A program made the position numbers and the translations under genes. Of a stretch of 64,000 nucleotides of DNA, positions 1 through 64,000 are shown piece after piece. Under the pieces are notes generated by a model. That model searched no databases and was not told the DNA's origin. It was given only the letters and a program-made list of their open reading frames with translations. Numbering within the stretch: position 1 is the first letter of the stretch; each line of letters begins with the position of its first letter. This DNA is from Glycomyces tenuis DSM 44171 (GTDB taxonomy: Bacteria > Actinomycetota > Actinomycetes > Mycobacteriales > Micromonosporaceae): contig NZ_KE386601.1 of the NCBI RefSeq assembly GCF_000427885.1, positions 50,115 through 114,114 on the forward strand, read 5' to 3'.

Positions 1-409
1 CGGTCAGCCGCTCCAGCGGCCCGGCGAGGTCCTGGCCGGTGTGCAGGGCGCTGCGGACGTACCACTTCTGATGCTCCGGCGCCATGGCGGCGCCGCGCCG
101 CTCGGCCAGGGCGTACAGCGCGAAGGCGTCCTCGTAGCGGGCCTTGGAGTACATCAGGCCCGCCAGCGCGCACAGGAACCCGGTGTCGACCGCGGCCGCG
201 GTGTCCCCGGCCTCATCGAGCAGCTCCTCGACGCCGAGCTCGGGGGAGGCGAGGCGGGCCACGGCCCGTTCGGCGAGGACCGAGCGGGTCCGCAGCGCGG
301 TGTGGAAGGCGACGATGGGACCGCTCGCCTCCATGGCGTCGACCACCGCGCCCAGGTGAGGGTCGTAGGCGGTCGCAGTGGGCTCTGCGGACATCGCGTT
401 CAGGGACAT
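1..409 (-). CDS. partial glycan-cluster protein (N-terminal part only), probable glycosyltransferase
   Basis: About 136 residues are visible; the gene runs off the left window edge, so its C-terminus is missing. Translation from ATG 407-409 (second in-frame ATG at 392-394) begins MSLNAMSAEPTATAYDP and gives an alpha-helical, Ala/Leu-rich stretch. The helix-rich part (ALYALAERRGAAMAPEHQKW) resembles the N-terminal helical region of the GT2 enzyme at 5162-7117, where a similar segment precedes the catalytic domain. It is the last visible gene of a minus-strand glycan cluster. I infer a glycosyltransferase of the same architecture, but no catalytic motif lies inside the window. An AAGGA sequence sits 12 nt upstream of the ATG. 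The upstream open frame (213-1976) runs about 197 nt into this gene, which is odd and suggests that frame has lost its stop. Confidence 0.55.
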   Translation of the reverse strand, partial: MSLNAMSAEPTATAYDPHLGAVVDAMEASGPIVAFHTALRTRSVLAERAVARLASPELGVEELLDEAGDTAAAVDTGFLCALAGLMYSKARYEDAFALYALAERRGAAMAPEHQKWYVRSALHTGQDLAGPLERLT

Positions 410-1976
410 CGAGGAAGTGGGTCCTTATCGTCGATTTCAGTGGGAGGTGGCACTCGACCTCCCGGCGCCGCCGCCCGCCGGACGTGCCACCGGGCATCGC
501 CGGAGCACCGCTCCCGCTCGTCGCCGAGCCGATGGTGCTCCAAAGAATCCACGCGTCAAGGCGCTGTAAGGATGCGAGTTTCCCAGGGGGCCGCGCGGTG
601 AGCCATTCTAACGTACCCGCAGTCGGCAAACGGCCCCCCGAGTCCGGGCTGTGGTGGCGGGCCGGGGCGTCCACGGGCGGCTTGACGATGTGCTCGTGCA
701 TGCGGCGGCGCTCGGCGTGGAGCTCGGCCATGCGGGCCTTGATCGCCTCGGCTTCGGTCTCGTCGTGGTCCTCCCTGCTGAGGGACCTGCGCAGCGCGGC
801 GATCTCGCGTTCGACGTCCAGGCCGCGGTTGGTCAGGTAGTAGGTGGTGTCGACCGGATCTGGCTCGGGCACCGAGCGCAGCCGCTCGGCCGACTCGGCG
901 GAGATCCCGAATCGGCCGAGGAGGTCCTCGTCGAGGTCGAAGACGTTCGGATGCTCCACGGCCCTGGCCCTTCGGTCGGTCTGCGCGCCCTGCTGGTCCG
1001 AGAGCGTGGTGTTCGCGTACAGCCACCAGAGGGTGTCGTCGTCGAAGCACTTGACATAGGCTCCGGCGGCGGCCAGCTCCTTGTTGACCCTCATGTGGTT
1101 CCAGTGGTAGACCGAGCGGCGGTCGCCGGCGGGCAGGAGCAGGCTCAGGCCGATCGAGGGGCCGGGGCGGAAGGTCCGGTGCCCGGCCGTCCTGCTCGGG
1201 ACCCAGTTGCAGCCGAGGACGGGCGCGAACAGCGCCGGCCGGCGTTCCCCCCGGCTCAGGAAGCTCCCGGCCTCGGCGCGCAGGCGCTCCACCAGGCCGG
1301 TGTCGAAGGCGTCGTCGTCGTCCAAGCGGGTGGTCAGAACCCAGTCGGCCTCCCGCCTCGGGGCCCGTTTGACGGCCCATTTGGCGACCGCGTCCCGGAA
1401 GTCGTTCTTCAGTTCGAGCTCCAGCAGTCGGACGTACGGGCGGGTCGCGGCGAGCTCGTCGAGCCGTTCGCGGGCGATCGGAGGCATGTCGCGATCGATC
1501 CCGACCAGCCATACGAAGTCCTGCCGGGTCTGGGCGTCGAGTGAGGGGACGGTGATGTTCTCCAGCAGGTGCTGGCGGTAGGCGAACCAGTGCTCGTCGA
1601 AGACGCCGATGCCGTGGCGGGTGGCGATGACGTGGAGGACCTTCCGGTTGCCGGTGTGCTCCTCCCAGGCCGGCGTCAGCACCGGCGTCGGAGTCCGTCC
1701 GGCCGCCGGAACGTCGGCGACGGGCTCCGGCGCCGACTCGGCCTCGGCCGCCTCCCGGGATGCGGGCTCCGCCTCGGGCCTCACCCGAGGGCGCCGCAGC
1801 AGCGGTTCCGCCGCGAGCGCCAGGACGAGTACGGCGAGGCAGGCCACGGCGATCCAGCGGCCGTACGGCGCGAGGACGGACCAGGCCGCGGCGGTGAGAA
1901 CCGCGGCGGCCTGCCAGAAGCGCAGCCACGCCCGGCCCGAGCCGCTCCGGAGCTTCGCGGTGGTCGGCATGGTCAC
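213..1976 (-). CDS. putative rhamnosyltransferase-family glycosyltransferase with read-through C-terminal tail
   Basis: Predicted 587 residues from a GTG start whose GTGA overlaps the stop of the gene at 1973-3565, so the two are translationally coupled. Residues about 20-60 hold two hydrophobic segments that anchor the protein in the membrane. The core (residues about 115-340) has the hallmarks of the rhamnosyl transferase family PF11316: LLENITVPSLDAQT, DFVWLVGIDRDMP and the acidic motif TTRLDDDDAF, which should bind metal and nucleotide sugar. It likely adds a sugar to a surface polysaccharide at the inner membrane face. After about residue 445 the translation becomes Arg/Gly/Pro-rich, codon third positions lose their GC bias, and the frame runs about 197 nt into the next gene. 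The true protein probably ended near position 600-640, and the stop has been lost by mutation or sequence error. Confidence 0.7.
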   Translation of the reverse strand: MTMPTTAKLRSGSGRAWLRFWQAAAVLTAAAWSVLAPYGRWIAVACLAVLVLALAAEPLLRRPRVRPEAEPASREAAEAESAPEPVADVPAAGRTPTPVLTPAWEEHTGNRKVLHVIATRHGIGVFDEHWFAYRQHLLENITVPSLDAQTRQDFVWLVGIDRDMPPIARERLDELAATRPYVRLLELELKNDFRDAVAKWAVKRAPRREADWVLTTRLDDDDAFDTGLVERLRAEAGSFLSRGERRPALFAPVLGCNWVPSRTAGHRTFRPGPSIGLSLLLPAGDRRSVYHWNHMRVNKELAAAGAYVKCFDDDTLWWLYANTTLSDQQGAQTDRRARAVEHPNVFDLDEDLLGRFGISAESAERLRSVPEPDPVDTTYYLTNRGLDVEREIAALRRSLSREDHDETEAEAIKARMAELHAERRRMHEHIVKPPVDAPARHHSPDSGGRLPTAGTLEWLTARPPGKLASLQRLDAWILWSTIGSATSGSGAPAMPGGTSGGRRRREVECHLPLKSTIRTHFLDVPERDVRRAHCDRLRPSPGRGGRRHGGERSHRRLPHRAADPLGPRRTGRGPPRLPRARRRGAAR

Positions 1977-3565
1977 TCCGTTCCGTCGCCGGGAGGGCCT
2001 GAGACCGGAGTTCGCCGCGCGTCGACGCCCAGCCGCCGCACCAGGCCGACCAGCGCCCGTGGGGAGAAGGACTCCTCGATCTTCGCGAAGCCCTTGGCCA
2101 CCTGGGCCTCGTAGGCGCCGGGTTCGTCGACCAGTTTCCGGATGACGCCCGCGACCTCGTCAGGCGCGCAGTAGAGAGCGCCGTCGCCGAAGAGCGGCTC
2201 GAACCGAGGGTCCATGACGCACGGCACCCCGACCGCCATGGCCTCCAGCGGGGAGCGGCCGAACGCCTCGACGGCCTCGCCCGCGATGAAGTAGACCATC
2301 ACGTCGAGCTCGCGCAGGAACTCGCGCGCCGTCATCGAGCCGAACGGATGGTCGACCCAGTTGCCGGGGAGCGACCCCAGCATCTCGCGGGGCGTCTCGG
2401 CGCCGCCGAGCGAGTACACCTCGAACTCGGGGTCGTCCGGGTAGCAGGCCAGGAGCTTCTCGGGGGTCTCGGGCCACTTCAGCGGGGCGTCGCGGGCGTG
2501 GCGTCCGATGCGGATGGGGCGGGACTCGGGGCGCCGCTCGGGCCGGACCCAGTCGGCGGCGTCGATGATCTCGTACCAGTACTCGTCGGCGATGTCGAGG
2601 CCGTCGAGCTCGTGGCCGTGGTGTCGTTCGAGCGTCGCGCGCACCTCCGGGCCGATCAGGTACCAGGTGTGGTCGCCGAGCCAGCCCCGGATCGTCTCGT
2701 GGACGCCCCGCACGCTCCACTGCTCGCGGCTGCCTCCGTCCTCGCCGTAGAACGTGAACGGCGTCTGGTTCACCAGCAGCACGGTGCGGCCGGTCTCGAT
2801 CCGCGGGAGGTCCTCCATCAGGCGCTCCATGATCGTGGGCAGCCGGACGACGGTGAGCTCGGCCCGCACCGTGTCGTGGACGGAGACCGGCACGACCCGG
2901 TCGTCGTCGATCAGTTCGGCGATCTTCGGGTTGAGCGGCGTCGCCACGTCCCACCGGTAGACCGGGTGGTGCAGCAGTCCGATCCGCAGGCCCGCGCCGG
3001 TGAGCGCGGTGATGTCGGCGACGTTGGCCGAGGTGTTGCCGCCGGGCAGCCCGAAGTGGGACACGATCAGCACGTCCACCGACAGCTCGACGCGGGCCTC
3101 GTGGGCCCGCTCTTCGGCCTGGAACCACTCGTCCAGCGTCCTGAGCACCTGGAAGCGGTACTCGGGCAGTTCCCTGGGATTGCGGGCCGAGCGCAGCAGC
3201 GGCTCGAGCGCCGTCGCCGAGAAACCGTTGTACAGGCGCGCCTTCCACTTGTCGTGGTGGCGCATCCGCGCTTCGAGGAGTCCGTCCTCCGCCGGGGCCG
3301 CCGGTTCGAGGACGGGCGGCGCGGCCGCGCGTGTGAGCGCCTCGCGCACGCGCACGTTCGCGGCGCGGCGCGACACCGCGACGAGCAGCACTCCGATCCC
3401 GACCGCCTCGGCCACCGCGATCACGGCGACGACCGTGAGCGCGAGCGGCGTCGGCAGCAGCAGCGCGGCGCAGGCGGCCGCCAGCGCCCCTGACGACGCG
3501 CCGAGCAGCACCGCCCGCTCGGTGCGGCCCTGGGAGTTCCGTCGCCCGTCAGCCACGCCGTTCAC
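1973..3565 (-). CDS. membrane-anchored GT-B glycosyltransferase (paralogue of 3549-5141)
   Basis: About 530 residues. I prefer GTG 3565-3563, with GGAG just upstream; GTG 3556-3554 is an alternative. Two hydrophobic helices near residues 25-75 (SSGALAAACAALLL, LTVVAVIAVAEAVGIGVLL) anchor it to the membrane. The large cytosolic part looks like a GT-B fold enzyme of the GT4 type: VDVLIVSHFGLPGGNTSAN (acceptor-side glycine loop), RIGRHARDAPLKW (phosphate-binding region), and EAFGRSPLEAMAVGVPCVM, the E-x7-E nucleotide-sugar signature. The donor and acceptor are unknown. It overlaps its neighbours on both sides, so it sits in one operon with 213-1976, 3549-5141 and 5162-7117. It aligns along its whole length with the upstream gene, indicating a tandem duplication. 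Confidence 0.8.
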   Translation of the reverse strand: MNGVADGRRNSQGRTERAVLLGASSGALAAACAALLLPTPLALTVVAVIAVAEAVGIGVLLVAVSRRAANVRVREALTRAAAPPVLEPAAPAEDGLLEARMRHHDKWKARLYNGFSATALEPLLRSARNPRELPEYRFQVLRTLDEWFQAEERAHEARVELSVDVLIVSHFGLPGGNTSANVADITALTGAGLRIGLLHHPVYRWDVATPLNPKIAELIDDDRVVPVSVHDTVRAELTVVRLPTIMERLMEDLPRIETGRTVLLVNQTPFTFYGEDGGSREQWSVRGVHETIRGWLGDHTWYLIGPEVRATLERHHGHELDGLDIADEYWYEIIDAADWVRPERRPESRPIRIGRHARDAPLKWPETPEKLLACYPDDPEFEVYSLGGAETPREMLGSLPGNWVDHPFGSMTAREFLRELDVMVYFIAGEAVEAFGRSPLEAMAVGVPCVMDPRFEPLFGDGALYCAPDEVAGVIRKLVDEPGAYEAQVAKGFAKIEESFSPRALVGLVRRLGVDARRTPVSGPPGDGTE

Positions 3566-5141
3566 CGCTCTCCGCAACGCTTCCGGCGGGTATCGGGACG
3601 CCCGGTCCCCGCACACCCAGCTTCGCGACCCGCCGCAGCAGCGCCTCGTGCGAGAAGTGCTCTCTGACGGCGGCGAGCGAGCGCTCGGACTGCCGCCGGT
3701 AGAACTCGGGATCCTCCATCAGCCGCCGCACCGTCGACTCGACCTCCTCAGGTTCGCAGTAGAGGCCGCCGTCGCCGAACAGCGGCTCGAAGCGCGGCGG
3801 CATCACGCAGGGGAGACCCGCGGCCATGGCCTCCATGGGGGAGCGGCCGAAGGCCTCCACGTACTCCTCGGCGGTGAAGTAGACGGCCACGTCGAGGGTG
3901 TGCAGGAACTCCGGGGCCGGCATCGAGCCGAACGGGTACTCCGTCCAGTTGTCCGGCAACCGCCCCAGCACCCGGCGGGGGGCCTCGGCGCCGCCGAGCA
4001 CGTGGATCTCGATGTCGTCGGCGTCCGGGTAGCAGGCCCGCAGGTCTTCGGCGATCGTCTGCCACTTGAGCATGTGGTCGCGCGAATGCCGGCCGATGCG
4101 GATCACGCCGTCGCTCTCGCGGCGGCCCTCGCGCCGCCACACGTCGGGGTCGAGCGAGCCGAACCAGTGCTCGTCGGCGATGTCGACGCCTTCCAGCTCC
4201 TCGCGGTGGTACCGCTCGAGCGCCTCGCGCACGGACGGGCCGATCGTGTACCAGGTGCTCTCGCCGACCCACTCGGTGAGGTTCCGCTGGACGGTGGCGA
4301 CGTCCCACGAGAAGTGGCGCCCCCCGGTGGGGCCGTAGGACTCGAACGGGGTCTGGTTGATCAGCAGGACCGTCCGGGCCGGAGTGATGTCGGGCCGCTC
4401 GTCCAGCGGCCGCATCAGCGCCGGAGGGAAGCGCACGATCATCAGCTCGCATTCGACCTCGTGCCTCGGGGTGAGCATGACCACCCCCTCGTCGTCGAGG
4501 AGATCGATGACCCTCGGGTTGATCTCCCGGCCGACGTTCCACTCGTAGACCGGGTGGTGGAGCAGCCCGACCGTCAGGCCCGCGCGCCGGTAGGCCTTGA
4601 CCTCCTCCACGTTGGAGGCGTTGGTGCCGCCCAGGAGGTTCAGGTTGGACACCAGGACCACGTCGAGCCGCAGGCGCGCGCCCTCGGAGCGGGTGTTCCG
4701 CCGCCGTTCGCGCCAGGAGACCACCGCTTCGAGCATCGCGAGCTTGTAGACGGGCAGCTCCGACCTGCTGTCGGCGACCTTGTACATGGTCGGCAGGGCG
4801 GAGGCGGCGAAGCCGTTCTCCAGGCGCGACGTCCACCGGCGCAGCGGCCGGAGCTTGCGTTTGGGCAGTGGCTCGAGGCCGCCGCGCGGGTCGGCCTCCC
4901 GGACCGGGACGGCGGCGCGGGGCATGACCGCCGCTTCGCGCAGGCCCCGCAGCAGCCGCGTCAGCAGCACGGTCACGAAGCCGAGCTCGAGGACGAGGAC
5001 GGCGGCGACCACGGCCAGCGCGACGGCGGCGTCCTCGATCAGCGCCGCCGCGAGCACCGCCGCGGCGAACCCGGCCAGCGCCGGGACGGCGCCGAGCCGG
5101 CGTAGGCGGTTCCACTGCTTCTTGATCTGCTGTTTCGCCAT
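3549..5141 (-). CDS. membrane-anchored GT-B glycosyltransferase
   Basis: Predicted 530 residues from ATG 5141-5139 (MAKQQIKKQWNRLRRLG), 20 bases after the stop of the GT2 gene. Two hydrophobic helices (residues about 20-65) are followed by a basic linker and a GT4-like GT-B domain. Visible motifs include VVLVSNLNLLGGTNASN, GLLHHPVYEWNVG, RIGRHSRDHMLKW and EAFGRSPMEAMAAGLPCVM with the E-x7-E donor signature. The closest relative in the window is the next gene (1973-3565), which matches in length, membrane anchor and every motif (HHPVY-W-V, LLxNQTPF, RIGRHxRD). The pair probably adds related sugars to one surface glycan at the cytoplasmic membrane. No strong ribosome binding site is visible, so expression is likely coupled to the upstream gene. 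Confidence 0.8.
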   Translation of the reverse strand: MAKQQIKKQWNRLRRLGAVPALAGFAAAVLAAALIEDAAVALAVVAAVLVLELGFVTVLLTRLLRGLREAAVMPRAAVPVREADPRGGLEPLPKRKLRPLRRWTSRLENGFAASALPTMYKVADSRSELPVYKLAMLEAVVSWRERRRNTRSEGARLRLDVVLVSNLNLLGGTNASNVEEVKAYRRAGLTVGLLHHPVYEWNVGREINPRVIDLLDDEGVVMLTPRHEVECELMIVRFPPALMRPLDERPDITPARTVLLINQTPFESYGPTGGRHFSWDVATVQRNLTEWVGESTWYTIGPSVREALERYHREELEGVDIADEHWFGSLDPDVWRREGRRESDGVIRIGRHSRDHMLKWQTIAEDLRACYPDADDIEIHVLGGAEAPRRVLGRLPDNWTEYPFGSMPAPEFLHTLDVAVYFTAEEYVEAFGRSPMEAMAAGLPCVMPPRFEPLFGDGGLYCEPEEVESTVRRLMEDPEFYRRQSERSLAAVREHFSHEALLRRVAKLGVRGPGVPIPAGSVAESGERRG

Positions 5142-5161
5142 TGGAGTAGTCGGTCCGCCCG

Positions 5162-7117
5162 TCACTTGGTCTGGAGGAGTCGCCGTGTCCGCGCCAGCGA
5201 GGCACCGGCAGGCAGCGCCCCGATGGAAGCGGCCGCCGCGAGCCCGGCGAGGACCGGCACCGAGGCCGCCGCGAGCGTGTCCGCCCGCGCCAGGCCGACG
5301 CCGAGGCCGGCCAGGACGGCGCACACCGCCAAAGCCGCCAGCGCCAGGCGCTTCGGTCCGAGGCGCGGCCGGCCCGTCCGGGCCGGTGCGGACGGCGCCG
5401 TCGCGACCGCCTGCGGATCGGGCACCGTGTCGATCCGCTCGGCGCGCAGCGCGGCGAAGTCCTCGCTCAGACCCGCCAGCACCGATTCGCCGAGCACCAC
5501 GAGTTCGTCGGCGCGGACGGTCTCGGGGTCGACGAACTCGAGGCCGTGCGCGGCGGCCGTCGCCAGCACATCGGGGGCGATCCTGACCAGGTTGTTCCCC
5601 AGGGCCTCCCAATCCGCGTAGTGGACGAGCGCCACGCTCGCCCCGCCCGCGGCGGCCTCGGCCGCCCGGTCGAGCAGCTCCTGCTGCGCGGAGCCGGCTC
5701 TGCGCCAGTCGGCGGCGCAGACCAGGTCGAAGGCGTCGGGGACGGCGTCCCGCTCCAGCAGCTGGCGGGGGGCCGGGAAGGGCCGCTCGGGAGCGGAGGC
5801 GGGCAGGAACGCCGGAGCCTTGCCGCGCTGGAGTCGCTGGTGCCAGTGCTTGAAGGCACAGCTGTAGGCGAACCGCGCCGGATGCACCCACTCGGCCGAG
5901 ACGTCGCCGTGGGAGAGCGAGTCGGGCCGCTCGCGCACGATCGTCAGGTTGCGGCCGGAAAGGATCCGGACCCGCTGCGCGCCGAAGCTCCGCTGAATCC
6001 GCAGTTTGAACTCGGTGTCGCCGGATTTGAGCACCGTGTCGTAGAAGCCGACCTTCGCCCTGACCTCGGCGGCGCGGTACATGATCGACGTCGAGCGCGG
6101 CTCGGTCAGGCGCATCTGCGGCGTGAGCGCGAGCTCCAGGTCCTCGGAGCAGCGGATGCCCTCGGCGACGGTCATGACGAGCTCGGCCTCGGCCAGGAGC
6201 GGCGCGACCTGCTTCTCGAGCCAGCGCGGGTGGGCCCAGTCGTCGGAGTCGAGTCCGGTGACGAAGTCCCCCTGGGCGATGCCCAGGGCCCGGTTGCGCG
6301 CCCGGTAGGTGCCGCCGTTGGCGCGCTGCCGCAGCAGCTGCACGCGTTCGTCGAGCGCGGCGGCCTCGACCAGGATCGGGGTGTACTCGGGCCCGGAGGC
6401 GTCGTCGACGAGGAGCAGTTCGAGGTTGCGCCAGCTCTGCGCCAGCACCGACCCGACCGCCGTCAGCAGTTCGGGGCCCGGACGGTAGGCGGTCATGACC
6501 ACCGAGATCAGCGGGCCGTCCTCGACGGTCTTGGACGAGGCGGAGACGAGCCGGCCCAGCAGGCTCGGCTCGGGCCCCGACTCGGCCAGCTTCACGTCGC
6601 GCCAGCCCGCGAACGCCCCGAACGCGGGGAAGAACCGCTCGGGCCGGTCGGGGGCGGCCGAGCGCAGCAGCTCGAACTCGGCGGCCCTGACCACGGCCTC
6701 GGGAAGCTCCGGGTAGGTCCGCCGCAGGGTCTTGACGCGCCGCTCGTCGCCGAACAGGGCCGCGAGCCGGACGTGCGCGATCTGGTCGCGTTCGGGCACT
6801 GCCGAGCCGAGGATCCGGGCGAGCCGGTCGTACATCGCCAGCGCGGCGACCTGGTCGCCGCCGTCCAGGGGCTGCGCGGCGAGCGCGTAGGCGAGGTCGC
6901 CGTAGGCCTCCAGGTTGAGCTCGGCGTCCCTGCCCCGCGTCGTGAGGCCCGCGTAGTCGCGCCCCTCGTCGCCGGGCAGCGCGAGAGCCGCCAGCAGGCG
7001 CCGCCCGAGCCGGGACCGCGACCGCAGGGCGTTCGCGAGCAGCGTCCCGCTCGGGAGCGCGGCGACGCGCGGCAGGATCCCGTCGATGCGGCTCGGAGAG
7101 CTGGGGATCGTGCTCAT
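5162..7117 (-). CDS. GT2-family glycosyltransferase with helical N-terminus and C-terminal membrane segments
   Basis: Predicted 651 residues. Residues about 1-190 form an Ala/Leu-rich helical region that may be TPR-like. A GT2 (GT-A fold) catalytic domain spans about 200-400: ISVVMTAYRPGPELLTAVGS, LELLLVDDASG, NGGTYRARNRALGIAQGDF and TGLDSDDWAHP, the D-x-D motif for metal and nucleotide sugar. A segment that looks degraded or non-catalytic follows. Two or three hydrophobic helices near residues 565-635 anchor it in the membrane. It is the first gene of the four-gene glycosyltransferase operon read toward lower coordinates, preceded by about 190 bp of non-coding DNA that presumably holds the promoter. 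The donor sugar cannot be told from sequence. Confidence 0.82.
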   Translation of the reverse strand: MSTIPSSPSRIDGILPRVAALPSGTLLANALRSRSRLGRRLLAALALPGDEGRDYAGLTTRGRDAELNLEAYGDLAYALAAQPLDGGDQVAALAMYDRLARILGSAVPERDQIAHVRLAALFGDERRVKTLRRTYPELPEAVVRAAEFELLRSAAPDRPERFFPAFGAFAGWRDVKLAESGPEPSLLGRLVSASSKTVEDGPLISVVMTAYRPGPELLTAVGSVLAQSWRNLELLLVDDASGPEYTPILVEAAALDERVQLLRQRANGGTYRARNRALGIAQGDFVTGLDSDDWAHPRWLEKQVAPLLAEAELVMTVAEGIRCSEDLELALTPQMRLTEPRSTSIMYRAAEVRAKVGFYDTVLKSGDTEFKLRIQRSFGAQRVRILSGRNLTIVRERPDSLSHGDVSAEWVHPARFAYSCAFKHWHQRLQRGKAPAFLPASAPERPFPAPRQLLERDAVPDAFDLVCAADWRRAGSAQQELLDRAAEAAAGGASVALVHYADWEALGNNLVRIAPDVLATAAAHGLEFVDPETVRADELVVLGESVLAGLSEDFAALRAERIDTVPDPQAVATAPSAPARTGRPRLGPKRLALAALAVCAVLAGLGVGLARADTLAAASVPVLAGLAAAASIGALPAGASLARTRRLLQTK

Positions 7118-7311
7118 CCTTCTCCGTTCGTAGAGGCGTGCTTTTCCGCCCAGGACGAGAGTGCGGGGGCCACGGGCGATCAGTGTGAAGGGATTGTATC
7201 CGTCGGTGGCGAGCGTGCTGACCTGGCGATAGAGGGTGTGGGCGGGCCGACTGCGACCGGCGCCGCACGGCGGACATCGACGCTCAAATGAGAGCGAAGT
7301 GGACGGTTTCC

Positions 7312-8391
7312 TCAGGTGCCGGACGGCCTCGTCCGGCGGGTGAGCAGCATGGTCCCGTGATCGTGCGGGAGCGAGGTGAGTTCGAATTCGCCGAATTCGC
7401 TCGCCCAGCGCTCGCCTATGGCGCGTTCGTCGGGACGGCGGGTGTCGTCAAGGAGGACGGTCGCGTCCTCCGACAGGCGGTCGGCCAGCAGCGGAAGGGC
7501 GGGGTAACGGGCGCCGGGGCCGACGGACGCGGGCGGGCCGTCCACCAGGAGCAGGTCGATCGGCCCGTCCGGGAGGTGCGCCGTGTCGTACCAGCGGCAG
7601 ACGTCCTCGCCGAGCTTCACGTCGGTCAGCGGCGCATCGACGACCTCCGCCCATTCGCCGAGGCCCCGCTCGCGCAGCATCGCGCGGGTGGCCTCGGCGA
7701 ACCGGGGCTCGTGCTCCAGGGAGGTCACCCGCCCCCCGCCTCTCGCTCTCATGGCGTAGGCGAGGACGACAGTGGTCGAGCCCGAGCCGCATTCGAGGAC
7801 GTTGCTCCGCCCGTGCACGGCGACCTGCTGGTAGATGAACCGCGCCAGATCGGCGCCGGTGGCCCAGCCGTGGAGCTCGGGCAGGGCTCGGTCGGGCTCG
7901 ATGTCCCGGTAGAGGGCGGTGAGGTCCTCCAGCTCGCTGTAGACGATCCGACTCCACTCGCGGACCAGCAGCCGGGTCTGCTTCGGCAGGTCCTCCACCT
8001 TCCCCGCGACGTCGTCGAGTCGCCGCACCAGCTCACCGGTGCGGTCGTCCTCCGCCATGAGCCGCCGGGTGTCGGCGGGCACCTGGCGGATGCGGTTTCT
8101 GGTCCGGTCCACCTGCGCGGACAGCTCCCGCAGCCCGGTCTCCTGGTCCTTGCGGACCTGGGACACGCGTTTGGACAGCGTGGCGATCCGCTCCTCGATC
8201 GCGGCCCGCGCGGCGGTCTGCTCCCGCTGGGCCCGGTCGATCTGCCTCCACAGCTTCGCGACGGCGAGGGTCAGCACCGAGGAGAGCAGGGCATATGCGG
8301 CGAGGTTCGCTCCGCCGAGGGCATAGCCGCCCGCCATGGCCGCCGCGCAGGTCGCGGTCGCGATGACAGCGGTCCGTTTGGAAAGGTTCAT
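7312..8391 (-). CDS. membrane-anchored coiled-coil class I SAM-dependent methyltransferase
   Basis: Predicted 359 residues. One or two N-terminal hydrophobic helices (residues about 8-45) are followed by a long Arg/Gln/Glu-rich coiled coil (about 48-160). The C-terminal half is a Rossmann-type methyltransferase with motif I NVLECGSGSTTVVLAYAM (SAM-binding glycine loop), motif II GRVTSLEHEPRFAEA with the acidic residue for the SAM ribose, and IDLLLVDGPPASVG. It probably methylates a sugar or other group of the surface glycan made by the adjacent glycosyltransferases; this is inferred from position only. The coiled coil suggests oligomerisation or docking to a membrane complex, as in methyltransferases that cap polysaccharide chains. 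Small-molecule methylation elsewhere remains possible. Confidence 0.75.
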   Translation of the reverse strand: MNLSKRTAVIATATCAAAMAGGYALGGANLAAYALLSSVLTLAVAKLWRQIDRAQREQTAARAAIEERIATLSKRVSQVRKDQETGLRELSAQVDRTRNRIRQVPADTRRLMAEDDRTGELVRRLDDVAGKVEDLPKQTRLLVREWSRIVYSELEDLTALYRDIEPDRALPELHGWATGADLARFIYQQVAVHGRSNVLECGSGSTTVVLAYAMRARGGGRVTSLEHEPRFAEATRAMLRERGLGEWAEVVDAPLTDVKLGEDVCRWYDTAHLPDGPIDLLLVDGPPASVGPGARYPALPLLADRLSEDATVLLDDTRRPDERAIGERWASEFGEFELTSLPHDHGTMLLTRRTRPSGT

Positions 8392-8507
8392 GTCTTCGCC
8401 TAACTCGCTCGGGGGATCGAGTCGGAGTGATCGGGGTACGGATCCAGAGGGGTTCGAATGGGAATCCTATCGGCGCCGGTCGGCCGCTCGGCGCTCGGAA
8501 GAAGCGT

Positions 8508-9245
8508 TCACCGCAGTGCCGGTGCGGCGGAACCGATGTGTTCGCGGACCTGCCCGGCGAGCTCGTCGTAGTACTCGGAGACGTAGTGGAACGGGGCCAC
8601 GCCCCAGCGGTGCCCCGGGTCGGCCACCGTCAGCGCCGGGTTCGGCCGGACGGTGAGGGCCCGCTCACCGAGCGACGCCGTCAGGACCGCGTAGGCCCGT
8701 TCGAGCCAGGCGTTGGTCGCCTCGGCGCGCGCCCGATCCTCCAGGGCCCGCCCGTCGGCGTCGTGGGTCGCCCAGTACGCCCGGTGGACGACGACCGGCT
8801 GCTGCGGCAGGAGGGCCGCGAGCCGCCGGGAGGCCTCGGCGAAGGGGCCGTCATCGGCGAGTTCGGCGTCCTCGGGGACGGAAGTGAGGCCCTTCCGCTT
8901 CGCGAAGCCGGCCTTCTTGAAGTAACCGGTCGCCGTCACCAGGCCGAATCCGGTGTGAGCCAGCGGTGCCCGCTCGTCGATGAGATCGATGACCACGGGG
9001 TGGTCGATCGTGGGCAGGACCCGCGCGGCCGTCTTGTCGTGGTCTTGCGCCACCACTCTGCGCTGGAAGCCGGACTCGAGCCGGATCTCGTCCGGGTCGA
9101 TCGGGGTCGGTGTCGAGACGAGGCTCTGGACCCGGGTGCGGGAGAAGAAGTGAACCGGTGCCGGCAGGGGAGCCCGTCCGACGTCGCCGGCGTCCCGGGT
9201 GACACAGGATCCGATGAGGGAGTAGGTCGGGGAGGAGTTCGTCAT
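8508..9245 (-). CDS. DUF6270-like protein with GSCVTRD motif
   Basis: Predicted 245 residues from ATG 9245-9243, with GGAG about 9 nt upstream. It starts with a conserved block, YSLIGSCVTRDAGDVGRAP, and ends with DPGHRWGVAPFHYVSEYY. This pattern matches uncharacterised GSC-type proteins (DUF6270) found in surface polysaccharide loci. The early G-S-C, with a Ser at the end of the first beta strand, and the late D-x-x-H plus P-x-H resemble blocks I and V of SGNH hydrolases. An acyl esterase or transferase acting on the glycan is therefore a plausible but unproven role. No signal peptide or membrane helix is seen, so it is probably cytosolic. It is a close paralogue of the upstream gene 9371-10147, sharing RTR[VI]QS[LV]VSTPTPIDP. 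Confidence 0.65.
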   Translation of the reverse strand: MTNSSPTYSLIGSCVTRDAGDVGRAPLPAPVHFFSRTRVQSLVSTPTPIDPDEIRLESGFQRRVVAQDHDKTAARVLPTIDHPVVIDLIDERAPLAHTGFGLVTATGYFKKAGFAKRKGLTSVPEDAELADDGPFAEASRRLAALLPQQPVVVHRAYWATHDADGRALEDRARAEATNAWLERAYAVLTASLGERALTVRPNPALTVADPGHRWGVAPFHYVSEYYDELAGQVREHIGSAAPALR

Positions 9246-9370
9246 CGGCTGGGTCTCCTGCCAAGAGAGCGGCACGCCCGTGAAAGGTGTCAGGCCGACA
9301 GGCGGGGCACTTGGTCCGAACGCGCACCGCGCCGCGCCGGGTCGCCCCGGCCCGCCCCGCCGTCGAGTTC

Positions 9371-10147
9371 TTAGCCGGCCGCGGCCGAGCGGTAGAGCGT
9401 CGACGTGGCCGCGCGCTGCGCGGGCACGGGCGCGGAGAGCAGTGCGCGGACCTTCGCGGCGAAGAACTCGTGGTATTCCGCGATGAAGTGGACCGGCGCG
9501 TGGCCCCAGCGGCTGTTCGGGTCGGGCACGCGCAGCTCCTCGGGCATGTCGATGACGGTCGCCCGCGGGCCGAGCGCGCGAATGAACAGCTCGTAGGCCG
9601 GCTCCAGCCACGCGTTGTGCCGCTCGGACTCCTCGATCCGTCCGACCGGCTTCCCGTCGGCCTCGCGCGTGGCCCAGAACGTCCGGTGGACGATGATCCG
9701 CTGGTCCGGCCGCAGCAGCGCGGCGAAGCGGCGGCACGCCTCGGCGAAGGGGCCGTCCTCGCGCAGCTCGGTGTCCTCGGGCACTCGCGTGTAGCCTTCG
9801 CGGCCGAGGAAGTCCTGCTTGAAGCTGCGCGTGGCGGTCACCAGGCCGTGCCCGGTGTTGGTCAGCGGGAGCCGCTCGTCGCCGAGGTCGACCACGATCG
9901 GGTGGTCGAGGCGCGGCAGCGTCGTCGCGGCGGTCTTGCGGTGGTCGTTGAGGATGACCTGCCGGTTGAAGATGTTGTCGGTCGTGATCTCGGCCGGGTC
10001 GATCGGCGTCGGCGTCGAGACGACGCTCTGGATCCGGGTGCGCGAGTAGTACTTGACGGGCCTGCCCAGCGGGGCGCGGCCGACGTCGCCGGCGTCACGG
10101 GTGACGCAGGTGCCCAGCACGGAGTATCGCAAGGGTTCGGGGGTCAT
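9371..10147 (-). CDS. DUF6270-like protein with GTCVTRD motif
   Basis: Predicted 258 residues from ATG 10147-10145, which has AGGAAG about 10 nt upstream; a GTG at 10168 would add seven residues but lacks a site. It is colinear with the protein at 8508-9245. The first block reads YSVLGTCVTRDAGDVGRAP, so the position that is Ser in the paralogue is Thr here. The last block is DPNSRWGHAPVHFIAEYH. If the family is SGNH-like, this copy may have altered or lost catalysis. No transmembrane segment is seen. Because it follows the glnII terminator, this gene likely starts the transcript that leads into the glycan cluster. Function is unknown; the link to glycan modification rests on context. Confidence 0.65.
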   Translation of the reverse strand: MTPEPLRYSVLGTCVTRDAGDVGRAPLGRPVKYYSRTRIQSVVSTPTPIDPAEITTDNIFNRQVILNDHRKTAATTLPRLDHPIVVDLGDERLPLTNTGHGLVTATRSFKQDFLGREGYTRVPEDTELREDGPFAEACRRFAALLRPDQRIIVHRTFWATREADGKPVGRIEESERHNAWLEPAYELFIRALGPRATVIDMPEELRVPDPNSRWGHAPVHFIAEYHEFFAAKVRALLSAPVPAQRAATSTLYRSAAAG

Positions 10148-10267
10148 GCTCGAATCGCTTCCTGCCACGGATGGAACGAGAGTTATTCAACATACGACCC
10201 GGACGACTATATCAGGGCCATTGCCCACGAACACCGCCGAATGTGGGCGTTCGGCCGTAATTGGACA

Positions 10268-10308
10268 AAGTGGAGGGCCGCCGCGCGAAGCGCGGCGGCC
10301 CTCCACTT
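10268..10308 (-). terminator. strong hairpin terminator after glnII
   Basis: A perfect 19-bp inverted repeat with a 3-nt loop (GAA) starts 23 bp after the glnII stop. One arm starts AAGTGGAGGGCCGCC and the other ends GGCGGCCCTCCACTT. It lacks a long T run, which is usual in high-GC actinobacteria. It separates glnII from the DUF6270-like gene. Confidence 0.85.
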
Positions 10309-10331
10309 GCACGGAGACCTGCGGTTTCGGC

Positions 10332-11345
10332 TCAGACCAGGCCTTTCCGCTCGAGAGCGCCGCAGACCGTGTCGACCATGAGGCGGGTCACGACGTAGGG
10401 GTCGCAGTTGGCGTTCGGGCGGCGGTCTTCGAGGTAGCCCTTCTTGTCCTTCTCGACCTGCCACGGGATGCGGATCGAGGCGCCGCGGTCGGAGACGCCG
10501 TAGGAGAACTGGCTCCAGTGGGCCGTCTCGTGCTGGCCGGTCAGGCGCTGGTCGATGCCGTCGCCGTAGCCCTCGATGTGCTCCTCGGCCTTCTCGCCCA
10601 GGGCCTCGCAGGCGGCGATGACCGGCTCGTAGTCCTCACGCATCGCCTTGGTCGAGAAGTTGGTGTGGCAGCCGGCGCCGTTCCAGTCGCCCTTGGCCGG
10701 CTTCGGGTCGATCGTCGCCGAGACGCCGAACTCCTCGGCGGTCCGGTACAGCAGCCAGCGCGCCAGCCACAGCGAGTCCGAGACCTCCAGGGCCGAGGCC
10801 GGCCCCACCTGGAACTCCCACTGGCCCGGCATGACCTCGGCGTTGATGCCCGAGATCGGCAGCCCCGCGGCCAGGCAGTTGTCGAGGTGCCGCTCGACGA
10901 TCTCGCGGCCGAAGATCTCGTCGGCGCCCACGCCGCAGTAGTAGCCGCCCTGCGGGGCCGGGTAGCCGCCCTCGGGGAAGCCCAGCGGCCGGGAGCCGAC
11001 CATGAAGGTGTACTCCTGCTCGATGCCGAACCAGGCCTCCTGCGAGGCGTACCGCTCGGCCACCCCGGCCGTCGCCGCGCGCGTGTTGCTCGGGTGGGGC
11101 GTGAAGTCGGTGTCGAGGACCTCGCACAGGACCAGCACGTGGTCGCCGCCCCTGATCGGGTCCGGCACCGTCTTGACCGGCCTGAGCACGCAGTCCGAGG
11201 AGTCGCCCTCGGCCTGGTTCGTCGAGGAGCCGTCGAAGCCCCAGATCGGCGGCTCCGCGCCGTCGGCGAGGACCTTGGTCTTGGAACGCAGCTTGGCGGT
11301 CGGCTCGGTGCCGTCGAGCCAGATGTACTCGGCCTTGATGGTCAT
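10332..11345 (-). CDS. glnII: type II glutamine synthetase
   Basis: Predicted 337 residues, close to the usual size of the eukaryotic-type GSII found in streptomycetes and relatives. It makes glutamine from glutamate, ammonia and ATP in the cytosol. Visible signatures are IWGFDGSSTNQAEG (GS beta-grasp region), WFGIEQEYTFM (metal-binding glutamates), INAEVMPGQWEFQVG, GAGCHTNFSTKAM (ATP/ammonia region) and DRGASIRIPW with the conserved arginines. It lacks the adenylylation loop of GSI enzymes. It is monocistronic, with a strong terminator downstream and a 17-bp dyad upstream that could serve nitrogen control. A main GlnA is expected elsewhere in the genome. Confidence 0.95.
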   Translation of the reverse strand: MTIKAEYIWLDGTEPTAKLRSKTKVLADGAEPPIWGFDGSSTNQAEGDSSDCVLRPVKTVPDPIRGGDHVLVLCEVLDTDFTPHPSNTRAATAGVAERYASQEAWFGIEQEYTFMVGSRPLGFPEGGYPAPQGGYYCGVGADEIFGREIVERHLDNCLAAGLPISGINAEVMPGQWEFQVGPASALEVSDSLWLARWLLYRTAEEFGVSATIDPKPAKGDWNGAGCHTNFSTKAMREDYEPVIAACEALGEKAEEHIEGYGDGIDQRLTGQHETAHWSQFSYGVSDRGASIRIPWQVEKDKKGYLEDRRPNANCDPYVVTRLMVDTVCGALERKGLV

Positions 11346-11422
11346 CGGGTGGGAGCCCCTCTCGTGATCGGCGGATGCACCGCCAAGCTCCCAAGACGCA
11401 ATTTCCCCTGCATTGATGACGT

Positions 11423-11439
11423 GTAAACAGTCTGTTAAC
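11423..11439. promoter_or_regulatory. dyad GTAAACA-GTC-TGTTAAC upstream of glnII
   Basis: A near-perfect inverted repeat (one mismatched pair) lies about 78 bp upstream of the glnII start, in an AT-richer stretch. GTTAAC-type half-sites recall the gTnAc part of GlnR boxes, but the full GlnR pattern is not convincing. It is a candidate operator for nitrogen regulation of glnII. Confidence 0.4.
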
Positions 11440-11597
11440 CGGTATTCGCCGAGGCCCGCGGCCGTTCGCGAGCCCTCATCACCCAAATTAGACCGAGAAA
11501 ATCCTGATCCTCCCGTATCCCTGATTCGACCAGTTTCGTTCTTCTAGATGCGGGCGGTGGTACCGCCCGCACTCAGGTTCAGGACGACGGGGGAGAC

Positions 11598-12608
11598 ATG
11601 GGGATCATCATGCGCGGCTGCGAGATCGCTCGCCGCCTCGATGTGCCCCGGCTCCTCCTCCGCGTCGCGTTCGCAGTGTTCGGCTCCCTGCTTCTCGGGG
11701 GCCTCGGCATGGCGACCGCCGCTTGGGCATCGGACGAGACCACCGAGGCGACAGACCTTGCCGCGGTGACAGATCCGCTCTCCGCAGAGGTATCCGACAC
11801 GTCGCGCCTGGTCGCGCGGCTGGTCCCGCACAACCAGCAGGGACATCGGGCGCCGGCGGTCGAGGGGACGTCACCGGGGCTGGTGTCGGGTCTGACCGAA
11901 CCGGTGGAATCGCTGGTGGAAGAGCAGGTGGACACCGTGCGAACGGTGCTGCGAAGCGACGAGCCGTCCGGCACGTCGAACGGCGAGTCTGTGGGAGACA
12001 GTGCCGCTGAAGTGGTGACACCGCTGCTGGGAACCCTGCTGAAGGAGACGGTCTCTGTCGTACAGAGCCCAGCCCCGGCGGTGTCCGGTGTCTACAAGAC
12101 TGTCGCGCCCGCGACCGATGAGGTCGACGTACTGGCGCGACTGGTGACCGATGGCCTTGTGCCGCCGAGCGACGCGACGCCACCCGGGGGCGTCCCCGCC
12201 ACCGGCCAAGGACAACCGAGCCTCACCACGCTTCAGCAGGTCACCGACTCCACCGAGGCGGCGGCGGCGTTCAGCGGAACGCCGGACGACCGGTCGGCCG
12301 CCGCCTTCGAGTGCGCTGCCGCCCCCCAGGGCGAGCAGCCGGCAGATCCGGACGACGCCTGGCGGCACGTGTCGCGCGCGGACGTCTCGCAGCCGTGGAC
12401 CGACCACGGTCCCGCGCTGCCCGGCCTGAAGATCATCCCCGGTGGAGCCACTGGCTCGAGCACCGGTGTCAGTGTGGACAGCGGCCAGACCGCTGTCGAC
12501 GTCTCCTCGTCAACCGACGGCGAACAGGTGTCGTTCGACCGTGCGGTGGACAGGGGATTGGGGCGACCAATGGACCGCGCCGCCGAGCTGTCCGTCGCCC
12601 CAGATTAG
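11598..12608 (+). CDS. secreted protein of unknown function, first gene of the chaplin-like array
   Basis: Predicted 336 residues from ATG 11598 with GGGGGAGA just upstream. A signal peptide or membrane helix is visible at residues about 18-45 (VAFAVFGSLLLGGLGMATAAWA). The rest is Thr/Ser/Pro/Val-rich and low in complexity, with Val/Leu heptad-like segments such as PLLGTLLKETVSVVQSPAPA and a single cysteine near position 232. No catalytic motif is seen. Long, Ser/Thr-rich, mostly disordered exported proteins are found beside chaplins and rodlins in spore-forming actinomycetes. The three following genes encode small secreted Cys-pair repeat proteins, so I infer an extracellular or aerial-hypha surface role. 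I do not recognise the family. Confidence 0.7.
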   Translation: MGIIMRGCEIARRLDVPRLLLRVAFAVFGSLLLGGLGMATAAWASDETTEATDLAAVTDPLSAEVSDTSRLVARLVPHNQQGHRAPAVEGTSPGLVSGLTEPVESLVEEQVDTVRTVLRSDEPSGTSNGESVGDSAAEVVTPLLGTLLKETVSVVQSPAPAVSGVYKTVAPATDEVDVLARLVTDGLVPPSDATPPGGVPATGQGQPSLTTLQQVTDSTEAAAAFSGTPDDRSAAAFECAAAPQGEQPADPDDAWRHVSRADVSQPWTDHGPALPGLKIIPGGATGSSTGVSVDSGQTAVDVSSSTDGEQVSFDRAVDRGLGRPMDRAAELSVAPD

Positions 12609-12613
12609 CGCCT

Positions 12614-12721
12614 CCGCGCGTCGACGCGCGGGAGCCGCAGTGCATTCGCAGTGCTCTTCGTTCCCACCGGTGGCAGCGTCCGGGGTCGCGACCCCGGCGG
12701 TGTCCGGCGCGTCGACGCGCG
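12614..12721. repeat. three GC-rich palindromes between the first and second array genes
   Basis: Three perfect palindromes sit in this gap: CCGCGCGTCGACGCGCGG (12614-12631), CCGGGGTCGCGACCCCGG (12680-12697) and a second GCGCGTCGACGCGC (12708-12721). The first and third share the core CGCGTCGACGCG. They could form hairpins in the transcript and damp read-through from the long gene into the small secreted-protein genes, or serve as binding sites. Nothing coding is seen here. Confidence 0.5.
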
Positions 12722-12821
12722 GTCAGGCCAGCACCGGCCGCCTTCGAGCGGAGGCCGGCCGGATCCAAACGAAGACGCCCGAATCATCGGGCGCACAACC
12801 GAGAAGGAAACGAACAGCATC

Positions 12822-13205
12822 ATGCGCAAGGTTCTCACCGTCGCAGCCGCCGCCGCAGGCGTCGCCGCGCTCGGCGCCGCCGCGCCCGCCATGGCTTTGG
12901 GCAGCAACTCCGGCGTCGTCGCCGGTGACCAGTCACTGGTCAACCTGGACGCCTCGAGCGCCGCCCACTGGCAGATCTGCGGTCAGAACATCCTGACCAC
13001 GTCGTTCGAGCAGAACTGCGACAACCGCGACCACATCGGCGAGGAGGGTCCGCAGTCCGGCGTCCTGGCGGGCGACCGCTCGCTGGTCAACGGCGACGTC
13101 TCGAGCCTGGCCCACTGGCAGATCTGCGGCCAGAACATCGGCGTCGCGCCGTCGCTGGCGCAGCAGTGCCTGAACTACGACCACGTGTCGGACGACGCCC
13201 AATAA
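12822..13205 (+). CDS. small secreted chaplin-like protein with two Cys-pair repeats
   Basis: Predicted 127 residues. A signal peptide (MRKVLTVAAAAAGVAALG, cut near AMA) precedes two tandem units of about 48 residues. Unit 1 carries GVVAGDQSLVNLDASSAAHW, then QICGQNILTTSFEQNC, and unit 2 carries GVLAGDRSLVNGDVSSLAHW, then QICGQNIG. Each unit has exactly two cysteines, likely a disulfide, and the sequence W-Q-I-C-G-Q-N. This resembles the CGN-V-x-V...GN-x-C core of chaplins, but with the cysteines closer together. It is probably exported to the cell or hyphal surface. It is preceded by an AAGGA site and followed by a hairpin before a close paralogue. A surface-active or adhesive role is inferred. 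Confidence 0.75.
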   Translation: MRKVLTVAAAAAGVAALGAAAPAMALGSNSGVVAGDQSLVNLDASSAAHWQICGQNILTTSFEQNCDNRDHIGEEGPQSGVLAGDRSLVNGDVSSLAHWQICGQNIGVAPSLAQQCLNYDHVSDDAQ

Positions 13206-13212
13206 GACCGTC

Positions 13213-13248
13213 GGGCGGGCCGGCCCTCGACGGGCGCACGGCCCGCCC
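13213..13248 (+). terminator. hairpin between the two repeat-protein genes
   Basis: Inverted arms GGGCGGGCC and GGCCCGCCC form a 9-bp stem with an 18-nt loop just after the stop at 13205. It may be a weak terminator or mRNA stabiliser between paralogous genes. Confidence 0.5.
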
Positions 13249-13277
13249 CGCTCATCGTTCGAGAAAGGAACCACAGC

Positions 13278-13697
13278 ATGCGCACCTCCACTGCCGCCGC
13301 CGCGGTCGCCGCCGGTCTCGCCGTGCTCGGCGCCGCCGCTCCGGCCATGGCGCAGAACTCCGGCGTCGTGGCCGGCGACCAGTCACTGCTCAACCTGGAC
13401 GCCTCCGACGCGCTGCACTGGCAGGTCTGCGGCCAGAACGTCCTGACGACGTCGGTCGACCAGAACTGCGACAACCGCGACCACATCGGCGAGGGACCCA
13501 ACTCGGGCGTCGTGGCCGGCGACCAGTCGCTGGTCAACGGCGACGTCTCGAGCCTGGCCCACTGGCAGGTCTGCGGCCAGAACGTCCTGGCGACCTCGTT
13601 CGGCCAGAACTGCGGCAACGCCGACCACATCGACGAGGACGACGGCCACGGCCACGGCCACGACCACGACAAGGGCGTCGACCAAGGCGACTTCTAG
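13278..13697 (+). CDS. small secreted chaplin-like protein with two Cys-pair repeats and His-rich tail
   Basis: Predicted 139 residues with AGAAAGGA ahead of the ATG. The signal peptide ends near AMAQ. Two repeats nearly identical to each other follow, each with NSGVVAGDQSL, then H-W-Q-V-C-G-Q-N-V-L, then Q-N-C. The second unit is the better chaplin match because the residue pair FGQNC mirrors chaplin FGN-x-C. The tail DDGHGHGHDHDKG is a likely metal-binding patch, perhaps for zinc, copper or nickel, absent from the paralogue at 12822-13205. Nucleotide similarity to that gene is high, pointing to recent duplication. It is likely exported and assembled on the cell surface. No such paired-repeat family is named to my knowledge. 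Confidence 0.75.
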   Translation: MRTSTAAAAVAAGLAVLGAAAPAMAQNSGVVAGDQSLLNLDASDALHWQVCGQNVLTTSVDQNCDNRDHIGEGPNSGVVAGDQSLVNGDVSSLAHWQVCGQNVLATSFGQNCGNADHIDEDDGHGHGHDHDKGVDQGDF

Positions 13698-13763
13698 CGC
13701 CGCGCAACGGGAACGCCCGCGCTCGGTCAGCACTCGTACCCGAAGGGGAGGTCGAAAGAGGAA

Positions 13764-14282
13764 ATGCGATACAAGACCATCGTCGCGGCTTCGGCCGCGG
13801 CCGCCGCCGCGGCGGCCATCCCGTGCGGGGCGGCTTCGGCCTCGACGCCGGACTGGCTGACGCTGGTGAACCTGAACACCGGAAACGCATCGCTGCTTCC
13901 GGCCGTGTGCGGAGCGGAATCCGCCGGAACGGTCGTCGACCCCGCCTGCGCGGGCGTCTTCGGAGCGCAGCCCTCGACCGCCGAAGCCTTCGGCGTCGAG
14001 CTGCCCGAGACGCCACAGGCTCCGCAGGCGCCGCCGACGTCCGGCGGAGGAGTGCCCACAGTGGCCAATGTCGACATGCGCGACTTCGCGAGATGGGAGG
14101 TCTGCGGCGTGGCCGCGGGCTCCACGACCGAGGACGTCACGTGCGACAACTCGGTTCCCGAGCGGCAGCCGATGGATCCCGGCAACGGCGTGTCGCTGGT
14201 GAACGCCGACACGAGCGGTGCCCTCAACTGGAGCGTCTGCGGCATCGCGGTGCTCTCCGAGGTGCACGCGTTCGACTGCTGA
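13764..14282 (+). CDS. secreted protein with diverged Cys-pair repeats
   Basis: Predicted 172 residues from ATG 13764, preceded by GAGGTCGAAAGAGGAA. A signal peptide of poly-Ala type ([20 protein letters not shown]) is present. Three degenerate units can be seen: WLTLVNLNTGNASLLPAVCG, VANVDMRDFARWEVCG and VSLVNADTSGALNWSVCG, each followed by a second cysteine 10-15 residues later. A Pro-rich linker (PETPQAPQAPPTSGGG) separates the first two. The shared V-N-x-D...W-x-V-C-G core links it to the two preceding genes, so it is a distant member of the same array. It ends right after the last cysteine and is followed by a terminator hairpin. Function is unknown; surface location is inferred. Confidence 0.7.
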   Translation: MRYKTIVAASAAAAAAAAIPCGAASASTPDWLTLVNLNTGNASLLPAVCGAESAGTVVDPACAGVFGAQPSTAEAFGVELPETPQAPQAPPTSGGGVPTVANVDMRDFARWEVCGVAAGSTTEDVTCDNSVPERQPMDPGNGVSLVNADTSGALNWSVCGIAVLSEVHAFDC

Positions 14283-14317
14283 ACGGCGAGCGCGTCCGCA
14301 TACCGTTCATACCCGAC

Positions 14318-14345
14318 GGCCGGGGGTCCGCCAGGACTCCCGGCC
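14318..14345. terminator. hairpin between convergent repeat-protein gene and GH95 gene
   Basis: Arms GGCCGGGGGTCC and GGACTCCCGGCC form a 12-bp stem (one G-U pair) with loop GCCA. It lies between converging genes and could end both transcripts. Confidence 0.65.
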
Positions 14346-14355
14346 AACCCCGTGT

Positions 14356-16614
14356 CTACTCCGGACTCCAGCGCTCCCCGGCCCCCAGCGCCAGCGGCCG
14401 CGGCTCCCGCCCCGGCACGGCCAGCCACACCCGCGTCTGCGCGGTGGCCTCGAGCTCCAGCTCGGCCACCGAGCCCGCCTCCCAGCGCAGGCGGCGCAGC
14501 GTCACCGCGCCCCTGGCGCGCAGCCCCGAGACCTCTCCGTCCGGCCAGGCGCCCGGCAGCGCCGGCAGCAGCTCGACCACCGGCACGCCGTCGACCGTCC
14601 GGTGCGACTGCACCAGCATCTCGGCGATCGCCGCGGTGGTGCCGAAGTTCCCGTCGATCTGGAACGGCGGGTGCGCGCACAGCAGCGAGGTGTAGACGCC
14701 CCCGTCGGAGTACTCCGCGTCGGACTTGCGGAAGCCGACCGGCGTGAGGAACTCCCCGAGCAGCCGGTGCGCCCGGTCCCCGTCGCCCAGCCGCGCCCAC
14801 AGCGCGGTCTTCCACGCCAGCGACCAGCCGGTCCCCGCGTCGCCGCGCGCCTCCAGGCTCCGCCTCGCCGCCTCGGTCAGCTCGGGGGAGTCGGCGAACG
14901 AGGAACCGGGGAAGGCCCCGTACAGGTGCGAGACGTGCCGGTGGTGGACCTCGGCCTCCTCGCGCTCGCGGGCCCACTCCAGGACCCGCCCGTCCGAGCC
15001 GATCCGCACCCCGGCCAGGCGCGGCAGCGCCTCGCGGACCTCGGCGACCACCGCTAGGAGCTCATTGTGGACGGTCTCGGCGACCACGTCCGCGGCCTCG
15101 AGCACGAACTCGAACAGCTCCCGCACGAGCGTCGCGTCCATCGCCGTCGTCTCGTCCACGGCCGCGTTCCCCTCGGGCGTGACGAACTCGTTCTCGGGGC
15201 TCGTGGCGGGATTGGTGACGAGCTCGCCGCTCTCGTTCTCACTGAGCCTGTCGAGCGCGAACCGGGCCGCGCCGAGCACCACCGGGAAGCGGTCGGCGAG
15301 GAACTCCTCGTCGCGCGTGAAGCGCCAGTGCTCGGCGATGTGCATGCACAGCCACAGCCCCGCCATCGGCCACGCCTGCCAGCAGGCGCGCCCGTCGCAC
15401 GGCGTCGTCAGCCGCCAGTAGTCGGTGTTGTGGTGGCAGCACCAGCCGCCCGCGCCGTAGAGCCGCCGCGCGGTCTCGGCGCCGGTGCGCGCCAAGTCGT
15501 CGACGAGGTCGAACATCGGCTCGTGGAACTCGGGGAGAGCGCACGTCTCGGCGGGCCAGTAGTTCATCTCGACGTTGATGTTCGTGGTGTAGTCGCAGTT
15601 CCACGGCGGGGTGACCTGGTCGTTCCAGATGCCCTGGAGGTTCGCCGCCTGCGTGCCGGGCCGCGAGGAGGCCGCCAGCAGGTACCGGCCGAACTGGAAG
15701 GCCAGCACCGGCAGGTGCTCGTCCGCCCCGCCCGCGGCGCGGCGCTCGAGCCGCCGGTCGACCGGCTCTCCGGCGCCGGCGCCGCCGAGGTCCAGCCGCA
15801 CCCGGTCCATGACGCGCCGGTGCTCGTCCACGTGGTCCCGCAGGACCGTCTCCCAGCCGTTCGCCGCCGCGCCGCGCGCCTCGCGCCGCACGGCCTCGAG
15901 TTCGGCGCCCGGCTCGTCGGTGCTGCGCATCGCGAGGAACACCACGACCTCGCGGCAGCCGGTGAAGCGGTGCCCGCGGGAGGTCGGCGCCACCTCGCCG
16001 TCGCAGCGCAGCTGCGCGTTGAGCGCGAGCGCGCGCACGCCGTCGGTGCTCGAGTAGTCCGGTGTCCCGCCGCGGACGCCGACCGGCGCGAAACCGGTGA
16101 ACGACAGCTCGTCGAAGTCGGCCTCGCTCGTTCCGTGCCGATGCGGCCATTCGAAGTCGAGCGCGAGGTCGAAGGCCTCCTCGGCGCTCCAGCGCAGCGC
16201 GAGGACCCCGAAGCGGACCGAGACGAGCGCCTCTTGCCGCACCCGGCCCCGCGCGACCCTCGCGACGCCGTCGCGCAGATCCAGTTCGCGCGTCTCGCCC
16301 TCGCCGTCGTCCGAGTGCGAGGCGAGCAGCGCTCCGGCCGGCTGGTAGGCCTGCGTGCTCTCGCCCTGGAGCCGCGTCACGAGTTGATCGGCCGCGAACA
16401 GCTCGCCGCGCCGCACCGCCTCGGCGGCCTCGGCCGCGACGCCTTCGACGCCCTCGGGGACGCTCCAATCGCCCCTGCCCGACCAGAACCCGTCCTCGTT
16501 GAGGGTGATCCGCCCGCCCTCGAGCATCGCGCCGATGCGGCCGTTGCCGATCGGCAGGCCCTCGTGCCAGGCGCGGGGCGGGGTGCCGTAGCTCAGTTTC
16601 AACTCGTCCGACAT
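14356..16614 (-). CDS. GH95-type alpha-L-fucosidase (or related glycosidase)
   Basis: Predicted 752 residues, typical for glycoside hydrolase family 95, whose members release alpha-L-fucose or alpha-L-galactose by inversion. The N-terminal beta domain carries LPIGNGRIGAMLEGG and LNEDGFWSG. The (alpha/alpha)6 domain has NLQGIWNDQVTPPWNCDYT and NINVEMNYWPAE, which holds the paired asparagines that activate water. HHNTDYWRLTTP and QIDGNFGTTAAIAEML contain other conserved active-site residues. No signal peptide is seen, so it may work in the cytosol on imported oligosaccharides. It is divergent from the LPxTG gene, and no transporter sits beside it. Substrate specificity within GH95 varies, so fucosidase activity is likely but not certain. 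Confidence 0.88.
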   Translation of the reverse strand: MSDELKLSYGTPPRAWHEGLPIGNGRIGAMLEGGRITLNEDGFWSGRGDWSVPEGVEGVAAEAAEAVRRGELFAADQLVTRLQGESTQAYQPAGALLASHSDDGEGETRELDLRDGVARVARGRVRQEALVSVRFGVLALRWSAEEAFDLALDFEWPHRHGTSEADFDELSFTGFAPVGVRGGTPDYSSTDGVRALALNAQLRCDGEVAPTSRGHRFTGCREVVVFLAMRSTDEPGAELEAVRREARGAAANGWETVLRDHVDEHRRVMDRVRLDLGGAGAGEPVDRRLERRAAGGADEHLPVLAFQFGRYLLAASSRPGTQAANLQGIWNDQVTPPWNCDYTTNINVEMNYWPAETCALPEFHEPMFDLVDDLARTGAETARRLYGAGGWCCHHNTDYWRLTTPCDGRACWQAWPMAGLWLCMHIAEHWRFTRDEEFLADRFPVVLGAARFALDRLSENESGELVTNPATSPENEFVTPEGNAAVDETTAMDATLVRELFEFVLEAADVVAETVHNELLAVVAEVREALPRLAGVRIGSDGRVLEWAREREEAEVHHRHVSHLYGAFPGSSFADSPELTEAARRSLEARGDAGTGWSLAWKTALWARLGDGDRAHRLLGEFLTPVGFRKSDAEYSDGGVYTSLLCAHPPFQIDGNFGTTAAIAEMLVQSHRTVDGVPVVELLPALPGAWPDGEVSGLRARGAVTLRRLRWEAGSVAELELEATAQTRVWLAVPGREPRPLALGAGERWSPE

Positions 16615-16793
16615 GGGACAAGGATTTCACTCCGGAGACGGCCGGTTGCGACTGGCGTGTCGCCCGTGAGCTCACCCCGGCATGTCGCGAAATTACAATG
16701 CAACTTCGCGGGACCGGGGCGCGTGAAGGTATTGCCCAACTGTGAACCCGGCACGTTCAATCCAACGGCAGAACGACTACGGAGAACTGAGAC

Positions 16794-17540
16794 GTGACTT
16801 TCAAACAGCAAGCCTCCAAGACGATCGGTGCCCTGGGTCTGGCGGGCGCCGCCGGGCTCATCGGCGCGCTGGCGTTCGCCGCGCCGGCGAGCGCCGCGGT
16901 CGAGAGCATTCCGATCAACCCGGGCAACGTGCCGACCACGGCTGCCGGCTTCGGCCCGAACAACTGCGACCAGGTGCCCGACGACATCGCCGTCGACGAG
17001 GACGGCTGGGTGTTCGTGCTTCCGGCGGCGGCGGGGGCCGAGGGCAACTTCATCGAGGTCCAGGCCACCTTCGAGGACGCCTCGGGCGCGAGCCACACGC
17101 TCAACACCACTGACGACGGCGGGGTCGTCGACGGCCAGGGGGACAACAAGGCCTTCATCATCACGCCGGCCGGTTGGACGCTCGTCTCCGCCACTGCCGA
17201 CGTCGAGGACCCCGACCATGGCGCCAAGTTCAACCTGACCCACACCTGTCCGGGCGAAGAGGCCCCGGGCAGCGGGGTTCCCACGCCCGGCGACGAGAGC
17301 CCCACGCCCGGCGACGAGAGCCCCACGCCCGGCGACGAGACTCCCACGCCCGGCGGTGAAAGCCCCACCGACGGGACCACTTCGCCCGGCGGAGAAGTCT
17401 CCACCACGCCGGCCGGCTCCACCCTGCCGGCCACCGGCACTCCGCTGACCGTCGCCCTCGTCTCGGCCGCCGCCCTGGCCGCCGCCGGTGTCGTGCTGTT
17501 CGTCGTGATGCGGCGCCGCCGCGCGGCCGAGAACTGGTAG
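16794..17540 (+). CDS. LPxTG-anchored cell-wall surface protein
   Basis: Predicted 248 residues from GTG 16794 with GGAG nine nt upstream. It has a signal peptide (residues 1-35, ending APASAA), a globular part (about 36-155) with two cysteines that may pair, then a Pro/Glu/Thr spacer of seven-residue repeats PTPGDES, a sortase motif LPATGTP, a hydrophobic helix (VALVSAAALAAAGVVLFVV) and a basic tail RRRRAAENW. It is predicted to be cleaved by a class E or similar sortase and linked to peptidoglycan. No sortase gene is visible in the window. The 21-bp repeats encoding the spacer could vary in number. Function of the globular part is unknown. Confidence 0.85.
   Translation: MTFKQQASKTIGALGLAGAAGLIGALAFAAPASAAVESIPINPGNVPTTAAGFGPNNCDQVPDDIAVDEDGWVFVLPAAAGAEGNFIEVQATFEDASGASHTLNTTDDGGVVDGQGDNKAFIITPAGWTLVSATADVEDPDHGAKFNLTHTCPGEEAPGSGVPTPGDESPTPGDESPTPGDETPTPGGESPTDGTTSPGGEVSTTPAGSTLPATGTPLTVALVSAAALAAAGVVLFVVMRRRRAAENW
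17280..17362 (+). repeat. 21-bp tandem repeat encoding PTPGDES spacer
   Basis: About four direct copies of a 21-bp unit (CCCACGCCCGGCGACGAGAG plus one base) lie in frame within the LPxTG gene; the first three are nearly identical and the last is diverged. Such in-frame repeats can expand or contract and set the length of the wall-spanning stalk. Confidence 0.9.
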
Positions 17541-17661
17541 AGCGCCACCAAAGGTCCGTTATTCAACCGTTATGCAACCCTGTGAAGCGCTCCCGCGTTT
17601 AGCAACTGTCTCAGGGAAGCGATCCCAGGACTACCGCCCGCTGCTTGACGGTGCGGTCCTT

Positions 17662-17737
17662 GTCGAGCCCCCGGAATCCTGCCACCGGGGGCTCGACCCT
17701 CCGCGCCCCGGAACCGTCCCCCCTTGGTTCCGGGGCG
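17662..17737 (+). terminator. two tandem hairpins between LPxTG gene and purine permease
   Basis: The 358-bp gap 17541-17898 holds two perfect hairpins: a 13-bp stem (GTCGAGCCCCCGG, 17662-17697) and a 12-bp stem (CGCCCCGGAACC, 17704-17737). The first probably ends the LPxTG transcript; the second could be a backup. The rest, to 17898, is the permease leader, and I see no recognisable purine riboswitch or gene in it. Confidence 0.7.
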
Positions 17738-17898
17738 TCATCTTCATCTCACCGCCCCGCCGAGCGGCGTTCGCCCATTCGCCGCCCAGTCTCCCGGCGC
17801 GGTAGATTACCGGCGGGTTCAGCGCAGAGCCCCTGTCCACCGCCACTCCGCGGTGCCAGCTGCCCGGCATCCGCACCGTTCCCTGGAGACGCCCACCG

Positions 17899-19275
17899 AT
17901 GGCAACCGAATCGACCGAAACGCAGGACGGCCCCGCCGCCTCCGGCCCGATCGACCGTTACTTCCGCCTCAGCGAGCACCGCACCACCTGGAAGCGCGAG
18001 GTCCTCGCCGGCACCACGACCTTCCTGGCGATGGCCTACATCCTCGCCGCCAACCCCGGCATCCTCAGTTTCGGGATCGCCGACATCCTCGGCCCCGAGG
18101 CCGCACCCGACCCCGGCGCGATCTTCACCGCCACCGCCCTCGCCGCGGCGCTCGGCTGTCTCGTCATGGGCCTGTGGGCCAGGTACCCGATCGCGCTCGC
18201 GCCCGGCATGGGGCTCAACGCCTTCTTCGCGTTCAGCGTCGTCGTCGGCATGGGCATCCCCTGGCAGACCGCCCTGACCGGGACGCTCGTCTCGGGCGTC
18301 CTGTTCTTCATCCTCGCCGTCACCGGCGTCCGCGAGACGATCGTCAACGCGATCCCGGCGCAGATGAAGCTCGCCATCGGAGCGGGCATCGGCCTGTTCA
18401 TCGCCTTCATCGGCCTCAAGGGCGGCGAGATCGTCGTCCCCGACGAGGCCACGCTCGTCGCCCTCGGCGACTTCACCTCCGGTCCGGTCCTGCTCACCCT
18501 GTTCGGTCTGGCCGTCACCGCGGTGTTCGTGGTCCTGGGCTGGAAGGGCGGCGTGTTCTACGGCATGCTCGCCACGCTCGCGGTCGGCCTGGCCACCGGC
18601 GTCGTCGACTTCGACCTCTCCGAGATCGGCTCGCCGAACCTCGACGCGTTCGGGGCGGCCTTCACCGGCTTCGAGCACGCCTTCACCACCGAGATGATCA
18701 TCGTGGTCCTCACGATGCTGTTCGTCGACTTCTTCGACACCGCCGGAACCCTCTTCGCCGTCGCCGGGCAGGCCGGGATGCTCAGGGACGGCAGGCTCCC
18801 GCGCGCCGGGCGCGCCCTGGCCGCCGACTCGGTCGCCACGATGGGCGGCGCGATCCTCGGCACCTCCACGACCACGTCCTATGTCGAGTCGACCGCGGGC
18901 GTGTCGGTCGGCGGGCGCACCGGCCTCACCGCCGTCACCACGGCGGGCTGGTTCCTGGTCTCGCTCGTGGCCTTCCCGGTGTTCGGGCTCGTGGCGAACA
19001 ACCCCGCGGTGACCGCCCCCGCGCTGGTCGTGGTCGGCGTGCTCATGGCGAAGCAGCTCGGCGGCATCGACTGGGACCGGATGGAGTTCGCGATCCCGGC
19101 GTTCCTGACCGTGATCGCGATGCCGCTGACCTACTCGATCTCGAACGGCATCGCGCTCGGCCTGGTCTTCTACCCGCTCGCGATGATCGCCAAGGGCCGC
19201 TGGCGGGAAGTCCACCCGATCGTCTACGTGCTCATGGTGGTCTTCCTCGGATACTTCTTCTTCCTCAACGAATGA
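17899..19275 (+). CDS. NCS2 (AzgA-type) purine permease
   Basis: Predicted 458 residues, the normal size of AzgA/PbuG-like transporters. These import adenine, guanine or hypoxanthine across the membrane by proton symport. Signatures include REVLAGTTTFLAMAYILAANP near the N-terminus, PGMGLNAFFAF, IGLFIAFIGLKGG, TMLFVDFFDTAGTLFAV and TSTTTSYVESTAGVSVGGRTGLTAVTT, which is the NCS2 substrate-binding stretch. Multiple hydrophobic helices span its length. GGAG lies 12 nt before the ATG. It stands alone, with terminators on both sides. Together with hpt at 52167 it would serve purine salvage, although the genes are far apart. Exact base specificity is not shown by sequence. Confidence 0.92.
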   Translation: MATESTETQDGPAASGPIDRYFRLSEHRTTWKREVLAGTTTFLAMAYILAANPGILSFGIADILGPEAAPDPGAIFTATALAAALGCLVMGLWARYPIALAPGMGLNAFFAFSVVVGMGIPWQTALTGTLVSGVLFFILAVTGVRETIVNAIPAQMKLAIGAGIGLFIAFIGLKGGEIVVPDEATLVALGDFTSGPVLLTLFGLAVTAVFVVLGWKGGVFYGMLATLAVGLATGVVDFDLSEIGSPNLDAFGAAFTGFEHAFTTEMIIVVLTMLFVDFFDTAGTLFAVAGQAGMLRDGRLPRAGRALAADSVATMGGAILGTSTTTSYVESTAGVSVGGRTGLTAVTTAGWFLVSLVAFPVFGLVANNPAVTAPALVVVGVLMAKQLGGIDWDRMEFAIPAFLTVIAMPLTYSISNGIALGLVFYPLAMIAKGRWREVHPIVYVLMVVFLGYFFFLNE

Positions 19276-19284
19276 GCCCCGGAC

Positions 19285-19324
19285 GCGAAGCGGCCCGGCA
19301 CCGAACGGTGCCGGGCCGCTTCGC
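19285..19324. terminator. bidirectional hairpin terminator
   Basis: An 18-bp perfect stem with loop GAAC (arms GCGAAGCGGCCCGGCACC and its complement) lies between the converging permease and ABC genes, nine bases from the ABC permease stop. It likely serves both. Confidence 0.85.
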
Positions 19325-19332
19325 CGTTCGCG

Positions 19333-20517
19333 CTATGCGGCGCGCTTGAGCGCGTCGGCGAGCTTGAGCCGCGAACCGGTGTAGAGAACACTGCGCTTGT
19401 ACAGCGTCGCGCCCAGGACGAGCGCCCCGACCGCGGCGGCGGCCAGCAGGCCGAGCGCCAGCGCGATCTCCCACACGGGAACGTCGGCGATCGCCATGCG
19501 GGTCGGCATCGCGATCCCTGAGAACGGCGGCACGATCGACAGGATCCGCGCGAACGCGCTGGTCGGCGCGTTCAGCAGGAAGATCGCCCCCACGTAGCTG
19601 ACCGTCAGCGCCATGATCAGCGGCGTCAGCACCGAACCGGCGTCCTCCTGGCGCGAGACCAGCGAGCCGACGCCGCCGGCGAGGGTGCCGAAGAGCGCGA
19701 AGGCGATGAACCACCAGCCGATCGACGAGAGCGCCGCCGAGGCCGTGCCCTCCGGCAAATCGGCCAGCAGGCCCGAGCCGGCCGCCACGCCGAGACCCAC
19801 GGCGACCATCGCGATCAGGTTGACCAGCGAGATGACGCCGAGCCCGATCACCTTGCCGCCGAGCAGCTGCCACGGCTTGAGGCTGGTCAGCAGGATCTCG
19901 ACGATGCGGCTGGACTTCTCCTCGACGACGCCCATGGCGATGTACTGGACCGGCGTCATGAGCATCATGAACATCATGATGGAGATGATCAGGCCGGTGA
20001 AGTAGTCGAGCGGTCCGCCGATGTCGTGCTCTTCGGACAGCGACACGGTCTCCAGCGGCTCCACGGTCAACGCCTGCTGGATCTGTTCGTCCGAGAGCCC
20101 GGCGTCGGCCAGCCCGGTCTGCACGCCCGCGGCCTGCCAGGCGGCGTCGAGCTGGGCCTGGAGTTCGGTGCTGGCCGCGCCCTCGCTGTAGAGTGCGCCG
20201 TCGGCGACGGCGGCCTCGACCTCGCCGTCGGTGACCGCCTGCTCGGCCTCGTCGACGCTGTCGTACGAGGTGATGTCGAAGCCGCCCATGGCGTCGAGCT
20301 GGGCCTCCATGGCGGGGGCGCTCTCGCCGGCGAGGCCGACCTCGGTGGGGCCGTCGTCGCCGCCGATGATCGACGGCAGCGCGGCGAGCACGCCGACGAT
20401 GACGACGGTGACGACGAGGCTGATGAGGTTGGCCTTGGACAGGCCGCGGACGCGGATCTCCCGGCCCGCGACGAGCATCAGGCCGCGGAACTTGGACGTG
20501 TCGTTCTGGGCGCTCAT
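19333..20517 (-). CDS. ABC transporter permease, NatB-like
   Basis: Predicted 394 residues from ATG 20517-20515, which overlaps the stop of the ATPase gene (ATGA). The layout is that of ABC-2 type permeases: one N-terminal helix (ANLISLVVTVVIVGVLAAL), a large extracytoplasmic domain (about residues 55-180), then five or six helices. The segment MGVVEEKSSRIVEILLTSLKPWQLLGGK is the hallmark of NatB/YhaP sodium or drug exporters. With 20514-21383 it forms a two-gene exporter. The substrate is unknown; sodium extrusion, drug or peptide export are all possible. It ends at a bidirectional terminator. Confidence 0.85.
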   Translation of the reverse strand: MSAQNDTSKFRGLMLVAGREIRVRGLSKANLISLVVTVVIVGVLAALPSIIGGDDGPTEVGLAGESAPAMEAQLDAMGGFDITSYDSVDEAEQAVTDGEVEAAVADGALYSEGAASTELQAQLDAAWQAAGVQTGLADAGLSDEQIQQALTVEPLETVSLSEEHDIGGPLDYFTGLIISIMMFMMLMTPVQYIAMGVVEEKSSRIVEILLTSLKPWQLLGGKVIGLGVISLVNLIAMVAVGLGVAAGSGLLADLPEGTASAALSSIGWWFIAFALFGTLAGGVGSLVSRQEDAGSVLTPLIMALTVSYVGAIFLLNAPTSAFARILSIVPPFSGIAMPTRMAIADVPVWEIALALGLLAAAAVGALVLGATLYKRSVLYTGSRLKLADALKRAA

Positions 20518-21383
20518 CTCGTCACGGCCTCTCGGAAGATCTCGGCGATGGTGGGCTGGTCGTACGCGAAGTGGGTGACGCGGCCCGCCGCGGCGGCGAT
20601 CCGCAGCACCTCCTGGTCGTCGGCGCCTTCGACGAGGTAGTCCTCGCCGTCGTGCCGCACCTGCCCCGGCAGCGAGGCGCCCAGGTCCTGGTCGGTGTCG
20701 ACCCTGACGCGCAGCTGCTTGACCTCGCGCGCCTTGAGCTCGGCGACCGTCCCGGAGGCGATGATCCTCCCGGCGCCGATGATGACGACCGAGTCGCACA
20801 GCCGCTCGACGAGGTCGAGCTGGTGGCTGGAGAAGATGACCGGCGCTCCGGCGGCGGCGCGGTCCCGCAGGGCGGTGCCCATGACGTCGACGGCGATCGG
20901 GTCGAGCCCGGAGAACGGCTCGTCGAGGATGAGCACCTCGGGGTCGTGCACGAGCGAGACGGCCAACTGGACGCGCTGCTGGTTGCCCAGCGAGAGGTCC
21001 TGCACGTTGTCGCCGATCCGCTCGGTGAGGTTGAGCTGCTCGAGCAGCTCGGCGGCCGACCGCCTGGCGTCGGCGCGGCTCATGCCGTGCAGCTCCCCGA
21101 AGTAGGCGATCTGGTCGCCGACCTTCATCTTGGGGTACAGGCCGCGTTCGGAGGGCATGTAGCCGAAGCGCCGCCGCTGTTCGACGCCGAGTTCGGCGCC
21201 GTTGTAGACGATCTCGCCGGCGTCGCCGGCGAGCACGCCCATGGCGATGCGCATGGTCGTGGTCTTGCCGGCGCCGTTGGCGCCGACGAAGCCGACCACT
21301 TCGCCCGGTTCGGCTGACAGCGACACCCCATCGAGGGCAACGGTATCGCCGAACCTCTTCTTGAGGTCCTTGATTTCGAGCAT
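20514..21383 (-). CDS. ABC transporter ATP-binding protein, NatA-like
   Basis: Predicted 289 residues. A full nucleotide-binding domain is visible: Walker A GANGAGKTT (residues about 34-42), Q-loop region YMPSERGLYPKMKVG, signature LSLGNQQRVQLA, Walker B VLILDEPFSGLDP and H-loop SSHQLDLVE. A C-terminal extension of about 70 residues is common in NatA/YhaQ-type subunits. The signature has N in place of the usual G in LSGGQ, as in other members of this branch. It drives the permease at 19333-20517. It starts at ATG 21383. No regulator is adjacent apart from the LacI gene, which lies 86 bp upstream on the same strand and is probably unrelated. Confidence 0.93.
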   Translation of the reverse strand: MLEIKDLKKRFGDTVALDGVSLSAEPGEVVGFVGANGAGKTTTMRIAMGVLAGDAGEIVYNGAELGVEQRRRFGYMPSERGLYPKMKVGDQIAYFGELHGMSRADARRSAAELLEQLNLTERIGDNVQDLSLGNQQRVQLAVSLVHDPEVLILDEPFSGLDPIAVDVMGTALRDRAAAGAPVIFSSHQLDLVERLCDSVVIIGAGRIIASGTVAELKAREVKQLRVRVDTDQDLGASLPGQVRHDGEDYLVEGADDQEVLRIAAAAGRVTHFAYDQPTIAEIFREAVTR

Positions 21384-21469
21384 GCGTTCACCTTAAAGCG
21401 GCCCGTGGCGCCGGACGTCCGCCACGGGAAGGATTCCGTTCCGATCCGGATCCTTCCCAAGAACGACGC

Positions 21470-22489
21470 TCACCTCGGCCTCGCCGTGGTGCCGCGTTCG
21501 ATCAGGGTGGCTCCCAGCGTGATGGCCGCGTCGGGGTGCTCTTCGCGGGTGATCTGGCCCAGCAGCAGCCGGACCGCCACGGCCGCCTTCGCGGGTATGT
21601 CCTGCGCCACGGTCGTCAGTTTCGGTGTGACGTACGTTGCTATGTCGAGGTCGTCGTAGCCGATGACGGACACCTCGCCGGGCACGGCGCGCCCCGCCTC
21701 GGCCAGGCCCTCCATGACGCCGATGGCGAGGATGTCGGCGGTCGCGAAGACCGCGGTGACCTCGGGGTGCTCGACGGCCAGCAGGCGGCCGAACTCGCGC
21801 CCGGCGGCGTGGGTGGTCTCCACCGCCGAGACCATCGCGCCCTCCCACGGCGCCCCGGCCTCGGCGAAGGCGCTGCGGAAGCCCTCGTAGCGCTGGCGGA
21901 CCACGCCGGTCTCGAAGAAGGCGGGCCCGGCGAAGGCGATGCGGCGGTGCCCCAGTTCCAGCAGGTGGCGCGCCGCCAGTTCGGCGCCGGTGAAGTCGTC
22001 CGAGCGCACGCCCAGGGCGAGCGGGTTCTCCGAGTAGCTATCCATGGCCACCAGGGCGACGCGGCCGACGACCGCGGGGCCGAGCCGGTCGATCTCGACG
22101 TCCTGGAATCCCAGGAGGACCGCGCCGTCGAGGTTCCACGAGCGCAGCGCCTCGGCGACTTCGTCGAGGCGGGCGATGCCGCGCAGCATCAGGTGGTAGT
22201 CGTGCTTGCGCAGCTCGCGTTCGAGCACGCCGATGATCTCGACGGTGTGCGGGCTGATGGTCAGGCTGTCCTCGCCGGCGGCGGGGACGAGCAGGCCGAT
22301 GATCCGCGAGGAGCGAGCGGCGAGGCTGCGGGCGGAGGCGCTGGGCACGTAGCCGCGCTGCTCGACGATCCGCAGGATCCGGTCGATGGTGGCCTGGGAG
22401 ACCCGCGCCCGCTTCCCGTTGATCACATTGGACACGGTCATGGGGCTGACGCCGGCCTCGGCGGCGATGTCCTTCAGCGTGACGCGCAC
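21470..22489 (-). CDS. LacI-family repressor of the alpha-glucan locus
   Basis: Predicted 339 residues from GTG 22489, chosen because GAGGAG lies about 7 nt upstream and the protein then begins with the standard helix-turn-helix VTLKDIAAEAGVSPMTVSNV. The hinge region is KRARVSQATIDRILRIVEQRGYVPSASARSLA, shown here in description only as the typical LacI pattern. The rest is a periplasmic-binding-like effector domain with SVIGYDDLDIATYVTPKLTT, the dimer and sugar-binding region. It is divergent from the GH13-led operon; a palindromic operator lies just downstream of that operon's promoter. It is therefore probably the local repressor, released by an alpha-glucoside. Confidence 0.9.
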   Translation of the reverse strand: MRVTLKDIAAEAGVSPMTVSNVINGKRARVSQATIDRILRIVEQRGYVPSASARSLAARSSRIIGLLVPAAGEDSLTISPHTVEIIGVLERELRKHDYHLMLRGIARLDEVAEALRSWNLDGAVLLGFQDVEIDRLGPAVVGRVALVAMDSYSENPLALGVRSDDFTGAELAARHLLELGHRRIAFAGPAFFETGVVRQRYEGFRSAFAEAGAPWEGAMVSAVETTHAAGREFGRLLAVEHPEVTAVFATADILAIGVMEGLAEAGRAVPGEVSVIGYDDLDIATYVTPKLTTVAQDIPAKAAVAVRLLLGQITREEHPDAAITLGATLIERGTTARPR

Positions 22490-22551
22490 GCGCGGCTCCT
22501 CTCGGGGTGGTCGGGGCGGACGCTCCGGCTCGCGGTGTCGGGAACCCGGTG

Positions 22552-22580
22552 TTGACAAGTCTGACAGCTCACTCTATGCT
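22552..22580 (+). promoter_or_regulatory. consensus promoter of the GH13 operon
   Basis: A -35 TTGACA (22552-22557) and -10 TATGCT (22575-22580) are separated by exactly 17 bp. The housekeeping sigma factor should recognise it. It directs transcription rightward into the glucan operon. Confidence 0.85.
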
Positions 22581-22589
22581 TTCCGTCTA

Positions 22590-22607
22590 AGGTATAGCGC
22601 TAAACCT
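22590..22607. promoter_or_regulatory. LacI-type operator AGGTATAGCGCTAAACCT
   Basis: An 18-bp imperfect palindrome with a perfect centre TAGCGCTA lies 9 bp after the -10 box, over the expected start of transcription. Central CG dyads are typical of LacI-family sites. It is the probable target of the divergent repressor at 21470-22489. Confidence 0.8.
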
Positions 22608-22681
22608 AGCATGTGCAGCATCTTTGCCGTGCCGTGGGCCCCTCAACCCCCGTGCGGCGAGCGAACAAGAACGGAGTGACG

Positions 22682-24328
22682 GTGCATTCGGGCCCTCGAA
22701 ACGAAGCAGACGAGCCGACCCCCGCCTGGTGGAGGGGCGCGGTGATCTACCAGGTCTACCCGCGCAGCTTCGCCGACGCGAACGGCGACGGCACCGGCGA
22801 CCTCGAAGGCGTCCGCTCGCGCCTGCCCTACCTCGCCGAGCTCGGCGTCGACGCCCTGTGGTTCACCCCCTGGTACCGCTCGCCGCAGGCCGACGGCGGC
22901 TACGACGTGGCCGACTACCGCGCGATCGACCCGGCCTTCGGCACCCTCGCCGACGCCGAGCGGCTCATCGCCGACGCGGCCGCGCTCGGCATCCGCACCA
23001 TCGTCGACATCGTCCCCAACCACGTCTCCGCCGAGCACCCCTGGTTCGTCGAGGCCCTCGCCGCCGAGCCCGGCGACCCGGCCCGCGACCGCTTCTGGTT
23101 CCGCGACGGCCTCGGCGAGTCCGGCGAGATCGCCCCCACCGCCTGGACCTCCAGCTTCTCCGGCCCCACCTGGACCCGCACCGCGGGCCCCGACGGCACC
23201 CCCGGCCAGTGGTACCTCCACCTGTTCGCCTCCGAGCAGCCCGACCTCAACTGGAACCACCCCGAGGTCATGGCCGAGCACGAGGCCGTCCTGCGCTTCT
23301 GGTACGACCGCGGCGCCGCCGGCGTGCGGATCGACTCGGCCTCCATGCTCGCCAAGGACCCCGAGCTCCCCGAGCTCGCCGAGCACCACGAGCCCGGCAC
23401 CCACCCCCACCTCGATCGCGACGAGGTCCACGACGTCTACCGGCGCTGGCGCAAGATCGCCGACTCCTACCCCGAGCCCCGCGTGCTCATCGGCGAGGTC
23501 TGGCTCCCCGAGACCGAACGCTTCGTCCGCTACCTGCGCGACGACGAGATGCACATGGCGTTCAACTTCGACTTCATGACCGCCCCGTGGGCCTGCGAGG
23601 CGATCCGCTCCTCGATCACGACCACCTTCGAGGCCCACCGCGGCGTCGACGCCCCGCCCACCTGGGTCCTGTCCAACCACGACATCACCAGACCGGTCAC
23701 CCGCTACGGCCGCGAGGACACCTCCTTCGACTTCGCCGCCAAACGCTTCGGCGTCCCCACCGACCTCGCCCTCGGCCGGAGGCGGGCCCGCGCCGCCGCC
23801 CTGCTCACCGCCGCCCTGCCCGGCGTCCTCTACATCTACCAGGGCGACGAGCTCGGTCTCCCCGAAGTCGAGGACCTGCCCGAGGGCGCCAGGCAGGACC
23901 CCATGCACCACCGCTCCGGCGGCACCGACCCCGGCCGCGACGGCTGCCGCGTCCCCCTCCCGTGGACCCGCACCGGCCCGAACCACGGCTTCAGCGGCAC
24001 CGCGGCCGAACCCTGGCTGCCGCAGCCGGCCGACTGGGGCTCCCACGCCGTCGAAGCCCAGCAGGGCGACCCCGCCTCGACGCTGTCGCTCTACCGCGAG
24101 GCCCTGCGCCTGCGCCGCACCGAGGCGGCGCTGCGCGGCACCGACTTCGCCTGGCGCGAGTCCGAGCCGGGCGTGCTCGCCTTCCGCCGCGGCGAGGACC
24201 TCACCTGCGTCGTCAACTTCGGCGACGCCCCAGTAGACCTGCCCGACCACGCCGCGGTGCTCATCGGCAGCGCCGAGATCCAAGGCGACCGCCTGCCCGG
24301 CGAGGCCGCCGCCTGGCTGCGGACCTGA
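22682..24328 (+). CDS. GH13 alpha-glucosidase (oligo-alpha-glucoside hydrolase)
   Basis: Predicted 548 residues from GTG 22682, with GGAG 5 nt upstream; an in-frame ATG at 22613 would add residues that look non-coding. It is a GH13 (alpha/beta)8 enzyme: AVIYQVYPRSFADANGDGTG, DIVPNHVS, GVRIDSASM with the nucleophile Asp, VLIGEVWLP with the acid/base Glu, and VLSNHDITRP with the transition-state Asp. There is no signal peptide, so it cleaves imported oligosaccharides in the cytosol. Closest groups by motif are alpha-glucosidases and oligo-1,6-glucosidases. It leads the operon with a solute-binding protein, two permeases and a secreted GH87-like enzyme, and is presumably controlled by the LacI repressor. 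Confidence 0.92.
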   Translation: MHSGPRNEADEPTPAWWRGAVIYQVYPRSFADANGDGTGDLEGVRSRLPYLAELGVDALWFTPWYRSPQADGGYDVADYRAIDPAFGTLADAERLIADAAALGIRTIVDIVPNHVSAEHPWFVEALAAEPGDPARDRFWFRDGLGESGEIAPTAWTSSFSGPTWTRTAGPDGTPGQWYLHLFASEQPDLNWNHPEVMAEHEAVLRFWYDRGAAGVRIDSASMLAKDPELPELAEHHEPGTHPHLDRDEVHDVYRRWRKIADSYPEPRVLIGEVWLPETERFVRYLRDDEMHMAFNFDFMTAPWACEAIRSSITTTFEAHRGVDAPPTWVLSNHDITRPVTRYGREDTSFDFAAKRFGVPTDLALGRRRARAAALLTAALPGVLYIYQGDELGLPEVEDLPEGARQDPMHHRSGGTDPGRDGCRVPLPWTRTGPNHGFSGTAAEPWLPQPADWGSHAVEAQQGDPASTLSLYREALRLRRTEAALRGTDFAWRESEPGVLAFRRGEDLTCVVNFGDAPVDLPDHAAVLIGSAEIQGDRLPGEAAAWLRT

Positions 24329-24368
24329 CGGCGGACCGATCCCTTCAACACCGAACAAGGAGCAAGCA

Positions 24369-25727
24369 ATGAAACCCTCTCGCATCATCGCCGCGACGGC
24401 GGCCGCGGCCATCACCGCCGCCGGCCTCGCCGCCTGCTCGGAATCCGAGGACGACGACGGCATCACCGACATCACCGTCGCCATCGACGCCGGACTCGAA
24501 CAGGGCGCCATCGACGCCTTCAACGAGCGCGTCGCCCAGTTCGAGGAGGCCAACCCCGACATCGACGTCGAGACCCAGGAGTACACCTGGACGGCCACCA
24601 CCTTCACCGCGCAGCTCGCCGGCGGCACCCTCCCGACCGTGTTCACCGCGCCCTTCACCGACGGGCGCGGCCTGATCGAACGCGGCCAGATCGCCGACAT
24701 CAGCGCCCTCACCGCCGAACTGCCGTACGCGGGCGACTTCAACCCGAACGTCGCCGCGGCCGGATCCGACGCCGATGGCAACATGTGGGCCGTCCCGATC
24801 TCCGCCTACGGCCAAGGGCTCCACTACAACCGGACCCTGTTCGAGGCCGCCGGGCTCGACCCCGACGCCCCGCCCGCCACCTGGGCCGAGATCCGCGCGG
24901 CCGCCGACCAGATCGCCGAGGCCACCGGCGAGACCGGCTACGCCATGATGACCAACGCCAACACCGGCGGCTGGATCCTGACGACCATGGTCTACGCCCT
25001 CGGCGGGCGCACCGAGGTCATCGACGGCGACACCGCCACCGCCACCATCGACACCCCCGAGATGCGCGAGGCGATCGACATGATCCGCCAGATGCGCTGG
25101 GACGACGACTCCATGGGCGACGAGTTCCTCTACGACTGGGGCACCATCAACCAGGACTTCGCCTCCGGCCGCATCGGCATGTACGTCTCCGGCGGCGGCA
25201 ACTACGGCAACCTGTTCACCCAGAACGCGCTCGACCCCGACGACTACGGCCTGACCGTCCTGCCGCTCGAAGGCGCCGAGTCCGGCGTCCTCGGCGGCGG
25301 CACCCTCGCCGCGGTCAGCCCGAACGCCGACGCCGAGCAGCAGGCCGCCGCCGTCGAGTGGATCGACTTCTACTACATGGAGAAGCTCACCGTCGAAGCG
25401 GCCGCCGTCGCCGACGCCCAGGCCCTGGCCGACTCCGGCCAGCCCGTCGGCGCCCCGCAGCTGCCCGTGTTCGACAAGGCCACCTACGACGAGTCCCTCG
25501 CCTGGGTCGAGGAGTACGTCAACGTCCCGCTCGACCAGATGACCCCCTACACCGAGCAGATCTTCGACCAGACGCTGCTGACCGAACCGGTCCGCGCCAC
25601 CCAGGAGGTCTACGCGGTGCTCGACCCGCTCGTCCAGACCGTCCTGACCGACGAGGGCGCCGACGTCGACGCCCTGCTCGAGCAGGCCGAGGCCGACGCC
25701 CAGGCCGCGATGGACGCGGCCGCCTGA
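24369..25727 (+). CDS. sugar ABC transporter substrate-binding lipoprotein
   Basis: Predicted 452 residues, ATG 24369 with AAGGAG 7 nt upstream. The N-terminus has a lipoprotein signal: ITAAGLAACSES, with Cys about residue 24 as the lipidated residue. The rest matches the family 1 extracellular solute-binding fold: VAQFEEANPDIDVE, GGTLPTVF, NMWAVPISAYGQGLHYN, and GGGTLAAVSPNADAEQQAAA. It captures oligosaccharides outside the cell and delivers them to the permeases at 25745-27600. No ATP-binding subunit is in this operon, so a shared MsiK-type ATPase elsewhere is likely. The ligand is probably an alpha-glucooligosaccharide, inferred from the flanking GH13 and GH87-like genes. Confidence 0.93.
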   Translation: MKPSRIIAATAAAAITAAGLAACSESEDDDGITDITVAIDAGLEQGAIDAFNERVAQFEEANPDIDVETQEYTWTATTFTAQLAGGTLPTVFTAPFTDGRGLIERGQIADISALTAELPYAGDFNPNVAAAGSDADGNMWAVPISAYGQGLHYNRTLFEAAGLDPDAPPATWAEIRAAADQIAEATGETGYAMMTNANTGGWILTTMVYALGGRTEVIDGDTATATIDTPEMREAIDMIRQMRWDDDSMGDEFLYDWGTINQDFASGRIGMYVSGGGNYGNLFTQNALDPDDYGLTVLPLEGAESGVLGGGTLAAVSPNADAEQQAAAVEWIDFYYMEKLTVEAAAVADAQALADSGQPVGAPQLPVFDKATYDESLAWVEEYVNVPLDQMTPYTEQIFDQTLLTEPVRATQEVYAVLDPLVQTVLTDEGADVDALLEQAEADAQAAMDAAA

Positions 25728-25744
25728 GCCGGGACGAGACGACC

Positions 25745-26713
25745 ATGGCGACCACTCGAACCGACTCCTCCCGGACCGCCGCCCGGGCCGTGCCGCGCAC
25801 CGCGGACCGGCCCGGGCGGCGCGGGCCGCGCCGCTCCTCCCGCCGCGGCGGCCTCCACACGCTGGTGTTCCTGCTGCCGATGCTCATCATCTTCGGGGTG
25901 TTCTCCTGGTTCCCCATCGGCCGGGCGATCCTGATGAGCTTCCAGCAGACCAACCTCGTCACCGACCCGAGCTTCGTCGGCCTGGAGAACTTCCAGACCG
26001 TCCTGGCCGACCCGCTGCTGTGGACGGCCGTGAAGAACACCCTCTACTTCGCGCTCCTGGCGCTCCTCTTCGGCTACCCGATCCCGCTCGTCGCGGCCCT
26101 GCTGATGAGCGAGGTCCGGCGCATGAAAGGGCTGTTCAGCGCCCTCGCCTACCTCCCGGTGGTCGTCCCGCCGGTGGTGGCCGTCCTGCTGTGGAAGGTC
26201 TTCTACGACCCCGGGCCCGAAGGGGTGTTCAACACCCTCCTCGGCCACGTCGGCCTCGGCCCCTACGCCTGGCTCCAGGACGCCGACATCGCCATGCCCG
26301 CCCTGGTCCTCGAGGCCACGTGGGCCGCCGCCGGCGGCACGATCATCATCTACCTGGCCGCGCTCACCGGCGTCGACCCGAGCCTGTACGAGGCCGCCGA
26401 GATCGACGGCGCCGGCATCTGGCACAAGATCTGGCACATCACGCTGCCGCAGCTGCGCGGCATCCTGCTCATCACGTTCATCCTCCAGATCATCGGCACC
26501 GCCCAGGTCTTCCTGGAGCCGTTCCTGTTCACCGACGGCGGGCCCGCGAACTCGACGGTGACCGTGCTGCTCTTGATCTACCGCTACGCGTTCACCAACT
26601 CGCTCGGCGGCGACTACGGCGCCGCCACCGCCCTGAGCCTCATGCTGGCGATCGTGCTGGCCCTGTTCTCGGCGCTGTACTTCCGACTCACCCGCTCCTG
26701 GAGCAACTCATGA
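25745..26713 (+). CDS. sugar ABC transporter permease, MalF-like
   Basis: Predicted 322 residues from ATG 25745. A basic N-terminal tail of about 37 residues precedes about six membrane helices. The inner-membrane loop EAAEIDGAGIWHKIWHITLP is the EAA motif that docks the ATPase. It pairs with the MalG-like gene, whose ATG overlaps this stop (ATGA at 26710-26713). It imports the oligosaccharide bound by the lipoprotein upstream. Confidence 0.94.
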   Translation: MATTRTDSSRTAARAVPRTADRPGRRGPRRSSRRGGLHTLVFLLPMLIIFGVFSWFPIGRAILMSFQQTNLVTDPSFVGLENFQTVLADPLLWTAVKNTLYFALLALLFGYPIPLVAALLMSEVRRMKGLFSALAYLPVVVPPVVAVLLWKVFYDPGPEGVFNTLLGHVGLGPYAWLQDADIAMPALVLEATWAAAGGTIIIYLAALTGVDPSLYEAAEIDGAGIWHKIWHITLPQLRGILLITFILQIIGTAQVFLEPFLFTDGGPANSTVTVLLLIYRYAFTNSLGGDYGAATALSLMLAIVLALFSALYFRLTRSWSNS

Positions 26714-27600
26714 GCACCCGGCAAGCCGACCGCGGGGTCATCGCCCCCACCGACTGGAAGCGGCCCGGCGTCCGCTGGAGCGCGCGCGCCGCTCACGCCG
26801 CGCTCCTGGCGGCCCTCATCGTGATCGGCCTCGGGCCGATGCTGTGGCTCGCCAAGTCCGCCGTCACGCCCACACAGGACACGCTGCGCCAACCGCTCGC
26901 GCTGTGGCCGAACGGTCTCGACCTGGCGAACCTGACCGAGGCGTGGACCCGGGTCGAGATCGACAAGTACTTCTTCAACACCGTCGCCCTCGCCGCCGGA
27001 GCCTGGGCCGTCCAGCTCCTGGTCGCCGCCACCGCCGGCTACGCGCTGGCGGTCCTGCGCCCCCGGTACGGCAAGGTGCTCAGCGGGATCGTGCTCGCGA
27101 CGCTGTTCGTGCCGGCCGTGGTGCTGCTCGTGCCGCTCTACCTGACCGTGCTCGACCCGCCGGTGCTGGGGACCTCGCTGCTCAACTCCTTCTGGGCGGT
27201 GTGGCTGCCGGCCGGAGCCAACGCGTTCAACGTGCTGTTGATGCAGCGGTTCTTCTCCAACCTCCCCAGGGAGGTCTTCGAGGCCGCCCGCGTCGACGGC
27301 GCCGGCCCCTACCGGCTGTTCTGGTCGATCGTGCTGCCGATGTCGCGCCCCATCATCGGCGTCGTCTCGGTGTTCGCCGTCATCGCGTCCTGGAAGGACT
27401 TCCTGTGGCCGATGCTGGTGCTGCCCGACCCGAACCTCCAGCCGCTGTCGGTGCGCCTGCCCGCGCTCCAGCAGTTCGTCGAGCTCGACGTCTTCCTCGC
27501 CGCCCTGGCGATCTCGACGCTCATTCCCGTGGCGCTGTTCCTGGTCTTCCAGCGCATGTTCCTCTCCGGTGCCGGACTCGGAGGCGCGATCAAAGGCTGA
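26710..27600 (+). CDS. sugar ABC transporter permease, MalG-like
   Basis: Predicted 296 residues from ATG 26710, translationally coupled to the MalF-like gene. Six helices are apparent and the EAA loop reads FEAARVDGAGPYRLFWSIVLP. It is the second half of the importer pore. The following GH87-like gene starts 35 bp later and has its own AAAGGA ribosome binding site, so the operon likely continues. Confidence 0.94.
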   Translation: MSTRQADRGVIAPTDWKRPGVRWSARAAHAALLAALIVIGLGPMLWLAKSAVTPTQDTLRQPLALWPNGLDLANLTEAWTRVEIDKYFFNTVALAAGAWAVQLLVAATAGYALAVLRPRYGKVLSGIVLATLFVPAVVLLVPLYLTVLDPPVLGTSLLNSFWAVWLPAGANAFNVLLMQRFFSNLPREVFEAARVDGAGPYRLFWSIVLPMSRPIIGVVSVFAVIASWKDFLWPMLVLPDPNLQPLSVRLPALQQFVELDVFLAALAISTLIPVALFLVFQRMFLSGAGLGGAIKG

Positions 27601-27635
27601 CCGCCGCCCACACCTCTTGCGAAAGGACGACGACG

Positions 27636-29762
27636 ATGTCGCACCCATCCAGACCACTCCCGCTCAGACCACGCCTGCTCACCCTCTCGGCGGTGCTCGC
27701 GCTCGCCGTCGGCGCCGCCTGCATCTCCACCGCGCAGGCCGCGAGCAGCGCCTACGAAGCCGAGGACGCGGCCCTCTCCGGCGGCGCGGCCGTCGAGACC
27801 GAGCACGCCGGCTACACCGGTTCGGGCTACGTCGGCGGCTTCACCGACGCCAACAAGGGCTCGGCGGCGGTGACGTTCACCGTCGCCGCCGCCTCGGCCG
27901 GAACCGGCGAGCTCGAACTGCGCTACGCCAACGGCACCGGCGTCGACATGACCCTCTCGCTGTACGTCGACGGGACGAGGGCCCGCCAACTGACCCTGCC
28001 CTCGCCGGGCGGCTGGGACGCCTGGGGCACCGTCACGGCCCCGGTCGACCTCGCCGCCGGAGGCAGCGACGTGGCACTCCGCTTCGACTCCACCGACTCC
28101 GGCAACGTCAACCTCGACAGGATCACCGTCACCGACGACGACGGGCCCGACCCCGACCCGGGCGGCAGCGGCGCCGAGCTGCCGTACACCGAGTACGAAG
28201 CCGAGGACGCGGCCACCAACGCCACCGTGCTCGGCCCCGACCGCACCTACCGCACCGTCGCCTCCGAGGCGTCCGGCCGCCAGGCCGTCCGCCTCGACCA
28301 GACCGGCGAGTACGTCGAGTTCACCCTCACCGAGCCCGCGAACTCGCTGGTCCTGCGCTACTCCATTCCCGACTCCGCCGACGGGAGCGGCCTGACCGCC
28401 CCGCTCGGCCTCTACATCGACGGGCGCAAGCACACCGACCTCGAACTGACCAGCGCCTACAGCTGGGTCTACGGCCAGTACCCGTTCCCCAACGACCCGT
28501 CCCAAGGGCTGGCGCACCGGTTCTTCGACGAGACCCGCACGCTGCTCGACCCGCTCCCGGCCGGGACGGTCCTGCGCCTGGAGAAGGACGCCGCCTCGAC
28601 CGCCGCCCACTACGACATCGACCTGATCGACACCGAGCAGGTCGGATCGCCGTCGCCGCGACCCGCCGGCCTGGTGGACATCGCCGACCACGGCGCCGTC
28701 CCCGACGACGGGGCCGACGACACCGCGGCGATCCGCTCGGCCGTCGCCGCCGCCCAGTCGGCCGGGACCGGCGTCTGGGTCGGCGAAGGCCGCTTCACGA
28801 TCACCGAGCGCATCCAGGTGAACGGCATCGAGGTCCGCGGCGCCGGACCCTGGCACTCGGTCCTCGAAGGCGCGGACGGCCGCGGCGGCATCGAGCCGAC
28901 CGGCGGCACCGTCACCATCGCCGACCTCATGATCGACGGCGACGTCCGCCACCGCGACCCCGACGACCAGATCACCACCGACACCGCCGTCGAAGGCGTC
29001 TTCGGCCCCGGTTCGGTGGTGTCGAACGTGTGGATCGAGCACGCCAAGGTCGGCATGTGGATCCACAATGGCACCGACGGCCTGACCGTCACCGGCGTGC
29101 GCGTCCGCAACACCTTCGCCGACGGCATCCACCTCAACGGCGGCACCAGCGACACCGTCGTCGAGCAGAGCCACATACGCGGCACCGGCGACGACGCGCT
29201 CGCCATGTGGTCCAACGGCACCGCGGTCTCGAACTCCTCGTTCCGGCACAACACCGTGCAGACGCCGAACCTCGCCAACGGCATCGCGATCTACGGCGGC
29301 CACGGCAACAGCGCCGTCGGCAACCTCATCGCCGACACCGTGACCGCCTCGGCGGGCATCGCCGTCAGCACGCGGTTCGACCCGGTCCCGTTCAGCGGCG
29401 AGACCCTCATCGAAGGCAACACGCTCGTGCGCGCCGGCGGCCTGGAGCCGAACTGGAACAGCCGGTTCGGCGCGCTGTGGATCTACGCCGACACCTCGGA
29501 CATCACCGCGCCGGTCACCGTCCGCGACATGGTCGTCCGCGACTCCACGTACGCGGGGATCCTGATGAGCTGGCAGCGGCAGATCACGAACGTCACGTTC
29601 GAGGACGTCGTCATCGACGGCACGGGCACCTGGGGCATCGAGATCCAGGCGACCGGCTCCGCCTCCTTCACCGATGTGGACGTCAGCGGGACCGGCTCGG
29701 GCGGTCTGAGCGCGCCCGCGGAATTCGACGTCGTCCGCGGCGAGGGCAACTCCGGCTTCTGA
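27636..29762 (+). CDS. secreted GH87-like alpha-glucanase with carbohydrate-binding modules
   Basis: Predicted 708 residues from ATG 27636, with AAAGGA 8 nt upstream. A signal peptide ends near ISTAQAAS. Residues about 37-165 form a CBM35/CBM6-like beta sandwich (YEAEDAALSGGAAV, GTVTAPVDLAAGG), followed by a D/P/G linker. A second module, about 185-345, begins TEYEAEDAATNATVLG and is typical of GH87 mycodextranase and alpha-1,3-glucanase proteins. The catalytic right-handed beta-helix follows: DIADHGAVPDDGADDTAAI, DGIHLNGG, SHIRGTGDDALAMW and GIAIYGGHGN, with candidate catalytic aspartates in HIRGTGDDA. It should cut alpha-glucan outside the cell and feed the transporter upstream. Specificity for alpha-1,3 versus mixed linkages is inferred. 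Confidence 0.85.
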   Translation: MSHPSRPLPLRPRLLTLSAVLALAVGAACISTAQAASSAYEAEDAALSGGAAVETEHAGYTGSGYVGGFTDANKGSAAVTFTVAAASAGTGELELRYANGTGVDMTLSLYVDGTRARQLTLPSPGGWDAWGTVTAPVDLAAGGSDVALRFDSTDSGNVNLDRITVTDDDGPDPDPGGSGAELPYTEYEAEDAATNATVLGPDRTYRTVASEASGRQAVRLDQTGEYVEFTLTEPANSLVLRYSIPDSADGSGLTAPLGLYIDGRKHTDLELTSAYSWVYGQYPFPNDPSQGLAHRFFDETRTLLDPLPAGTVLRLEKDAASTAAHYDIDLIDTEQVGSPSPRPAGLVDIADHGAVPDDGADDTAAIRSAVAAAQSAGTGVWVGEGRFTITERIQVNGIEVRGAGPWHSVLEGADGRGGIEPTGGTVTIADLMIDGDVRHRDPDDQITTDTAVEGVFGPGSVVSNVWIEHAKVGMWIHNGTDGLTVTGVRVRNTFADGIHLNGGTSDTVVEQSHIRGTGDDALAMWSNGTAVSNSSFRHNTVQTPNLANGIAIYGGHGNSAVGNLIADTVTASAGIAVSTRFDPVPFSGETLIEGNTLVRAGGLEPNWNSRFGALWIYADTSDITAPVTVRDMVVRDSTYAGILMSWQRQITNVTFEDVVIDGTGTWGIEIQATGSASFTDVDVSGTGSGGLSAPAEFDVVRGEGNSGF

Positions 29763-29773
29763 CGCGGCACACC

Positions 29774-29819
29774 GGCGAGGACGGCCGCCGGGGCCCTCGC
29801 GTCCCGGCGGCCGCTCGCC
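29774..29819 (+). terminator. hairpin terminator of the glucan operon
   Basis: Inner arms CGGCCGCCGGG and CCCGGCGGCCG (29782-29813), extended by GGCGAG/CTCGCC across a small bulge, lie just after the GH87-like stop. They probably end the operon. Confidence 0.7.
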
Positions 29820-29913
29820 TCGTCGGCTTCACTTCTCGCCGCGTCTGTGCGAACATCGTTGCTGCGACCGACATCGGTCTCGCGTGGTCCACCCCGCCCC
29901 AAGGAGATCCGCC

Positions 29914-31140
29914 ATGCCGCGCCCCACCCCGCTCCTCGCAGTGACCAACGGCCTCTTGAACCTCACCCAGCGCCGCCGCGACCCCGAGGCGCTGTGGCGC
30001 CGCCTTCTCGACGATTGCGAGCGCGAGTTCGGCCTGGTCCCCGAAGGCCCCGAGGCCGAAGCGCTGCGGCAGCTGCTGAACGCCATGTACGACGAGCCCG
30101 GGCTCTCCGCGATGGGACGCTTCAGCGCCGAGCACTCGCAGGTGGGCCCCAGGCTCCGGAACGTCGCCCAAGTGGACGCGCAGCACCGCGCCGAACCCGC
30201 GATCGGCGCCGAGCCGATCGAGGACCCGATCTTCATCCTCGGCCTGCCCCGCACCGCCACCACCGTCACGCACCGGCTCCTGGCCGCGGCAGAGGGCTGC
30301 CGCGGGCCCCTCATGGCGGAGCTGGTCTCGACGAGAACGCATTATGAGGACTGGAAGAAGGAGTCCAAGGGCATCGAGAAGGTCATCAAGATGATGTACC
30401 GCTATGAGCCCTACTTCAAGGACATCCACCCGCTCAGCGCGTTCGAGCCCGAGGAGACGTTCTTCGCCGAGGTCGCCACCCGGTTCTTCATGGGCTCGGC
30501 GCCGCTGCCCGGTTATCGCAAGTGGATCGACGGCGCCGACGCCGTCCCCTGGTACGAGTACCTCAAGCGGGTGCTCCAGGTCCTCCAGTACGGCAGGCCC
30601 CGGCGGCGGTGGGTGCTGAAGCAGCCCGCGCACCTGTGGCATCTGCCGGAGATCTTCAAGGTCTTCCCGACCGCGACGATCGTGTGGTGCCACCGGGACC
30701 CGGTCACCGCGTTCGGGTCGACCTGCTCGATGAACGAGGCGACCTGGCGGATGCATCTCAAGCCCGAGGCCGTGGACCTGCACGAGCTCGGGGACCTGTG
30801 GCTCGACCTCCTCGTGGAGGGGATCGAGACCGCGAGGACCGCCCGGGCGGGCCTGCCGCGCGAGCGGATCGTGGACGTGCCCTACCACTGGCTGACCACG
30901 GACCCGTACAGCACGATCCCGGCGCTGTTCGAGCGGCTGGACGTCCCCTGGGGGCCGGCTTCCGAGCGGTCGCTCGACGAGCATTTCGCGAAGCGGGACA
31001 CCACCCGCCGCCACGAGTACGAGGCGGCCGCCTACGGCAAGGGGCACGACCAGATCACCGAGGCGTTCGGCGACTACGTGCAGATGGTGCACGGCTTCAA
31101 CGCCGCTCCACCGGCGTGGATCCGCGGCGCTCTCAGGTGA
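29914..31140 (+). CDS. sulfotransferase family protein (PAPS-dependent)
   Basis: Predicted 408 residues from ATG 29914, preceded by AAGGAG at 7 nt. It carries the 5'-phosphosulfate loop EDPIFILGLPRTATTVTHRLL, a P-loop-like motif, and the 3'-phosphate region IVWCHRDPVTAFGSTC with the conserved Arg. Family members move sulfate from PAPS to a lipid, sugar or amine in the cytosol. In actinobacteria the Stf group often works on glycolipids, but no partner gene here reveals the acceptor. It converges on regX3 with 34 bp between stops. Length fits the actinobacterial Stf branch. Confidence 0.82.
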   Translation: MPRPTPLLAVTNGLLNLTQRRRDPEALWRRLLDDCEREFGLVPEGPEAEALRQLLNAMYDEPGLSAMGRFSAEHSQVGPRLRNVAQVDAQHRAEPAIGAEPIEDPIFILGLPRTATTVTHRLLAAAEGCRGPLMAELVSTRTHYEDWKKESKGIEKVIKMMYRYEPYFKDIHPLSAFEPEETFFAEVATRFFMGSAPLPGYRKWIDGADAVPWYEYLKRVLQVLQYGRPRRRWVLKQPAHLWHLPEIFKVFPTATIVWCHRDPVTAFGSTCSMNEATWRMHLKPEAVDLHELGDLWLDLLVEGIETARTARAGLPRERIVDVPYHWLTTDPYSTIPALFERLDVPWGPASERSLDEHFAKRDTTRRHEYEAAAYGKGHDQITEAFGDYVQMVHGFNAAPPAWIRGALR

Positions 31141-31174
31141 CCGGCGGTGCGGGCCGCGCAGGGGCCTCCGCTGC

Positions 31175-31861
31175 TCAGGCGTGCGGGTCGAACTTGTAGC
31201 CCAGGCCCCGGACCGTCACCAGGTGCCGCGGCTTGCCCGGCTCGGGCTCGATCTTGGAGCGCAGGCGCTTGACGTGCACGTCGAGGGTCTTGGTGTCGCC
31301 GACGTAGTTCGCGCCCCAGACCCGGTCGATGAGCTGGCCGCGGGTGAGCACGCGCCCGGCGTTGCGCAGCAGCATCTCCAGCAGCTCGAACTCCTTGAGC
31401 GGCAGCTGGACGTCCCCGCCGCCGACCGAGACGGTGTGGCGGTCGACGTCCATGCGCACCGGCCCGGCCTCCAGGACCGTGACGATCGGGTCGTCGGGCT
31501 CGGCCGAGCGGCGCAGCACCGCCCTGATCCTGGCCACCAACTCCCGGGAGGAGTACGGCTTGGTGATGTAGTCGTCGGCGCCCAGCTCCAGGCCCACCAC
31601 CTTGTCGACCTCGGAGTCGCGGGCGGTGACCATGATGATCGGGACGTTCGAGTTCGCCCGCAGCTCGCGGCACACCTCGGTGCCGGACTTCTCGGGCAGC
31701 ATGAGGTCGAGGAGGACCACGTCGGCGCCCGTGCGCTCGTACTCCTTGATGGCGGCGTCGCCGTCGGCGGCGACCGACACCTCGAAGCCCTCCTTGCGGA
31801 GCATGTAAGACAAAGCGTCGGAGAACGATTCCTCGTCTTCGACTACGAGAACGCGGGTCAC
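31175..31861 (-). CDS. regX3: RegX3-like response regulator
   Basis: Predicted 228 residues. The receiver domain has EDE near the start, the phospho-acceptor D52 in VVLLDLMLPEKSG, T of MVTARD and K of YITKPY. The C-terminal OmpR/PhoB winged helix includes LPLKEFELLEMLLRNAGRVLTRGQL and TLDVHVKRLRSKIE. It is the partner of the sensor at 31858-33120, whose stop overlaps this gene's GTG by 4 nt (GTGA). In actinobacteria the pair controls phosphate starvation genes. RegX3 is the closest match by length and context, with gpmA also in the neighbourhood as in mycobacteria. Confidence 0.93.
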   Translation of the reverse strand: MTRVLVVEDEESFSDALSYMLRKEGFEVSVAADGDAAIKEYERTGADVVLLDLMLPEKSGTEVCRELRANSNVPIIMVTARDSEVDKVVGLELGADDYITKPYSSRELVARIRAVLRRSAEPDDPIVTVLEAGPVRMDVDRHTVSVGGGDVQLPLKEFELLEMLLRNAGRVLTRGQLIDRVWGANYVGDTKTLDVHVKRLRSKIEPEPGKPRHLVTVRGLGYKFDPHA

Positions 31862-33120
31862 GGGTCAACCTTCCCTAGCGATAAAGCATCGTCGGATCTG
31901 TCGATTTCAGCCGAGTCCGGTGCCGTGGCGTCGGCCGGAAGGGAACGCGCAGGCAACATCAAGGTAAACATTGATCCAGATTCCGGCATACTGGACACTT
32001 CGACACGTCCCCCATGATTCACCGCGACGTGCTTCACAATAGCCAATCCCAGGCCGGTGCCCCCGGTGGCCCGCGACCGCGCCGCGTCCACCCGGTAGAA
32101 CCGCTCGAAGATCCGGTCCAGTTCCTCTGGGGGAATACCGATCCCCTCGTCGCGGACCCCGATGCAGACGGTCTGCGACCGGGCCACCGAACCGTTCGGT
32201 CGGCACAGCGAGGTGGTCACCTCGACCGTCGTGTTCTCAGGTGAATACGCGATGGCGTTGTCGACGAGGTTCTTCACCGCCATCACCAACTGCGACTCGG
32301 TGCCGAGCACCTCGAGCGCCGTGACGCCGTTCACCTTGAGGCCGATGCCCTTCGTCTCGGCGCCGATCCGGGTCTGGTCGAGCGCCTCGGCGATGATCCG
32401 GTCGACCGACACCGGCTCGGGGTCGGGCAGCTTCTCGGCGCCCTGGAGCCGCGAGAGCTCGAGCAGGTCGGTGACGAGGTGGGTCATGCGCGCCGACTCG
32501 GCCTGGATGCGGTCGGCGAAGCGGGCCGCCGCGTCGGGGTCCTCGGCGGCGTCCTTGAGCGCCTCGGCGAGGATCTGCATCGCCCCGACCGGCGTCTTCA
32601 GCTCGTGGCTGATGTTCGCGACGAAGTCGCGCCGCACCCGCTCGACGCGGTGCAGCTCGGAGATGTCCTGGAGCTCGACGACGGCCACGCCGTCGGCCAG
32701 CGGCGTGATGCGCGCCCGCACCGCCGAGGGCTCGCCCATCGCGGGCGCGGGCACGTCCAGCTCGGCGTCGCGGAAGCGCCCCGAGCGCCTGGCCTGCGCC
32801 AGGAGCGCCCGCAGGGTCAGCGAGGTGATCTCGACGTCGTCGACGAGCCCGAGGCCGCGGGCGGCGGTGTTGGCGTACAGGACCTGGTTCTGCTCGTCGA
32901 CCAGGCACACGCCGGTGCGCAGCAGGTCGATCGCGGCCGCCCACGGGCGGCGGTCCGGCGAGACGGCCGCGCCGTGGTACCGCGGCGCCCTGCGGCCCTT
33001 GATCAGGGCCAGGGCCGTGGAGGCGGCGCCGAGGGCGGCGCCGGCGGCCAGGCCCGCGAGCGCCCGGCCGGTGCTTCCGCGAAGCGCCGAGCGAGGGGGG
33101 TTCGAATCGTTATGACGCAC
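31858..33120 (-). CDS. senX3: SenX3-like sensor histidine kinase
   Basis: Predicted 420 residues. A short N-terminal hydrophobic stretch (residues about 17-40) is followed by a PAS-like region and the kinase core. The H-box is FVANISHELKTPVGA (His about 172), the N-box NLVDNAIAYSPE, then DEGIGIPPEELDRIF and TGGTGLGLAIVKHV. It senses envelope or phosphate status and phosphorylates the response regulator 31175-31861. SenX3 proteins have an N-terminal membrane anchor and PAS domain of this type. The promoter must lie upstream of 33120, next to a hairpin at 33142-33166. Confidence 0.92.
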   Translation of the reverse strand: MRHNDSNPPRSALRGSTGRALAGLAAGAALGAASTALALIKGRRAPRYHGAAVSPDRRPWAAAIDLLRTGVCLVDEQNQVLYANTAARGLGLVDDVEITSLTLRALLAQARRSGRFRDAELDVPAPAMGEPSAVRARITPLADGVAVVELQDISELHRVERVRRDFVANISHELKTPVGAMQILAEALKDAAEDPDAAARFADRIQAESARMTHLVTDLLELSRLQGAEKLPDPEPVSVDRIIAEALDQTRIGAETKGIGLKVNGVTALEVLGTESQLVMAVKNLVDNAIAYSPENTTVEVTTSLCRPNGSVARSQTVCIGVRDEGIGIPPEELDRIFERFYRVDAARSRATGGTGLGLAIVKHVAVNHGGRVEVSSMPESGSMFTLMLPARSLPADATAPDSAEIDRSDDALSLGKVDP

Positions 33121-33141
33121 GCTTCCAGCCTAAACATGAAA

Positions 33142-33166
33142 CGGCCCGGCGTCGAGTGCCGGGCCG
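33142..33166 (-). terminator. hairpin between small HTH gene and senX3
   Basis: Arms CGGCCCGGC and GCCGGGCCG form a 9-bp stem with a 7-nt loop, 19 bp after the stop of 33185-33532. It probably ends that gene's transcript. Confidence 0.6.
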
Positions 33167-33184
33167 CCACGCGGTAACCCTCCG

Positions 33185-33532
33185 TTAACCCAGCCTCTCG
33201 GGCTCGCCCTGCGCCGCGACGGCGGCCGACGCCTCGGGCACCGCCTCCCCGCCGGCCGGCAGGCGCGCCGGAACCGCGGGGTCGAGGTGCCGGAACGGGA
33301 GGACCTTGGCGGGGTCGATCGCCCCGCTGACCGATGCCAGGACGATCAGCTGCGCGTTCGTGTCGACCGCGAACCGGTTCCGCAGGTCCTTGAGGAGGCG
33401 GCGCAGGTGCGTCGGCGAATACCCCAGCCACTGGGCGGCGACCTCCTGGCTGGGGGCCGCGATCAGGCAGTTGAGCAGCTCGATCTCGGTCGCGCCGAGC
33501 GCGGTGGGGGTGTGCGAAGGGGGAAGGTTCAC
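33185..33532 (-). CDS. small LuxR-type helix-turn-helix protein
   Basis: Predicted 115 residues from GTG 33532-33530; no strong ribosome site is visible, and an upstream TTG/ATG at 33592 is less likely. Residues about 10-75 (ALGATEIELLNCLIAAPSQE, then WLGYSPTHLRRLLKDLRNRF) follow the LuxR C-terminal HTH pattern. The tail is Pro/Ala/Glu-rich. There is no receiver or sensor domain, so it would act as an orphan DNA-binding protein. It is divergent from the bacteriocin locus at 34172-37673, with about 640 bp between, and may regulate it. That role is inferred from position. Confidence 0.6.
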   Translation of the reverse strand: MNLPPSHTPTALGATEIELLNCLIAAPSQEVAAQWLGYSPTHLRRLLKDLRNRFAVDTNAQLIVLASVSGAIDPAKVLPFRHLDPAVPARLPAGGEAVPEASAAVAAQGEPERLG

Positions 33533-34171
33533 GCTCTTTCTCTCTTCACTTGAGTGGTAAGGAGCAGGGCGGTGCCTTTGGGGACAAATCAAACGGTAAC
33601 AGCTCGAGTGCGGTCCGTGTGTGCCAGGAAGATGACAACGGGCGACCCCGCGCCGCCGACCGGACCGGGCTCCCCGCGGTGGCGATGGGCGTTCGGGGAG
33701 GTCTGGTCGCCGAGGGCGGCCCGGCCTCCCCGCGCCCCTGGCGATGTTCGGAACCGAACGCGCGCCTTGCGGGCCATTGTCGACATCGATAGCTTAAGAA
33801 GGCCAAGGGCGCACGACCAGAAGCTCCTACACCACCGGCCGTGCGCCGCGGCGAGACCGCGACAGAAAGGAGAACCCGATTGCCAGCGGCCTCAAGCGAA
33901 TCCTAGCCCGACGCCTTCACCGCCCCATCGGTCCGCTCGGTCCTTCGCACCGAGAGGCCGAAGCGGACGACGACGGAGGCGACCGGCCCGACGAGGGCCG
34001 TCGTGAGGACCGGGCCGGCGGAGCGAGAGACGCGGCAGCACCGAGGGCGCATGTGACGGCGCCCCACTCAGACGACGCACAGGGACCGACGGGCCCCGCC
34101 CCCGCGCAGCGGACGCGGCGAGCACGCGGGCCCTCGAAAGCCGGACTCCTCAAGACCGAAGGAAGACAACG
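33533..34171 (+). other. 639-bp intergenic region upstream of the bacteriocin gene
   Basis: No gene with a normal start is clear here. A frame without ATG, GTG or TTG runs from about 33799 to a TGA that overlaps the bacteriocin TTG (TTGA, 34172); it would need an ATT start after AAAGGAG at 33868-33874 and its third-position GC is near background. The same AAAGGAG also precedes an 8-codon mini-frame (TTG CCA GCG GCC). Promoter and leader functions are likely. Confidence 0.5.
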
Positions 34172-34534
34172 TTGACCACTCGTATCCACTCGCTCAAAGT
34201 CCGCGCCTCCAGGGCGGCGGCGGTCGCCTCAATGGCCGTCATGATGATCGCCGGCGGCGCCACCGCCGCTCAGGCGGCCCCGGCGGAAGGCGACTTCGGC
34301 TACCAGGCCTGCTCGAACGTCGGCGGCGGCACCTGGTGCCAGGGCACGCAGCCCGACGGCCTGCTCAAGGAGTGCTACTCGAACTACAAGCACAACAGCA
34401 ACTACCACAGCGCGACCGCCGCCATGGCCGGCGGAACCGAGACGCGGTACGCCTCGGCGGGGTACTGGGCCAGGGCCAACATCACGGCCGGATGGGCCTA
34501 CACCTGCTACACCTACTACAATCCCAACGCCTGA
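34172..34534 (+). CDS. lactococcin 972 family bacteriocin, Cys-rich
   Basis: Predicted 120 residues from TTG 34172 with GAAGGAAG about 8 nt upstream. A signal peptide (residues 1-36, ending TAAQA) precedes a mature part of about 84 residues with the family pattern: GGGTWCQG, YSNYKHNSNYHSAT, ARANITAGWAYT and a C-terminal TYYNPNA. Lcn972-type peptides bind lipid II and block septum formation, and they are secreted by the Sec route. Four cysteines (ACSN, TWCQ, KECY, YTCY) are present in the mature part; the founding Lcn972 has none, so two disulfides are possible. The downstream genes encode the usual immunity-associated membrane proteins and ABC ATPase. Confidence 0.88.
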   Translation: MTTRIHSLKVRASRAAAVASMAVMMIAGGATAAQAAPAEGDFGYQACSNVGGGTWCQGTQPDGLLKECYSNYKHNSNYHSATAAMAGGTETRYASAGYWARANITAGWAYTCYTYYNPNA

Positions 34535-34574
34535 GTCTGATGAAGGCTTAGCGGCGCAACGCGAATACCATCAA

Positions 34575-34611
34575 GCCGGTATCGAGCCGGACCATCCGGC
34601 TCGATACCGGC
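34575..34611 (+). terminator. hairpin between bacteriocin and immunity genes
   Basis: A perfect 16-bp stem (GCCGGTATCGAGCCGG and its complement) with loop ACCAT follows the bacteriocin gene. Placed inside the operon, it probably lets only part of the transcription reach the immunity genes and protects the bacteriocin mRNA end. Confidence 0.75.
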
Positions 34612-34711
34612 GAGCGACAAGAGCGCCTCCTCCGCCCTCGTGCGGCCGCATTCGAGCCCTGTGCCAGCGGATCCGCCCCATCCCAGTGCCCGATAAGGAT
34701 TGCGAACGTTC

Positions 34712-35692
34712 GTGCGACTGACACTTTCCGTCCTCTTCGCGGGAATCATTCTCGCGATACCGGCGGTCCTTCTCGTGGACGCGGCATTCGAAGGCGAATC
34801 GCAGACCCGGACCGCCGCCGAGCGGATCGGCACCGAGTTCGTCTGGCCCGACGAGCCCGTCGTGGCCGACCCCGAGGCGGCGCTGCGGATCCTCACCGAG
34901 GCGGCCGAGGCCACCGAGTCCAATGTGCTGCGCACGACCGTCGACGACTGGACGGAGGGCCGCAAGCGCATCACCCACTACGTGCTCATGGGCCGGGACG
35001 GCACGGGCCTGTTCGACGAGTTCACCCTCGCCGAAGGACGCTGGCTGAGCCGGACCGAGTCGCGGACCGGCACGGCGACCGTCTCCTCGGCCGGCGGAGC
35101 CGACGTCGTCGGCGTGCCCGAAGTCCTGGGCGGCCGCTACGATTTGACGTTCGCGCCGCTCCACCACGCCTTCGAGTCGTTGCCGAGCGCGGGCCGGTAC
35201 GTGGTCGAGGCCCCCGACGGCGAGGCCGCCGAGCGCTTCCTCTCCATCGTCCACAATCGACTAGTTGAGGCCGGGGCCACCGAACTCCGCCCCGAAGACC
35301 TGAGGCCGGACCTGCTCCACAGCGCCGCCGGCGGCGACGGCCGACTGAACGCCCTGGCCTACATCCTCGCGGGCACCGCCACGCTCGTCGCCGCCTTCAT
35401 CCTGCTGCGCGAAGGCAAGCGGATCGGCGTGCTGCGGCTGATGGGCCACTCCTCGCCGCGGATCTGGTACCGCGTCGTCGGGCGCCTGCAACTGGCGACC
35501 CTCGCCGCCGGACTGGCCGCCTGCGCCGCCTGCGCCGTCGCCGTCCCCGGCGTCGACGCGTTCTTCGTGCGCACCGTCGCCGTCGGACTGGCCGAAGTGG
35601 CCGCGGTCGGATTCGCGGCCACGCTCGGGGCCGGGCTGGTCGTCATCCACCGCGTGCGAATCGCAGATCTCATCAAAGGGAGTTTGGATTGA
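34712..35692 (+). CDS. bacteriocin-associated integral membrane protein, N-terminal-half-like
   Basis: Predicted 326 residues from GTG 34712, with AAGGA 12 nt upstream (TTG 34700 lies too close to the site). It has one N-terminal helix (LSVLFAGIILAIPAVLLVDA), a large extracellular domain (about 30-205), and three helices near 220-315 (YILAGTATLVAAFILL, VAAVGFAATLGAGLVVIH), ending RIADLIKGSLD. This looks like the first half of the Lcn972-associated membrane protein, which is usually a single chain of about 650-700 residues. The second half is the next gene. The stop overlaps that gene's TTG (TTGA), so production is coupled. It likely confers self-immunity or helps export. Confidence 0.72.
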   Translation: MRLTLSVLFAGIILAIPAVLLVDAAFEGESQTRTAAERIGTEFVWPDEPVVADPEAALRILTEAAEATESNVLRTTVDDWTEGRKRITHYVLMGRDGTGLFDEFTLAEGRWLSRTESRTGTATVSSAGGADVVGVPEVLGGRYDLTFAPLHHAFESLPSAGRYVVEAPDGEAAERFLSIVHNRLVEAGATELRPEDLRPDLLHSAAGGDGRLNALAYILAGTATLVAAFILLREGKRIGVLRLMGHSSPRIWYRVVGRLQLATLAAGLAACAACAVAVPGVDAFFVRTVAVGLAEVAAVGFAATLGAGLVVIHRVRIADLIKGSLD

Positions 35693-37014
35693 ACGCTCAG
35701 ATGCGGACCGCCGAGCGGCCGAGGCGCCGCCTCGGCGCGGCGATGGCGGTGCCGGCGCTGGTGAAGACCGTCTGCGGGGCGGTGCTGGCCACCCTGGCCG
35801 TGGTGGTGTGGCAGCAGCTGGCGGACCTGGAGGAGCGGCGGGAGCTGAGCGAGGACTGGGAGGACGTCCAGGACTACGCGGTCTTCTACCCCCATGCGAT
35901 CGGCAACGACCAGGAGGAGCTGGAGATCGGAGGCCACACCACGAAGATCGCCGAGGCGCGCGACCTCTACCCGGCGCTCGAGGCGGACGGCGCGATCTTC
36001 GTCGACGCCGTCAACTACGAGACCGGGGTGCCGGACGACCCCTCCTCGCCGTGGCCGGTGCCGCCGATCCGGGTCAACACCAACTACCTCGCGCAGTACC
36101 CGATCCTGGACGAGTCCGGGGCCCCGATCGAGCTCGGCGACGACGAGCGGGCGTGGGTGGTCGCCGTGCCCGAGCAGTACAAGCCGCGCGAAGCGGAGCT
36201 GTTGGAGCTCTTCCAGTCCGTGCGCACCGGCGGCCAGGGCTTCCAGTCGGTGATGGAGGCGCAGGAGCGCATCTTCGGCGAGCCCGTCCCCGAGGAGCTC
36301 GCCGAGCAGGAGGTCCGCATCGTCTGGACGGCCTCGGGGCAGGAGGTGTTCTCCTTCAACTCCAATGTCAACCCCGAAGGCGGGCACACGATCACCGACC
36401 CCATCGTCGAGATCATGACCCCCTCCAACACCCTGATGCTGGACCGGATCAACGCGATCACCGGCGACATGAACACCCCCTTGAAGGTCCGGGTCGACGG
36501 CGACCCCGCGGCCACGCTCGCCGAGCTCGCCCCGCTCCTGCGGGATCTGGGCCTCGACGACAACCTCCGGCATCTGGTGACCGCCCACGAGGCCATGCTC
36601 ACCGAGGCCGGCGACGTGGAGACCGCTATCGCGTGGGTCACGGCGGTCGCGGTGGCCGCCCTGCTGGTCATGCTGGCGCTGAACGCGGCACTGGTGGTCA
36701 TCGCCTCCGACCGGCTGCGCCGGAAGCTCACCGTCCGCAGGCTCCACGGCATCGGCTTCGCGCGCACCTACCGGGAGCTGCTGACGATCCTCGGCGTGAC
36801 ATGGCTGGTCCAGGCCCTCTTCGCAGGCGTCGCGGTCGTGGTGCTGGAGCTGAACTCCGGAGGCGAGTTCGAAGCGGCGGTCGAGCCGTTCGCCCAGATG
36901 CCGAGACTGCTGGCCGTGCTCGCCGTGTCGTTGGGGATCGAGGCGCTGTTCGTGGCCGTGACCGCCGGCGTCGTCGAACGCCGGGACGCGGTCAAGCGAT
37001 TGAAGGAGCTGTAG
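35689..37014 (+). CDS. bacteriocin-associated integral membrane protein, C-terminal-half-like
   Basis: Predicted 441 residues from TTG 35689, overlapping the previous stop. A helix near residues 22-42 (LVKTVCGAVLATLAVVVWQQ) is followed by a large soluble part and then FtsX-like helices (VTAVAVAALLVMLALNAALVV, LVQALFAGVAVVVL, LLAVLAVSLGIEALFVAV). The loop DRLRRKLTVRRLHGIGFARTY resembles the MacB/FtsX coupling segment and mirrors the GKRIGVLRLMGHSSPRIWYR loop of the upstream gene. The two together form an ABC permease pair for the ATPase downstream. In other Lcn972 loci these parts are one polypeptide, so this is a split or never-fused form. Confidence 0.72.
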   Translation: MNAQMRTAERPRRRLGAAMAVPALVKTVCGAVLATLAVVVWQQLADLEERRELSEDWEDVQDYAVFYPHAIGNDQEELEIGGHTTKIAEARDLYPALEADGAIFVDAVNYETGVPDDPSSPWPVPPIRVNTNYLAQYPILDESGAPIELGDDERAWVVAVPEQYKPREAELLELFQSVRTGGQGFQSVMEAQERIFGEPVPEELAEQEVRIVWTASGQEVFSFNSNVNPEGGHTITDPIVEIMTPSNTLMLDRINAITGDMNTPLKVRVDGDPAATLAELAPLLRDLGLDDNLRHLVTAHEAMLTEAGDVETAIAWVTAVAVAALLVMLALNAALVVIASDRLRRKLTVRRLHGIGFARTYRELLTILGVTWLVQALFAGVAVVVLELNSGGEFEAAVEPFAQMPRLLAVLAVSLGIEALFVAVTAGVVERRDAVKRLKEL

Positions 37015-37016
37015 CA

Positions 37017-37673
37017 GTGAACATCCACTCTGAACTCATGGGAGTGCGGAAGCAATACGGCGGCCGCCGGATCCTCGACGGCTTCGACCTGCGGATCCCC
37101 GCGGGGGAGATGATCGCCCTCACCGGTCCGAGCGGATCAGGGAAGTCCACTGTGCTCAACATGCTGGGCCTGCTGGACGCCCCCGACGGCGGCGAGGTCC
37201 GCATCCTCGGCGCCAAGGCGCCCAAGCCGCGCACCCGCGCCGCCAACCGCTTCCTGCGCCGCAGACTGGGGTACCTGTTCCAGAACTTCGCACTCATCGA
37301 CAGCGAGACGGTCGCGCACAACCTCGAGATCGCCCTGACCTACGCCGACCGGGGGACGCCGAAGCGGCAGCGCATCGCCGAGGCCCTCGAGCAGGTCGGC
37401 CTCCCCGGATCCGAGCACCGCAGGGTCTACTCGCTCTCCGGCGGCGAGCAGCAGCGCGTCGCCGTGGCGCGGCTGCTGCTCAAACCCTGCGAGATCGTCC
37501 TCGCCGACGAGCCGACGGGCTCGCTGGACGCCGAGAACCGCGACGTCGTGCTCGGCCTCCTCCGCCGGATCAACAAGGCCGGCAAGACCATCGTCATCGC
37601 CACGCACGACGACGTCGTCGCCGGCGCCTGCTCGCGCGCGGTCGCCCTGACCGGGGCGGCCGGGACGCCGTGA
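37017..37673 (+). CDS. ABC transporter ATP-binding protein of the Lcn972 locus
   Basis: Predicted 218 residues from GTG 37017, with GGAG 9-10 nt upstream. It is a compact LolD/MacB-like nucleotide-binding domain: Walker A TGPSGSGKST, Q-loop GYLFQNFALIDSETV, signature YSLSGGEQQRVAVARLLL, Walker B IVLADEPTGSLD and H-loop IATHDDVV. It follows the two membrane proteins by 2 bp, so one operon is certain. Its usual role in Lcn972 clusters is immunity or secretion, powering the membrane partners. It ends before a terminator hairpin. Confidence 0.92.
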   Translation: MNIHSELMGVRKQYGGRRILDGFDLRIPAGEMIALTGPSGSGKSTVLNMLGLLDAPDGGEVRILGAKAPKPRTRAANRFLRRRLGYLFQNFALIDSETVAHNLEIALTYADRGTPKRQRIAEALEQVGLPGSEHRRVYSLSGGEQQRVAVARLLLKPCEIVLADEPTGSLDAENRDVVLGLLRRINKAGKTIVIATHDDVVAGACSRAVALTGAAGTP

Positions 37674-37693
37674 TCCCCGGCCGGGACGCGAAA

Positions 37694-37718
37694 CGGCCCG
37701 GCGCCGTGCGCCGGGCCG
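37694..37718. terminator. hairpin between bacteriocin operon and gpmA
   Basis: Arms CGGCCCGGCGC and GCGCCGGGCCG form an 11-bp stem with a 3-nt loop CGT. It lies between converging genes and likely serves both. Confidence 0.75.
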
Positions 37719-37761
37719 CCGTGCGCTCGCCCTCCGTCGCCGAAGGCCGGAGGAGCCGCGC

Positions 37762-38514
37762 CTACTTCTTGCCCTGAGCCGCCACGGCCGCCGCCGCGGC
37801 CGCCGCGGCCTCGGGGTCGAGGTACCGGCCGCCGGGGACGGTCGGCTTGAGGCTCGTCTCGTCGAGCTCGTAGCGCAGCGGCATCCCGGTGGGGATGTTC
37901 AGGCCCACGATCTCCTCGTCGGAGACGCCGTCGAGGTGCTTGACCAGCGCGCGCAGCGAGTTGCCGTGCGCGGCGACGAGCACTGTCCTGCCGTCCTTGA
38001 GGTCGGGCACGATGCCGTCGTACCAGTACGGGAGCATCCGCTCGAGCACGTCCTTGAGGCACTCGGTCTGCGGCCGCACCTCGGGCGCGAGCAGGGCGTA
38101 GCGCGGATCGTCGGCCTGCGAGAACTCGGAGTCGGCGGCGATGGCGGGCGGCGGGGTGTCGTAGGAGCGGCGCCAGGTCATGAACTGCTCCTCGCCGAAC
38201 TCCTCGCGGACCTGGGCCTTGTTCTTGCCCTGGAGCGCGCCGTAGTGGCGCTCGTTGAGCCGCCAGGACCGGCGCACGGGGATCCAGGAGCGGGCGGCCT
38301 CGTTCAGCGCCAGCTCGGCGGTGTTGATGGCGCGGCGCAGCAGGGAGGTGTGGACGACGTCGGGCAGCAGCTCGGCCTCGGCCAGCAGCCGCCCGCCGCG
38401 GCGGGCCTCGTCCTCGCCGGCGGCCGAGAGCTTGGCGTCGACCCAACCGGTGAACAGGTTCTTGGCGTTCCATTCGCTTTCGCCGTGGCGAAGCAGCACG
38501 AGAGTAGCGGTCAT
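37762..38514 (-). CDS. gpmA: 2,3-bisphosphoglycerate-dependent phosphoglycerate mutase
   Basis: Predicted 250 residues, the family norm. It interconverts 3- and 2-phosphoglycerate in glycolysis. The N-terminal [20 protein letters not shown] holds the phosphorylated His10; [19 protein letters not shown] and [15 protein letters not shown] hold the other active-site arginine and histidine. The C-terminal Ala tract (about ten alanines) and GKK tail are extra. In mycobacteria gpmA lies just upstream of senX3; here the bacteriocin locus and HTH gene sit between them, so an insertion is possible. It starts at ATG 38514. Confidence 0.95.
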
Positions 38515-38740
38515 GCCCCTATCCTGCCGCCCCGCCGCAGGCAGCGGGGCCCCCTCGCCCGGACGATGTGGCCGAGGTCGCTCCGGGCCCGAGCGCGCCG
38601 AACCAGACACAGGCGCCCCCGGCCGACAGATCCGGTGATTAACGCCGTACGGATTGGGTATGCCTTCTACCGACGATTGCGGACAATCGGCCGCCACCCG
38701 ACCGATCCACCCCCCGCAGTCACGAGATGAGGAGCCGACC

Positions 38741-39040
38741 ATGGCCTGGCATCGAACCCGCTACTACCCGCTCGCGGTCCGCATCCTGACGGGCGTCCTC
38801 ACCGCCATCGCGGTGATCATCCTCGTGTACCTCGTGCTGATCCTCCTGGAGGCCAACCCCGGCAACCCGCTGGTGGACTTCATCGGAGCGATCGCCGACT
38901 GGTTCGCCTGGCTGTTCCACGACATGTTCACAGCGGACAACGCGAAGCTCCAGGCGCTGATCAACTACGGTCTGGCCGCGCTGGCCTACCTCTTGGTCGG
39001 CGCGCTGGTCCACACGCTCGGCCGTCGCACGGTCGACTGA
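38741..39040 (+). CDS. small two-helix membrane protein
   Basis: Predicted 99 residues from ATG 38741, with GAGGAG at 7 nt upstream. It has a helix at residues about 10-35 ([26 protein letters not shown]) shown here only by position and a second near 72-92 ([18 protein letters not shown]), with aromatic [11 protein letters not shown] in between. The family is the small actinobacterial membrane protein type; function is unknown. It is divergent from gpmA and followed by about 215 bp without a gene. Confidence 0.75.
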
Positions 39041-39171
39041 GAGGCCCCGAGGCGCCGGGTTCGGGGATCGGGCTCGGCGCCTCGGCTCATCGCTCCGCCC
39101 GAACGAGGGAACCGGAACCACGGGCACGTCGCCGAGACACTCCTCGACGCGTGCGCCGTTCCGCCGAACTC

Positions 39172-39271
39172 GGCAGATCAGATCTTGGTAGATCACATCT
39201 GCCAAGATGCCGTCTACACAGTCGCCGGAGGCGGGCGCCGCCGAGTGTCTTGGCAGGTCAACCTGCCCAAG
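39172..39271. repeat. inverted repeats at the end of the ATPase pseudogene
   Basis: Two dyads lie here: GGCAGAT (39172-39178) with ATCTGCC (39197-39203), and CTTGGCAGGT (39249-39258) with ACCTGCCCAAG (39261-39271, one bulged base). Words CTTGGCAG and CTGCCAAG recur between them. The second dyad overlaps the ATPase stop at 39258, so it may be its terminator; the first may be a binding site. Confidence 0.5.
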
Positions 39272-40705
39272 CCCGGAGCAGGTCGTCCGGACCCCAGATC
39301 AGGTCCGCTTCGACTCCGTCCGCCACACCCGAGAGGCTGACGACGGCCAGACCGGTCTCACTCGGTACAACGCCGGGAACGTGAGCCGAGTCGACCACGA
39401 GCTTGTCGTAGTCCCGGCGGTCGAACGGCGTGCCCAGCCACTTGATGGAACCGGTGTAGAAGATCTGCTTGGCGACCCGCTCTCGGTCGGCGCCGACCAG
39501 GTCGATCTCGGGATTGAAATTTCGCGGCCACCAGCCTCCGACGCACATCGCCTCAGGCCAGGGGAACTCGTCATCGGCTTCTGCCATCAGCAACGCCTCA
39601 CGCACCAGCGGTTCGACGGCGCGGCCTCTCCAACTCGACCATTGGCGACGGAACAGGTCGAATGCCAGGTCCGAACGACCTCTTCGGACTTCGGCGTGCA
39701 TACGGGCGACGATGGAGAGATACAACCGCAGGTAACTGTCCGCCATGCGGTAGAGCCGACCGTCGTTGCCCGGCCGCGTGGAGAGCGGTTCGTCTGCCGC
39801 GACCACCTCCTTCTCGATCAGACGGTGCAGGATCGGTGTCAGAGAGCCGGAAGCGACGGGCGTATTCGGATCCGAACCGGCTGCGGTCGCGATGTTCTTG
39901 AAAGTTCGTGAACCGTGGCCGATCGCGGCGAGGACTCGCCGGGTCTGCTGCGGTGCGGGGAACTCAGAGGCGATCACCTCCGCGCCCACGGTGAACAGCG
40001 GGTTTCCGCGAATTCGCACTGGTCGGCGACGTACTCGGCTGCGGTCAGACCCGGAGCCCAGGTTCGGCACAGGCCGGGGAACCCGCCGGTGATGAGGTGC
40101 GCGTCCAGCGCGTCCGAGCCGGACAGGCCGGTGATCGTCGCCGTCTCGGCGGGATTGAGGGGCAGCACCGTCATCGAGGTCGCACGGCCGTAGAAGGGCC
40201 GGTCGTATCCGAGGAAGGTCTTCATCATGTGGAGGTCACTGCCGACGAGGAGCAGCAGCACGGGTTTCTTCCTGAGACGGCGGTCCCATTCGGTCTGAAG
40301 GACGCCTTCCAAGAGCCTGTCCTGCTCGATGAGCCACGGGACCTCGTCGATGACGAGGATCGAGGGGGAGTCGTCTGGAATGGCCGTCGACAGGAGCTTG
40401 AACGTCTCGTGCCAGTTACTCGGTCTGGCTCGCGGCAGGCCGTCGGCTCCGGGCAGCTCGGAGTCCCGGACGACATCGCGCAGGTCGATCATCGATTGCG
40501 CTGGGCTGCCGCCCTGGTCTGCCTGGAAGAAGGCGTAAGGAAGGCCCGAAGCCTGGCAGAAGTGCTCTACAAGACGTGACTTCCCCACCTGGCGACGACC
40601 TCGGATCGCCACTGACAGCCCTTCGCCGAAGCGTTCGATCTCCTCGAGCCGCCGCCTCAGGCTCCTGAGCTCCAGGCGACGACCGAAAAACGGACTTCTC
40701 TCCAT
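39258..40705 (-). pseudogene. frameshifted archaeal-type AAA ATPase (DUF234-like)
   Basis: Two overlapping frames encode one protein. The first half (39974-40705, from ATG 40705) has FFGRRLELRSLRRRLEE, P-loop RGRRQVGKSRLVEHF, Walker B ILVIDEVPWL and VGSDLHMMKTFLGYDRPFYGRA, typical of the ATP-binding proteins of archaeal type. The second half (frame at 39258-40070) continues at about 40000 with PLFTVGAEVIASEFPAPQ, a winged helix and a C-terminal part with EIDLVGADRE...GSIKW, resembling a PD-(D/E)XK nuclease-like fold. The frames meet near GCGGAAACCCGC (39999-40012). A one-base loss there would explain it; no classic slippery site is seen. Intact, it would be about 480 residues. It is likely inactive unless the shift is a sequencing error. 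Confidence 0.8.
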
Positions 40706-40716
40706 CTGACTTCCTG

Positions 40717-40790
40717 ACGTAGATCGTTTTGACGTAGAATTTCACTACGTAGAAATCATCTACGTAAAAGCGTTTTACATCAGAACGATC
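40717..40790. repeat. 15-bp-period direct repeats upstream of the ATPase
   Basis: ACGTAGA words start at 40717, 40732 and 40747, ACGTAAA at 40762, then ACATCAG (40777) and ACAGCAG (40792). The spacing is exactly 15 bp for every step. The stretch is AT-richer than its surroundings. It lies just before the ATPase start (40705) and so may be its operator array. Read on the minus strand, one frame gives a repeating F-Y-V-x-x pentapeptide; I do not claim that as a protein. Confidence 0.75.
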
Positions 40791-40819
40791 TACAGCAGAG
40801 ACACCGATGCCCGAACGCA

Positions 40820-41296
40820 TCAATCCCGCGGTCTGAGGTGCTCGAAGGCCTCCAGGTTCCGCGTCGACTCGCCCCTGGCCAGGCGCCAGCGCCACTCCTC
40901 GGTGATCGAAGTCGCGAACCCCAGCTCCAAGATCACGTTGAACGTCTCGTCCGCCGCCTCCAGCACCGCGCCCAGCACCCGGTCCAGCTCCTCGGGGTTC
41001 ACCGACGCGAGCGGCAGCCGCCCCACCAGGTGGACGTCACCCGACTCGTCGATCGCGAACGACACGGCGTACAGCCTGCCGTTGCGGCGCAGCAGCTCGG
41101 CCCACACCGCCTCGGCGTTCTCCTCGGGACGCCGCGCCACGAACGCCTCCACGCGCAGCGCGTGGTCCTCGACCACCAGCGAGCACGGCGTCGCCAGCTT
41201 GCGCCGCCCCGGCAGCGTCAGCGCCACCGAGCGCGGCCCGTCGGCCCGGTACTCCAGGCCCATCTCGTCCAGAGCGGCGATGAGGTTCCCTGTCAC
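40820..41296 (-). CDS. YbjN domain protein
   Basis: Predicted 158 residues from GTG 41296, overlapping the mshA stop by 4 nt (GTGA). The alpha/beta fold with [19 protein letters not shown] and [20 protein letters not shown]-like segments matches the YbjN/type III chaperone-like family. [15 protein letters not shown] is the long C-terminal helix. In many actinobacteria a YbjN-like gene follows mshA directly, so this order is conserved. It may act as a chaperone or adaptor; its link to mycothiol synthesis is unproven. It ends before the 15-bp repeats of the ATPase region. Confidence 0.85.
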
Positions 41297-42594
41297 CGTC
41301 TCAGCGTAAGCGCCGCGCGCCGCGCCTCAGCGGCACGGCAGTACGAGGCGCGGATCCCCGCCGCCGTCGCGCTCCACGAGAACGCCTCGGCGTGCGCCCT
41401 CGCGCCCGCCGCGAGCCGCCCGCGCAGCCCCGCGTCGCCCAGGACCCGGCCGAGCGAGGCGGCCCAGTCGTCGGCCGAATGCGAGTCGACCAGCAGCCCC
41501 GAGCGCCCCTCGGCCACGGCGGTCGGCAGCCCGCCGACGCGCGCGGCCAGCACCGGCGTCCCGCTCGCCTGCGCTTCGAGCGCCACCAGCCCGAACGACT
41601 CGTTGTAGCTCGGCACGGCCACCGCGTCGGCGGCCCGGTACACCTGCGCCAGGGCCTCGCCCGAGCGCGGCGTCCGCCACTGCGCCTGATCGCCCAGGCC
41701 CAGCTCCCACGCCAGCTTCGGCAGCCAGTACAGATCGGTGTTCGACGGCCCGCCCACGAACACCGGGACGATGCGCTCGGCCAGCGCCGGATCGGTCTCG
41801 CGCAGCCGCGCCAGGCCCCGCAGCAGCACGTCCGGCGCCTTCGCCGGCTGGATCCGGCCGACGAACGCCACCACCAGCGCGTCCGGCGGCAGACGCAGCG
41901 CCTCTCTGGCGGCCCGGCGGTCGCCGGGGGAGAAGACGTCCAGGTCCACGCCCGGATGCACGACCTCGATGCGCCCGTCCTCGGCCCGGTAGTGGTCCCG
42001 CAGCTCGGCGGCCTCGGCCGCCGTGTTGGCGATCAGGAGGTCGGCCTCGGAGGCGACCTGCTCCTCGCCGATCACGCGCGTGTGCGGCTCGGGGCTGTCG
42101 CCCTCGGCCAACTGCGCGTTCTTGACCTTCGCGAGGGTGTGGAAGGTCTGCACCAGCGGCACGCCCCACCGCTCGGCGGCCACCCACCCAGCCTGGCCCG
42201 ACAGCCAGTAGTGGGCGTGGATGAGGTCGTAGTGCCCGGCGGGGCGGTGGGCCTCGGCGCGCAGCAGCCCGCCGGTGAAGGCGCACAGCTGCGTCGGCAG
42301 GTCGTTCTTCGACAGGCCCTCGAACGGCCCGGCGGGGAGGTGGTGGACGAGCACGCCGGGGGCGGCCTCGGCGGTGGGCGGCTCCTCGGAGCTGGTGGCG
42401 CGCGTGAAGATCTCGACCTCGACGCCGGAGCGGGCGAGTTCGGTGGCGGTGTTGAGGACGTAGACGTTCATGCCTCCGGCGTCGCCGGTGCCCGGTTGCG
42501 CGAGCGGGGAAGTGTGGACCGAGACCATCGCCACCCGCCGGATGCCCCGCTGACGGCATCGGGCTCGGAAGACCGGGGTTCGCCTGTGCTGCAT
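41293..42594 (-). CDS. mshA: D-inositol-3-phosphate glycosyltransferase (mycothiol synthesis)
   Basis: Predicted 433 residues from ATG 42594, with GAGAGGA about 7 nt upstream. It is a GT4 enzyme that joins GlcNAc from UDP-GlcNAc to inositol-3-phosphate, the first step of mycothiol. Motifs are [20 protein letters not shown] (inositol phosphate loop), [44 protein letters not shown] (phosphate-binding lysine and arginine) and [21 protein letters not shown] with the E-x7-E signature. It is divergent from the TetR gene at 42916, with about 320 bp between them. Confidence 0.95.
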
Positions 42595-42915
42595 GAATCG
42601 TCCTCTCCTGCATGTCGACCTTGCCGCGGCCCGCCGCTTCTCGTCCGACGCGCTTCGAGCGGGCCGTCGTCAGCACAACGCGCAGAGCCCTCGGAATCTT
42701 TCCGCCCGCCCGAAGCCCGCGAGCCGCAAGTCAACTCCGGCATGTCCGCCCCGGCAAGCGCCGTCCCCTCGGACGTGACGAAATCCGCAGGCCGCGTTCG
42801 CCCGAGCGGGCGATAAGCCAGAAATTTGTTCGCGACACGGGCCGCAATGAGGCCCGAATCCGGGCAAGTCGTCCATGATGGGGAGACTTGTCATCACGAG
42901 GGGGGAGACAACACC

Positions 42916-43587
42916 ATGAGCACGGTCACCGTGCCAGCCGCCAGGCAGCCGACGATGTCGCCGGCGCCGAAGTTCGGCGCCGCGCACTCGCTGCGCCGCC
43001 TGCCCGTCCAGGAACGCAGCGCCGCCCGCGTCCGCAGGATGCTCGACGCCGCCGCCGACCTGATCGAGGAGGTCGGCTACGACCGCCTGTCGACCACGGC
43101 CATCGCCCAGCGAGCCGACGTCGCCATCGGATCGGTCTATCAGTTCTTCGGCGACAAGCGCTCACTCGCGGAAGCGCTCAGCCAGCGCTACATCGACCTG
43201 TACTTCGAGCGCCTCACCGCGCGGTTCGACGCCGAGCCGCCCGCCGACTGGCGGGCCGGAGTCGAGACCGCCGTCGGCGAGTACGCCCACCTGTACCGCA
43301 CCGCACCGGGATTCAGGGTCCTGCACCTGGCCGACGCGATCGACCCCGGCCGCGCCGACGCCATCACCACCGGCGGCGACGTCATCGCCGAGCAGATCCT
43401 CGCCGGCCTGGAGCAGCGCTTCGGCCTCGGCGGGGACGCGCCGCTCTCCGAGACGGTCACCGTGGCCGTCGAGACCGGGCAGGCCCTGGTCCGCCTGGCG
43501 TTCCGCCGCGACCCGGAGGGCGACCCGGCGGCCATCGCCGAAGCCAACCGCGTCGTCTGCGACTACCTGGCCCGCCGCCTGTCGTAG
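42916..43587 (+). CDS. TetR-family transcriptional regulator
   Basis: Predicted 223 residues from ATG 42916 with GGGGGAG 8 nt upstream. The HTH spans residues about 30-75: RRMLDAAADLIEEVGYDRLSTTAIAQRADVAIGSVYQFFGDK, described here by its parts (AAADLIEEVGYDRLSTTAIA, then GSVYQFFGDKRSLAEAL). The helical ligand domain follows. The YQFF-x-x-K pattern is typical of TetR regulators of membrane or transport genes. The next gene is an MFS-Tmk fusion, but a 22-bp terminator separates them, so it may instead act on mshA or distant targets. Confidence 0.88.
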   Translation: MSTVTVPAARQPTMSPAPKFGAAHSLRRLPVQERSAARVRRMLDAAADLIEEVGYDRLSTTAIAQRADVAIGSVYQFFGDKRSLAEALSQRYIDLYFERLTARFDAEPPADWRAGVETAVGEYAHLYRTAPGFRVLHLADAIDPGRADAITTGGDVIAEQILAGLEQRFGLGGDAPLSETVTVAVETGQALVRLAFRRDPEGDPAAIAEANRVVCDYLARRLS

Positions 43588-43614
43588 AGCACTCACTCGG
43601 ACCGCGCCGAGCAA

Positions 43615-43667
43615 CGGGACCGCACCGGGCCGACTAGTCTTCTCTTAGTCGGCCCGGTGCGGTCCCG
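43615..43667. terminator. 22-bp-stem hairpin after the TetR gene
   Basis: Perfect 22-bp arms (43615-43636 and 43646-43667, starting CGGGACCGCACCGGGCCG) flank a 9-nt loop GTCTTCTCT. It is the longest perfect stem in the window and an effective terminator upstream of the MFS-Tmk gene. Confidence 0.9.
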
Positions 43668-43759
43668 CCGGTCCCGGCCGACTCACCGCGACCGGCGCGA
43701 TCCCCGCGGGTCCAGAACACGGCCGACCCGACGCGGCCTGGCGAACGTTGAGGAGTGGC

Positions 43760-45877
43760 ATGGCGAACACGACCGCCGATCTCAAGACGGTGCTGAAGAT
43801 CCGACCGTTCAGGCGGCTGTGGACCGTGCTCGGCCTGGCCTCCTTCGGCGACTGGCTCGCCATCTTCGCCACCGCGGGCTTCGCCCAGTCCCTGTTCGAC
43901 GACCCCGCCGCCAAAGGCGCGGCCTTCTCGGCGACCATCGTCCTGCGCCTGCTCCCCTCGCTCATCCTCGGCCCCGTCGCGGGCGTCTTCGCCGACCGCT
44001 TCGACCGCCGCAAGACCATGGCCGCCTGCGACACCGCCCGCTTCCTCCTGATCGCCTCGGTCCCCACCGTCTACCTCGTCACCGACTCCACGGCCATCAC
44101 CGTCGCCTGGCTCGCGATCGCCCAGCTCCTCATCGAAGGGGCCGTTCTGATCTGGTCGCCCGCCAAGGAGGCCGCCGTCCCGAACCTCCTGCCGCCCCAG
44201 CAGTACGAGGCCGCCAACCAGCTCAGCCTCGCCACCACCTACGGCCTCGCCCCGCCCCTGGCCTTCGCGGTCCTCGCCGGCCTCGAACGCGGCACCAACG
44301 TCTGGGCCAACCTCGGCCCCTGGGCCGAGCCGATGGTCCTGGCCCTGTACCTCACCGCGGCCATGTTCGCCATCCTCGCCGCCACCGTCTACTTCCTCAT
44401 CCCCCAGATCTCCGGCCGCGACGGCGCGAAGGCCAAGACCGGCTCGATGTGGGCCGACTTCGTCGAAGGCTGGACCTACCTGCGGGGCCGCGAACGCGTC
44501 CGCGGCCTCGTCCTCGGCATGCTCGGCGCGTTCAGCGGCGCGGGCATCCTCATCGGCGTCGGCACCTTCTACGCCGCCGACATCGGCGCCGGCGACGCCG
44601 CCTTCTACCTCCTGGCCGTCTTCCTGTTCCTCGGCCTGGGCATCGGCATCGGGCTGGGGCCCAAGCTCGTCCGCGAGCTCTCCCGCCTGCGCTGGTTCGG
44701 CATGAGCATCGTCCTGGCGGGCGTCGGCCTCGCCCTGGACGCCGTCGCGCCCTGGCTGTGGGTCGCCCTGGTCAGCTCCGTGGTCATCGGCCTCGGCGCG
44801 GGCATGGCGTTCCTGGCCGGGATCACCCTCCTCCAGCGGGAGGTCGAGGACGACATCCGCGGCCGCATGTTCGCCTTCATCGCCGTCTCGGCCCGCGTCA
44901 TCCTCATGGTCTCCATGACCGCCGCCGCGCCGCTCGCCGGCTGGCACGCCGCCCGCCAGCTCGACCTCGGCTTCACCGTCGTCCAGGTCTCCATGGCCCG
45001 CGTGCTCCTGTTCGTCGCCGCCGTCCTCGTCGCCTGGCTCGGCGTCGCCGCCTTCCGCCGCATGGACGACAAGCCCGGCGTGCCCGTCCTCGCCGACCTC
45101 TGGTCCTCCCTGCGCGGCCGCCCCCTCAGCGCCGCCGTCCCCACCGACAGCAAGGGCTTCTTCGTCGTCTTCGAAGGCGGCGAAGGCGCCGGCAAGTCCA
45201 CCCAGTCGGTCAAACTCGCCGCCTGGCTCAAGCTCCGCGGCTACGAGGCCGTCCTCACCCGCGAGCCCGGCGCCACCGACATCGGCATGCGCATCCGGAC
45301 CCTCCTGCTCGACTCCGGAGGCGAGTCCGCCCCCGCGCCGCGCGCCGAGGCCCTCCTGTACGCCGCCGACCGCGCCCAGCACGTCGACAAGGTCATCCGG
45401 CCCGCCCTCGAACGCGGCGCCGTCGTCGTCTCCGACCGCTATGTCGACTCCTCCATCGCCTACCAGGGCTCGGGACGCAGCCTGGGCCGGGACGAGGTCG
45501 CGTGGGTCTCGAAGTGGGCCACCGGCGGGCTCAAACCCGACCTGACCGTCGTGCTCGACGTCGAACCCGAGGCCGGCCTGGCCCGCGCCAAGGGCGGCGG
45601 CGAAGGCGACCGCCTCGAACAGGAAGACCTGCTGTTCCACGAGCGCGTCCGCCAGACCTTCCTCGACCTCGCCGACAAGGACCCGGGGCGCTACCTCGTC
45701 ATCCCCGCGGGCGGCACCCCCGACGAGATCGCCGCGGCCGTCCGCGACGCCGTCGCCGAACGCCTCGACATCCGCACCGAGGCCTCCCGCACCGAGACCC
45801 GCTGGCCCGGACTCGACGCCGACGGCGCCGAAGGCGCCCCGTGGGCCAGCGTCGCCGAAGAGGCCGGTCGGCCGTGA
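43760..45877 (+). CDS. tmk: MFS transporter - thymidylate kinase fusion
   Basis: Predicted 705 residues from ATG 43760 (a GTG at 43748 adds four residues). Residues about 15-430 form an MFS-like permease with 10-12 helices (FRRLWTVLGLASFGDWLAIF, GVFADRFDRRKTMAA). After a short linker the thymidylate kinase starts near 467: FFVVFEGGEGAGKSTQSVKL (P-loop), LTREPGATDIGMRIRTLLLD, and SDRYVDSSIAYQGSGR (DRY/H-type motif and TMP-binding Arg). It phosphorylates dTMP to dTDP for DNA synthesis. Such fusions are known in actinobacteria; the transported compound is unknown. The GTGA overlap with holB couples the two. Confidence 0.9.
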   Translation: MANTTADLKTVLKIRPFRRLWTVLGLASFGDWLAIFATAGFAQSLFDDPAAKGAAFSATIVLRLLPSLILGPVAGVFADRFDRRKTMAACDTARFLLIASVPTVYLVTDSTAITVAWLAIAQLLIEGAVLIWSPAKEAAVPNLLPPQQYEAANQLSLATTYGLAPPLAFAVLAGLERGTNVWANLGPWAEPMVLALYLTAAMFAILAATVYFLIPQISGRDGAKAKTGSMWADFVEGWTYLRGRERVRGLVLGMLGAFSGAGILIGVGTFYAADIGAGDAAFYLLAVFLFLGLGIGIGLGPKLVRELSRLRWFGMSIVLAGVGLALDAVAPWLWVALVSSVVIGLGAGMAFLAGITLLQREVEDDIRGRMFAFIAVSARVILMVSMTAAAPLAGWHAARQLDLGFTVVQVSMARVLLFVAAVLVAWLGVAAFRRMDDKPGVPVLADLWSSLRGRPLSAAVPTDSKGFFVVFEGGEGAGKSTQSVKLAAWLKLRGYEAVLTREPGATDIGMRIRTLLLDSGGESAPAPRAEALLYAADRAQHVDKVIRPALERGAVVVSDRYVDSSIAYQGSGRSLGRDEVAWVSKWATGGLKPDLTVVLDVEPEAGLARAKGGGEGDRLEQEDLLFHERVRQTFLDLADKDPGRYLVIPAGGTPDEIAAAVRDAVAERLDIRTEASRTETRWPGLDADGAEGAPWASVAEEAGRP

Positions 45878-47034
45878 ACGGCGCGGGAGGCGTCTTCGAC
45901 GAACTGGTCGGCCAGTCCGAAGCCCAGCGCGTCCTCTCCGAAGCCGCCCGCGGCCTCGGCATGACCCACGCGTGGCTGTTCACCGGCCCGCCCGGCTCCG
46001 GCCGCTCCACCGCCGCCGTCGCCTTCGCCGCCGCCCTCCAATGCGACGACGGCGGCTGCGGCGAGTGCCACAGCTGCCGCACCGTCCTCGGCGGCACCCA
46101 CCCCGACGTCACCCGCGTCATCCCCGAGGGCCTGTCCCTCGGCGTCGACCAGGTCCGCACGCTGATCCTGGAGGCCGGGCGCGCGCCCACCTCCGGCCAC
46201 TGGCAGATCCTCATCGTCGAAGACGCCGACCGCCTCACCGAGGCCGCCGCGAACGCCCTGCTCAAAGCCGTCGAAGAACCCCCGGCGCGGACCGCGTTCC
46301 TGCTGTGCGCGCCCTCGACGAACCCCGCCGAGGTCTCGGTGACGATCCGCTCCCGCTGCCGCGTCCTGGTGCTGCGGCAGCCGCCGCCCGGCGCGATCGC
46401 CGAGCTCCTGGTCGCCCGCGACGGGCTCGACCGGCGCGAGGCCGAGCTGTACGCCGCCGCCGCCCAAGGCCACGTCGGGCGCGCCAGGCGCCTCGCCACC
46501 GACGCCGACGCCCGCGTCAGGCGCCACGATGTCCTCCAGATCCCCAGGCGCCTGACCGGCCTGGGCGCCTGCTTCACCGCCGCCGTCGAACTCATCGAGG
46601 CCGCCGAGGCCGAGGCCGCCGGCACCTACACCGAGCGCTCGGCCGCCGAGAAGGAGGCGTTGGAGACCGCGCTCGGCAAGGGCGGCACCGGCAAAGGCGC
46701 CTCGAAGGCCGCCCGCGGCTCCGCCGCGGCCATGAAGGAGCTCGAGAAGCGCCAGAAGACCCGCGACACGCGCGCCCAGCGCGACTCGCTCGACCGCGCT
46801 CTGGTCGACCTCGCCGCGTTCTACCGCGACGCGCTCGCCGCGGGCTTCGGGGCGCGCGTCCCGCCGATCCACCCCGACATGGCCGAGACCACCAGGGCCG
46901 CCGCCGGGAAGCTCAGCGCCGAGTCGCTGCTGCGCCGCATCGACGCGATCCTGGAGTGCCGCAAGGCCATCGAGGCGAACGTGCGCCCGCGCATCGCCGT
47001 GGAGGCGATGATGACGAAGCTCTGGCAGGTCTAG
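45874..47034 (+). CDS. holB: DNA polymerase III delta prime subunit
   Basis: Predicted 386 residues from GTG 45874, overlapping the Tmk stop. It is the clamp-loader subunit next to tmk, as in most bacteria. Motifs: FDELVGQSEAQRVLSEAARG, Walker A-like TGPPGSGRSTAAVAF (Arg replaces the usual Lys, as in non-ATPase delta prime), zinc finger CDDGGCGECHSC, GHWQILIVEDADRLTEAAAN (Walker B) and EPPARTAFLLCAPSTNP, followed by SRC. The C-terminal part has a charged insertion (AAEKEALETALGKGGTGKGA) common in actinobacterial HolB. Confidence 0.95.
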   Translation: MNGAGGVFDELVGQSEAQRVLSEAARGLGMTHAWLFTGPPGSGRSTAAVAFAAALQCDDGGCGECHSCRTVLGGTHPDVTRVIPEGLSLGVDQVRTLILEAGRAPTSGHWQILIVEDADRLTEAAANALLKAVEEPPARTAFLLCAPSTNPAEVSVTIRSRCRVLVLRQPPPGAIAELLVARDGLDRREAELYAAAAQGHVGRARRLATDADARVRRHDVLQIPRRLTGLGACFTAAVELIEAAEAEAAGTYTERSAAEKEALETALGKGGTGKGASKAARGSAAAMKELEKRQKTRDTRAQRDSLDRALVDLAAFYRDALAAGFGARVPPIHPDMAETTRAAAGKLSAESLLRRIDAILECRKAIEANVRPRIAVEAMMTKLWQV

Positions 47035-47085
47035 GACCCGAACTCGGAGGACCGTCTTCCCGTCGGGCTGCTCCAGGCCATCGAG

Positions 47086-47113
47086 TTGAACATGTTCAAA
47101 AATGAGGTATGCT
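47086..47113 (+). promoter_or_regulatory. promoter with palindromic operator before the lipoprotein gene
   Basis: A perfect 14-bp palindrome TTGAACATGTTCAA (47086-47099) overlaps a -35-like TTGAAC, and TATGCT (47108-47113) follows at 16 bp. The palindrome could bind a TetR- or MarR-type repressor. It is not a LexA box, since GAAC and GTTC are only 2 bp apart. Confidence 0.6.
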
Positions 47114-47162
47114 CGATCCCAGGTCCGGCGCAGTCCGAAGCCCCGACACGAAGGGAACCCCC

Positions 47163-47540
47163 ATGCCACGCGTTCATCGCCGGTCGCCGTTCGGCCCGCT
47201 CGCCGCCGCAGTCCTCATGACCGCCCTGGCGGCCTGTGTTCCCGAGGTCGAGAGCGCCGCGGACCTCGCGGGCACCTTCGCGGACGGCGACGGGGACACG
47301 ATCACCCTGCGATCCGACGGCACGGGAACCATGACCGCCGTCGAGACGGACCGCCCCGAGCGGGAAGGCACCTGGAACCTCGTCACGAGCGACCACGCCG
47401 ACGACTTCATCGACTTCACCTACGACGAGCCCGTGGACCGCATGGGCAACATCCAGATCTGGTTCGACTCCGCCGACCGGCTCTACCTGATGCCGGACGG
47501 CCCCGACGGCCCGAACCGGCATTACTTCGAGCGCACCTAG
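47163..47540 (+). CDS. small lipoprotein of unknown function
   Basis: Predicted 125 residues from ATG 47163 with AAGGGA upstream. The lipobox is ALAACVPE, so lipidation on Cys25 and export are expected. The mature part is an acidic beta-rich domain (LAGTFADGDGDTITLRSDGT, DRPEREGTWNLV, DFIDFTYDEP) that resembles the lipocalin-like or DUF-type beta barrel of small actinobacterial lipoproteins. The motif GDGDTI is not by itself a calcium site. Transcription likely starts at the promoter at 47086-47113. Confidence 0.75.
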   Translation: MPRVHRRSPFGPLAAAVLMTALAACVPEVESAADLAGTFADGDGDTITLRSDGTGTMTAVETDRPEREGTWNLVTSDHADDFIDFTYDEPVDRMGNIQIWFDSADRLYLMPDGPDGPNRHYFERT

Positions 47541-47605
47541 CCGAGCGGGCCTCCCGAGCCGTCGGACCGCGACGTCACAGCGGTGCGCACCTCTCAGGCG
47601 GCGCC

Positions 47606-48196
47606 CTACTGCGTCCACAGGTGGTGGATGAACGCGTCGATCGGCTTCGGCGGCTGCCCGGTGCGCCGCCACCGGTACCACGCGGCCTCCTCGACCACCC
47701 GGACGCAGAAGTCGCCGTCGATCTCGAACGGCTCCGAGACGCAGCGGTAGTCGTCGCGGAACTCCCCGCCCCGCCAGTACCAGACCCGCTGCCCCACCAG
47801 CCCCGGCACGTCCGAGGCCGGGAACGGCCTGCGCACCGGCGGCGCGTCCGGGTCGGTCAGCCGGTCGATGAGGTAGCCCGGCGGCGGCGTCGAGGTCTCC
47901 GGGTTCGACTCGGGCCGCTGCACCCACACGTCCTCGGCCGGCACGAGCGTCGCGTAGGCGTCCCCGTCGCCGTCCACGGCCCGGTAGTAGTCGGCCTCGG
48001 TGATCAGCGGGACCAGCAGCGTCCCCTCGCGTGTCACGGGGTCGTCCGCCCGCAGGTCGAACTGCCAGCCGATGCCCGCCGCACCGCACACCACCCGCGC
48101 CGAGTGCATGTCGAACACGCGCACCGCCGGCACCGGGACCAGTACGGGCGGCGGATCGGGGACGTCGAAGGCGTTGTCGGCGATTCCCACCCGCAC
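47606..48196 (-). CDS. uncharacterised cytosolic protein
   Basis: Predicted 196 residues from GTG 48196. There is no signal peptide or membrane helix. It is acidic and Pro-rich in the middle (PESNPETSTPPPGYLI), with aromatic stretches WYWRGGEFRDDYRC and AAWYRWRRTGQPPKPIDAF. I do not recognise a family. It is divergent from the acidic repeat gene at 48366, with about 170 bp between them that may hold a shared promoter. Confidence 0.65.
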   Translation of the reverse strand: MRVGIADNAFDVPDPPPVLVPVPAVRVFDMHSARVVCGAAGIGWQFDLRADDPVTREGTLLVPLITEADYYRAVDGDGDAYATLVPAEDVWVQRPESNPETSTPPPGYLIDRLTDPDAPPVRRPFPASDVPGLVGQRVWYWRGGEFRDDYRCVSEPFEIDGDFCVRVVEEAAWYRWRRTGQPPKPIDAFIHHLWTQ

Positions 48197-48365
48197 ACTC
48201 CAGGCAAATCAGACAATCGATCAGGCAAGCCCGCCCGCAAGCGGGTTTGAACCAGGATAGGCGGTTGGCACACTCTGGGGATTCACGGCCGGTGCGGCTG
48301 CCATAGAGTTCTACTCACAAGCACGGAACACTGCTCCGAACACTGAACCGAAAGAGGATGGAACC

Positions 48366-49013
48366 ATGAGCGAGTACGACGACACCAGCGTCGAAGAAGA
48401 CGTCGCGGGCACCGAAGAGGACTACGCCGCCGAGGACGACTACACCTCCGAGACCACCACCGAGGTCTTCGACATCGACGGTGATGGGGTCGAGGACTCC
48501 ACCTTCACCGCCGACGGCAACACCTACGTCGACGCCAACTACGACGGCGTCGCGGACGGCGTCGCGGTGGACACCGACGGCGACGGCGTCTCCGACGAGC
48601 TGCACCTCGACATGGACGGCAACGGCACCTTCGAGTCGCAGGCCTTCGACACCGACGGTGACACCTACATCGACGAGATCGCCTCCGACACCTCCGGTGA
48701 CGGCGTCGTCGACCAGGTCAGCTCGGACACCAACGCCGACGGCTACATCGACACGGTCGCCTCCGACACCGACGGCGACGGCTACACCGACACCGTCATC
48801 GTCGACGCCAACGGCGACGGCTTCGTCGACGAGGTCAGCATCGACTCGGACGGCGACGGCTACGCCAACACCGTCATGACCGACACCGACGGCGACGGCT
48901 ACCTCGACCAGGTCGAGACCACGCCCGAGGCCTACAACCCGAACCCGGGCACCGAGGACGCGCCGTCCGGCACCGACGGCAACTTCCAGTCCTCGACCGG
49001 CGAGGTTCTCTAA
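48366..49013 (+). CDS. acidic protein of 13-residue D-x-D-x-D-G repeats
   Basis: Predicted 215 residues from ATG 48366, with AAAGAGGA upstream. An acidic N-terminus (SEYDDTSVEEDVAGTEEDY) leads into nine exact 13-residue repeats (residues about 69-185) such as DTDGDGVSDELHL and DTDGDGYTDTVIV, plus two looser ones before them. The D-x-D-G-D-G pattern resembles calcium loops of thrombospondin type 3 or dockerin repeats, so calcium binding is likely. There is no signal peptide, so it may be cytosolic or exported by another route. It carries no lysine-rich patches; the pI should be very low. Two terminator hairpins follow. Confidence 0.75.
   Translation: MSEYDDTSVEEDVAGTEEDYAAEDDYTSETTTEVFDIDGDGVEDSTFTADGNTYVDANYDGVADGVAVDTDGDGVSDELHLDMDGNGTFESQAFDTDGDTYIDEIASDTSGDGVVDQVSSDTNADGYIDTVASDTDGDGYTDTVIVDANGDGFVDEVSIDSDGDGYANTVMTDTDGDGYLDQVETTPEAYNPNPGTEDAPSGTDGNFQSSTGEVL
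48570..48920 (+). repeat. nine 39-bp coding repeats of the acidic protein
   Basis: Nine 39-bp in-frame units (13 residues) run from 48570 to 48920, each starting GAC and carrying DGDG-type codons. The units are diverged in sequence but constant in length, as expected for a repeated calcium loop fold. Confidence 0.85.
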
Positions 49014-49019
49014 CGCCGG

Positions 49020-49110
49020 GCGCCCGGTGTCCGGGCGCTTCGGTAACCCTGGGACTCGCGAAAGAACCGAGAATCGAAAAGGCCGGATGCGAACGCATCC
49101 GGCCTTTTCG
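49020..49110 (+). terminator. tandem hairpins after the acidic repeat gene
   Basis: A first 8-bp stem (GCGCCCGG/CCGGGCGC, 49020-49038) is followed by a 16-bp stem with loop GAAC and a TTTTC tail (49075-49110). The second is the most classic Rho-independent terminator in the window and may also serve folE from the other side. Confidence 0.9.
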
Positions 49111-49174
49111 CTCGTCCATGACCATTCGCCGCCGATGCCGCTCCACCCAGCGGCGGCCGCGTCCGCGGCCCCGC

Positions 49175-49813
49175 TCAGCCGGTGCCGCGCAGCAGCGACA
49201 TCGCCTCGGCCCTCGTCCTCGCGTCGGACTGGAGGATGCCCCGCACCGCCGAGGTGATCGTCGTCGAACCCTGTTTTCGGATGCCGCGCATCGACATGCA
49301 CGTGTGCTCGCACTCCACGACGACGATGACGCCGCTCGCCTCCAGGGACTTGTACAGCTGGTCGGCGATCTGGCTCGTCAGCCGCTCCTGCACCTGCGGG
49401 CGCCTGGAGTACACCTCGACCAGCCGCGCCAGCTTCGACAGGCCCGCCACCCGCCCGGCCGAGCCGGGGATGTAGCCGACGTGGGCGACGCCGGTGAACG
49501 GCAGCAGATGGTGCTCGCAGAACGACTGCACCTCGATGTCGCGCACCAGCACCAATTCGTTGTGGTCCTCGTCGAACGAGGCCTTCAGCACCTGCTCGGG
49601 ATCCACCCGGAGCCCGGCGAACAACTCGGCGTACGCGCGCGCCACGCGCCGAGGGGTCTCCTTCAGGCCCTCCCGCTCGGGGTCCTCGCCCACCGCGAAG
49701 AGGATCTCGCGGACGGCGGCCTCGATCCGAGGCAGGTCGACCGCGTCCTCCACCGGACTCCCGTTGATGCGGCCGTCGAGCAGGCGGGCGGCCAGAGTGT
49801 CGAGTTCAGCCAT
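49175..49813 (-). CDS. folE: GTP cyclohydrolase I
   Basis: Predicted 212 residues. It converts GTP to dihydroneopterin triphosphate, the first step of folate synthesis. Zinc ligands are in [20 protein letters not shown] (Cys and His) and [17 protein letters not shown]. The motif [17 protein letters not shown] is the standard N-terminal helix. It follows ftsH on the same strand after 130 bp, the usual actinobacterial order. Confidence 0.97.
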
Positions 49814-49943
49814 CGCACAAGCCTACGACGACGGCTCGTATTGCTTCGGTTTCATGATCCGAGCCTACGAGCCGGGACCGACATCCGCTCGACTTCGAGC
49901 GCGGCCTGTGAGGACCGCCCCATCCGCTCCGCGGCGGAAGGCC

Positions 49944-51905
<1,962 letters not shown>

Positions 51906-52166
51906 TCGCTTCCTCCTGCGTTCATCGCGACTCGCTGCGGGTCCGCCAGCCGAATCCATGGCTCGCGGGTGTCGCCAGGCCCGGCGATTCAACGGGTGCA
52001 GTCTTCGCCGATCTGCCGACAATTCGAAAGTACACGGCACAGGCGTGAAACGTTCGCTCCGCTACCGTCGACTGCCGCGCATTGTGATCAGTAATTCCTA
52101 CCACGCCCGTGTGGACTGCGCCCACCCAAGCCAGCGTCGGCGAGAGCCGGGTGGCACTCTTGAGAC

Positions 52167-52805
52167 ATGACGTCGGAGCTAGCCAGCCCAGCATCAGTAC
52201 CGTCCGCGGCGGCCGAGGACGCGGTGTTCGACCCGGACTCGTGGTACGCCGATGAGATCGAGCGCACCATCATCACCGAGGACGAGATCCGTTCCAAGGT
52301 CGCGGAACTGGCCGATCAGGTCTCGCGCGACTTCGCCGACAGCGCCGCCGCGACCGGCGACGAGCTCCTGCTCGTGGGGGTGTTCAAGGGGGCGGTCATG
52401 TTCATGGCCGACTTCGCCAGGGCGCTCACCGTCCCGGTGAAGATGGAGTTCATGGCCCTGTCCTCCTACGGGAACTCGACCAGTTCCTCGGGGACGGTGC
52501 GGATCCTCAAGGACATCGACTCGGACGTGACCGGCAAGCACATCGTCGTCGTCGAGGACATCATCGACTCGGGGCTGACGCTGTCGTGGCTGCTCAAGTA
52601 CCTCGAGGGCCTGAACCCGGCCTCGGTGCGGGTGGTCGCCATGCTCCGCAAGCCGGGCATGCAGCGCGCCGACATCCCGGTCTCCTACCTCGGCTTCGAC
52701 ATCCCGAACGAGTTCGTCGTCGGCTACGGCCTCGACTACGCCGAGCGCTACCGCGAGCTGCCGTTCATCGGGGTCCTCAAACCGGAGATCTACCAGAAAC
52801 CCTAG
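52167..52805 (+). CDS. hpt: hypoxanthine phosphoribosyltransferase
   Basis: Predicted 212 residues from ATG 52167. It makes IMP or GMP from hypoxanthine or guanine and PRPP. The PRPP loop is HIVVVEDIIDSGLTLSWLL (about residue 127-145), with LVGVFKGAVMFMADFARAL earlier and FVVGYGLDYAERYRELPF at the end. The N-terminus has about 25 residues before the usual start region. It is on the plus strand while tilS and ftsH on either side are on the minus strand; in most actinobacteria all three are codirectional, so a local inversion has occurred. Confidence 0.95.
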   Translation: MTSELASPASVPSAAAEDAVFDPDSWYADEIERTIITEDEIRSKVAELADQVSRDFADSAAATGDELLLVGVFKGAVMFMADFARALTVPVKMEFMALSSYGNSTSSSGTVRILKDIDSDVTGKHIVVVEDIIDSGLTLSWLLKYLEGLNPASVRVVAMLRKPGMQRADIPVSYLGFDIPNEFVVGYGLDYAERYRELPFIGVLKPEIYQKP

Positions 52806-52817
52806 TGTCGCCCCAGC

Positions 52818-53789
52818 TCAGGCGGGCCGGGCGGCGGTGATCCTGCCTCGTTCGCGGCGCACTTCGACGCCGCCCGGCAGGAACGTCGGCCCTTGGCCGT
52901 GCCAGGCGGCCACGAGCGCTTCGACCGCGTCGAGGTGGTGGTGATTGAGGTCCGCGCCGTTCACTCCCAGCTGAAAAATCCATGTCCTGACCACCCGCTG
53001 CCGGATCGGCGCGGGCAGCGCGGCAAGCGGTTCGACGAGCAGCGCGCCGCCGTCGGCGCACGAGTCGGCCACGGCGGCGGCCTCGGCGTCGAGGTGGTCG
53101 GTGTCGGCGGCCACGAGCGCGGCGGTGCGCGCCAGGTTCGCCACGATGTCGTCGCCGAGCGTCTCGGTGAGGACGCCCATGGCGCCCCGCAGCGCCGAGC
53201 GGCGGAAGCGCGGGTCGGCGTTGTGCGGGTCGGTCCACGGTTTGAGGCCGCGCTCCTCGCACGCGGCGTGGGTGTCGTCGCGGCCGATGCCCAGCAGCGG
53301 GCGCCGGTAGCGTCCGCGCACCGCCCGCATCCCGGCGATGCCGCGTGGCCCGGCGCCGCGGGTGAGCGCCAGCAGCACCGTCTCGGCCTGGTCGTCGCGG
53401 GTGTGCCCGAGCAGGACCGCCTTGGCGCCGTGCCGCTCGGCCGCCCAGTCCAGCGCCGCGTACCGCGCCTCCCTGGCCGCCGCCTCCGGCCCGCCCGAGC
53501 CCAGGACCTGCACGGTCGCGGCCTCCGACGGGTCGAGCCCGATGCCGAGGCCCCATTCGGCGAGCTCGGCGGCGCGTTCGGCCGAGCCGTCCTGGAGGCC
53601 GTGGTCGACGGTGACGAGCCCGGCGCGCAGTCCCGCGCGCGGGGCGCAGAAGGCGAGGGTGTCGGCCAGGGCCATGGAGTCGGGGCCGCCCGAGCAGGCG
53701 ACGAGCACCAGCGAGCCGCGGGGGAGGTCGTCCAGGCAGTCGCGGACGGCGACGCGCAGCCGCGCGAGCGATCCGGGCAGCCTAGCCAT
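52818..53789 (-). CDS. tilS: tRNA(Ile)-lysidine synthase
   Basis: Predicted 323 residues. It adds lysine to C34 of tRNA-Ile(CAU). The PP-loop is VLVACSGGPDSMALADTL, with VTVDHGLQDGSAERA, AVLLGHTRDDQAETVLLALTRGAG and RPLLGIGRDDTHA typical of TilS. The C-terminal domain is short, as in other actinobacteria. It overlaps the zinc protease gene by 8 nt and converges on hpt with 12 bp between stops. Confidence 0.95.
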   Translation of the reverse strand: MARLPGSLARLRVAVRDCLDDLPRGSLVLVACSGGPDSMALADTLAFCAPRAGLRAGLVTVDHGLQDGSAERAAELAEWGLGIGLDPSEAATVQVLGSGGPEAAAREARYAALDWAAERHGAKAVLLGHTRDDQAETVLLALTRGAGPRGIAGMRAVRGRYRRPLLGIGRDDTHAACEERGLKPWTDPHNADPRFRRSALRGAMGVLTETLGDDIVANLARTAALVAADTDHLDAEAAAVADSCADGGALLVEPLAALPAPIRQRVVRTWIFQLGVNGADLNHHHLDAVEALVAAWHGQGPTFLPGGVEVRRERGRITAARPA

Positions 53790-54891
53790 GCCCGATCGCC
53801 GCGGACGGGCCGTTCAGGACCCGCGCGACCCAGGTCTCGGGCCGTTCGATCTCGGTTTCGGTCGGCAGGTTCTCGGGGGAGTCCCACACGCGGCTGAAGC
53901 CGGTGACGCCGTGGTCGGCGACGATCTGGTCGACGAAGCGCCGCCCGGCCGCGTACTGGCGCATCTTGGCGTCCAGTCCGAGGAGCTGGCGCAGGAAGCG
54001 CTGGATGGCGCTGGGGTGCGCGCGGCGGCGGTCGAAGCGGCGGCGCAGCAGCGCGACGTGCTCGATGTGGGTGCGGCCGACGCCGTCCATGACGGACTCG
54101 GCGTGTCCCTCCAGGAGGGTCATGAGCGCCTGGATCTGCGTGATCGCCTCGCGCTGTTCGGGGCTGGTCATGGCGGCCATGACATCCGCGCCGGGCAGCT
54201 CGCCGACCGGCGGTTCGCCGGAGGCCTCCTCGCGGGCGGCGTTCAGGGCCCGCCGCACGGCCCGGCCGAGCTGCGAGGCCGAGGACTCCTCTGGTTCGGC
54301 GGCGTCGAAGAAGGTGCGGATGAGGCCGTGGAAGTGGTCTCTCATCCACGGCACCGCGGTGAACTGCGTGAGGTGCGCGGCTTCGTGGACGGCGATCCAC
54401 AGCCGGAACTCTCTGGTGGGGAGCCGAAGGCGCCGTTCGACGTCGACGATGTTGGGGGCGACGAACAGGAGCCGGCCGGAGTCGGTGGAGAAGGTCTCGA
54501 ACTGGCCGAGGACGCGGGAGGACAGGAACGCGAGGACGGCTCCGGCCTGGACGCCGGTGACCTTGGCTGCGGCGCCGAGCTGGCGCGCGGGGTCGGCGTC
54601 GGCCTCGGCGGCGCCCAGCTCGTTGAGCAGGCGCCTGAGTCCGGCGATGTTGACATGGCTCCAGCGGACGCGGTCGACGACGTCGATGGGCGCCTCGACG
54701 GCGGGGGTGAGTCCGGTGTAGTCGGTGACGAGCTCGGTGGCGGTGCGCGCGTGGCGGTGCAGGTCGGCGACGACGTCGAGGGCCCCTTCGGGGCTCATGC
54801 TGGGGCCGCCGCGGGTGAAGGCGCGTGAACACGAGGCCGCGGTGCGCCAGTCGATGGACGGCAGCATCGGATTGCTCACGGGCGGTGCCAT
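53782..54891 (-). CDS. zinc-dependent metalloprotease (DUF2342 type)
   Basis: Predicted 369 residues from ATG 54891. The zinc motif is HEAAH in LWIAVHEAAHLTQFTAVPW (residues about 167-185). LEGHAESVMDGVG is the second conserved motif that often holds the third ligand. The family is conserved in actinobacteria beside dacB and tilS and was once called F420 biosynthesis associated; its substrate is unknown. It starts 186 bp from the small Ala/Phe gene on the opposite strand, and the TnpB element sits between it and dacB. Confidence 0.9.
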   Translation of the reverse strand: MAPPVSNPMLPSIDWRTAASCSRAFTRGGPSMSPEGALDVVADLHRHARTATELVTDYTGLTPAVEAPIDVVDRVRWSHVNIAGLRRLLNELGAAEADADPARQLGAAAKVTGVQAGAVLAFLSSRVLGQFETFSTDSGRLLFVAPNIVDVERRLRLPTREFRLWIAVHEAAHLTQFTAVPWMRDHFHGLIRTFFDAAEPEESSASQLGRAVRRALNAAREEASGEPPVGELPGADVMAAMTSPEQREAITQIQALMTLLEGHAESVMDGVGRTHIEHVALLRRRFDRRRAHPSAIQRFLRQLLGLDAKMRQYAAGRRFVDQIVADHGVTGFSRVWDSPENLPTETEIERPETWVARVLNGPSAAIGHG

Positions 54892-63558: not shown

Positions 63559-64000
63559 TCACTCGGTGGCGAAGAAGAACCCGGTCTGGCCGGTCGGCTG
63601 CCAGTCCTTGACGTTGAGGAGCACCGCCGCGGACCGGTCGACGGGAATCTGCGCGCAGAAGGCGCTGGTCACGGTCTCCCCCTCGGCGACCGGGCCGCCG
63701 GTGTAGAGCTCGGCGGGGAAGTTCGGGCCGCAGTCGTCATAGGCCACGCCGTCGATCCAGAACGCGAGGACCAGGTCCGAGTGGAAGCTGTTGTCCGGGT
63801 CGTCGCCCCGGTACGTGCCCTCGTAGACGACCTTCGCGAACTGGTGGCCCGGCTCGGGCTCCTCGGCGAGGAGCCCGGTGTCCGACATGATCGTCGCGGT
63901 GGCGTCGAGCTCGACGCCGGTCACGGCCACGTCCCAGCCCCAGATCTCGGCGCTGTCGCCGAGCGCGATCGGCGACTCGGGACCGGTCCCCGCCGACTCC
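63559..64000 (-). CDS. partial secreted protein of DUF4352-like type
   Basis: The frame is open to the right window edge, so the N-terminus is missing; about 146 residues are visible, ending FFFATE. Segments IALGDSAEIWGWDVAVTGVE, VVYEGTYRGDDPDNSFHS and VDRSAAVLLNVKDW suggest the immunoglobulin-like fold of DUF4352-type secreted lipoproteins. Two cysteines (DCGPN, AFCAQ) could pair. Signal peptide or lipobox would lie outside the window. It converges on the AfsR-type gene with 19 bp between stops. Confidence 0.6.
   Translation of the reverse strand, partial: ESAGTGPESPIALGDSAEIWGWDVAVTGVELDATATIMSDTGLLAEEPEPGHQFAKVVYEGTYRGDDPDNSFHSDLVLAFWIDGVAYDDCGPNFPAELYTGGPVAEGETVTSAFCAQIPVDRSAAVLLNVKDWQPTGQTGFFFATE

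Follow-up and report, generated by a model that had tools for sequence, protein, structure and literature searches.

Locus organization

The window, the whole 64,000-nucleotide stretch of DNA that was analyzed, contains a set of four adjacent genes on the + strand (11598-14282), in agreement with the original prediction of a lead gene followed by small secreted repeat proteins. The lead gene (11598-12608) encodes 336 aa with a predicted signal peptide, a low-complexity body, and an invariant C-terminus (...GRPlDRAAELSVAPD). It is followed by the genes for two putatively secreted twin-repeat proteins, R1 (12822-13205, + strand, 127 aa) and R3 (13278-13697, + strand, 139 aa), and for a diverged protein with three units, D (13764-14282, + strand, 172 aa). 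The DNA identity of R1 and R3 is 82%, indicating that they are duplicates. The array is bordered on its upstream side by a glutamine synthetase gene on the - strand (10332-11486) and downstream of D by a GH95-like gene, also on the - strand (14356-16614). A terminator-like 12-bp GC-rich hairpin (14318-14345, + strand) lies after D, between the convergent genes. A strong GC hairpin lies in the gap between R1 and R3 (13206-13277, + strand; folding energy of the gap, -36 kcal/mol) and possibly serves in mRNA stabilization. No promoter-like sites were found in the three intergenic gaps when up to two mismatches were allowed.

The repeat unit

The unit is about 44 residues long, with an invariant Cys pair, the dipeptide C-G, and near-invariant W, N, and D residues. 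In R1 and R3 it follows the pattern (S)-x-V-x-A-G-D-x-S-L-V-N-x-D-x-S-x-x-x-H-W-Q-[IV]-C-G-Q-N-[VI]-...-Q-x-C-x-N. All units lie on the + strand: those of R1 at 12903-13040 (C-x12-C) and 13041-13187 (C-x13-C), those of R3 at 13356-13490 and 13500-13637 (both C-x12-C), and those of D at 13842-13955, 14046-14162, and 14175-14279 (each C-x12-C). The claim of two cysteines per unit therefore stood, but a spacing of exactly 12 residues did not, because the last unit of R1 has 13 and the units at all related loci include 125 with C-x12-C and 49 with C-x13-C. For every pair among the two units each of R1 and R3 and the second and third units of D, the observed alignment score was reached by 0 of 1,000 shuffles. 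The first unit of D is badly degraded, and its similarity to the other units is marginal by the same kind of test. D is the strongly diverged third repeat protein that had been described.

The N-termini of R1, R3, and D are signal-peptide-like and end in AxA. The predicted mature proteins are acidic, with a pI of about 4.2 for R1 and R3 and 4.05 for D, and N plus Q make up 17% of R1 and R3. R3 ends in a His-rich tail followed by KGVDQGDF (13647-13694, + strand). The tail had been noted before and is present, but it is weakly conserved and absent in most relatives; the conserved part is KGxDQGD[FYWH], which forms the C-terminal end of the last R protein and occurs once per locus in 21/21 Glycomyces loci. 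D proteins end on the second Cys of their final unit (18/18 Glycomyces copies read). AlphaFold2 modeling gave uninformative pLDDT values of 35 for R3 (seven homologues) and 50 for a single unit (21 alignment rows).

The spacing H-x3-C-x12-C-x4-H, with the His-rich tail, could mark metal-binding modules acting as extracellular Zn or Cu scavengers, and both H-W-x-x-C and C-D-N-x-D-H are conserved in most R units, with HGHGHDH in the tail of R3. However, several R units of L042, L046, and L055, as well as the D proteins, have other residues in place of His, both Cys being invariant throughout, and most relatives have no His-rich tail. We consider such a function highly improbable, and the C2H2-like metal-binding reading was rejected since His is not conserved while Cys is.

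Comparison with named families

Searches of the window proteins against Pfam and NCBIfam gave no significant match, and a PDB search returned nothing significant. A search of the accessible literature for the array family or for Glycomyces surface proteins found no publication. The array proteins are thus predicted to be a new secreted repeat family that matches no named domain, as had been proposed. The Pfam Gram_pos_anchor domain was not found in the lead, R, or D proteins and was detected only in a neighboring gene (16794-17540), and none of the lead, R, or D proteins has an LPXTG-type sortase anchor with a C-terminal transmembrane segment.

The repeat had been described as looking like a shortened chaplin, a description that the comparison with PF03777 did not uphold. 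Chaplins are defined by a hydrophobic unit with two Cys and three GN motifs 12 to 13 residues apart (PMC13251363). Like the chaplins (ChpA-H of Streptomyces), the array proteins are small and predicted to be secreted, have one or several units of about 40 residues per protein, and carry two Cys after [VI]-C-G. They differ in having an invariant W and an invariant D ahead of the first Cys, both missing from chaplins, and in lacking the repeated GN motifs and strong hydrophobicity that are features of chaplins. PF03777 did not match the window proteins even at E ≤ 10. Its sole match in the same genome lies away from the array, at C1:240276-240920, a single chaplin protein with four chaplin units. 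In hhalign comparisons with chaplins of the same bacterial family, the array reached probabilities of 8.0% and 5.7% over 9 columns around C-G, scores that were equaled by 7/60 and 3/60 column shuffles preserving Cys and Gly. The number of GN motifs per unit was 0.39 in the array versus 2.52 in chaplins of the same bacterial family, and the unit GRAVY was -0.10 ± 0.26 versus 0.35 ± 0.22. True chaplins coexist with the array, with PF03777 matches above the curated cutoff in 22/22 Glycomyces genomes. The contrast in Cys spacing that had been drawn (12 versus 17 to 19) is not diagnostic, because chaplin units of this bacterial family are themselves C-x13-C or C-x14-C, those of Glycomyces being C-x13-C.

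That spacing, together with the common arrangement [VI]-C-G-[NQ]-x-[VI]...C, the similar size of the secreted repeats, and the BldN-like promoter described below, would fit a very diverged chaplin branch assembling into the same amyloid rodlet sheath. Against such an origin are the missing profile match, an hhalign signal at the level of shuffles, the low GN content and hydrophobicity, and the presence of real chaplins in every Glycomyces genome, and we regard it as quite unlikely. Chaplin membership itself was rejected: three tested features (profile match, GN motifs, and hydrophobicity) are lacking, while the two Cys are shared.

Rodlins (RdlA/RdlB) resemble the array proteins in being secreted, with about 100 mature residues, in being encoded by adjacent genes, and in being BldN targets in Streptomyces; they differ in having no internal two-Cys repeat. 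The rodlin model NF041022 recognized a control RdlA sequence at 5e-57 and gave no match to the window proteins at E ≤ 10. This missing match and a pairwise alignment of array and rodlin at chance level (E of 0.6) ruled out rodlin identity. CwpA and CwpB of Actinoplanes missouriensis are likewise non-chaplin surface proteins in the same wider actinomycete group, and they do a chaplin-like job in surface hydrophobicity (PMC13251363). They are sortase-anchored single proteins, whereas the array is a repeat family with no LPXTG-type anchor.

Distribution and synteny

A profile of the unit was run over 355 genomes of the GTDB family to which the window belongs. The array is syntenic in 21 of the 22 Glycomyces genomes, and the lead gene, also present in 21 of 22, always adjoins it. 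Relatives of the window genome that bear a name are Glycomyces arizonensis DSM 44726 and Glycomyces sp. L485. The gene order glutamine synthetase, lead, R (two to three genes), D, and GH95-like is kept across the genus. Both the number of R genes per locus (2 to 3) and the number of units per R protein (2 to 4) vary between species. Outside Glycomyces, arrays occur in three other genera of the same family (genomes G028, G033, and G740). In G028 and G740, the array is immediately preceded by a diverged lead gene, identified by its position and C-terminus (IAPD and VAPD, respectively). Both R and D proteins are conserved from genus to genus, the R proteins at 58 to 76% identity, with W/C/G/C invariant and the tails conserved. 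A distant homologue in G562 has V or L in place of W and a P before C-G (HVPVCGVN). In G034, the lead gene is present without the array, indicating that the two do not necessarily work as a pair.

Sampled genomes of the class (395), the order (399), and the phylum (396), with E values calculated per genome, gave only noise outside the family. Matches there had E values of 1e-4 to 0.05, and those that were inspected proved to be pieces of other genes or frames outside genes and were discarded. Within these samples, the module is confined to one bacterial family. The window comes from a spore-forming soil bacterium, and conservation of the repeats in spore-forming relatives was supported.

Promoter and leader of the lead gene

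A putative ECF-type promoter, CGTATC-N17-CGTT (CGTATCC-N15-TCGTT; 11514-11540, + strand), lies 84 nt before the ATG of the lead gene. In an alignment of the 19 Glycomyces loci whose upstream DNA is intact, CCCGTATCC-N15-TCGTT was invariant at 84 to 86 nt before the start codon (19/19), with diverged surroundings. The form CCGTATCC-N14/15-TCGTT precedes the lead gene at these 19 loci and in three other genera, and with N14 it is found upstream of the diverged lead genes in G028 and G740 and of the array-less lead gene in G034. The BldN promoter motif is CGTAACN16CGTTGA (PMC2375139). In the same notation the lead promoter reads CGTATC-N16/17-CGTT in four genera, one base off the BldN -35 element, and it is by its sequence BldN-like. 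Its -35 element is CGTATC at every locus, with T where the BldN motif has A, so the identity of the sigma factor is inferred and a different ECF sigma factor may read it. A second conserved CGTATCC...TCGTT site, located elsewhere in most genomes, was set aside; it is invariant over its whole length and therefore looks like constrained sequence of another kind.

The promoter is followed by a 57-nt leader (11541-11597, + strand) with a 9-bp hairpin right behind the -10 element and then a conserved ribosome-binding region. The hairpin arms (11549-11557 and 11563-11571, + strand) are kept in 19/19 leaders; 97.7% of the cells are paired across these leaders, two pairs are changed on both sides, and 4/500 shuffles were as good. 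When four Glycomyces genomes were searched with a model of the leader, the lead locus was the only strong match in each, and three genomes of other genera gave no strong match. A riboswitch class was rejected because the strong match was limited to the lead locus, and an Rfam search of the locus matched no family. The simplest reading is that the hairpin would act as a 5' stabilizing element of an abundant mRNA.

Both the promoter and the leader are those of the lead gene, and the array-less lead gene of G034 keeps the same promoter, which would be in line with the lead being the real developmental protein and R and D being recently duplicated passengers of little function. The variable numbers of R genes and units per protein are also in keeping with passengers. 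However, the conservation of the R and D proteins between genera, with their invariant W/C/G/C residues and conserved tails, argues against this, and a passenger role appears very unlikely.

BldN-type promoter motifs in Glycomyces

To see if Glycomyces makes use of the BldN motif, CGTAWC-N16/17-CGTT sites were counted in two genomes, which yielded 20 and 19 sites versus 3 and 3 for the control; the count covers CGTAAC/CGTATC-type sites only, and the control is a single reversed pattern. Two BldN-type promoters served as positive controls. In G018, a BldN-family sigma gene (TIGR02952, 208.5 bits; cutoff, 206.45) is followed by an rsbN-like DUF5667 gene with CGTAAC-N17-CGTT between them, and this site recurs in the window genome (G000). 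In both G000 and G018, CGTAAC-N16-CGTT precedes the gene for an orphan, degenerate response regulator of the BldM/WhiI type, a label that rests on domain content (GerE and a weak receiver match) and promoter context rather than on a tree. Glycomyces thus has a BldN-family sigma factor and employs the CGTAAC-N16/17-CGTT consensus. The Streptomyces rsbN gene is read from a BldN-dependent promoter, and BldN targets in that genus also include bldM, the chaplins, and the rodlins (PMC4255298 and PMC4125116). The Glycomyces chaplin gene has no such site within 400 nt, so coregulation with the chaplins was not seen.

The chaplin gene without the motif, the CGTATC in place of CGTAAC at every locus, and the acidic, polar composition of the mature proteins would also be expected of a secreted structural but nondevelopmental set, acting in the envelope, in biofilms, or under desiccation or osmotic stress and read by another ECF sigma factor. 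Such a set is harder to reconcile with a distribution that takes in nearly all Glycomyces genomes but does not reach beyond a single bacterial family, with a -10 element identical to that of known BldN sites and a spacing equal within one base, and with the occurrence of both BldN-type positive controls in these genomes. We therefore view it as a rather unlikely explanation that still carries some weight.

Proposed function

We propose, with a probability of about 0.5, that the locus is an operon under developmental control whose products are disulfide-bonded structural proteins on the surface of aerial hyphae or spores. This reading is based on the signal-peptide-like N-termini, the acidity of the mature proteins, and the single Cys pair in each unit; on the synteny within Glycomyces and the lead gene in 21 of 22 genomes; and on the BldN-like promoter, the two BldN-type positive controls, the motif enrichment, and the covarying leader hairpin. 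The -35 sequence CGTATC, the chaplin gene without a site, the low hydrophobicity, and the G034 lead gene without an array speak against it.

BldN, or a sigma factor of similar specificity, would read the lead promoter and switch on the operon as aerial hyphae form, with all genes cotranscribed from this promoter. The proteins would be exported by Sec, one disulfide would be closed within each unit, and the products would be deposited as structural parts of the envelope of aerial hyphae or spores, next to the chaplin encoded elsewhere in the genome. As organizer or anchor the lead protein may hold together bulk subunits supplied by the R proteins, while the tail-bearing R copy (KGxDQGD[FY]) and D may serve as subunits at the ends or as adaptors. 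The inferred support is greatest for cotranscription and falls through ECF control in aerial development, the intraunit disulfide, and surface incorporation to the division of labor among lead, R, and D. A new class of surface protein had been suggested: a new secreted family is what the searches point to, the promoter evidence raises the likelihood that it acts at the surface of developing cells, and the link to chaplins was not sustained.

Streptomyces, with its chaplins, rodlins, and SapB, is to our knowledge the only filamentous actinomycete for which the surface proteins of aerial growth are understood in detail. We tentatively suggest, as a possibility short of an even chance, that the array represents a class of aerial-sheath proteins independent of chaplins and rodlins, in which a BldN-type promoter drives a two-Cys module and not the chaplin gene in Glycomyces and its nearest genera, the surface proteins having evolved or been replaced independently of the Streptomyces set. 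If so, the BldN-type regulator would be ancient and the coat proteins under its control exchangeable. The four genes and one promoter form a compact set open to direct testing, and the unit may offer materials research a new small disulfide repeat.

A homologue of the lead protein (496 amino acids) is encoded on the minus strand of locus L191 (positions 5556 to 7046), from a genome of another genus of the same family, with no repeat array nearby. Its gene carries the same putative BldN-like promoter as the array-linked lead genes, together with a leader hairpin. Because this homologue has both elements without an array, the lead gene may predate its association with the array.

A CGTAAC-N16-CGTT site was also observed in Glycomyces tenuis 5' of a sugar-nucleotidyltransferase-like gene (G000:C8:40408-40433; loci L202 and L203), about 9.7 kb ahead of the window start. 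This site precedes the gene in two genomes, and in each of them the array follows roughly 20 kb downstream; the gene is a possible further BldN target.

The G. tenuis genome encodes one chaplin protein with four chaplin units (positions 2971 to 3996 of locus L064, minus strand; the locus lies on contig C1); the cysteine pair, spaced C-x13-C, is missing from one unit. Since this single four-unit protein stands alone, with no short chaplins seen in a PF03777 search of the genome, the chaplin set is unusual among sporulating actinomycetes.

The interval between the glutamine synthetase and lead genes contains a dyad, TGTAAACAGTCTGTTAACC (11422 to 11440), that is kept across Glycomyces and is probably a GlnR-like nitrogen-regulator site serving glutamine synthetase. 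Two neighbouring paralogous genes upstream of the array (8508 to 10168, minus strand) share the motif S-x-x-G-[ST]-C-V-T-R-D-A-G-D-V-G-R-A, and locus L052 has a related pair, likewise close to the array. Adjoining the GH95-like gene, an LPXTG-type secreted protein (16794 to 17540) matches Pfam Gram_pos_anchor above the cut-off; in relatives the corresponding position is occupied by between one and three copies of its gene in tandem.
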